Below, in pieces: positions 1-35,441 of a stretch of DNA of 35,441 nucleotides. The translations under genes were made by a program, and so were the position numbers. The stretch's first letter is position 1. Each line of letters begins with the position of its first letter. This DNA is from Bacteroidales bacterium (GTDB lineage Bacteria; Bacteroidota; Bacteroidia; Bacteroidales; Tenuifilaceae): positions 1 to 35,441 of the forward strand of contig JANYLA010000138.1 of NCBI GenBank assembly GCA_025361485.1. The letters are read 5' to 3'. Below the pieces are notes generated by a model that was given only the letters and a program-made list of their open reading frames with translations, was not told the DNA's origin and made no database searches.

Positions 1-65
1 TCCTTGAATTTCAACTTACAGGATGCTTCATCCGGAAAGTTTTCGATAAATTTGATTAGATTCAC
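1..65 (-). CDS. Partial N-terminus of an IS1595-like transposase
   Basis: On the minus strand an open frame leaves the left edge and encodes, from a possible GTG at 65-63, a stretch including NLIKFIENFPDEASCKLKFK. The FPDE-SC-xxFK pattern resembles the start of the zinc-binding N-terminal domain of IS1595/ISXO2-type transposases from Bacteroidota; this is recalled similarity, not a search. No ATG starts this frame: it is closed upstream by TGA. An ATG at 118-116 opens a different frame (MTIGKDKQIDYITEKLLM, then stop) that would join it after a one-base shift near an A/T run. The gene is therefore truncated by the window and may also be frameshifted or start at GTG. No terminal inverted repeat could be placed. 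Confidence 0.42.
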   Translation of the reverse strand, partial: MNLIKFIENFPDEASCKLKFK

Positions 66-227
66 ATCAAAAGTTTTTCTGTAATATAATCAATTTGTTT
101 ATCTTTCCCGATAGTCATAAAAAATATTTATACCAACTTTAGTCTTGGAATTTCAAAAACAATACCAAAGCTTTGAGTATATTTACATAGTTTAAATTCT
201 ATTATTAATCCATTAAAATTATAAGCC

Positions 228-1127
228 ATGATCCTAATTGTAATAGGAATTATTGTAATAATTGTTGGTTTTGCAATTGCAAAAGCGGAGCCCCAGATTC
301 GAATTCACAGCAAGACAGTGAAAATTGTTGGTGTAGCAATATTGATCATTGGAGGTCTTATTTCATCACTAGTTCAGATTGAACCAGGCCAAGTTGGTGT
401 TCAAAAACTTTTTGGTAAGGTTAGTAGCAGTACCCTTGAGAGCGGGTTAAACTTTATTAACCCATTAGTCCAAGTTGTTCCCTTCGATATCCGAACCCAG
501 AATTATACCATGTCGGGAAAACACGACGAGGGCGATGTAAGCGGCGATGATGCTATCCGAGTTTTAACGGCCGATGGACTTGAGGTAGTTGTTGATTTAA
601 CAGTTTTATACAGAGTTATTTCGAATGAAGCACCGCGTATACTAAAAGAAATCGGAACCGATTATAAAAACACAATTGTTCGTCCAATCTGTAGAACCAA
701 GATTAGGGACAATGCTGTATATTATGATGCAGTTGCTTTATACTCAACTAAAAGGGATGAATTTCAAGCAAAGATTTTTAATACCATAGAGAAGGATTTT
801 AAAGATCGAGGATTGCTCCTTGAGCAGCTCTTGGTTAGGAATATTACACTACCTGAATCAGTAAGAACAACAATTGAATCGAAGATAAACGCTGAACAGG
901 ATGCTCAAAAAATGACTTTTGTTCTTCAGAAAGAGAGACAAGAGGCTGAGCGTAAAAGGGTTGAGGCGCAGGGTATTGCCGATTATCAGAAGATATTAAG
1001 CACTGGGCTAAGCGATAAGCAGCTACAGTACGAGATGATTAAAGCAATTGCAACATCACCTAATGCAAAGCTGATAATTATGGATACTAAAAAGAGTATG
1101 CCGATTATATTAAATCCAGATAAGTAA
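228..1127 (+). CDS. Prohibitin/SPFH-domain membrane protein
   Basis: A 299-residue SPFH/prohibitin-family protein. Residues 1-17 and about 31-49 are hydrophobic and should anchor it in the inner membrane. The SPFH domain begins at about 51 with IEPGQVGVQKLFGKV and the typical GLNFINP segment. A charged helix at about 208-255 (EQDAQKMTFVLQKERQEAER) is the usual oligomerising coiled coil. The tail ends in IIMDTKKSMPIIL. Family members form membrane-associated rings that scaffold or regulate proteases such as FtsH; the exact role here cannot be read. It looks monocistronic and is followed by a strong hairpin terminator. Only an imperfect -7 box (TATATTTA, 178-185) lies upstream. It is not clearly HflK or HflC, since no protease gene is adjacent. 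Confidence 0.85.
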   Translation: MILIVIGIIVIIVGFAIAKAEPQIRIHSKTVKIVGVAILIIGGLISSLVQIEPGQVGVQKLFGKVSSSTLESGLNFINPLVQVVPFDIRTQNYTMSGKHDEGDVSGDDAIRVLTADGLEVVVDLTVLYRVISNEAPRILKEIGTDYKNTIVRPICRTKIRDNAVYYDAVALYSTKRDEFQAKIFNTIEKDFKDRGLLLEQLLVRNITLPESVRTTIESKINAEQDAQKMTFVLQKERQEAERKRVEAQGIADYQKILSTGLSDKQLQYEMIKAIATSPNAKLIIMDTKKSMPIILNPDK

Positions 1128-1151
1128 AGAACTGGTATTTATCGAATAACT

Positions 1152-1193
1152 AAAAATCATCAGTGTTGTATATCTGCAACGCTGATGATTTTT
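1152..1193 (+). terminator. Hairpin terminator after the prohibitin-like gene
   Basis: A 17-bp stem (1152-1168 with 1177-1193, one G-U wobble) encloses an 8-nt loop. It is flanked by A and T runs, so it could end transcription on either strand. It separates the prohibitin-like gene from the DUF302 gene. Confidence 0.85.
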
Positions 1194-1219
1194 GATTTAG
1201 TAATTCAAATTAGCGAAAA

Positions 1220-1597
1220 ATGAAATCATCAATTATTGAAGTTGCAGTTAATAAACCTTTTGATGAGGCTATTAATGCTTTAAGGGCGAATATAGTTACT
1301 AATGGTTTTATGATTTTACACGAAATAAACACCACGGAAATACTTTCCAAGCATGGGGTGCAAATAGGTGAGCTAAGACAAGTGCTGTTCTTTCATCCAA
1401 ACTTTATGAAAGATGTCCTTAAAATCGATAATTTGTTGGTTAATGAGGTACCATTAAAATTTGTAGTTCGCTCTATTAAGAACAACGAAACAAGCATAAG
1501 TATTACAAACCCATTGGATAGTATGAGCGATTATTACGGTGCTGAAGCATTAGCATCTAAATTATTGGAAAAGATAATGCTCATTTTAAATTTTTAA
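1220..1597 (+). CDS. DUF302 family protein
   Basis: A 125-residue soluble protein with the DUF302 layout: an N-terminal strand, a helix (FDEAINALRANIVTNGF), then ILHEINTTEILSKHGVQIGELRQVLFFHPNF. This matches the family pattern in which a G[FV]-x-[IL]-x-E-I-D segment is followed by a cofactor-like hydrophobic pocket. DUF302 proteins are small alpha/beta proteins of unresolved function, sometimes linked to redox or metal-associated genes. There is no signal peptide or membrane helix. It lies between a terminator and a histidine kinase gene 75 bp downstream, with no obvious partner. Confidence 0.75.
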   Translation: MKSSIIEVAVNKPFDEAINALRANIVTNGFMILHEINTTEILSKHGVQIGELRQVLFFHPNFMKDVLKIDNLLVNEVPLKFVVRSIKNNETSISITNPLDSMSDYYGAEALASKLLEKIMLILNF

Positions 1598-1672
1598 TCG
1601 TAATTTAACTTGTACTAATTAAGTTTTTTTTAATTTTAAGGAGTTGATTTAAGAATTTAATCGAGTTCAATT

Positions 1673-3598
1673 ATGATTCGAAAAATTTCATCACTATTAA
1701 TTCTTGCAATTTGGTGCATTGCCTTGCATGCACAGAGCAACAAAGTAGATTCATTGGAGAGAGAGCTCAATAGTTCTAAAATTGATACTACAAAAGTTGA
1801 CATCTTATTGGATTTAGGACAAAGACTATCTACGAGCGATCCCTCTAAAGCAATTAAGTACCTTCTTGAAGCAGAAAAACAATCGATTTCAATAAAAGAT
1901 TCAAATCGTTTAGCATCATCCTACAAGCGACTTGGTGTTTCCTACTACTACATCTCCGAGTATCCCAGAGCGTTGGATTATTATTTAAAAGCCTACAGTA
2001 TTAGCCTTGCAACAGGGAATCAAAATAATCTTTCGAGTGTATATAACAATGTTGGTTTGGTCTACCATAGGATGAAGCAGTTCGCAGAGGCATTAAAATT
2101 CTTTAACCTATCGAAGGAGATTAACATTACAAGTAATAATAAGATTCAGCTTGCTCTTAATTACAACAATATTGGGCTGGCCTATAGGGCTCTTGGCAAG
2201 TATGATTCCGCACTTATTGCCTACAACCGTTCTTTAGAAATAAATCTAAAGCTTAATCGGCGGCAAACCCTTTCATCGAACTATAACAATATTGGTAATT
2301 TATTAATCGAGAATAAAAAGTATGCTGAGGCAATTAATTACTTCCAGAAATCGCTTAAGATTAGCCAAGAATTCAAAAACCTTTATGAACAGGCAATTAT
2401 TCTGATCAATATTGCAAGTGCACACATCCTGCTTGAACAATTCGAATTGGCAAAATCGTACATCGATAAATCAAAGCTAATTGTTAATAAGGTAAATTCG
2501 AAAGAATTAGAGATTGAGGTATTGAAGTGTCAAATTGATTTATATACAAAAACTAAGAGCTATAGTAATCTTGCAGAAATCAATAGTCGTTACAATAACC
2601 TAAAGGATAGCTTGCTAACCACAGAAAATGCTAACAAGATTTCCCAGTTTAAAATGCTTTACGAAACTGAGAAAAAGGATAAGGAAATTGCGCTTCTCAA
2701 AGCAAATAATTCGCTTCAGAATGCTGAACTAGAGAAGCAAAGGATAATGAAACTTAGCTTTTTGGCAATAATTCTTATTGGAGTTGTTGTGATTATTCTA
2801 ATTTACCGCTTGCTCCTGATGAAAGGAGAAGCGAATATTCGATTAGAGAAACTCGTTCATCTCCGAACGGCTGAGTTGCAAAATGCAAAGGATGAAGCAG
2901 AAAAATCGGATAAGCTAAAAACCTTATTTCTTGCAAACATGTCGCACGAGGTTAGGACTCCACTTAATGCAATAATCGGTTACTCAAATTTGCTTGGAAC
3001 ATACATGGATGATAAGAAAGAGATAAAAGCATATTTGAAAGAAATTTCAAATGGTGGAAACAACTTGGTTAAGCTCTTTGATAATATTACTTACCTCGCA
3101 CAGCTCGAAAATAATGATGTTATCGCGAAACCGAGTATTTGTACAATCAATTCCTTACTTGAGGAACTTTTAGTAAAATACAGTAAGGTAATAGATCAGA
3201 ATGATCTCATGATCAAGTTAAACTGCAAGCTAGATAACGATAGTAATAAGGCAATTGAAATTGATTCCCAAATAATGATTCAACTATTTGATTTACTCAT
3301 CGAAAATTCAATCAAATTTACAGAGAAAGGTCAAATAAGTTTTGGTGTAAATACAAGCGATCAAGGAATTAAATTTTTTGTTCAGGATACAGGTTCTGGA
3401 ATAAATCCCGAGGATATAAATAGCGTTTTTGATAAGTTCAGAAAATTTAACAATTCATCAACAAGACTATTTGAAGGTGCTGGTATAGGCCTAACCATAG
3501 TTAAAAAGAATATTGAACTCCTTAAAGGAAATATTTCCATCCAAAGCGAATTGGGTAAGGGGACCTTGGTTGAGTTTGTTATCCCAAATGTTTCGTAG
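1673..3598 (+). CDS. TPR-containing membrane sensor histidine kinase
   Basis: A 641-residue sensor kinase. Residues 1-20 form a signal peptide ending in LHAQ. About 45-310 are tetratricopeptide repeats (repeated YNNIGLAY-type motifs), so the sensing domain is periplasmic. A charged helix at about 325-360 precedes a membrane helix at 361-383. The HisKA dimerisation helix carries [19 protein letters not shown], with the phospho-acceptor His at 425. The HATPase domain shows the N-box ENSIKFT (Asn 545), G1 DTGSGI (572-577) and G2 GAGIGL (602-607), so it should be catalytically active. It ends at the ATPase domain with no receiver. No response regulator lies nearby, so it is an orphan here. TPR kinases of this build are common in Bacteroidota; the stimulus is unknown. 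Confidence 0.92.
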
Positions 3599-3777
3599 GA
3601 TTGAGATTATTTTCATTGAGATGAAAATCAAGGTAAAGTATTACTGGTTTGGTTGCGTATTTAAATTATAATTAATCCTAGTATTCCAACATCAATTTTA
3701 CAGTCCTTAAGCAGTTCTCAATCTTTGAATCAAGGCTGAAACTGCAATCCATCAACCTTATTCATTTATTTTTTCTA

Positions 3778-3807
3778 TTGCACCTTGATATGTTTTAAAT
3801 ATCTTTG
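3778..3807 (+). promoter_or_regulatory. Bacteroidota-type promoter of surE
   Basis: A -33 TTG (3778-3780) and -7 TATCTTTG (3800-3807) are spaced by 19 bp. This places transcription start a few bases downstream and the surE ATG at 3827. An upstream TTG start in the same frame (3785) would lie inside the promoter and is therefore unlikely. Confidence 0.8.
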
Positions 3808-3826
3808 CCATTCAACTGTTAATGCG

Positions 3827-4645
3827 ATGGAGAATAGTACTAAGGAAAGAAGACCGGTAATATTGGTTACCAACGATGATGGTTTTCGTGCGAGTGGGAT
3901 TGAGGCGTTAATCGAGATGGTTAAACCATTCGGTAGAGTAATTGTTGTTGCCCCCGAAGAGGGCAATTCAGGAATGTCGCATGCAATAACCATTAAAACT
4001 CCGCTAAGACTCAAGAGAAGAAAACGAGCTGATGATGTTGAGCTCTACTCGGTAAATGGAACTCCTGTTGATTGCGTAAAATTGGCCATGAATCAGCTCT
4101 TCCAAATACCACCCGATTTAATTGTATCGGGTATTAACCATGGATCTAACTCATCGGTTAGCATCTTTTATTCGGGCACTATGGCTGCAACTATCGAGGG
4201 CTGCCTTTATAATATTCCATCAATCGGTTTTTCGTTGCTTGATTATTCCAGTAACCCCGATTTTTCAGCAGCAGTTCAGTTTGGAAGAGTTGTTGTTCAG
4301 AATGTACTAGACAATGGATTATCCAATGGAACATGCCTAAATGTTAATTTTCCAGTATTAAAGGTTGATGATATAAAGGGGATAAAAGTTTGTCGTCAGA
4401 ATAGCGGAATTTGGAAAGAGGAGTTCGACAAGCGCTCGGATCCTCGTGGACAGGAGTACTTCTGGCTTACTGGCTATTTTCATAATAATGAACCCGATGC
4501 GGTTGATACCGATGAATGGGCATTAGCAAATGGTTACATTTCGATTGTGCCGATAACCATTGATCTTACTAGATATCAGGAGTTAGAACGGTTGAAAAGT
4601 TGGAATTTTACAATTAACGATCAAAAATATGTTGCAAAAAATTGA
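3827..4645 (+). CDS. surE: 5'/3'-nucleotidase SurE
   Basis: SurE removes phosphate from nucleoside monophosphates in the cytoplasm using a divalent metal. With the ATG at 3827 the protein has 272 residues. The N-terminal metal site VTNDDG (Asp 17, Asp 18) is followed by VVAPEEGNSGMSHAIT, NGTPVDCVKLA and SGINHGSN, the standard SurE landmarks. The start was chosen because a promoter covers the region upstream of it. The 3' end overlaps the next gene by 17 bp, so it is the first gene of the envelope operon. The surE-lpxB arrangement is, from memory, recurrent in Bacteroidota. Confidence 0.95.
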   Translation: MENSTKERRPVILVTNDDGFRASGIEALIEMVKPFGRVIVVAPEEGNSGMSHAITIKTPLRLKRRKRADDVELYSVNGTPVDCVKLAMNQLFQIPPDLIVSGINHGSNSSVSIFYSGTMAATIEGCLYNIPSIGFSLLDYSSNPDFSAAVQFGRVVVQNVLDNGLSNGTCLNVNFPVLKVDDIKGIKVCRQNSGIWKEEFDKRSDPRGQEYFWLTGYFHNNEPDAVDTDEWALANGYISIVPITIDLTRYQELERLKSWNFTINDQKYVAKN

Positions 4646-4922
4646 TAAACAATGGATTGGCCTTTTGTTGGGGCTGATTATACCTGCTATAACATTATTT
4701 TTTATCTATCTTTTTGCTTATCCGAAGCATAGTTTTGTTTCGTACTATGAGATGATTATGGCAAAAAATTTTTTCTCGCAAATCCTTAGTTTGGCAGTAA
4801 TCCCAAATGCAGGTTTATTCTTTTTATTCATTTGGTTGAATAGATTGAGCGCAGCAAAGGGTACATTGGCCGCAACAATATTATTAGCTTTGGTTGTTTT
4901 TGGTTTTAAAATTTTTGGTTAA
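4629..4922 (+). CDS. Small three-helix membrane protein between surE and lpxB
   Basis: A 97-residue protein, nearly all hydrophobic, with probable membrane helices at about 10-31, 49-68 and 76-95. It begins inside surE (17-bp overlap) and ends 33 bp before lpxB, so it is translationally linked to both. I do not recognise a named family. Its place beside lipid A synthesis suggests an envelope-linked role, but that is only inference. Confidence 0.82.
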   Translation: MLQKIDKQWIGLLLGLIIPAITLFFIYLFAYPKHSFVSYYEMIMAKNFFSQILSLAVIPNAGLFFLFIWLNRLSAAKGTLAATILLALVVFGFKIFG

Positions 4923-4955
4923 CAATAACCTTATTTTAATCTATAAGTTAAATAA

Positions 4956-6077
4956 ATGAAGTATTATATTGTTGCAGGCGAAGCTTCTGGCGACTTACAC
5001 GCATCAAACCTGATGCTTGGGATTAAAAAAAAGGATCCAAATGCTGATTTCCGTTTCTTTGGTGGCGATTTGATGATGGCGCAAGGTGGAACCCTTGTTA
5101 AGCATTATCGCGACATGGCGTTTATGGGTTTTCTTGAGGTATTAATGAATATAAGGTCTATCTCTAAAAACCTAAAGGCCTGCAAGGAGGATATCATTGC
5201 CTATAAACCCGATGTTGTTATTTTGGTTGATTATCCTGGTTTTAATCTTCGGATTGCTCGATTCTCAAAAGAAGCAGGGCTTAAAGTATTCTATTACATT
5301 GCCCCAAAGGTTTGGGCTTGGAATGAATCAAGAGTTAAAATCATAAAAAGATACGTAGATCAACTATTCATCATCTTCCCCTTTGAAATTGAATATTTCA
5401 GAAAACATTCCATCGAGCCAATTTTTGAAGGTAATCCTTCCATCGATGCAATTAATTTAAAACTTAATAAGGATCAATCGTTCAACGATTTTACTAAGCT
5501 CAATAACCTATCCGAAAAGCCAATTATTGCGCTTGTCGCTGGGAGCCGAAAGCAGGAGATTAAGTATAATCTGCCCGAAATGTTGAAGATGGTTGAGAGG
5601 TTTCCTGAATATCAGTTTGTAATTGCAGGTGCACCTTCGCTTAACCTTAATGTATATCAACAGTATATTAAGGATACGCCTGTTTCAATAGCTTACCATC
5701 AAACCTATCAACTTTTTAAGCATAGCACATTAGCACTGGTGACATCTGGTACGGCTACTTTGGAATCAGCTTTGCTCGATACACCCGAGGTAGTATGCTA
5801 TAAAGGAGGTTTCTTGTCGATGCTCATCGCATGGATTGTCATCAAGGTTAAGTATATTTCGCTAGTTAATTTGAATATGAACCGTGAAGTGGTTACTGAG
5901 CTTAAGCAGTACGATTTGAATTCAACAAGATTATACAAAGAGGCGTCGGCACTTTTACCTGGAAATCCTAAGCGAGATGAGATGCTTAAGGACTTTGCAA
6001 AGTTAAAAGAAATTTTAGGCGGCGAGGGAGCTTCAGAACGAGTTGGAGCAAGGGTTGTGAGTCTATTAACGAGTTAA
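4956..6077 (+). CDS. lpxB: Lipid-A-disaccharide synthase LpxB
   Basis: LpxB joins UDP-2,3-diacylglucosamine to lipid X to give the lipid A disaccharide at the inner membrane. The 373-residue protein is of usual length. It has the N-terminal GEASGDLHAS motif, FFGGDLMMAQGG, IAPKVWAWNESRVK, the nucleotide-binding LVAGSRKQEI, and the C-terminal SGTATLESALLDTPEVV. It sits third in the envelope operon, 13 bp before the SpoIID-like gene. Its presence shows that this is a lipid A-making Gram-negative organism. Confidence 0.96.
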   Translation: MKYYIVAGEASGDLHASNLMLGIKKKDPNADFRFFGGDLMMAQGGTLVKHYRDMAFMGFLEVLMNIRSISKNLKACKEDIIAYKPDVVILVDYPGFNLRIARFSKEAGLKVFYYIAPKVWAWNESRVKIIKRYVDQLFIIFPFEIEYFRKHSIEPIFEGNPSIDAINLKLNKDQSFNDFTKLNNLSEKPIIALVAGSRKQEIKYNLPEMLKMVERFPEYQFVIAGAPSLNLNVYQQYIKDTPVSIAYHQTYQLFKHSTLALVTSGTATLESALLDTPEVVCYKGGFLSMLIAWIVIKVKYISLVNLNMNREVVTELKQYDLNSTRLYKEASALLPGNPKRDEMLKDFAKLKEILGGEGASERVGARVVSLLTS

Positions 6078-6090
6078 TTGTGAGGGTGTA

Positions 6091-7302
6091 ATGAATCGTA
6101 CGATTTTAATCATATTAGTTTTTTTGTTTAGCACAAATAGCTATTCACAAAAAATCAGCATCAGCCTTTTTAACGACTTAAGCTTAAATACGGTTCTTAT
6201 AACTCCTACAGCGGGTAATTATAAGCTGATTACTGCCAAAGGCGAAATTAGACTTTTAACCGATCAAATAATCTATTTAAGCAAAGTTGGTGATTCTATT
6301 CTGGTTCGTGATGCGAATTCGAATCTCGGAACATGGGCAAGAATATCTATTGTTGGGCAATCGGGGGAGGACGTTATCAGAGTTAAGCCAATACTTCCAT
6401 CGTTTCCTGCTCGAAAGTATAACGATAATATTAGTTTTTATGTTGAGTTTAACCGGTTGATGACCATCAATTTGATTGATCGTGAGAAGTACATTTCATG
6501 TGTTGTTGAGGCTGAATCTGGCCCAAACAGGGAGGATGAATTCTACAAGGCTCAGTCGTTAATTGCTCGAACTTTTGCCTTGGGTCATCTCGAAAAGCAT
6601 AAAGGAGAAGGTTTTAATCTTTGCGATGGAACGCATTGCCAAGCATATAAAGGATTTATCGGATTTGATAAGAGTATTTATGAAGCCACGCTTGCAACTG
6701 AAGGTGAGGTAATTATCGATACATCGAAACAGTTTATAACAGCAGCATTTCATTCTAATTGTGGTGGGTTTACTGCCAATTCACAGGATGTGTGGCTAAC
6801 CTCAAAACCTTACCTTGTTTCGGTTGAGGATAAGTATTGCACAGGCACACGTAATGCTAATTGGGAGGTAGCAATTACGCTTAAGAATTGGAAAGCGTTT
6901 CTTCAAACAAAAGGGGTTGATACAACCCTTATTACGGATATAAAACAATTCAACTTTAAGCCAGTTGGACGTCCTGTATATTATCCCATATTAAATCAGA
7001 AAATTCCAATGATTCAATTCCGAACTCACTTTAGTCTTCGTTCCGCCTTTTTCTCTGTTCAGGTTCGTAAGGGTGAAGTTAGGATCATTGGGCATGGATA
7101 TGGTCATGGTGTTGGTTTATGTCAGGAGGGAGCAATGCAAATGGCGTTAAAAGGCTGGAAATACGATAAAATAATAAACTATTATTATAAAGGTGTGAAA
7201 ATTGTAAATATTACCGAAGTTGCGCCATCTTCTCCAATAATTGATGGGGATATTGAGAAAATTGACTCGATTAAGATTGATTCTGCAAAGACTAAACTGT
7301 AA
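6091..7302 (+). CDS. SpoIID/LytB domain protein, secreted
   Basis: A 403-residue protein with an N-terminal signal peptide (about 1-19, ending SYSQ). Its SpoIID/LytB core starts at about 130: LIDREKYISCVVEAESG, KAQSLIARTFAL, CDGTHCQAYKG, AAFHSNCGGFT, and the C-terminal GHGYGHGVGLCQEGAMQMA. In spore formers SpoIID is a lytic transglycosylase acting on peptidoglycan lacking stem peptides. The glutamate of the VVEAE segment matches the usual catalytic position, so a periplasmic glycan-cleaving role is likely. It follows lpxB by 13 bp and precedes gldF by 32 bp. There is no other sign of sporulation. Confidence 0.88.
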   Translation: MNRTILIILVFLFSTNSYSQKISISLFNDLSLNTVLITPTAGNYKLITAKGEIRLLTDQIIYLSKVGDSILVRDANSNLGTWARISIVGQSGEDVIRVKPILPSFPARKYNDNISFYVEFNRLMTINLIDREKYISCVVEAESGPNREDEFYKAQSLIARTFALGHLEKHKGEGFNLCDGTHCQAYKGFIGFDKSIYEATLATEGEVIIDTSKQFITAAFHSNCGGFTANSQDVWLTSKPYLVSVEDKYCTGTRNANWEVAITLKNWKAFLQTKGVDTTLITDIKQFNFKPVGRPVYYPILNQKIPMIQFRTHFSLRSAFFSVQVRKGEVRIIGHGYGHGVGLCQEGAMQMALKGWKYDKIINYYYKGVKIVNITEVAPSSPIIDGDIEKIDSIKIDSAKTKL

Positions 7303-7334
7303 GCGTTTAAATTTGATTTAAAAATTCATTATCA

Positions 7335-8066
7335 ATGTTTGCAATATTTTATAAAGAGGTAAGTGGTTTCTTTTCATCGTTAACCGGATACATTGCAGCG
7401 GCACTATTTCTTGTTGTAAATGGACTTGTTATATGGGTTTTCCCTGGTTCAATGAATATTCTAGATAGCGGATACTCAACCCTTGAAACTCTCTTTATCA
7501 TTGCACCGTGGGTTTTCCTCTTCCTCGTTCCTGCAATTACCATGAAAACGTTTGCCGAGGAGAAAAAGAATGGAACAATTGAGCTGATTCTTACCCGCCC
7601 AATTAGCGATATCAAGCTTGTACTGGGTAAGTATTTCGCATCGGTTTTACTCGTTTTGCTGATATTAATTCCATCGCTAATTTTCTTCTTTTCAATTTAT
7701 CTATTAGGAAGTCCAGTTGGTAATATCGATACCGGAGGTACTTGGGGTTCATTTATTGGACTTTTCTTTCTAGCTGCAGCTTATGCCGCTATTGGAGTTT
7801 TTGCATCGAGTTTCACCGATAATCAGATTGTTTCGTTTTTACTTGCCATTGTTATCTCGCTCTTTATCTTTAGCGGATTTGACTCCATCGCTTCAGTTGG
7901 AATATTTTCCGAGTTTAAATATTTTCTTGTTCAGTTAGGAATAAACGAGCATTACAGCTCAATGAGCCGGGGAGTAATCGATACCCGCGATGTAGTTTAC
8001 TTTGCTTGTCTGTCATCATTTTTTATCATTGCAACTCGTATCAGAATTCAAAGCAGAAAATGGTAA
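7335..8066 (+). CDS. gldF: Gliding-associated ABC transporter permease GldF
   Basis: A 243-residue permease with about six membrane helices and the ABC-2 motif TMKTFAEEKKNGTIELILTRP at about 66-86. That motif and the gene order with GldG identify GldF. In Flavobacterium GldA, GldF and GldG form an ABC transporter linked to gliding, but the pair also occurs in non-gliding Bacteroidota. No gldA ATPase is adjacent. The gene lies 18 bp upstream of gldG, so they are co-transcribed. Confidence 0.9.
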   Translation: MFAIFYKEVSGFFSSLTGYIAAALFLVVNGLVIWVFPGSMNILDSGYSTLETLFIIAPWVFLFLVPAITMKTFAEEKKNGTIELILTRPISDIKLVLGKYFASVLLVLLILIPSLIFFFSIYLLGSPVGNIDTGGTWGSFIGLFFLAAAYAAIGVFASSFTDNQIVSFLLAIVISLFIFSGFDSIASVGIFSEFKYFLVQLGINEHYSSMSRGVIDTRDVVYFACLSSFFIIATRIRIQSRKW

Positions 8067-8084
8067 ATCAAATTTACTTTTAAC

Positions 8085-9785
8085 ATGCCCTACAAAGAAA
8101 AAAAAAGAAATATAGTTCAGCTAATTGTAGCAATTACGGCCATAATCTTTATCAGCTACATATCAAGTATTATTTATAGCAGAATCGATCTTACATCCGA
8201 AAAAAGGTATACTCTTTTTGATATTACGAAGAACACTCTAAGGGATTTAAACGATGCTGTTTACATAAAGATTTATCTCGATGGTGACATGCCCATCGGT
8301 TTTAAGCGGATGCAAAAATCACTTAAAGAAACTTTAGATGAGTTTAGGGTTTATGCAGGCGAGAATATTCAATACGAGTTTATAAACCCATCGGAAAGTA
8401 CCGATCCAAAGGTGCGTGATGTATTGTTTAAGGATTTAATCGATAAAGGGTTGGAGCCAACCAATATTCAGGTTCGCGAAAAGGATGGTGGTAAAACACA
8501 AAAGCTACTTTATCCTGGCGTTATTATATCATATAAGGGAAAAGAGATTTCGGTAAACCTACTTCATAATAATCCTGCTCAATCAGGCGATGAGAATATC
8601 AATCTATCCATACAGAATTTTGAATTTTATCTTATCGATGCCGTTTTAAAGCTAAAAACAGAGAAGTTACCCAAGTTAGCTTTTATTCAGGGTCATGGAG
8701 AATTAGATCAATATGAATCGGGCGATATAGATAAGAAGTTATCAGAGTACTATGATACTTATAGGGTTGAGATTAATGGCGATATCGCTGCGCTTGAACC
8801 CTACAGCGTTGTAATTATTGCAGGCCCAATCAGCCCTGTTCCTGAAGCTGATAAGCTGGTTATTGATCAGTACATAATGAAAGGTGGAAAGGTTTTATGG
8901 TTTGTCGATCCTGTTACGGTAAGCATCGATAGCCTTTCGCAGGGAGCAACTACTTTAGCCAATATAAATCAGCATAATCTCGAAGACCAGCTTTTCCGTT
9001 ATGGCGCAAGGTTGAACCTATCGTTAATTCAGGATTTACAGTGCGCACTTATACCTGTTAACACCTCTTTGCCTGGTCAAGAACCAAAGTTTGCTGCATC
9101 ACCTTGGGTTTACTATCCGCTTTTATCAGCGTCGGGCAATAGCTCAATTACCCGAAACTTAAACATGATTAAGACTCAATTTATTAGCCCAATCGATACA
9201 GTAGGTGGAGATGGAAATATAAAAAAAATGATTCTTTTAACCACCTCACAAAATTCACGAACTTTAAATATACCGCTATTCGTAAATCTGGGCGAGGTTA
9301 CAAGATCACCATTGGAGCGAGAATTTAGGCGATCCAATATACCAGTTGCTGTTTTACTTGAGGGAACATTTGAATCAGCATTTCAGAATAGGCCTTTATC
9401 GAAGTTAAACCATGGGAAGCCTTTTGAATTCAAGGCTAAAAGCGAATCGACACGAATGATAGTTGTTTCCGACGCAGATATTATCAGAAATGATGTTCGC
9501 CGCCGAGCCGATGGCGCTTTTATCTCACCATTGGGTTACGATCGTTACACTAAGCAAACCTTTGGTAATAAGGATTTGGTGATGAACATGGTTAAGTATC
9601 TCGATGATGATAGAGGCTTAATGAACCTTCGAATTCGTGATTTTAAGCTACGCCTGCTCGATAAAAAGAAGATTACCGAATCGAGATTTGCTTGGCAACT
9701 TTTTAACCTTATCACTCCTTCAGTAATTTTAATTATTGGTGGTTTAATTTGGCTTTACATTAGAAAAAGAAGATTTACCAGATAG
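8085..9785 (+). CDS. gldG: Gliding-associated ABC transporter protein GldG
   Basis: A 566-residue protein with one N-terminal membrane helix (about 10-31) and one C-terminal helix (about 540-560, then a basic KRRF tail). The large middle region is an extracytoplasmic domain of the GldG/ABC-type uncharacterised family. Landmarks include RIDLTSEKRYTLFDIT, IKIYLDGDMP, AFIQGHGELD and GGKVLWFVDPV. Length and topology match GldG. It lies between gldF and a DUF4340 gene (16 bp), the usual order. Confidence 0.92.
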   Translation: MPYKEKKRNIVQLIVAITAIIFISYISSIIYSRIDLTSEKRYTLFDITKNTLRDLNDAVYIKIYLDGDMPIGFKRMQKSLKETLDEFRVYAGENIQYEFINPSESTDPKVRDVLFKDLIDKGLEPTNIQVREKDGGKTQKLLYPGVIISYKGKEISVNLLHNNPAQSGDENINLSIQNFEFYLIDAVLKLKTEKLPKLAFIQGHGELDQYESGDIDKKLSEYYDTYRVEINGDIAALEPYSVVIIAGPISPVPEADKLVIDQYIMKGGKVLWFVDPVTVSIDSLSQGATTLANINQHNLEDQLFRYGARLNLSLIQDLQCALIPVNTSLPGQEPKFAASPWVYYPLLSASGNSSITRNLNMIKTQFISPIDTVGGDGNIKKMILLTTSQNSRTLNIPLFVNLGEVTRSPLEREFRRSNIPVAVLLEGTFESAFQNRPLSKLNHGKPFEFKAKSESTRMIVVSDADIIRNDVRRRADGAFISPLGYDRYTKQTFGNKDLVMNMVKYLDDDRGLMNLRIRDFKLRLLDKKKITESRFAWQLFNLITPSVILIIGGLIWLYIRKRRFTR

Positions 9786-9801
9786 TTTTAAAATTTTAAT
9801 A

Positions 9802-10809
9802 ATGACTGTTATCGTTTTTATTCGAAAATACATTTGGTTTATTGCACTTTTTGCGATTGCGATCTACCTATATATTTTTCATTTTAGTTCAGGAACGATA
9901 AATCCATCAAATAAAAATTTTGGAGTAATTGATACTTCTGAAATCACATCAATTTCCTTTGGAAACGATTCATTATCAATAAATCTTAATCGAACCAACG
10001 AAGGTTGGATGCTCAACGGGAACTATAAAACGAGGAGCGATGCTGTTAAGGCTCTTCTGAATGTTATTACTCGGATTGAGGCGGGAATACCCGTTGCTAA
10101 AACGGTGAGCGACAGCCTCGGTAAAGCCCTTGAAGCAAAGGGGACAAAGGTTAATATATTTAAAAACGAAAAAATCATAAAGAGCTATACAATTCATTTT
10201 ACCGAAACCTTGAAATTGGGTGCAATTGGGAAGCTTAAGAGTTCAAAAATGTGCTTTACGCTTCAAATTCCAGGTTTTAAAGGAAATATTGCATCTCTTT
10301 TTGTTCTCGATCCCGATTATTGGAAAAGTAACAGGTTATTTATTGCAGAGATTAGCCAAATAGCCCGCATCGATGTTGAAATACCCAACTCACCTGAGAA
10401 ATCGTTTTCTGTTTCTTTGGATAAAAAAGGGATTCATCTAAAAGCTTCATACTTCGATAGAAATATAGAGAAGTTTGATACCGCTAGCCTTGCTAATTTC
10501 GTATTATGTTTAACCGATCTTTCATTCGATAAAATATTGGGTAAAACTTCAACATCAGAAAGAGCTGCAATAGTGCTTTCTCAACCCGATCAGATATTTA
10601 CCATTACGCTAACCAATAATAATAGGCTTGTACTCAAAACCTATCCAATTCCTGTTGATGAGTATCGCGATGAATTCGGTAGGACTATTAAGTTTGACCT
10701 TAACCGATTGTACATATCATTCAACAATGATGCAATTATTGCCATTGCAAATTATACAGCGTTTGACCCTGTGCTTAAGGACTTATCATCTTTTCGATTT
10801 AAAAACTAG
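9802..10809 (+). CDS. DUF4340 domain protein downstream of gldG
   Basis: A 335-residue protein with an N-terminal membrane anchor (about 10-27) and a soluble extracytoplasmic domain rich in strands. It has a repeated-half pattern typical of DUF4340 (GWMLNGNYKTRSDAVKALLNVI; DYWKSNRLF). DUF4340 proteins are often encoded beside GldG-like transporters, so a supporting role for that complex is likely but unproven. It is the last gene of the envelope operon. No terminator hairpin was seen after it. Confidence 0.82.
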   Translation: MTVIVFIRKYIWFIALFAIAIYLYIFHFSSGTINPSNKNFGVIDTSEITSISFGNDSLSINLNRTNEGWMLNGNYKTRSDAVKALLNVITRIEAGIPVAKTVSDSLGKALEAKGTKVNIFKNEKIIKSYTIHFTETLKLGAIGKLKSSKMCFTLQIPGFKGNIASLFVLDPDYWKSNRLFIAEISQIARIDVEIPNSPEKSFSVSLDKKGIHLKASYFDRNIEKFDTASLANFVLCLTDLSFDKILGKTSTSERAAIVLSQPDQIFTITLTNNNRLVLKTYPIPVDEYRDEFGRTIKFDLNRLYISFNNDAIIAIANYTAFDPVLKDLSSFRFKN

Positions 10810-10846
10810 AGCATTCCTTTGTCCTTGTTGGTAAAAATTTGTATTA

Positions 10847-10879
10847 TTGGTAGTTGAAATCGTAGAAGTAATATCTTTG
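10847..10879 (+). promoter_or_regulatory. Possible distal promoter upstream of DUF4160 gene
   Basis: TTG (10847-10849) and TATCTTTG (10872-10879) are separated by 22 bp. It lies 112 bp upstream of the DUF4160 start, before the stronger proximal promoter. Confidence 0.5.
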
Positions 10880-10940
10880 ATTCTCAGGTATTAAGAGTTC
10901 AAAATTGTTCTTTTATGATTAGCGAAGTTCAAACTATAGG

Positions 10941-10972
10941 TTTGATATCGGAGAAAATGAATAGTATCTTTG
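10941..10972 (+). promoter_or_regulatory. Promoter of the DUF4160/DUF2442 pair
   Basis: TTTG (10941-10944) and TATCTTTG (10965-10972) are separated by 20 bp, a very good match to the Bacteroidota consensus. The ATG at 10991 follows by 18 bp, which leaves a 5' leader of only about 10-12 nt. Confidence 0.82.
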
Positions 10973-10990
10973 TAATTTAAATGTTTGAAT

Positions 10991-11257
10991 ATGCCTACGT
11001 TATCAATGTTCTTTGGGATAATTGTTAGAATGTACTATGCTCCAAGCGAACATAATCCGCCGCATATTCATGTTTATTACCAAGAAAGTACTGCCGTAAT
11101 TGGAATAAATAATGGTGATACGATTCAGGGAAACATTCCTTCAAAACAATTAAAATTAGTTTTAGCGTGGATTGAGATTCATAAGGATGAGTTAATCGCT
11201 GATTGGAAGCTATGCCAGAATGGTGAGAAACCTTTTGCTATTGAACCACTTAAATAA
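10991..11257 (+). CDS. DUF4160 family protein
   Basis: An 88-residue protein with the DUF4160 signature: PTLSMFFGIIVRMY, then EHNPPHIHVYYQ, and a tail of the WIEIHKDELIADW type. The HNPPHIHV histidines are conserved in the family and may be catalytic or metal-binding, but function is unknown. The ATG at 10991 is preferred to a TTG at 10985 because the promoter -7 box ends at 10972. A DUF2442 gene follows after 6 bp, a recurrent pairing sometimes annotated as toxin-antitoxin-like. There is no visible Shine-Dalgarno site and the leader is very short. Confidence 0.85.
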   Translation: MPTLSMFFGIIVRMYYAPSEHNPPHIHVYYQESTAVIGINNGDTIQGNIPSKQLKLVLAWIEIHKDELIADWKLCQNGEKPFAIEPLK

Positions 11258-11263
11258 TAGAAA

Positions 11264-11500
11264 ATGTATTTTGCAGTTAAAGCAGTTGAACCAATTAATA
11301 ATTTTAAGCTTTTACTTACATTTGAGAATGGAGAGAAGCGACAATTTGATATGAATCCATTCTTAAACAATGGAATATTTAAGGAACTTAATGAGGTCGA
11401 ACTATTCAATACTGTTCATTTGAGTTTTGATACCATAGAGTGGGATAACGAAGCAGATATTGATCCTGAAACTCTTTATAAATTAAGCGAAAAGATATAA
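11264..11500 (+). CDS. DUF2442 family protein
   Basis: A 78-residue protein with the DUF2442 pattern: a strand-rich start (AVKAVEPINNFKLLLTFENGEKRQFD), MNPFL, FKELNEV, and the C-terminal IEWDNEADIDPETLYKLS. DUF2442 proteins are small and often encoded next to DUF4160; in other genomes some are fused to or paired with helix-turn-helix proteins, hence a proposed regulatory or antitoxin role. It is only 41 bp upstream of dnaN, with no clear promoter between them, so dnaN may share its transcript. Confidence 0.85.
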   Translation: MYFAVKAVEPINNFKLLLTFENGEKRQFDMNPFLNNGIFKELNEVELFNTVHLSFDTIEWDNEADIDPETLYKLSEKI

Positions 11501-11541
11501 TTTTTGACAATAAACTAAATAATCATTAAAAAATATAACAG

Positions 11542-12672
11542 ATGAAATTCGTTGTATCAAGTACCGAACTGTTAAGTCATCTTAGCATTGTAAGCAGGGT
11601 AATTAGTAATAAAAACACCTTACCAATTCTCGATAATTTTCTTTTCAAACTTGAAGGGAATGAGTTGGAGATAACCGCATCGGATTTAGAAACCACACTT
11701 TCTACTCGTATTCACCTCGAAAATGTTCAAGAGGATGGTTCAGTTGCAATTCCGTTCCGCATTCTTGTTGATACGCTAAAGGAATTTTCCGAACAGCCTT
11801 TAACTTTCGATATCAACCAATCGAACTTGGGAATCGTTGTTCATTCCGAAAACGGACAATTCAATATTGTAGGTCAACCTGCCGAGGATTTTCCTGTACG
11901 TGCTGAGCTAAAACCAGAGCGTAAGGTAACCGTTAAGGTCTCAACCGAAGTTCTTTTGCAAGGTATTTCAAAAACAATTTTTGCAACTGCCGATGATGAA
12001 CTTCGCCCTGTAATGAATGGTATACTTATGGAATTGGCTCAAAATAGCCTTACTTTCGTTGCCTCAGATGCACATAAGCTGGTTAGATATCGTCGCAAAG
12101 ATGTTCAATCAGATTCCGATTCATCATTCATTCTACCCAAAAAGCCAGCATCGCTATTAAAGAATATCCTTGGTAAAGAGAGTGGAGCTATTATGCTTGA
12201 ATTCGACGATAAGAATGCGCTTTTCACCATGTCGAACTACACATTGGTTTGCCGATTGGTTGAGGGTTCATACCCAAATTACAACTCGGTTATTCCTGCC
12301 GATAACCCCAATAAACTATCTGTCGATAGGGTCGAGCTGTACAACGCACTTCGTCGTGTTGCTGTTTATTCAAACCAAGCAAGTAACCTAATTAAGTTAA
12401 CGCTTAGCGGTAATCAGCTAACCGTTTCGGCTCAGGATTTAGATTTTTCAATTTCAGCTTACGAAAGGTTGAAATCACAGTATGATGGCGATGAGATGGA
12501 GATTGGGTTTAAATCAGTTTTTCTAATCGAAATTCTTGCAAATATCTCAACATCTGATGTGGTTCTTTCGTTGTCGGATCCATCTAGAGCCGGTTTGATT
12601 TTCCCACTGGCAAACGAAAACGCCGATGAAGAAATTCTTATGCTTTTAATGCCAATGATGATTAGTGCATAA
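11542..12672 (+). CDS. dnaN: DNA polymerase III beta clamp
   Basis: The sliding clamp holds DNA polymerase III on the template. The 376-residue length is normal for the three-domain clamp. It starts MKFVVSSTELLSHLSIVSRVI and shows SNKNTLPILDNFL, ATADDELRPVMNGILME and the C-terminal LMLLMPMMISA, the clamp signature regions. No dnaA or recF lies next to it, so this is a dispersed copy rather than an origin cluster. The upstream spacer (11501-11541) lacks a perfect -7 box; TAATTTTTG at 11496-11508 is one base too long. Confidence 0.97.
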   Translation: MKFVVSSTELLSHLSIVSRVISNKNTLPILDNFLFKLEGNELEITASDLETTLSTRIHLENVQEDGSVAIPFRILVDTLKEFSEQPLTFDINQSNLGIVVHSENGQFNIVGQPAEDFPVRAELKPERKVTVKVSTEVLLQGISKTIFATADDELRPVMNGILMELAQNSLTFVASDAHKLVRYRRKDVQSDSDSSFILPKKPASLLKNILGKESGAIMLEFDDKNALFTMSNYTLVCRLVEGSYPNYNSVIPADNPNKLSVDRVELYNALRRVAVYSNQASNLIKLTLSGNQLTVSAQDLDFSISAYERLKSQYDGDEMEIGFKSVFLIEILANISTSDVVLSLSDPSRAGLIFPLANENADEEILMLLMPMMISA

Positions 12673-12692
12673 TTTTTATAAATAGATATTTC

Positions 12693-12794
12693 AAAGGCTG
12701 TTTCAGAACAGATTTTTATCAGAATAAACGAGTTCGAAGATTATTTTAAATTGGAAAAGTCGTTTTACTGTTAAAAGGTTTTGAAACAGCCTTT
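12693..12794. repeat. 102-bp element with 17-bp inverted ends (MITE-like or long hairpin)
   Basis: The arms 12693-12709 and 12778-12794 are inverted repeats matching at 16 of 17 positions (AAAGGCTGTTTCAGAAC against its complement with one change). They enclose 68 bp with no coding potential. The arms could be transposon ends of a small non-autonomous element, or a terminator with a large loop after dnaN (right arm followed by TTTTATT). No target duplication is evident in the flanks. Confidence 0.6.
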
Positions 12795-12833
12795 TATTAT
12801 TACTTAAACCTTAGCCTTTAACAAATCCCTCAA

Positions 12834-13601
12834 ATGAAGCTTAATATAAAGAATCCAATCGTTTTTGTAGATCTCGAAACAACAGGTATTGATATTATTA
12901 GAGACCGAATTGTTGAAATTGCCGTTCTGAAAATTCATATTGATGGTAAAGAGGAGATGAAGGTTAGAAGGGTGAACCCTGGAATACCTATCCCTCCAGA
13001 AACTACTGCAATTCATGGAATCACAGATGAGGACATTAAGAACGAACCTTCATTTAAAGAGATTGGTCGGTCATTGGTACAGTTTATTGAGGGGTGCGAT
13101 TTTGCAGGCTTTAACTCGAATAAGTTTGACTTTCCATTGCTAGCGGAGGAGTTTCTTCGTGCAGATATCGATTTCGACCTAAAGAAGCGCAAGTTCATTG
13201 ATGTTCAAACTATTTTTCATAAAATGGAAAAAAGAACTCTAGTTGCTGCCCTTAAGTTTTATTGTGAAAAGGAGCTGGAGAATGCGCACAGTGCTGGTGC
13301 CGATTCAATGGCAACCTATGATGTTCTTAAAGCCCAACTTGATAGATATCCCGATTTAAAGAATGACGTCGATTTTCTTGCCGATTTTAGTGCTCAGACC
13401 AAGAATGTTGACTTCTTAGGAAGAATCATTTTTGATGAGAATGGAGTTGAAGTTTTCAACTTCGGCAAGCACAAGGGCAAATCTGTGGTTGAAGTTCTCG
13501 AAAAAGAATCGAGCTATTACGCTTGGATGATGAATGGCGATTTCCCTCTTTATACTAAACGAGTGCTTACAGGGATATACCTGAAAATGAAGCAGAAATA
13601 G
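12834..13601 (+). CDS. DnaQ-like 3'-5' exonuclease with C-terminal add-on
   Basis: A 255-residue DEDDh exonuclease. Exo I is VFVDLETTGID (about 10-20), Exo II is GFNSNKFDFPLLAEE (about 92-106), and Exo III is HSAGADSMATYDVL (about 152-165), with His and Asp in the DEDDh pattern. This fold is that of the DNA polymerase III epsilon proofreading subunit, but a chain of this type can also be a stand-alone exonuclease. The C-terminal part (about 207-250, NFGKHKGKSVVEVLEKESSYYAWMM and following) resembles a DUF3820-type small domain. It ends before a bidirectional terminator shared with the convergent lipid kinase gene. Confidence 0.9.
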   Translation: MKLNIKNPIVFVDLETTGIDIIRDRIVEIAVLKIHIDGKEEMKVRRVNPGIPIPPETTAIHGITDEDIKNEPSFKEIGRSLVQFIEGCDFAGFNSNKFDFPLLAEEFLRADIDFDLKKRKFIDVQTIFHKMEKRTLVAALKFYCEKELENAHSAGADSMATYDVLKAQLDRYPDLKNDVDFLADFSAQTKNVDFLGRIIFDENGVEVFNFGKHKGKSVVEVLEKESSYYAWMMNGDFPLYTKRVLTGIYLKMKQK

Positions 13602-13610
13602 TGAATAAGT

Positions 13611-13638
13611 AAACCCCTTCAGATTTCTGAAGGGGTTT
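13611..13638. terminator. Bidirectional terminator between dnaQ-like and lipid kinase genes
   Basis: A perfect 12-bp stem (13611-13622 with 13627-13638) and a 4-nt loop (13623-13626), flanked by A and T runs, serves the two convergent genes. Its right end is three bases from the lipid kinase stop codon. Confidence 0.92.
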
Positions 13639-13641
13639 TTA

Positions 13642-14523
13642 CTAGCGAATAATTACGTTTAAGCCCTTCGGGACAATACTTATTTTTATTTTTTTACCCA
13701 TTTCACAGGGCTCGCCATCATAATGAACAACCCCTGCCTTTTTTCGTTTTAAAACAACCTCTTTCGCTTGTTCAGTGTGCATCAATGAGCTTCTGTTGAT
13801 ATTCTTTGCAAATAATTGTATCCCAATTCCTGGAGCTCTGTGTAAACGAAAGGGCGAAAGAATACATATATCGAGTTTTCCATCCTGAATATCAGCAGTT
13901 GGTGATATATAGGCATTGTTTCCATACTGCGATGCGTTGGCAAAAGTGATTAAGAATGCTCTTGTTTTAATCTTACCAATATTATCAATTTTTAGCTTGT
14001 ACCTCTTTGGTTTGTATTTGAAAAAGTCAGAAATAGTTACCTTTATATAGGTAATAAACCCTCTACCTTTATTTTTAGCAAATTCATTTCCGATGTGAGC
14101 ATCAAAACCTACACCGCAGGTACAGAAGAAAGGGGTTTCGTTAATCCTGCCATAATCTATTGCTTCAACTTTTCCATTGTTAATTAGCATCATGGCTTTT
14201 TCAACATTGATAGGGATTTTTAAGTGACGAGCAAGTCCATTTCCCGATCCAATGGGGATTATTCCAAGTATTCCCTCGGTATCAACCAATGCTTTGGCAA
14301 TTTCATTAACCGTTCCATCCCCTCCAACAGCAATGAAACTTTTAAAACCCTGGGCCATCTTTAATGGAACAACTTCCGTGGCATCACCCCTGAAGCGAGT
14401 AATATGAATCTCTGCCTCAAACTTTGAATGATCGATTAATTTAAGGATTGTTTCTGCTAAGTTGCCTTTCTTCTTAGTCCCAGATATTGGGTTAATTAGA
14501 AATAGTATTTTTTCTTTTTGCAT
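13642..14523 (-). CDS. Diacylglycerol/lipid kinase family protein (YegS-like)
   Basis: A 293-residue cytoplasmic or membrane-associated kinase of the DAGK catalytic family. It shows FLINPISGTKKKGN (phosphate loop), VGGDGTVNEIAKAL, the IPIGSGNGLARHL motif, and the CGVGFDAHIG segment. The substrate is probably a diacylglycerol or related lipid. A longer frame starts at 14595, but the promoter TTTG/TATCTTTG (minus strand, 14596-14567) lies inside that extension, so ATG at 14523 is the real start. Its 3' end is the convergent terminator. It lies back-to-back with the LTA-synthase-like gene. Confidence 0.9.
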   Translation of the reverse strand: MQKEKILFLINPISGTKKKGNLAETILKLIDHSKFEAEIHITRFRGDATEVVPLKMAQGFKSFIAVGGDGTVNEIAKALVDTEGILGIIPIGSGNGLARHLKIPINVEKAMMLINNGKVEAIDYGRINETPFFCTCGVGFDAHIGNEFAKNKGRGFITYIKVTISDFFKYKPKRYKLKIDNIGKIKTRAFLITFANASQYGNNAYISPTADIQDGKLDICILSPFRLHRAPGIGIQLFAKNINRSSLMHTEQAKEVVLKRKKAGVVHYDGEPCEMGKKIKISIVPKGLNVIIR

Positions 14524-14566
14524 TGGATTCTTTATGATTATTTGATAATTATTTTTTAAATCGTTC

Positions 14567-14596
14567 CAAAGATACACATCTACTTTGAGTTGCAAA
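14567..14596 (-). promoter_or_regulatory. Promoter of the lipid kinase gene
   Basis: On the minus strand TTTG (14596-14593) and TATCTTTG (14574-14567) are separated by 18 bp. The -7 box is 43 bp upstream of the ATG at 14523, which rules out the longer start at 14595. Confidence 0.82.
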
Positions 14597-14657
14597 ATAG
14601 GAGGTATAAGGGAATATGATACTCTAAAATCCTTAAAATATTCTAATATCTATCTAC

Positions 14658-14688
14658 TTGCTAGAGTGAATAAAGGGTTATATATTTG
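14658..14688 (+). promoter_or_regulatory. Promoter of the LTA-synthase-like gene
   Basis: TTG (14658-14660) and TATATTTG (14681-14688) are separated by 20 bp. Transcription should start about 14695, leaving a leader of about 90 nt before the ATG at 14787. Confidence 0.7.
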
Positions 14689-14786
14689 CTAATCCTAAAA
14701 TAATTGAACTGATTGTAAGTGCGTGTATATCAGTTTGATATTTGAATATTTATTATACAACAAAAATCTTAACGAAAATATAATCT

Positions 14787-16724
14787 ATGAAAATAGGATT
14801 CAACAACCGATTTGGAGGTATTCTCCTTTTGTATATTGTTTTTATTATTATTTCGTTTATTAGCCGAACTGTGCTCTTAAGCATGTCGTTTCACGATGTT
14901 AATCTTGGAATTGGAGGCATACTCTGGGCTTATGGGGTTGGATTGTTTTTCGATACTGTTGCGTTTTCATATTTTATGATTCCTTATGTGTTATTCTCAA
15001 CCTTTATTTCTTATAAGTTTTATAGCTCAGGTGCTTACAAGTGGATAACTTACTTTTTTTACTTTATTACGTTCTATATTTTCCTATTCAATGGTGTTTC
15101 GGAGTATTTCTTCTGGGAGGAGTTTGGGGTTCGTTACAATTTTATTGCTGTTGACTATCTGATCTACACAACCGAGGTTATTGGCAATATTAAAGAATCA
15201 TATCCGATGCCCGCTATAATAACTGTTTTAACAATAGTTTCAGCTGCATTAACATACACTTTATATAGGAAAGATTATTTAAAACGATTCCTTCAGGTAA
15301 AAACTACATTAAAAAGCAGAATAGCAGTTGGAACTATTTTGCTCATATTTCCTGTGTTGTCATTTATATTCGTTAGTTACTCTTGGGCTGAAAAAACGGA
15401 TAATCGATATAATAATGAGCTTGCCAAGAACGGTGTATACTCTATCTTTGCTGCGTTCCTTAATAATGAACTCGATTATAATATGTTTTACAAAACTCAG
15501 CCTAATGAGGAGGGTTTTACTCAACTACGCTCAATACTAAAAACAGAGAATAGTGAATATCAATCTACAGATTTGTATGATATTTCAAGATTGGTTAAGG
15601 GAGTTGACCGCGAGGAGAAAAGGTACAATGTTATAATGATTACAGTTGAAAGTTTAAGCGGTGAGTTTCTTGAATATCTTGGTAGTAAACGTGGAAAAAT
15701 TACCCCTTACCTCGATTCGCTTTCTAACAGCTCGTTATTTTTCTCCAATTTGTATGCTACTGGAACACGAACTATTTGGGGACTTGAGGCTGTTGCACTA
15801 TCAGCACCTCCTAAACCTGGTCAAAGTGTAATTAAACGACCCAATAGCGAGAACATGTTTTCTCTTGGACAACTTTTTAAAGCCCGTGGTTACGAACTTA
15901 AGTTTATTTATGGTGGCAATGGATATTTCGATAATATGAACTACTTCTTTGAGAATAATGGTTACAAAATTATGGATAAGCGTTCGATGGAGGAAAGTGA
16001 AATTACTTTTGCCAACGCGTGGGGTGTATGCGATCAGGATCTTTTCACAAGAGTGATTAAAGAGGCAGATATGTCGTATGCAGAAGGAAAGCCTTTCCTA
16101 AACCTAGCTATGACAACCTCAAACCATCGTCCATTTACTTATCCCGATGGATTTGTTGACATTAAATCACCAGGTGGTCGGGTTGGTGCTGTTAAGTATT
16201 GCGATTATGCTATTGGAGAATTAATTCAAAAAGCGAGAACCAAACCTTGGTTTGATAATACCATTTTTGTTATTGTTGCCGATCATTGCGCTGGTAGTTC
16301 CGGGCAAACGGAGTTACCCGTTTTAGAGTATCAAATACCTCTTATTATGTATAATCCGAATTTGATTAAACCCCAACGAATCGATAAATTGGCAAGCCAA
16401 ATTGATTTAGGTCCAACACTGCTTGGCCTAATGAATTGGACTTATAAAAGTAAATTTTTCGGGAAAGATATTTTAAAAATGACCCCTTCAGATGAACGAG
16501 CATTTATTGCCAACTATCAAAAGTTAGGGTTTATTAAGAATGATCGTATTACTATTCTAAGTCCACAGCAAAAGGCTCGTTACTATACTTTTAATCGATT
16601 AACGGGTGAAATGATCGAGCAACCTGTTAATGATGAACTGTTAAAAGAGGCAATAACATATTATCAATCTGCTAACTATATTCAGAAAAATAAATTGAAT
16701 AAATGGGAGGCGGGATGGAAATAG
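14787..16724 (+). CDS. LTA synthase-like sulfatase-family membrane transferase
   Basis: A 645-residue membrane enzyme of the alkaline phosphatase superfamily. About five membrane helices occupy residues 10-32, 44-64, 65-82, 87-104 and 177-197, preceding an extracytoplasmic catalytic domain. Conserved sites are MITVESLSGE (Glu 288), the likely nucleophile Thr in TGTRTIWG (about 329), and VADHC with Asp and His near the C-terminus. In Gram-positives such enzymes build lipoteichoic acid; in Gram-negatives relatives transfer phosphoglycerol or phosphoethanolamine to glycans or lipids. The substrate here is unknown. Its end overlaps the PAP2 gene by 10 bp, so they are co-translated. Confidence 0.88.
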   Translation: MKIGFNNRFGGILLLYIVFIIISFISRTVLLSMSFHDVNLGIGGILWAYGVGLFFDTVAFSYFMIPYVLFSTFISYKFYSSGAYKWITYFFYFITFYIFLFNGVSEYFFWEEFGVRYNFIAVDYLIYTTEVIGNIKESYPMPAIITVLTIVSAALTYTLYRKDYLKRFLQVKTTLKSRIAVGTILLIFPVLSFIFVSYSWAEKTDNRYNNELAKNGVYSIFAAFLNNELDYNMFYKTQPNEEGFTQLRSILKTENSEYQSTDLYDISRLVKGVDREEKRYNVIMITVESLSGEFLEYLGSKRGKITPYLDSLSNSSLFFSNLYATGTRTIWGLEAVALSAPPKPGQSVIKRPNSENMFSLGQLFKARGYELKFIYGGNGYFDNMNYFFENNGYKIMDKRSMEESEITFANAWGVCDQDLFTRVIKEADMSYAEGKPFLNLAMTTSNHRPFTYPDGFVDIKSPGGRVGAVKYCDYAIGELIQKARTKPWFDNTIFVIVADHCAGSSGQTELPVLEYQIPLIMYNPNLIKPQRIDKLASQIDLGPTLLGLMNWTYKSKFFGKDILKMTPSDERAFIANYQKLGFIKNDRITILSPQQKARYYTFNRLTGEMIEQPVNDELLKEAITYYQSANYIQKNKLNKWEAGWK

Positions 16725-17767
16725 CAATTAATACTAATCGATTTCCACTAAACCGTAGTATCGTTATTCTATTTTTTCTCTTTTTGTTTGCTAGCCAAAG
16801 CAATGCGAATGAAAGAAAGGATACCCTTGTATATAGGCCATACCGCGATACAGTAAAATTGGTAAAGGCTCAGATTTATGATTTACGAAATTCAACAGCC
16901 ATGGTTTTTTACAAACCCCGAACTATGGAGTTTGTAAGAAATGTCCCTTCAGATTTCGTTGACTTTTTCAAAATAAGTTTCAGGAAGAAAAACTTGCCTA
17001 AACTAGGAGTTATATTGGGAGGAACAGCTGTTTTGGTTGCATTCGATCAACCAATAATAGATGCAGCTCAACAGTTTGGAAGATTTCTAAATATTGATCC
17101 AGAAAGGAAATCAAAAAATGTTTTGGCTTTAAAAATGGGAGGTTTAAGAGTCCCTCTTTTGGATATCCCTCAAAACTTAAATTCATCAATTTATTTTTTA
17201 GGTGAAGGTTGGCCAAGTATTGTCATCGCGGGTAGTTTTTATGGATATGGTGCAATAGCAAAGGATTATCGCGCTATTCAAACATCATCACAATTAGCCG
17301 AAATGTTTATTACACTTGCAGTTACCACCCAGTTTATTAAACGCATCACTGGTCGCGAAAGCCCATTTCAAGCCACTCAGAGAGGAGGAAAATGGAGTCC
17401 ATTTCCAAATCCTGCTTACTATCAAAAAAACGTGTCTAAGTTAGACGCTTTTCCATCGGGGCATTTGGCAACGGTAATGGCAACAGTTACAATTGTATCT
17501 GGCAACTATCCCGATAATCGGTACATAAAACCTGTAGGTTACACAATTATGGGTTTGTTAGGTTTTTCGATGCTAAATAATGGTGTTCATTGGATTAGTG
17601 ATTATCCACTTGCCATTGCTATTGGATACACTTACGGTAAGATTGCTGTTTCACGAGGGCATATGATTTTACCTAAAAGATATTCAAGTTTTGCAAAATC
17701 TTCTTTAATAACACCTATTCTAATTGGGCAAGATGGATTTGGGTTAAGTTATAGATATACATTTTAA
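16715..17767 (+). CDS. PAP2 family lipid phosphatase
   Basis: A 350-residue protein (from ATG 16715, preceded by GGGAGG at about the right distance; an in-frame ATG also exists at 16703). It has an N-terminal hydrophobic signal or anchor ending near SNAN. The PAP2 signature follows: C1 KRITGRESPF, C2 FPSGHLATV, and C3 GVHWISDYPLA with the catalytic His. Such enzymes remove phosphate from lipids such as undecaprenyl pyrophosphate or phosphatidate. Overlap with the LTA-synthase-like gene by 10 bp suggests a shared lipid cycle, for instance recycling a lipid product; this is inference. Confidence 0.9.
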   Translation: MEIAINTNRFPLNRSIVILFFLFLFASQSNANERKDTLVYRPYRDTVKLVKAQIYDLRNSTAMVFYKPRTMEFVRNVPSDFVDFFKISFRKKNLPKLGVILGGTAVLVAFDQPIIDAAQQFGRFLNIDPERKSKNVLALKMGGLRVPLLDIPQNLNSSIYFLGEGWPSIVIAGSFYGYGAIAKDYRAIQTSSQLAEMFITLAVTTQFIKRITGRESPFQATQRGGKWSPFPNPAYYQKNVSKLDAFPSGHLATVMATVTIVSGNYPDNRYIKPVGYTIMGLLGFSMLNNGVHWISDYPLAIAIGYTYGKIAVSRGHMILPKRYSSFAKSSLITPILIGQDGFGLSYRYTF

Positions 17768-17804
17768 TCGATTCTTTATATTTGTTGTTTAAAACGGATT
17801 TGCT

Positions 17805-18416
17805 ATGAAAATCATTTGCATTGGACTTAACTACATGGATCATATCAGGGAGATGAATAATCCAATTCCTGAGGTTCCTGTTTTTTTTCTTAAACCCGAT
17901 TCTAGTATAATCAGAAATAACAAACCATTTTTCTACCCGGATTTTACCAAAGATTTACACTATGAACTTGAGGTAGTTCTTAAGATTAATCGTTTAGGCA
18001 GGAATATAAGCGAGAAATTCGCACACCGCTACTTTAGTGAAATAGGGCTTGGCATTGACTTTACGGCTCGCGATCTTCAGCGAATTTGTAAGGATAAAGG
18101 TATGCCGTGGGAGATGGCGAAAGCATTTGATGGCTCTGCACCAATAAGCGAATTTGTTCCAAAAGATAAGTTTGCAGATTTGAACAAGATTAAGTTTAAA
18201 CTTGAAAAAAATGATGTGATTGTCCAAAATGGCAATACGACAGACCTAGTATTTACCTTTGATCGAATAATTTCATACGTATCGAAATTCATCACGCTAA
18301 GAACTGGTGATTTAATCTTTACTGGAACTCCGGTTGGTGTTGGTCCCGTTAAAATTGGTGACAGGCTTAAAGGCTACTTAGAAAATGAGCTGATGCTTGA
18401 CTTCTTCATCAAATAG
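17805..18416 (+). CDS. Fumarylacetoacetate hydrolase family protein
   Basis: A 203-residue FAH-fold protein, the size of FAHD1-type acylpyruvases. The metal site shows LHYELEVVLK (Glu 54, Glu 56). FTARDLQR, GMPWEMAKAFDGSAP, and the C-terminal FTGTPVGVGPVKIGDRL are family features. It should hydrolyse a C-C bond in an acylpyruvate or decarboxylate oxaloacetate; the exact substrate is not determined. A TATATTTG box (17777-17784) lies 20 bp upstream, so it may have its own promoter besides read-through from PAP2. It overlaps the convergent flavoprotein gene by 8 bp (18409-18416). Confidence 0.88.
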   Translation: MKIICIGLNYMDHIREMNNPIPEVPVFFLKPDSSIIRNNKPFFYPDFTKDLHYELEVVLKINRLGRNISEKFAHRYFSEIGLGIDFTARDLQRICKDKGMPWEMAKAFDGSAPISEFVPKDKFADLNKIKFKLEKNDVIVQNGNTTDLVFTFDRIISYVSKFITLRTGDLIFTGTPVGVGPVKIGDRLKGYLENELMLDFFIK

Positions 18417-19683
18417 ATTCAAGTGCTTGTTTTGCAGATGAGTCGCCTGCTAACCATCCTGTAGAGAACGCAATCTGAAGATTGTAACCACCGGTATTTC
18501 CATCAACATCAATTACCTCTCCTGCAAAGTAGAGGTTTTTAACAATTTTCGATTCCATCGTTTTGGGGTTAATCTCTTTTATTGATATCCCACCTGCAGT
18601 AATAATCGCTTCGTTCCACCCTCTATAGCCGGTTACGTCAAATCTAAAGTCTTTTAAGAGATTTATAAGAGATTTCTTTTCTGCACCATTCAGCTGATTA
18701 ACAGGTTTTAATGGACTTATTTTTAAAATATCAATAAAAACATCGATAAGTAAAGAGGGTAGGAGCAGCTTAAGCAACGTTTTTACATCCTTTTTTCCAA
18801 GTTCGATGATATCTCTTTGTAATCGGCTTTCAAGCTTTTGATGATCGAGTGCAGGTTTAAGATCTATAGAAATTTCAACCTTCTTTCCAGCTATTTTTGA
18901 ATCAACAATAAATCTACTCAATCGCAGGATAATCGGACCATCTAACCCGTAATCCGTAAAATTGGCTTCGCCAAACTCGCTCGCACTTTTCTTTCCATCA
19001 ATCCAAAGGGTTGCTGAAATATTTCGAAGATCAATCCCAATGGCCGATTTGTATACCTGTTTTGTTTCAATTCCAACTAGCGATGGGCGTAAACTCACAA
19101 TTTTATGCCCTGCAATTTCCGCAAATTTATAGCCATCACCGGTTGAGCCTGTTGCAGGGTATGACTTACCTCCAGTAGCAATAATAACACATTTACAGTT
19201 TATCGATTCTGCGATACCTGATTTTGAGTTAATTACTTTAACTCCGTTAACAACATTATTTTCAATAATAAACCCTTCAACTTGAGAGTGATTTATTATC
19301 TCAACTCCATTTTTCTTCGCCCAATTTACTAATGCTTCGGCTACATCCCATGCTTTTTCACTTACTGGAAATACCCGTTCGCCACGTTCAGTTTTTGTGG
19401 CTACGCCATTCTGCTCAAGGAGGTCAATTATATCTTGATTAAAGAAGGCGCCAAATGCTTGACGTAAAAATCTAGGTTCAGGAGAAATTTCTTTTAGATA
19501 ATCTTCTAAGAGCTTCATGCTAGTTATATTGCAGCGCCCTTTGCCTGTAATCCGGAGTTTACGGGCTGGCTTTTCCATCTTCTCAAGCAGAACAACTTTT
19601 GCTCCAAGCATGGCTGCTCTTCCAGCAGCAATTAGTCCAGCTGGACCTGCACCAATCACGGCAACATCGTAAGCGTTTTTCAA
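18409..19683 (-). CDS. HI0933/BaiN-family FAD-dependent oxidoreductase
   Basis: A 424-residue flavoprotein. The N-terminal dinucleotide fold shows AVIGAGPAGLIAAGRAA, followed by EKPARKLRITGKGRCNIT. The C-terminal FAD contact is AGEVIDVDGNTGGYNLQIA. This is the HI0933/YhiN group, which includes BaiN and other enzymes of poorly known substrate. It is the second gene of a minus-strand pair, 26 bp after the HD-domain gene. The 3' end overlaps the FAH gene; no hairpin separates them. Confidence 0.9.
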   Translation of the reverse strand: MKNAYDVAVIGAGPAGLIAAGRAAMLGAKVVLLEKMEKPARKLRITGKGRCNITSMKLLEDYLKEISPEPRFLRQAFGAFFNQDIIDLLEQNGVATKTERGERVFPVSEKAWDVAEALVNWAKKNGVEIINHSQVEGFIIENNVVNGVKVINSKSGIAESINCKCVIIATGGKSYPATGSTGDGYKFAEIAGHKIVSLRPSLVGIETKQVYKSAIGIDLRNISATLWIDGKKSASEFGEANFTDYGLDGPIILRLSRFIVDSKIAGKKVEISIDLKPALDHQKLESRLQRDIIELGKKDVKTLLKLLLPSLLIDVFIDILKISPLKPVNQLNGAEKKSLINLLKDFRFDVTGYRGWNEAIITAGGISIKEINPKTMESKIVKNLYFAGEVIDVDGNTGGYNLQIAFSTGWLAGDSSAKQALESI

Positions 19684-19709
19684 AATATCTATTTTAAGTG
19701 AATTGATAA

Positions 19710-20570
19710 CTATTCGAGAAGTAGTGCAGATGTAACTTCGAGTTCATTCCGGAGTTTGCTGAAATATCCTAATGCGTAACCTTTCGAATTTTTTTGCAGC
19801 GTCTCTTCAATGGTTTCGTTAATTCCTAATTGCCGCTGGATAAGGCAATCCTTTAGCACTCTAAATACTTCCAATTGGCTATCCTGAATGGTTGATTCTT
19901 GATAGAATAAGGAGCCAAGGTCTGAGAAGAAGTCGTAAGTCTCTTTATATCTGAATTTTTGCTTGTCAGAATATTTATGTAAACCCGAATAGGTATTGAG
20001 GAAATTTGTAAAACGATTTCGCAGATTAACGGTAACTTTCTTAGGTATCTCCCTATCGGGAATTCCTCTTTTAAGGTAAATCTCAGTATACCTAAATACA
20101 CCTATGTAACCTAATGCATCAAGGTCATCTGCTGCAGATACCAGGCTCAGAATGGATTTCATGGTGTAGTGAGTGGATACTGCGGCTATTTTTTTTGATT
20201 TATCATCGTGTTTCTCAATTGCATCAAGCACTTCCTCCAAATCAGGAACTTTTAAATGTTTGTTTTGATTAAAGAAATTTTCGCATAATTTACGACCAAG
20301 ATACCCATGCTTTTCGCCCACATCAAGGGTTAATCCTGTATCATGAAAAAAACATGCTACAATTGCCTTATCAATTGTATCGTGCGTAGCTTTTATACCT
20401 GCTTTATGGAGTTCAATAATTAGTCCTCGGCAATGCAACCAGACCCTTAAATGGTGCTCTGCATCGTGAGATGGAAGGTGAGTTTTTTTAAATAGAAATT
20501 TACAATGCTTATATAATGGTTTAAGCCATATTTGTTCGGAACTGTTAATTTTTTCGAGTAGTAATTCCAT
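19710..20570 (-). CDS. HD-domain metal-dependent phosphohydrolase
   Basis: A 286-residue HD-superfamily protein. It has HDAEHHLRVWLHC near the N-terminus (His 39/40), the HD doublet in ACFFHDTGL (His 76, Asp 77) and SAADDLDALG (about 146-154), in the order expected for a metal-binding HD site. There is no signal peptide. HD proteins hydrolyse phosphate esters, often nucleotides, but the substrate is unknown. It heads the minus operon with the flavoprotein gene. It lies 97 bp downstream of the HTH gene and is separated from it by a hairpin terminator. Confidence 0.82.
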   Translation of the reverse strand: MELLLEKINSSEQIWLKPLYKHCKFLFKKTHLPSHDAEHHLRVWLHCRGLIIELHKAGIKATHDTIDKAIVACFFHDTGLTLDVGEKHGYLGRKLCENFFNQNKHLKVPDLEEVLDAIEKHDDKSKKIAAVSTHYTMKSILSLVSAADDLDALGYIGVFRYTEIYLKRGIPDREIPKKVTVNLRNRFTNFLNTYSGLHKYSDKQKFRYKETYDFFSDLGSLFYQESTIQDSQLEVFRVLKDCLIQRQLGINETIEETLQKNSKGYALGYFSKLRNELEVTSALLLE

Positions 20571-20613
20571 TAAATTCAGTAAGTTGATTCAACGAGCCAA
20601 TTTCGTAAAAAAT

Positions 20614-20645
20614 AAAAAGCAGGACAATCTTTTATCCTGCTTTTT
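20614..20645. terminator. Terminator after the small HTH gene
   Basis: An 11-bp perfect stem (20614-20624 with 20635-20645) with a 10-nt loop and flanking A and T runs. It ends transcription of the minus-strand HTH gene before the HD-domain gene. Confidence 0.88.
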
Positions 20646-20667
20646 TATTTAATTGATAAAAAGTTTT

Positions 20668-20928
20668 CTACACTAATTCCCCCGACTTTGCAATAAGTTC
20701 CGATGCTAAATCGAGAATAGTAGTATCATCTAATGTAACAACGCCCCCATCAGGTCCTTGTTCAACGTGAAAACCAACAGCACCGCCTTTTTCGTAATTC
20801 GTGCCTCCAAAATAATTCCGTACAGTTTCAACATTCACGTTTAATTTGTCTGCAATTGTTTGCATACTTCCGGCAGGAAGATTGTCTTTAATCCTCCTTA
20901 GCTCATTAAATGTTATTAGTTTGGTCAT
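20668..20928 (-). CDS. Small helix-turn-helix DNA-binding protein
   Basis: An 86-residue protein. Residues about 5-40 form a helix-turn-helix (ITFNELRRIKDNLPAG, MQTIADKLNVNVETVRNYF) that resembles a DNA-binding domain, followed by a short strand-rich tail (GFHVEQGPDGGVVTLDD) and a C-terminal helix. Proteins with this plan are, from memory, widespread in Bacteroidota and poorly studied. It is monocistronic: a hairpin terminator follows, and a 278-bp non-coding stretch lies upstream. No perfect -7 box was found; TATATTTA lies on the minus strand near 20965. Confidence 0.75.
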   Translation of the reverse strand: MTKLITFNELRRIKDNLPAGSMQTIADKLNVNVETVRNYFGGTNYEKGGAVGFHVEQGPDGGVVTLDDTTILDLASELIAKSGELV

Positions 20929-21206
20929 ATTTACTAAGATTTTTAAGATGGCATTTGTGGTTTAAATATATAAAATGCAATTTGGAATTAAAAATTATTT
21001 AATGTTTACTTAACGTTAAAGTTATTAACCGTTTCTGTATTAATTATTCCGGTTGAAAATATTGGTCAAAATAAATGATTTTCTATATATCTTAAACGAT
21101 TCAAAATAGGTATTGTTTGCTTAATAGTTTTAATTTTTATTAAAACTCTAAAATGAAAAGTATGCTGAATTCCTATATTTGATGAATAAGATAATACCGA
21201 TGTGAT
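20929..21206. other. Intergenic divergent region
   Basis: This 278-bp AT-rich spacer separates the divergent HTH and HAD genes. It contains no ORF with coding character, no repeat and no clear hairpin. A -7-like TATATTTG (21174-21181) on the plus strand precedes the HAD gene; no -33 TTG stands at the right distance. Confidence 0.6.
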
Positions 21207-22034
21207 ATGCTGAGAATGGTTGTTACTGATTTAGATGGTACCTTATTGAATAGCGATGGACTTGCAGATAAGCCCAATATTGATACGCTGGAGAATTTAG
21301 CTGAACACGGCATTGTTAGAGTAATAGCCACTGGACGCTCTTTGTTTTCAGTTAATAAGGTTATTGCTGATGATTTCCCAGTGGATTATATTATTTTCTC
21401 TTCGGGTGCAGGTGTAATCAGATGGAGCGATAAACAGATTATCCATCAACGTCAGCTGAGTCAGCCTGAAACTCAAAATGTAATCAATGAATTCATCGAA
21501 CTTGGCTTAGATTTTATGGTTCATGATACCATTCCGCATAATCACTTCTTTTATTATCATACAATATCTAATCATAATTCTGATTTTTATAGGAGAATTG
21601 AGATTTATAAAGCGTTCTGTAGTCCATATATCTCGGGTGTTGAATTCCCGAATGGTTCAACTCAGCTATTGGCTGTACTGCCCAATAATCCGGATTTGTT
21701 TTACGCGTTAAGTGTTAAATTCCCTGATTTAAAGATTATTCGTACTACCTCGCCACTCGATGGAGATTCAATTTGGATGGAGGTTTTTCCTCTTGATGTT
21801 TCTAAAGCTTATGGAATTAGTTGGCTTTGTTCCAAAGAAGTATTGTGTGATATAAAAGAAGTTATTTCCATAGGTAACGACTTCAACGATTTGGATATGC
21901 TTGAGTTAACTGATATTTCATATGTTGTCTCAAATGCTCCGAATGAGTTTCTGGCTCGTTTTAAGATGGTTCCATCGAATGATGAGAACGGATTCTCAGT
22001 GGCAGTAAACGATGCTTTTGCTAACTTTCAATAA
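21207..22034 (+). CDS. Cof-type HAD phosphatase
   Basis: A 275-residue HAD-superfamily hydrolase of the type with a C2 cap. Motif I is VVTDLDGTLLNSDG (nucleophile Asp 8), motif II IATGRS, motif III SKAYGISWL (Lys), motif IV ISIGNDFNDLDMLEL. These are the Cof/YbiV features; substrates are usually sugar phosphates. It is a stand-alone gene with a -7 box 26 bp upstream. It overlaps the convergent GNAT gene by 14 bp (22021-22034). Confidence 0.92.
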   Translation: MLRMVVTDLDGTLLNSDGLADKPNIDTLENLAEHGIVRVIATGRSLFSVNKVIADDFPVDYIIFSSGAGVIRWSDKQIIHQRQLSQPETQNVINEFIELGLDFMVHDTIPHNHFFYYHTISNHNSDFYRRIEIYKAFCSPYISGVEFPNGSTQLLAVLPNNPDLFYALSVKFPDLKIIRTTSPLDGDSIWMEVFPLDVSKAYGISWLCSKEVLCDIKEVISIGNDFNDLDMLELTDISYVVSNAPNEFLARFKMVPSNDENGFSVAVNDAFANFQ

Positions 22035-22458
22035 CTCCTAAATCCCGGATGATATAAACATCATAGTCGCCGAGGAAGGTGAATCCTAGTTTTTTGTAAA
22101 GTTCTATGGCTGCATGATTTTTCTTATGAACTTCAAGCTTAACTTGATACCCTTTCTGTTTCACAAATTTTAACGACTCCTTGGCTAGTCGTAATCCAAT
22201 TCCTTTACGTTGATATTCAGGGTGAACTCCAAAGTGATGCAGATGAATTCTTCTTCCATCAAAAGTCATCCACGAGGTGCCGATAACCTTTCCTTCAGAA
22301 TTCGCAGCCATCAGCATTTTACCTCCCATTCGAATACTCTGTTCAATGATTTCGAGATTATCGCCACGTAAGGTGTTGCCAAGATCAGTTAAACTCCAAA
22401 CCTCCATGAGTGCTTCAAAATCATTCGATTCAAAATCTCTAAAGGTAACGTTTTCCAT
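22021..22458 (-). CDS. GNAT family N-acetyltransferase
   Basis: A 145-residue protein spanning a whole GNAT fold. The acetyl-CoA site is HFGVHPEYQRKGIGLRLAKE (motif A, Q/RxxGxG/A) and the C-terminal part shows NHAAIELYKKLGFTFLGDY. The acceptor substrate is unknown. It follows mqnA by 17 bp in the same direction and is likely co-transcribed with it, though a link with menaquinone synthesis is not implied. Confidence 0.88.
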   Translation of the reverse strand: MENVTFRDFESNDFEALMEVWSLTDLGNTLRGDNLEIIEQSIRMGGKMLMAANSEGKVIGTSWMTFDGRRIHLHHFGVHPEYQRKGIGLRLAKESLKFVKQKGYQVKLEVHKKNHAAIELYKKLGFTFLGDYDVYIIRDLGVIES

Positions 22459-22475
22459 AGCTTAGTAAAATCATT

Positions 22476-23231
22476 TTATACTATACTCGCTAGGCTCCAA
22501 AAAAGTTTTAACCCTTTGCGTTTCTCTTTGGTGAGCTCAAACGAGATGTTATTCCGCAGATATTTTTCTGCCTCAATTTTGGATAAGCTTACAGGAGGGT
22601 AAAAATCGATTGATTCTTTAATGTTCTCAACACCTTTCCGTAGGGCTTTATTAAAGGTATCGATAAATGCGCTATCCATTTTTTTGTTCGCAGCCCACGC
22701 TGCAAAAACAAAGGGTAGCCCAGTTAATCTTATCCACTCTTCAGCAAGATCATACTTGTACTTAAAATTCGATTCATGATCAAACACCTTATCGCCAATG
22801 ATTACCAACCCATCGTAAGGGTCAATATCTTTTATGGTGTGCTCTTGGGTAAATGGATTCCATTCGGGGTTGATATTCCAAAGGTTGTGTGAAAGAACCT
22901 TTGCCAGAACCACTGATGTTCTTGATTGATAGTCAAGGTAAACCCTTTCTATAGATTCAACGGGTGAATTGCTCATCAAAACAACGGTTCTAACAGGGCC
23001 TTCAGCACCGATGCAAAAATCCGACACTATATTATATAAAGGTATACTTGGAATGGCTGCCACTGGAACCAACCCTAAATCAGCTTCACCGCTGATTACT
23101 TTTCTGGCACACTCAGCCGGATAGTCAAGGGCTAAATTGATATCATCCTTTATGCTTGTATGCTGTAACCCATATACAAAGGGAATAGTATTTAGGTAAG
23201 AAACTGCTGAAACGTTTAATTTATCAATCAT
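22476..23231 (-). CDS. mqnA: Chorismate dehydratase MqnA
   Basis: MqnA converts chorismate to 3-enolpyruvylbenzoate, the first step of the futalosine route to menaquinone. The 251-residue protein starts VSAVSYLNTIPFVYGL and has CARKVISGEADLGLVPVAAI, the periplasmic-binding-like fold typical of MqnA/MqnD. The signature SYLNT and VPVAAI segments set it apart from MqnD. Finding it means this organism probably uses the futalosine pathway; other mqn genes are not in the window. The downstream GNAT gene shares its transcript. Confidence 0.9.
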   Translation of the reverse strand: MIDKLNVSAVSYLNTIPFVYGLQHTSIKDDINLALDYPAECARKVISGEADLGLVPVAAIPSIPLYNIVSDFCIGAEGPVRTVVLMSNSPVESIERVYLDYQSRTSVVLAKVLSHNLWNINPEWNPFTQEHTIKDIDPYDGLVIIGDKVFDHESNFKYKYDLAEEWIRLTGLPFVFAAWAANKKMDSAFIDTFNKALRKGVENIKESIDFYPPVSLSKIEAEKYLRNNISFELTKEKRKGLKLFWSLASIV

Positions 23232-23635
23232 TTTTTAATCTTTAGGAAACTAAACAAATCCTGTTCGGGTTAGTTTAACCAATAACCCACGAATTTAGTA
23301 AAAACAGGTTAATAGTCTTTTCAGTATCGATAAATAATCAGTAAATGTAGCAATTCACCACAGAGACACAGAGTTCACGGAGTTTTTATTTGGATTAATC
23401 CATTATTCTTTTCTTAGAAAAACCTTGAACCAAACGGTTGAACTCTTATGTGAAAAGTGCCAAAAGTATATTTTCTTGTAGAATTTTTCTGTGCTTCTCC
23501 GTGTTCTCTGTATCTCCGTGGTTTTTCTTTTTCTTCACTTCTAAAGAAAATTACAAAAAGGCAATCTAAAATCCCTAATATTAGCAATTTTCAAGGGTTG
23601 TTTATTAACTTTGGCTTTGATTAAATTTATCACCT
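23232..23635. other. Non-coding region with a dispersed repeat pair
   Basis: This 404-bp spacer between divergent mqnA and purB has no gene. Its middle contains an imperfect inverted repeat of the CACAGAGACACAGAG type, described separately. A TAACTTTG box (23606-23613) lies 22 bp before the purB ATG. Confidence 0.7.
23356..23523. repeat. Inverted pair of CACAGAGACACAGAG-type repeats
   Basis: The arms are 23356-23382 (caccacagagacacagag, then ttcacggag) and 23497-23523 in opposite orientation (about 22 of 27 matches). They enclose 114 bp with no ORF. The purine-rich CACAGAGACACAGAG family is, from memory, a dispersed intergenic repeat in several phyla. A related set lies at 35009-35123. Confidence 0.65.
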
Positions 23636-24982
23636 ATGAACTTAACTCAGCTAACGGCAATTTCACCTATCGATGGTCGGTATCGCAATAAAGTCGAAGA
23701 GTTGTCCTCCTACTTTTCGGAGTTCGCATTGATTAAGTATCGAGTTTATGTTGAGGTTGAATACTTTATTGCATTGTGCAATATTCCTCTCGAACAGCTT
23801 AAGCCAGTTGATTTATCAGTATATGAAAGCATTCGAAAAATCTATTTGGATTTCTCGGTTGAGGATGCAAATCGAATTAAGGATATAGAGAGCACAACTA
23901 ATCACGATGTAAAGGCGGTGGAGTATTTCCTAAAGGAGAAATTCGATCAGTTAGGTTTGCTTAGATTTAAAGAGTTTATTCATTTTGGTTTAACCTCTCA
24001 GGATATTAATAATACAGCATTCCCCCTAATGATGAGGGATTCATTGAATGAGGTTTATTATCACTCACTCACTCAAATTATAGACAAGCTAAAGCACCAA
24101 TCAATCGAATGGCTACCTATTCCGATGCTTGCTCGAACCCATGGGCAACCAGCATCACCAACATCATTGGGTAAGGAGATAAGAGTATTTGTTGAACGTT
24201 TAGAAATTCAGCTGAAGCAGCTTAAAGCAATACCTTTCTCTGCTAAATTTGGAGGTGCTACCGGAAATTTTAATGCACATCATATAGCTTATCCCAAGGT
24301 TGATTGGGTTCAATTTGCTAACGGTTTTGTGAACAAAACCCTTGGTTTATACCGTTCGCAAACAACAACTCAGATTGAGCACTACGATAATCTTGCAGCA
24401 CAGTTCGATTGTTTAAAAAGGATTAACACAATTCTTATCGATTTTAGTCGGGATATGTGGACCTATATATCGATGGAATATTTCAAGCAAAAAATTAAAA
24501 AGGGAGAAGTGGGTTCATCTGCTATGCCTCATAAAGTAAACCCGATTGATTTTGAGAATGCTGAAGGAAACTTTGGGATGGCGAATGCACTTCTTGAACA
24601 TCTATCAGCAAAACTTCCAATCTCTCGCCTTCAGCGCGATTTAACGGATAGCACAGTAATGCGAAATCTTGGCGTACCCATTGCTCATTCATTAATTTCC
24701 TTCAAATCATTGCTTAAGGGGATTGATAAACTTCTACTTAACATTGATGCTATTAATGCTGATTTAGACAAAAATTGGAGTGTGGTTGCCGAGGCAATTC
24801 AAACCGTTTTAAGAAGCGAAGGATATTCAAACCCTTATGAAGCATTAAAAGATTTGACAAGAACCAACAAGGTTTTGGTACATGAAGATATTATAAGGTT
24901 TATTGATAATCTCGATATTAAGCCTGATTTAAAGGACAGATTAAAAGAGATAACCCCCTTTAACTATACAGGGCTTTATTAG
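23636..24982 (+). CDS. purB: Adenylosuccinate lyase
   Basis: PurB performs two fumarate-releasing steps in purine synthesis. The 448-residue protein starts LTAISPIDGRYRN and has STTNHDVKAVEYF, FGLTSQDINNTAFPL, and the fumarase-family signature GSSAMPHKVNPIDFENAEGN at about residue 295. A DRYRN-like start and the length fit the family. It lies alone after the repeat region, with a likely -7 box TAACTTTG 22 bp upstream. A weakly spaced exporter gene follows. Confidence 0.97.
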   Translation: MNLTQLTAISPIDGRYRNKVEELSSYFSEFALIKYRVYVEVEYFIALCNIPLEQLKPVDLSVYESIRKIYLDFSVEDANRIKDIESTTNHDVKAVEYFLKEKFDQLGLLRFKEFIHFGLTSQDINNTAFPLMMRDSLNEVYYHSLTQIIDKLKHQSIEWLPIPMLARTHGQPASPTSLGKEIRVFVERLEIQLKQLKAIPFSAKFGGATGNFNAHHIAYPKVDWVQFANGFVNKTLGLYRSQTTTQIEHYDNLAAQFDCLKRINTILIDFSRDMWTYISMEYFKQKIKKGEVGSSAMPHKVNPIDFENAEGNFGMANALLEHLSAKLPISRLQRDLTDSTVMRNLGVPIAHSLISFKSLLKGIDKLLLNIDAINADLDKNWSVVAEAIQTVLRSEGYSNPYEALKDLTRTNKVLVHEDIIRFIDNLDIKPDLKDRLKEITPFNYTGLY

Positions 24983-25037
24983 GGTTTTTAGCGAATCATC
25001 CAATTAACTATGGTAATCCAATAGTAAGATTAATTTA

Positions 25038-25045
25038 TATCTTTG
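25038..25045 (+). promoter_or_regulatory. Likely -7 box of the ABC exporter gene
   Basis: TATCTTTG (25038-25045) lies 39 bp before the ATG at 25085. No TTG stands at a proper -33 distance, so this is a partial match only. Confidence 0.5.
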
Positions 25046-25084
25046 TTAAAATTTAAATAATTAACAATCCCTTAATTCATATAG

Positions 25085-26905
25085 ATGAAGAGATTTTTTA
25101 AAGTTTTTCGTTTCGTTTATCCCTATAAGTGGTATGCTATTGCTAATATTATTTGTAATATTTTAGGATCGCTTTTTGGATTAATCTCCCTAGTGTCAAT
25201 GATTCCTTTTTTGGGGATAATTTTCAAAACAGCCGATTTTGTTTCTACCAAGCCTGAGGCAACAACTTCGTTTTTAAGCAATATGAAGTATTCTTTTAGC
25301 ATGTTAATTAATAGTATTATTGCTGATTATGGTACTTCTACTGCCCTAATGTTTATCATTGCTATAGTTTTAGTAGGCTCCCTGTTAAAGAATCTTTTCA
25401 TTTACTTTTCCATGTGGTTTCTTTCTCCAGTTCGCACTGGCGTAGTAATGGATATAAGAAACGAACTTTTCCGAAAAATAATGGTACTTCCATTAGGCTA
25501 TTTTTCAGACGAAAAGAAGGGTGATATCATTAGTAAGATGACGAATGATGTTAATGAAGTGGAAGTATCGATAGTTCGCTCACTCGAGATGTTTTTTCGC
25601 GATCCCATTACAATAATTATATATTTAGTGTCACTAATTATAATGAGCCCTGGGTTAACACTTTTTGTTTTGATTCTTTTGCCAATCTCAGGTTTCATTA
25701 TCGGTAGGATTGGCAGAAATCTCCGCAAATCTTCTTTCAAAGGGCAAAAACGGATGGGGAATCTGCTCTCCATTCTAGAGGAAGCTTTAAGTGGGCTAAG
25801 AATTATTAAAGCCTTTAATGCTGAAGATAAGGTTACTAAAAAGTTTGAAAACACAAATAGTTTCTTTTCGCTGTTAATGATAAAGATGTCACGCAGACGT
25901 GATTTGGCTTCACCGGTAAGTGAGTTCTTAGGTACAATTGTGGTGGCTCTGGTACTTTGGTATGGTGGAACAATGATAATTAATGGAACGAGTTCGTTGA
26001 ATGGAGCAGGGTTAATTGTTTATGTTGCAATGTTCTATATGATCATTAATCCAGCAAAGTCTTTTTCAACAGCATACTTTAATATTATAAAGGGATTGGC
26101 TTCAGCTGATCGCATTGACTCGATACTTGGCGCTGAAACTAAGATAACAAATAGGGTAGACGCAAAAACTATTACAGGTTTTAATTCTTCTATTGAGTAT
26201 AAGAACGTTTGCTTTAAATATGAAGATACTTACGTTCTAAAAAATGTAAACCTAAAGATTGAAAAAGGAAAGACTATTGCTTTGGTGGGTCAATCAGGTT
26301 CTGGTAAAAGTACATTCGTTGATTTACTTCCAAGATTTTATGACATTGAAGAGGGGGAGATCCTAATTGACGGTGTAAATATCAAAGAGTTTACCCTCGA
26401 AAGTTTGCGTGCAATGATGGGAAACGTAAATCAAGAACCTATACTTTTTAACGATACATTCTATAATAATATAGCTTTTGGCCTTGATTCATCCTCCATG
26501 GAAGATGTAATCAGTGCTGCAAAGATTGCTAATGCCCATGATTTTATTATTACAACCTCTAATGGATACTATACTGGTATAGGCGATAGGGGGAATAAGA
26601 TGTCTGGGGGTCAAAGGCAAAGGGTTAGCATTGCCCGAGCAATGGTAAAGAACCCTCCCATTATGATTCTTGATGAGGCTACAAGCGCTTTGGATACCGA
26701 ATCGGAGAAACTGGTTCAGGATGCTATCGAGAATTTAATGATGCATCGTACGTCGGTTGTAATCGCTCATAGATTATCAACTGTTCGTAATGCTGATTTA
26801 ATATGTGTTTTTCACGAAGGTGAAATTGTAGAAAGAGGCAAGCATGAGGAGCTTATCACATTGAACGGTATTTATACTAAACTTTACAACCTGCAAACAT
26901 TATAA
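25085..26905 (+). CDS. MsbA-like ABC exporter (fused membrane and ATPase domains)
   Basis: A 606-residue ABC half-transporter with the membrane domain at about 1-340 (six helices) and the nucleotide-binding domain at about 370-606. Walker A is GQSGSGKST, the signature MSGGQRQRVSIARAM, Walker B MILDEATSALD, and the H-loop AHRLSTV. It should dimerise to export a lipid or peptide; MsbA, the lipid A flippase, is the closest well-known type, but the substrate cannot be proven from sequence. It is monocistronic, with a possible -7 box upstream and a hairpin terminator after it. Confidence 0.93.
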   Translation: MKRFFKVFRFVYPYKWYAIANIICNILGSLFGLISLVSMIPFLGIIFKTADFVSTKPEATTSFLSNMKYSFSMLINSIIADYGTSTALMFIIAIVLVGSLLKNLFIYFSMWFLSPVRTGVVMDIRNELFRKIMVLPLGYFSDEKKGDIISKMTNDVNEVEVSIVRSLEMFFRDPITIIIYLVSLIIMSPGLTLFVLILLPISGFIIGRIGRNLRKSSFKGQKRMGNLLSILEEALSGLRIIKAFNAEDKVTKKFENTNSFFSLLMIKMSRRRDLASPVSEFLGTIVVALVLWYGGTMIINGTSSLNGAGLIVYVAMFYMIINPAKSFSTAYFNIIKGLASADRIDSILGAETKITNRVDAKTITGFNSSIEYKNVCFKYEDTYVLKNVNLKIEKGKTIALVGQSGSGKSTFVDLLPRFYDIEEGEILIDGVNIKEFTLESLRAMMGNVNQEPILFNDTFYNNIAFGLDSSSMEDVISAAKIANAHDFIITTSNGYYTGIGDRGNKMSGGQRQRVSIARAMVKNPPIMILDEATSALDTESEKLVQDAIENLMMHRTSVVIAHRLSTVRNADLICVFHEGEIVERGKHEELITLNGIYTKLYNLQTL

Positions 26906-26924
26906 TTGCGAGGATACTGTGACT

Positions 26925-26962
26925 AAAAAAAGCGAAGATCGATTCGACCTTCGCTTTTTTTT
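26925..26962. terminator. Terminator after the ABC exporter gene
   Basis: A GCGAAG/CTTCGC stem within A and T runs (26925-26937 with 26949-26962) has an interior TCGA-rich hairpin. It resembles the hairpin at 27653-27682, including the shared ACCTTCG right arm followed by TTGCGGAGA. Confidence 0.85.
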
Positions 26963-26963
26963 A

Positions 26964-26984
26964 TTGCGGAGAGAGGGATTTCCT
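26964..26984 (-). other. Possible remnant of a tRNA-Ser 3' end
   Basis: Reading minus, the end matches the 3' portion of the two intact tRNA-Ser genes: TCCCTCTCTCCGCAA against TCCCTCTTTCTCCGCAA. The rest of the tRNA is absent. The hairpin next to it is like the one following tRNA-Ser(UGA), so the duplicated block seems to be tRNA end plus terminator. Confidence 0.45.
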
Positions 26985-27059
26985 TCGGTTTCCCTTTAGA
27001 GGAGAAGCATCAACCAATTCCATCAGTCGTTCGCTAGTTCTACCTTATAATAAATAAAA

Positions 27060-27079
27060 AACCCGCTTTGCAGCGGGTT
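27060..27079 (-). terminator. Terminator of tRNA-Ser(CGA)
   Basis: A 7-bp stem (27060-27066 with 27073-27079) with a 6-nt loop is followed on the minus strand by a T run (27060-27055). It lies 10 bp beyond the encoded CCA of tRNA-Ser(CGA). Confidence 0.8.
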
Positions 27080-27089
27080 GGTATTCTTT

Positions 27090-27179
27090 TGGCGGAGAGA
27101 GAGGGATTCGAACCCTCGGACCCCTTGCGAGGTCAACGGTTTTCGAGACCGCCCCATTCGACCTCTCTGGCATCTCTCC
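27090..27179 (-). tRNA. tRNA-Ser (anticodon CGA), CCA encoded
   Basis: Read on the minus strand: a 7-bp acceptor stem (GGAGAGA with TCTCTCC), an anticodon stem-loop GCGGT-CTCGAAA-ACCGT giving anticodon CGA (codon UCG), a long class II variable arm, and a T arm GAGGG-TTCGAAT-CCCTC. The discriminator G (27093) is followed by CCA encoded at 27092-27090. The long variable arm and anticodon both fit serine. Confidence 0.96.
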
Positions 27180-27212
27180 AAGTATAGGTCTGTACATTTA
27201 ATATAAGGTGTG

Positions 27213-27243
27213 CAAAAGTAGATACTTTACTTCGATTAAACAA
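27213..27243 (-). promoter_or_regulatory. Promoter of tRNA-Ser(CGA)
   Basis: On the minus strand TTG (27243-27241) and TACTTTTG (27220-27213) are separated by 20 bp. The -7 box ends 33 bp before the tRNA 5' end at 27179. Confidence 0.72.
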
Positions 27244-27652
27244 TACATAGTCATTCTCTTTTTCAATGTTAATTGGCATTATATCTAAAAGTTATTTATT
27301 CAATAAAAACTATGGAGTCACAGATAAGCCTAGAAATTTTAAAGGGCTACTCAAATTTTGGGTGTTGTGGATGCCTTCATTTGGAATACTTCATGGAGAT
27401 GTTTTGGTTTTCTTGTATTACTTTTTATAGGTTGCTCATCGGGGATATAATTAGAAGCAGCCCATATAATTTCATAATTAAGGGTAGATGAATTACAAAA
27501 AGCTCTTGTTTACAAACTCACGGCTGTCAGTAAAATAGAAAAAACCTGAATTAAGCAGTTTAGTTCAATTTTTATTTAGGATGTAATCCTTTTATTAATG
27601 GGTTATGAAGTATAATAAGGTTGATTTTTAAATGCATAATATGATATAAATA

Positions 27653-27682
27653 AAAAACGAAGGTTAATCAACCTTCGTTTTT
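27653..27682 (-). terminator. Terminator of tRNA-Ser(UGA)
   Basis: A perfect 13-bp stem (27653-27665 with 27670-27682) with a 4-nt loop lies 4 bp beyond the tRNA 3' end. On the minus strand the left arm ends in a T run. Confidence 0.93.
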
Positions 27683-27686
27683 GTTG

Positions 27687-27771
27687 CGGAGAAAGAGGGA
27701 TTCGAACCCCCGGTACCTTGCAGTACAACGGTTTTCAAGACCGCCGCATTCGACCGCTCTGCCATTTCTCC
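27687..27771 (-). tRNA. tRNA-Ser (anticodon UGA), CCA not encoded
   Basis: On the minus strand: acceptor GGAGAAA with TTTCTCC, anticodon stem-loop GCGGT-CTTGAAA-ACCGT giving anticodon UGA (codon UCA), a long variable arm and a GGGGG-TTCGAAT-CCCTC T arm. After discriminator G the sequence is CAA, so CCA is not encoded, unlike the CGA gene nearby. Confidence 0.96.
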
Positions 27772-27776
27772 GGGCG

Positions 27777-27806
27777 CAAAGGTAGTTGCTTTTTTAAATT
27801 TTCAAA
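27777..27806 (-). promoter_or_regulatory. Promoter of tRNA-Ser(UGA)
   Basis: On the minus strand TTTG (27806-27803) and TACCTTTG (27784-27777) are separated by 18 bp. The -7 box ends 5 bp before the tRNA 5' end, so the primary transcript would have almost no leader. Confidence 0.75.
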
Positions 27807-27953
27807 ATCCTTTTTGAAAAAAAAAATATTAATTTTTATTAGGAAACCCTTGCTTTATTTAGAAAAATTTCAATAATTTAGCGTTAACAATATTAGCGAA
27901 TGTTGTGAAAGGCAAAAAAAACGCCATGTTTAGAATATTTTTGTTTTAAAATA

Positions 27954-27984
27954 TTTGCAAACCCCAATAAATACGCTATATTTG
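27954..27984 (+). promoter_or_regulatory. Promoter of the HU gene
   Basis: TTTG (27954-27957) and TATATTTG (27977-27984) are separated by 19 bp, a near-ideal Bacteroidota promoter. The HU ATG follows about 50 bp downstream. Confidence 0.85.
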
Positions 27985-28033
27985 TAATGTGATGGTCAAC
28001 TAACTATTATTAACCCTAAAAAAAAGAACAATT

Positions 28034-28306
28034 ATGAACAAAGCACAACTTATCGATGCAATTGCTGCTGAAGCTAATCTAACCAAAGCAGATGCTAAGA
28101 AAGCTCTTGACGCTTTTGTAAAAACTACTGGCACCGCACTTAAAAAAGGTGATAGAGTTGCTCTTGTAGGTTTTGGTTCATTCTCAGTTAATAAGAGAAG
28201 CGCAAGAACTGGTCGCAATCCACAAACTGGCAAACCTATTACTATTAAAGCTAAAAAGGTTGTAAAATTCAAACCAGGAAGTGATCTAAGCGGACACGTA
28301 CAATAA
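28034..28306 (+). CDS. HU family DNA-binding protein
   Basis: A 90-residue histone-like protein that bends DNA. It starts MNKAQLIDAIAAEANLTKADAKKALDAF, has GFGSFSVNKRSARTGRNPQTG (the DNA-binding arm with the RNP motif) and ends in VVKFKPGSDL. Length and order are those of HU. It has a strong promoter and its own terminator, so it is probably highly expressed and monocistronic. Confidence 0.97.
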   Translation: MNKAQLIDAIAAEANLTKADAKKALDAFVKTTGTALKKGDRVALVGFGSFSVNKRSARTGRNPQTGKPITIKAKKVVKFKPGSDLSGHVQ

Positions 28307-28320
28307 TTGCTTTTCAATTA

Positions 28321-28351
28321 AAAAAAGGAGAACCTATGGTTCTCCTTTTTT
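28321..28351 (+). terminator. Terminator after HU
   Basis: A perfect 14-bp stem (28321-28334 with 28338-28351), 3-nt loop and T run. It lies 15 bp after the HU stop and 31 bp before the next start. Confidence 0.93.
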
Positions 28352-28381
28352 TTTATATTTCTTTTTTTCAAAACAATTCAG

Positions 28382-29107
28382 ATGCAAGACAAACTATTCA
28401 ATAGTAATCCTGAGTTAAGAAGAGAATTAATCGATTTCTTATCAAGATTCATTCTTGAGCGAAGGGTATCGCAAATTAAGAATGTTTTAAAAGAGAGGAC
28501 AAGATATATTACTGTTGTTCTTGAAGATATTTATCAATCGCAAAACGCCAGTGCAGTTCTTCGAACTTGCGAGTGCTTGGGTATTCAAGATGTACATTAT
28601 ATCGAAGGGGTTCATAGCTTTCATATAAACCCTCAAGTTGTTATAGGATCTAGCAAGTGGTTAACTTTTAAAAACTATAAGGGATCTGAAAATAATTCTA
28701 TAAAGGCAATTGAATCACTACGGGCAAATGGATATAGAATTGTTGCTACTTCGCCTCATGTAAATGAGAAAAGGATTGATAATATTGATTTAGGAAAAGG
28801 AAAAGTTGCTGTTTTTTTTGGTACGGAGAAGTCAGGGTTGTCTCAAACTATTATGAATAATGCCGATGAGTTTATCTCAATTCCAATGTTTGGATTTACC
28901 GAGAGCTATAATATTTCAGTTTCAGCGGCAATTGTTATGTCGTCCCTTTTAAATAGGTTACGAGGATCAGAGATTAGCTACAAACTAGCTCTTGATGAGG
29001 GCGAAATCCTTTTGCTTTCATGGCTTAAATCTACATCAAAGAACTGGGAAATGATGGAAAAAAGATTTTTCCAAGAAAAGAATATTCAGCATTTTGAAAA
29101 ATACTAG
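28382..29107 (+). CDS. trmH: TrmH-like tRNA 2'-O-methyltransferase
   Basis: A 241-residue SPOUT methyltransferase. Its motifs are QSQNASAVLRTCECLGI (motif 1), VAVFFGTEKSGLS (motif 2), and ISIPMFGFTESYNISVSAAI (motif 3 of the trefoil knot), fitting TrmH, which methylates G18 of tRNA. The N-terminal helix extension also fits. It begins 31 bp past the HU terminator with no perfect -7 box. It leads the probable operon to the LytTR, aminotransferase and pseudo-receiver genes. The exact target is inferred from motif similarity. Confidence 0.88.
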   Translation: MQDKLFNSNPELRRELIDFLSRFILERRVSQIKNVLKERTRYITVVLEDIYQSQNASAVLRTCECLGIQDVHYIEGVHSFHINPQVVIGSSKWLTFKNYKGSENNSIKAIESLRANGYRIVATSPHVNEKRIDNIDLGKGKVAVFFGTEKSGLSQTIMNNADEFISIPMFGFTESYNISVSAAIVMSSLLNRLRGSEISYKLALDEGEILLLSWLKSTSKNWEMMEKRFFQEKNIQHFEKY

Positions 29108-29166
29108 TCAATCAATACGACAGATTAGCTTATTTTTTCTTAAATTCGGTCAAAATATCGTTTCAT

Positions 29167-29874
29167 ATGAATTGCATAATTATTGATGACGACGAAATGT
29201 CGAGAAGGGTAGTTGAGGAGTTTATTGACCGAACCGATTTTTTGAACTTAACCAACTCATTTACCAATGCAGTAGAGGCTATTAACTACCTTAAGCAGGG
29301 CGAGGAGGTACATTTAATCTTTCTTGATGTTGAAATGCCAGAAATGACGGGTCTCGAATTTTTAAATTCGTTAACTCTTTCTCCTCAGATTATTATCGTT
29401 TCATCAAAGGAGAAATATGCAATTCAAGCATTTGATTACAGCGTAACAGATTATTTGCTTAAACCCATTACCTATGCTCGCTTTTTCAGAGCGGCAAGCA
29501 AAGCGTATGAAATATTTAATAAAGGACGTTCATTAACTGATACCGATAAAGAGATTTTTATTAAGAAAAACAGCTCGTTAGTAAGAATAAAATACAATGA
29601 TATACTTTGGGTGGAGGCATTGGAAAACTATGTTGTTATAAATACGACAACCGATAAGTTTACAATCCATTTTACGATGAAATCCATTGAAAATCAGTTG
29701 CCAATGGTTAAGTTTAAGAGAGTTCATCGATCATTTATCGTTAATGTTAGCAGAATAACTAGCATTGAGGATAATTCAGTGATAATAAAAATGACCGATA
29801 GTAAAAAGGTTATCCCGATTGGAAAATCTTATAGAGATAGGTTGTTGAATGAGATAAACTTAATGAATAAATAA
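29167..29874 (+). CDS. LytTR-family response regulator
   Basis: A 235-residue regulator. The receiver domain (about 1-118) carries the acidic pocket IIDDDEM, the phospho-acceptor Asp 54 in IFLDVEMPEMTG, and the conserved Lys in DYLLKPI. The LytTR DNA-binding domain (about 135-232) shows IKYNDILWVEALENYVVI and FKRVHRSFIVNVSRI. No kinase is adjacent, so its partner is unknown. It lies 59 bp after trmH and 19 bp before the aminotransferase gene. Confidence 0.93.
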   Translation: MNCIIIDDDEMSRRVVEEFIDRTDFLNLTNSFTNAVEAINYLKQGEEVHLIFLDVEMPEMTGLEFLNSLTLSPQIIIVSSKEKYAIQAFDYSVTDYLLKPITYARFFRAASKAYEIFNKGRSLTDTDKEIFIKKNSSLVRIKYNDILWVEALENYVVINTTTDKFTIHFTMKSIENQLPMVKFKRVHRSFIVNVSRITSIEDNSVIIKMTDSKKVIPIGKSYRDRLLNEINLMNK

Positions 29875-29893
29875 TTTAGGAAATTCAATATAA

Positions 29894-31084
29894 ATGCTAA
29901 GTATAAGGCAACTATTTCTAAAACATGTTGCCCAAACCTCAGAATCGCCTCTTTTGCTCGAAGTTGAACGAGCCGAAGGGGTTTATTTATTTGGGGTTGA
30001 TGGGAAACGTTACATCGACCTGATTTCGGGCGTGTCCGTCAGTAATGTAGGGCATTGTCATCCTCAGGTTGTAGCCGCTGTTAATGAGCAGGTATCGAAA
30101 TATATGCACCTAATGGTTTATGGTGAGTATATTCAGTACCCTCAAGTACTATTGGCTCAGAAACTTGCATCGATATTACCAAATATTCTCGATAATATTT
30201 ATTTTGTAAACTCAGGTAGCGAAGCAGTAGAGGGAGCTTTAAAACTTGCAAAGCGATACACTGATCGTTCGGAGATAGTTTCATTTATCAATGCATATCA
30301 TGGAAGTACCCATGGTGCTTTAAGCGTGATGGGTAACGAGGAGCCAAAACGTGCTTTTAGGCCATTGCTTCCTGATGTCAACCATATCAACTTTAACTCA
30401 ATTCCTGATCTTAAACAAATTACAACAAGGACTGCATGTGTAATTGTTGAACCTGTGCAAGGTGAGGCAGGGGTAATATCTCCAGTGAACGAATATTTAG
30501 GGTTATTAAGAGAAAGGTGCAATCAAACAGGAGCGCTATTAATTTTTGATGAGATTCAAACAGGGTTGGGTAGAACAGGAAGGATGTTTGCTTTTGAAAA
30601 GTATAATGTTATTCCCGATATTCTTTTGCTTGCCAAAGCAATGGGAGGAGGTATGCCGCTTGGTGCCTTTATTTCATCAAAAGAGATTATGAGCAGTTTG
30701 AGCGTTGATCCACCTTTGGGTCATATTACTACCTTTGGCGGTCATCCAGTTTCATGCGCAGCTGCTTTAGCATCGCTTGATATTTTAATTGACCAACAGC
30801 TAATTGAAAAGGCTGATGAAAAGTCTCAGATTTTTATTAATAAGTTGAGTAAACATAAAGCCGTTAAAGCGATTAGAGCCGATGGTTTATTTATGGCTGT
30901 TGAGATAGGTTCTTTTGAAAATATTTTAAAACTGATGAAAGTTGCATTAATGAATGGTATTGTTCTGGATTGGTTTTTGTTCTGTAACACTGCCTTTAGG
31001 ATTGCCCCACCGCTTAGTATTACAAAGGAAGAATGCAACGAGGCGGCTGATTTACTTTTAAAATCGTTAGATGAAATTATATAG
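29894..31084 (+). CDS. Class III PLP-dependent aminotransferase
   Basis: A 396-residue enzyme of the acetylornithine/ornithine aminotransferase group. It has FVNSGSEAVEGALKLAKRYT (about 104-123), IVEPVQGEAG, the PLP-contact Asp 219 in LIFDEIQTGLGRTG, and Lys 248 in LLLAKAMGGGMPLGAF for the Schiff base. The exact amino donor cannot be told; ArgD, ornithine, or a diamine enzyme are all possible. No other arginine genes are near. It overlaps the next gene by 14 bp. Confidence 0.88.
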   Translation: MLSIRQLFLKHVAQTSESPLLLEVERAEGVYLFGVDGKRYIDLISGVSVSNVGHCHPQVVAAVNEQVSKYMHLMVYGEYIQYPQVLLAQKLASILPNILDNIYFVNSGSEAVEGALKLAKRYTDRSEIVSFINAYHGSTHGALSVMGNEEPKRAFRPLLPDVNHINFNSIPDLKQITTRTACVIVEPVQGEAGVISPVNEYLGLLRERCNQTGALLIFDEIQTGLGRTGRMFAFEKYNVIPDILLLAKAMGGGMPLGAFISSKEIMSSLSVDPPLGHITTFGGHPVSCAAALASLDILIDQQLIEKADEKSQIFINKLSKHKAVKAIRADGLFMAVEIGSFENILKLMKVALMNGIVLDWFLFCNTAFRIAPPLSITKEECNEAADLLLKSLDEII

Positions 31085-32030
31085 CGGTATGTATCATTTA
31101 CGCATTTTGCTCTGTATATCATTTTTAAGCATATCGCCCTTAGTCTTAAAATCTCAAGAGGGTGGTAAACTATTATCAATTAGAGCTGCTGAGGATAGCT
31201 TAGCATCATTGATGAAACAAATTTATAGCGATAATTCAATTTCATCAAAAGAGATCGCAAACAACAATTTTATCGTTTTATTAAGGGCAACACTTATTTA
31301 TAATGATGCCTTCGATTATCCATTCGATTCGTTAAAGCATATTGGAAAAATAAAATCGGAGGATAAAAAAATTCGAATATTTTCATGGAATTTCCCGCAA
31401 CAAGGAGGTTATCAGAAGTATTATGGTTTTATTCTTTTAAAAAAGGGGAAAGGCGATATTCAATTATTTGAGCTTACCGATAATCATAAAGCAATCAGCA
31501 ATCCGATAAAAGATATTTTGGGAACAGGAAATTGGATGGGAGCCCTTTACTATTCCATTGCTGATATCTCATATAAAGGAAAAACTCACTATGTTTTACT
31601 TGGTTTGGATTTCAATAATCTCTTTTCATCAAAAAAGATTATCGATGTATTAACTTTCGGAAAGGATTTCGAGCCAATTTTTGGAGCCAATATTTTTCAA
31701 GTGGATAATGTTTCTTTAAGTCGCGTTGTTTTTGAGTTCTCGGCAAGGACAAACATGATGCTTAGGTATTTACCCGAAACTAAAACGATTGTATTCGATC
31801 ATTTGTCACCATCACGCCCTGATTTTGCTGAGAATTATCAGTTCTATGGTTCCGATTTTACCTACGATGGGTTTAAGTTTGATAAGGGCAAATGGGTTTA
31901 CGAAAGAGATTTAGATTTAAGAAACTCAAAAAGAGAGCCTGTTAAACCGAGGGAAAGCCCTGTGAAATTCCCTGATCCTGGCTTCCTTTATAAGAGTAAA
32001 GGCGGATTGCCAATGCAAATAAGGAAGTAG
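31071..32030 (+). CDS. Secreted hypothetical protein
   Basis: A 319-residue protein with an N-terminal signal peptide (hydrophobic about 8-27, ending near VLKSQ). The rest is a soluble, strand-rich periplasmic or surface domain; I do not recognise a named family. Two starts are possible: ATG at 31071, overlapping the aminotransferase gene by 14 bp, and ATG at 31089, which gives a shorter and cleaner signal peptide. It is translationally coupled to the aminotransferase gene and precedes the pseudo-receiver gene by 18 bp. Confidence 0.8.
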   Translation: MKLYSGMYHLRILLCISFLSISPLVLKSQEGGKLLSIRAAEDSLASLMKQIYSDNSISSKEIANNNFIVLLRATLIYNDAFDYPFDSLKHIGKIKSEDKKIRIFSWNFPQQGGYQKYYGFILLKKGKGDIQLFELTDNHKAISNPIKDILGTGNWMGALYYSIADISYKGKTHYVLLGLDFNNLFSSKKIIDVLTFGKDFEPIFGANIFQVDNVSLSRVVFEFSARTNMMLRYLPETKTIVFDHLSPSRPDFAENYQFYGSDFTYDGFKFDKGKWVYERDLDLRNSKREPVKPRESPVKFPDPGFLYKSKGGLPMQIRK

Positions 32031-32048
32031 ATTCTAAACATTGAAACT

Positions 32049-32579
32049 ATGCTAAAAACGAAGATCGATACGAATATTTTTTTGGTTGACCACAACCTTG
32101 AACTTACTCGAGCAATTAGTAATAGTATCGATAACCCGGAGAGATACAATATTTTATCATTTACATCCGGTGAGAAATTTATTGCATATCTATCTGGTAT
32201 TAAGTTTAGTAAAAATGATATTTATATTGTTTTTTTAGGTTATAAGTACTTCGATGAAGGGAATAATACCCTAATGAACGGGGTTGAAATCCTTGAATCA
32301 ACAAAATTAATAAATAAAAATATCGAAGTGGTTATGCTTACCGGCGAAGATGAGGGATCGTACGGTTCGTATGTTATGAAAAGTGGTGCATATATGTTTA
32401 TTCCCAAGAATGAAAATATACATCTGCGAATCAATAATATAATAATGGGAATTATTAGCCAGAAACGTTTGATTCAAAAGCGTCGTAATCTTAAAACCGC
32501 ACTAAAAATTTTGATTGGGTATATAATGCTTGTCACCATTATTTGGGTTATATATCGAATCTTCTACTACGATTTTTAG
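32049..32579 (+). CDS. Membrane-anchored degenerate receiver-domain protein
   Basis: A 176-residue protein with a CheY-like fold at about 9-140: FLVDHNLELTRAI (Asp 14 present), VVMLTGEDE (Thr 98) and FIPKNENI (Lys 120). The phospho-acceptor position, in YIVFLGYKYFDEG, is Gly 64 instead of Asp. A basic KRRNLK stretch and a C-terminal membrane helix (about 152-172) follow. It is thus a pseudo-receiver tethered to the membrane, probably unable to be phosphorylated. It ends the trmH operon; the nearest regulator partner is the LytTR gene three genes upstream. Confidence 0.82.
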   Translation: MLKTKIDTNIFLVDHNLELTRAISNSIDNPERYNILSFTSGEKFIAYLSGIKFSKNDIYIVFLGYKYFDEGNNTLMNGVEILESTKLINKNIEVVMLTGEDEGSYGSYVMKSGAYMFIPKNENIHLRINNIIMGIISQKRLIQKRRNLKTALKILIGYIMLVTIIWVIYRIFYYDF

Positions 32580-32694
32580 CTCCAATCGTCAACTTAACTA
32601 TTTTAATGACTATTTGTCAGACTTAAAAGTATGGCATTGCATTTGAAATTGCTGCACCTGAAAATATTTTGTTAAACCAAAAACAGATTTAGAT

Positions 32695-34746
32695 ATGCAA
32701 AAAGGTAAAATTGGTGTAACCACCGAGAACATATTCCCGATAATTAAAAAGTTTCTTTATTCAGATCATGAGATTTTTCTTCGAGAGTTAATTTCGAATG
32801 CAGTTGATGCTACCCAGAAGTTGAAAACCCTTGCCTCTGTTGGTGAATTTAAAGGAGAAATCGGCGAAGTAAACATTACGATAAGTTTAGATAAAACAGC
32901 AGGAACAATCACCATCTCTGATAAAGGTGTAGGGATGACTGCTGAAGAGATTGAGAAGTATATCAATCAAATTGCTTTTTCCGGGGCAGAGGAGTTTCTT
33001 GAGAAATACAAGAATCAAACGAATGCTATTATCGGACATTTTGGCTTAGGATTCTACTCATCGTTTATGGTTAGCGATAAGGTGGAGATTATTACCAAAT
33101 CGTTTAAGGAGAATACGAAAGCTGTTCATTGGTCGTGCGATGGCTCACCCGATTATAATATCGAGGAGGTTGACCGTACCGAAAGGGGAACGGATATTAT
33201 CCTTCATATCAACGACGATTCAAAGGAGTTTCTCGATGATTTTAAAATAGGGGGGCTTCTTAAAAAGTACTGTCGCTATTTACCTATTCCAATTGCTTTT
33301 GGAACGGAAAAAGAGTGGAAAGATGGCAAAGAGTTAGATACTCAAAATGCCAAAATTATTAATGATGTTAATCCGCTTTGGACTCGCAAACCTGTTGATT
33401 TAAAGGACGAAGATTATCAAAGTTTTTATCATGATCTTTACCCTGCGGCAGAGAAGCCATTGTTTAACATTCACCTAAATGTTGATTATCCCTTTAACCT
33501 AACAGGAGTACTGTACTTTCCACGCATAAAAACAAATTTCGATATTCAGAAGAATAAGATTCAGCTTTACTGCAATCAGGTATATGTTACCGATTCGGTT
33601 GAGGGGATCGTTCCTGAGTTTTTAACTCTGTTGCACGGTGTAATCGATTCGCCAGATATCCCACTAAACGTATCGCGCAGCTACTTACAGAGCGATTCGA
33701 ACGTTAAGAAAATTGCAAGCCATATCTCAAAAAAAGTGGCTGACAGATTGCAGGAGATTTTCAAGAACGATAGGGCTCAATTTGAGAAGAAGTGGGACGA
33801 TCTGAAACTTTTCATTACCTACGGAATGATTACCGATGAGAAGTTTTACGAGAGGGCTGAAAAGTTTTCGCTATTCAAAACGGTTGATGGCAAATACTTC
33901 ACTTTTGAGGAGTATGAGAAGTTGATTAAGGAAAATCAAACCGATAAGAATAAAACTCTTATATACCTTTATACCAATAATAAGGAGGAGCAGCATAGCT
34001 ATATAGAATCTGCACAGAACAAAGGTTATGATGTGCTGATGATGGATGGTCAGCTCGATCCACATTTAATTAATAGCCTCGAATCGAAGTTGAAAGACTC
34101 ACGCTTTGTTCGAGTTGACTCTGATGTGGTTGAAAAACTTATCGTAAAGGAAGATCGTAAGGAGGTTAGCCTACCGCTTGATCAACAGAACGATTTACGC
34201 TCAGTTTTTGAGGGTTCATTACCCGAGAAATCTCATTACTGGGTATCATTTGAAGAGCTTGGAGAAACATCCAATCCTGTTATAATAACTCAATCTGAGT
34301 TTATGCGCCGTATGAAGGATATGGCGGCAATGAATCCTGCCGCAGGATTTTATGGAAACATGCCCGATAGTTTGAATCTTGTAGTAAACGTATCGCATCC
34401 ACTAGTTAAATCAGTTATTGAGAAAAAAGATAAAAAGCTCGGTTCCAAGCTCGAAGGATTTAATAATCAGATTAAACCTGCTGAGGCTAAATCCGAGGAA
34501 TTAAAAGCAGCATCAAAGGATAAGAAAACAGAAGAAATACTCCAAGCTGAGAAAGATGCGCTTGCTGAAGTTGAAAAAGAGATAAATAAGTTGACCGATG
34601 AGAAGAAAGCCTTATTAAATGGCTATGGCAAGGATGATAAATTGGTGAAGCAGCTAATCGATTTAGCCTTACTTGCCAACAATATGCTAAAAGGCGAAGA
34701 CCTTAGCAGATTCGTTAAACGAAGCGTTGATTTGATAAAACCATAA
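32695..34746 (+). CDS. htpG: Hsp90-family chaperone HtpG
   Basis: A 683-residue Hsp90. The ATP site shows ELISNAVDATQKL (Glu 31, Asn 35), ISDKGVGMT and GHFGLGFYSSFMVSDKV; the middle domain has LYCNQVYVTD and DSPDIPLNVSRSYLQSD. The last part (about 578-683) includes a charged segment before the C-terminal dimerisation region. The length is like other Bacteroidota HtpG proteins as recalled. It has its own upstream region with a weak promoter: TTTG (32642-32645), 19 bp, then a short TATTTTG box (32665-32671). Confidence 0.97.
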   Translation: MQKGKIGVTTENIFPIIKKFLYSDHEIFLRELISNAVDATQKLKTLASVGEFKGEIGEVNITISLDKTAGTITISDKGVGMTAEEIEKYINQIAFSGAEEFLEKYKNQTNAIIGHFGLGFYSSFMVSDKVEIITKSFKENTKAVHWSCDGSPDYNIEEVDRTERGTDIILHINDDSKEFLDDFKIGGLLKKYCRYLPIPIAFGTEKEWKDGKELDTQNAKIINDVNPLWTRKPVDLKDEDYQSFYHDLYPAAEKPLFNIHLNVDYPFNLTGVLYFPRIKTNFDIQKNKIQLYCNQVYVTDSVEGIVPEFLTLLHGVIDSPDIPLNVSRSYLQSDSNVKKIASHISKKVADRLQEIFKNDRAQFEKKWDDLKLFITYGMITDEKFYERAEKFSLFKTVDGKYFTFEEYEKLIKENQTDKNKTLIYLYTNNKEEQHSYIESAQNKGYDVLMMDGQLDPHLINSLESKLKDSRFVRVDSDVVEKLIVKEDRKEVSLPLDQQNDLRSVFEGSLPEKSHYWVSFEELGETSNPVIITQSEFMRRMKDMAAMNPAAGFYGNMPDSLNLVVNVSHPLVKSVIEKKDKKLGSKLEGFNNQIKPAEAKSEELKAASKDKKTEEILQAEKDALAEVEKEINKLTDEKKALLNGYGKDDKLVKQLIDLALLANNMLKGEDLSRFVKRSVDLIKP

Positions 34747-34762
34747 TTGGTGAATAACGCTA

Positions 34763-34798
34763 AATTAAAAGCCTCGATGTATATCGAGGTTTTTAATT
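34763..34798. terminator. Terminator after htpG
   Basis: A CCTCGAT/ATCGAGG stem (34772-34778 with 34783-34789) extends into flanking AT pairs and ends in a T run. It lies 16 bp beyond the htpG stop. Confidence 0.85.
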
Positions 34799-35143
34799 TT
34801 ATTACACAATGTACCGTAAATATCTATAATTGACATATTATGTATTATTAGGTCTTAAAATGCTATGCAGTTTTATTATTTTCACAAACCAATTTGCTTT
34901 TTTGAAATCTGATTTTTGTTTTTTGAATTAAATAGAATGCAGATGACACAGGTTTAACAAATGTTCACAGAAAAAAACTTTGCGCCGTTGCGCCTTAGCG
35001 TTTAAATACCTCTGTGCCTTAGCGTCTCTGTGTTGAAAAAAAGCGATGAGAAGTGAGAGATGAGAAGAGGTGAAAAGGAGAATGGGTGAGCCTCTGTGTC
35101 TTAGTGTCTCTGTGTTTAAAAAAGGAATTAATATTTTTTGAGT
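34799..35143. other. Non-coding region with CTCTGTG repeats
   Basis: No gene is visible in these 345 bp. They contain two 33-bp direct repeats and a third partial copy (near 34982-35008, ttgcgccttagcgttta). The rest is AT-rich. Confidence 0.65.
35009..35123. repeat. Two 33-bp direct repeats of the CTCTGTGTCTTAG type
   Basis: Copy one is 35009-35041 and copy two 35091-35123; they match at 30 of 33 positions (cctctgtgycttagygtc, then tctgtgttkaaaaaa). The 49 bp between them are purine-rich (gagaagtgagagatgagaag). They are reverse-complement relatives of the CACAGAGACACAGAG family at 23356-23523. Confidence 0.7.
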
Positions 35144-35392
35144 ATGGTTTTTTTTAACAATTTATCACGAAGAGGTTTAAAATCACTATTGATTCTACTT
35201 TCAATAGCATTACTCGGTTTTAAACCCTCCTTCGCTCAGGTTTTCCCCGTTCAGGCAAACATCAACGTTGCCCCGCCGTACTCCGTCTATCTAAGCCAAT
35301 ACACACTGAGTTCACGAACCTATCGCAACAAACTAATCTTTTTAGATTTGTTGTATGGAAGCAAAAAAGTTCGTCAGACTGACCCTTTCTGA
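35144..35392 (+). pseudogene. Start of a large secreted-protein gene, interrupted by IS30-like element
   Basis: From ATG 35144 the product has a signal peptide (about 1-32, ending PSFAQ) and then VFPVQANINVAPPYSVYLSQYT. The VQ-PPYS-YLS-YT segment is, from memory, the start of very large surface or secreted Bacteroidota proteins, some with TANFOR or fibronectin-like repeats. After about 35305 the reading enters sequence leading to a transposase start (ATG 35355). The frame then ends at 35392. It is therefore probably a gene cut by an insertion, with the remainder beyond the window. Confidence 0.6.
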
Positions 35393-35441
35393 GCGTGTAA
35401 TCATTGAAACTTTACTGGGAGAAAAGAGGTCGAAATCCGAC
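35306..35441 (+). mobile_element. IS30-like insertion sequence, left part only
   Basis: It contains the beginning of a transposase gene and is cut by the window edge. The exact left end cannot be fixed; I place it near 35306, where the secreted-protein sequence stops looking native. An imperfect palindrome (35327-35354) sits just before the transposase ATG. Confidence 0.6.
35355..35441 (+). CDS. IS30-family transposase, N-terminal fragment
   Basis: Only 29 codons are in the window, starting at ATG 35355. The product segment FVRLTLSERVIIETLLGEKR matches the L-T-x-x-E-R-x-x-I-E-x-L-L helix-turn-helix start of IS30-family transposases (recalled pattern). The catalytic DDE domain lies outside. 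It occupies a different reading frame from the interrupted gene. Confidence 0.7.
   Translation, partial: MEAKKFVRLTLSERVIIETLLGEKRSKSD

Follow-up and report, generated by a model that had tools for sequence, protein, structure and literature searches.

A tail-anchored receiver without its phospho-acceptor Asp in Bacteroidales: a common bacterial switch that appears to have become, more than once, a fixed membrane-bound binding module

Introduction

What can a receiver domain do that stands alone, lacks the aspartate that would accept the phosphate, and ends in a membrane helix? This question is raised by a reading frame in the window, by which we mean the whole analysed stretch of 35,441 nucleotides from a Bacteroidales bacterium. 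A preliminary description of this DNA had seen in the frame a membrane-tethered pseudo-receiver, had called a stand-alone receiver with a membrane anchor unusual, and had suggested a constitutive docking partner or decoy for a kinase or for the LytTR regulator of the same operon. The relevant genes and elements of the window are the following:

28382..29107, + strand, SpoU-type RNA methylase, head of the gene block
29167..29874, + strand, LytTR response regulator with a canonical receiver (DDD, LDVEMP)
29894..31084, + strand, class-III aminotransferase
31071..32030, + strand, SECR, putative secreted protein with no match in Pfam or NCBIfam
32049..32579, + strand, very likely a tail-anchored pseudo-receiver (PREC), 176 aa, ATG start
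32615..32645, + strand, conserved promoter-like element of htpG, TGTCA-N-TGGCA-N5-TTTG
32695..34746, + strand, htpG (Hsp90 family), directly downstream of the receiver in every readable family copy

Results

Fold and active site of the receiver

The alternating beta/alpha fold of receivers is recognizable both in the sequence and in the model. PF00072 (Response_reg) matches residues 10-123 with E 1.4e-6 and 28.9 bits, just missing the gathering score of 30.2, and it is matched by all 21 rows of the own-family alignment at E <= 0.01, at best with 8e-9. The AF2 model of the full-length protein (pLDDT 76.7), which was built on an alignment of 4 sequences and in which alpha4 is not resolved, aligns with CheY (3chy) at Z 10.6 and rmsd 3.3 over 111 residues in VIA-align, and most of the top VIA-align list consists of receivers. 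A model restricted to residues 1-140, based on 4 sequences as well and likewise without a resolved alpha4, reached 67.3 and stayed below the full-length model. Relatives for a deeper structural alignment were sought in viral_contigs, where none were found. CheY, Spo0F and DctD, with which the window protein shares this fold, are phosphorylatable and soluble receivers. The key positions of the window protein, including its C-terminal helix, are these:

32088..32093, + strand, Asp14-His15, acidic at the first site but no longer at the second (CheY Asp13)
32238..32240, + strand, Gly64 (codon GGT) at the phospho-acceptor position
32340..32342, + strand, Thr98 at the switch Thr position, A/Y/T/S across the own family
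32406..32408, + strand, Lys120, invariant
32508..32564, + strand, predicted membrane helix near the C terminus (residues 154-172), preceded by positive residues and followed by a tail of 4 residues

Where a phosphorylatable receiver carries its acceptor Asp after beta3, the window protein has Gly64, and of the acidic pair DD that serves Mg binding only Asp14 is kept, with His15 at the second site. The placement of Gly64 at the phospho-acceptor position of a receiver fold is borne out by the alignment, the PF00072 match and the comparison with CheY. The earlier statement that most landmarks are kept holds for Asp14, Thr98 and Lys120, which are placed as described, but it was slightly generous, as the second acidic site is lost and position 98 is variable. 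Measured against the definition of pseudo-receivers or ALR domains, two of five positions are lost in the window protein, namely the acceptor and DD2; in pseudo-receivers generally, according to the available text of PMC12632262, DD2 is lost more than DD1, and the window protein agrees with this. It is very likely that 32049-32579 encodes an Asp-less receiver with a C-terminal tail anchor, i.e. a pseudo-receiver.

Absence of the acceptor Asp in the own family

All 26 readable copies of the own family lack Asp at the acceptor position (23 Gly, 2 Ser, 1 Ala), and the Asp loss is therefore not recent; a recent loss at the level of the strain is ruled out by these residues. It is thus the absence of Asp that is conserved throughout, whereas Gly itself is found in 23 of the 26 copies. 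In 24 of these copies there are 23 Gly and 1 Ser, and the two copies from genus g4 have Ser and Ala. A receiver match at E 1e-5 was obtained in 25 of 27 genomes; the other two, both of genus g4, carry at the same spot upstream of htpG an ultra-degenerate relative, and profile comparison connects these two copies to the family with E 1.3e-9 and 1.8e-10. The copy of G002 is cut by the contig end, its acceptor position is unreadable and it is outside the 26; L036 has no clean frame and was left out of the family alignment; L007/L010, L008/L011 and L009/L012 are the same contigs and were counted once.

In its own family the receiver is under purifying selection. Its dN/dS is 0.061 between the window and L007 and 0.050 between the window and L008, with 0.077 for the aminotransferase neighbour and 0.023 for htpG as comparison (both versus L007). 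There are 18 invariant columns in 21 family sequences, and the ORF is full-length wherever the contig permits.

The same slot in other families

An order-wide profile search detected receiver relatives in 115 of 393 genomes (E 1e-10). When identical sequences are collapsed and frames <110 aa as well as the two g4 copies are left out, the same gene slot as in the window holds Asp-bearing copies in 23 sequences from 11 families and Asp-less copies in 35 sequences from 7 families, with no mixed family. The residues that stand in place of Asp are Gly/Ser in f1, Ser in f97, Gly in f82, Val/Ile/Gly in f112, Ser/Pro in f115, Asn in f81 and Ala in f38 (family codes are working labels). Homologs with Asp thus do exist, and they had been named beforehand as a sign of a recent loss; the loss is nevertheless family-wide. 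Outside the slot, Asp is present in 26 of 27 relatives, the exception being L068, which itself lies in a tandem pair upstream of htpG. At this locus (L068:4516-6467) one receiver of the pair has Glu in the acceptor position; the other is canonical, ends in a C-terminal helix and is extended at its N terminus by a long stretch rich in Pro and Glu.

On a tree of the neighbouring genes with 47 rows (11 of the 58 operon rows were left out, 4 as near-duplicates and the rest with too little neighbouring sequence), at least three changes between Asp and non-Asp are required, two of which are forced by strongly supported branches. The tree of the receiver itself (75 rows, after exclusion of 10 near-duplicates or fragments) requires at least two changes and groups many degenerate copies on long branches, and as these distort it, the changes were counted on the neighbour-gene tree. 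The changes are read as losses because nearly all wider relatives have Asp, as the tree alone cannot polarise them. Taken together, the sequences indicate that a tail-anchored phosphorylatable receiver was converted to a pseudo-receiver at least twice, and probably such conversions occurred three or more times.

The C-terminal membrane anchor

The membrane helix that had been noticed after the fold comprises residues 154-172, with a mean hydropathy of 2.27, 7 K/R before it and a 4-residue tail after it; of 1000 shuffles of the single sequence, 54 reach its hydropathy. Of the 56 operon copies with >=160 aa, 55 possess a hydrophobic stretch of this kind, in 55 the hydropathy peaks within the last third of the protein, and in all 56 K/R residues are more numerous on the N side than on the C side of the helix. 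By sequence features, namely a single C-terminal helix, a short tail and a positive N side, the protein thus qualifies as tail-anchored, and in view of the 7 Lys/Arg before the helix the positive-inside rule places the receiver most likely on the cytoplasmic side. Membrane calls were hydropathy-based throughout, and genes on the loci were called by a simple longest-ORF script.

This architecture is not unusual. A class-wide search returned relatives in 134 of 395 genomes at E 1e-18, and all 29 examined among the best non-window loci encode a receiver with Asp and a C-terminal helix, so that the analysis also reveals the tail-anchored receiver as a common architecture in Bacteroidia; the Asp-bearing version in the same slot of 11 other families adds to this. 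Many of these class-wide receivers stand after a hybrid kinase and an HPt-sized protein (HPt identity was confirmed for two such proteins, one of them from another locus set than the class-wide loci), and the tail-anchored Asp-bearing receivers of Bacteroidia are probably phosphorelay endpoints. Many Bacteroidia have several receivers of the tail-anchored kind per genome (up to 8 class-wide matches), which represents a lineage-specific expansion. Asp-bearing receivers with or without a membrane helix also occur near ice-binding-like (PF11999) secreted proteins, as in L002 (C48 of the own genome), L070 and L142, and some of these are also near hybrid kinases.

The canonical tail-anchored receivers of the hybrid-kinase/HPt operons and of the htpG slot share domain order, length and helix with the window protein and are its direct relatives, but unlike the window protein they keep Asp and the acidic motif (29/29 class loci; 23 slot copies from 11 families). 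The comparison indicates that the tail anchor is older than the Asp loss, and that the window protein descends, as a pseudo-receiver, from the tail-anchored Asp-bearing kind.

A shift of constraint from one face to another

As orthologues with and without the Asp share one gene context in this slot, the loss of phosphorylation and the gain of a binding face can be compared directly. From the 21 own-family rows, 17 (4 near-duplicates dropped) were set against 20 Asp-bearing slot rows, which remained from 23 once 2 fragments and 1 near-duplicate had been removed, at a matched divergence with mean pairwise identities of 0.41 and 0.37, respectively. The Asp-bearing group shows the stronger conservation at the second acidic site, at the switch Ser/Thr, at alpha1 positions 17 and 21, and around the beta5-alpha5 loop and alpha5 at 121, 124, 125 and 136. 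Among the columns that are conserved chiefly in the own family are 69, 70, 77, 80, 83, 96, 106, 108 and 129, and constraint relative to the Asp-bearing copies was gained in this segment:

32241..32384, + strand, residues 65-112 (beta3-alpha3 loop, alpha3, beta4, alpha4)

The regions were picked after viewing the site list, and the following p values, all without active-site columns, are therefore descriptive: the gain in residues 65-112 has p 5e-7, and that in alpha3-beta4-alpha4 p 5e-5, whereas the loss in alpha1 and the beta5-alpha5 loop has p 1.7e-6 (Mann-Whitney). When the region masks, here with active-site columns, were shifted circularly, 2 of 141 shifts were as high for residues 65-112, 5 of 141 as high for alpha3-beta4-alpha4, and 1 of 141 as low for alpha1 and the beta5-alpha5 loop; bootstrapping reproduced the gain in residues 65-112 and the loss in 200 of 200 replicates each. 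Over the entire alpha4-beta5-alpha5 face, no change in constraint is seen (p 0.96). It should be noted that the term “face” rests on receiver topology and not on the AF2 model, as the alpha4 region is poorly modelled. The surface formed by alpha1 and the beta5-alpha5 loop is the usual docking surface for kinases and HPt proteins, and the part that gained constraint lies elsewhere on the domain.

Gene neighbourhood and the htpG promoter region

In the stretches examined from the order, a block recurs that consists of SpoU methylase, LytTR, class-III aminotransferase, SECR, sometimes an M49 peptidase, the receiver, and htpG. In several lineages (L089, L094, L103, L120 and others) the receiver has an M49 (dipeptidyl-peptidase III) gene beside it or is separated by one from SECR. 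The receiver is immediately upstream of htpG in 26 of 26 own-family loci, and htpG also adjoins it in most operon copies of other families. In the own family the membrane-tethered pseudo-receiver is kept as such in the operon that had been named, and the aminotransferase and SECR neighbours are kept in part: 14 of the 27 family genomes have the receiver linked with the LytTR-aminotransferase-SECR block, 11 have the two separated, and 2 (G002, G014) are undecidable.

The gap before htpG contains the promoter-like element listed above, which resembles a -24/-12 type promoter. Across the order it has the form TG[TA]CA-N12-16-TGGCA-N5-TTTG and in many families is usually placed ~30 to 55 bases upstream of the htpG start (examples are L077, L107, L161 and L176); among 54 htpG genes, 28 have it in strict form, 16 in relaxed form and 10 have none, and the whole own genome has only 2 matches to the TGTCA form. 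The plain form of the -33/-7 promoter consensus of Bacteroidetes has 5 matches in the window, where 2.55 are expected; the htpG gap of the window contains no match. With a conserved promoter-like element of its own directly before it, htpG need not be co-expressed with the receiver.

Discussion

The best reading of these data is a constitutive adaptor, as the acceptor and the conservation on the kinase side are lost, another face is strongly selected, and the tail anchor is kept. The ancestor would have been a phosphorylatable tail-anchored receiver in the slot between the LytTR/aminotransferase/SECR genes and htpG in the order Bacteroidales. The Asp-less receiver would be held by its tail anchor on the inner membrane, on the cytoplasmic side, would no longer receive phosphate, and may bind a partner constitutively via its alpha3-beta4-alpha4 face, with an activity that would then depend on its expression or on the partner's state. 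We give about even chances to such a phosphorylation-independent membrane adaptor with a putative partner on the alpha3-beta4-alpha4 face, a view that draws on sequence conservation and on the analogy to FrzS. The pseudo-receiver of FrzS from Myxococcus xanthus acts independently of phosphorylation and binds SgmX through alpha3-beta4-alpha4, as described in the available text of PMC12632262, and this is the region with the constraint gain in the family of the window protein. FrzS has a C-terminal coiled coil that gives polar placement (PMC11580455, available text), and the window protein has a membrane helix instead.

What alternatives exist for this membrane adaptor? The partner could be HtpG, the Hsp90 homologue, which the receiver might recruit to the membrane or regulate there. 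This is improbable, albeit the least so among the rivals. The receiver directly precedes htpG at every readable own-family locus and, in other families, in the majority of operon copies, and this adjacency outlasts the separation from the other genes of the block. However, htpG has its own promoter-like element in most cases, the receiver lies beside SECR with a non-htpG gene downstream in 8 fetched operon copies (L082, L084, L116, L119, L125, L159, L163, L175), and in 5 loci htpG follows straight after SECR without a receiver. HtpG as the client is for these reasons only a rival to the more general adaptor.

Somewhat less probable is a decoy or competitor that docks to an unlinked histidine kinase or to the HPt of LytTR, or heterodimerises with LytTR, and thereby tunes LytTR phosphorylation. 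Such competitors have been hypothesised (PMC12632262, in the text available), and the receiver shares its gene block with an orphan LytTR response regulator that has a canonical receiver. However, the docking surface of alpha1 and the beta5-alpha5 loop is the very part that lost conservation, the canonical dimer face alpha4-beta5-alpha5 has no overall gain, and among the 25 family genomes that can be decided, 11 have the LytTR block apart from the receiver, a loose tie when compared to the constant adjacency of htpG. Surface data and genomic linkage thus weaken both docking roles that the preliminary description had suggested.

It is unlikely that the receiver is a partner of SECR or of linked membrane processes, for example as a cytoplasmic anchor for SECR export. 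Adjacent SECR-receiver pairs occur in many families, also where htpG is absent, but SECR is present in 222 of 393 order genomes and thus far more widespread than the receiver, it lies elsewhere in 11 of the 25 decidable family genomes, and it has no recognised domain. In a sample of 296 genomes from the phylum, SECR was found in 23, all of the same class. A functionless relic in decay, as the two ultra-degenerate g4 copies and the degenerate copies on long branches in other families might suggest, is very improbable and for the own family contradicted by the selection data, with a dN/dS of ~0.06, invariant columns, full-length ORFs and new constraint on one face.

Pseudo-receivers as such are already known, and the window protein is a variant of them that has a tail anchor and no output domain. 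With the ALR or pseudo-receiver domains described in the available text of PMC12632262 and PMC4395418 it has in common the receiver fold without the acceptor Asp, and it differs from them in that it stands alone. In that text of PMC12632262, the word “transmembrane” is absent and “membrane” occurs only in one reference title; in that of PMC4395418, “transmembrane” is absent as well. No description of a tail-anchored receiver or pseudo-receiver family was found in the literature searched, which covered few subscription journals. How pseudo-receivers work and are regulated is named an open question in the available text of a 2025 review (PMC12632262).

The Bacteroidales slot may offer an approach to this question. 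Tentatively, it can be regarded as a natural series in which a phospho-switch was repeatedly turned into a membrane adaptor, with the kinase side being freed and the alpha3-beta4-alpha4 face being fixed; this could represent a general route from receiver to scaffold, in which the client would be HtpG or a partner in the inner membrane. In this slot, an on/off switch that is common in bacteria appears to have been converted more than once into a fixed binding module at the membrane.
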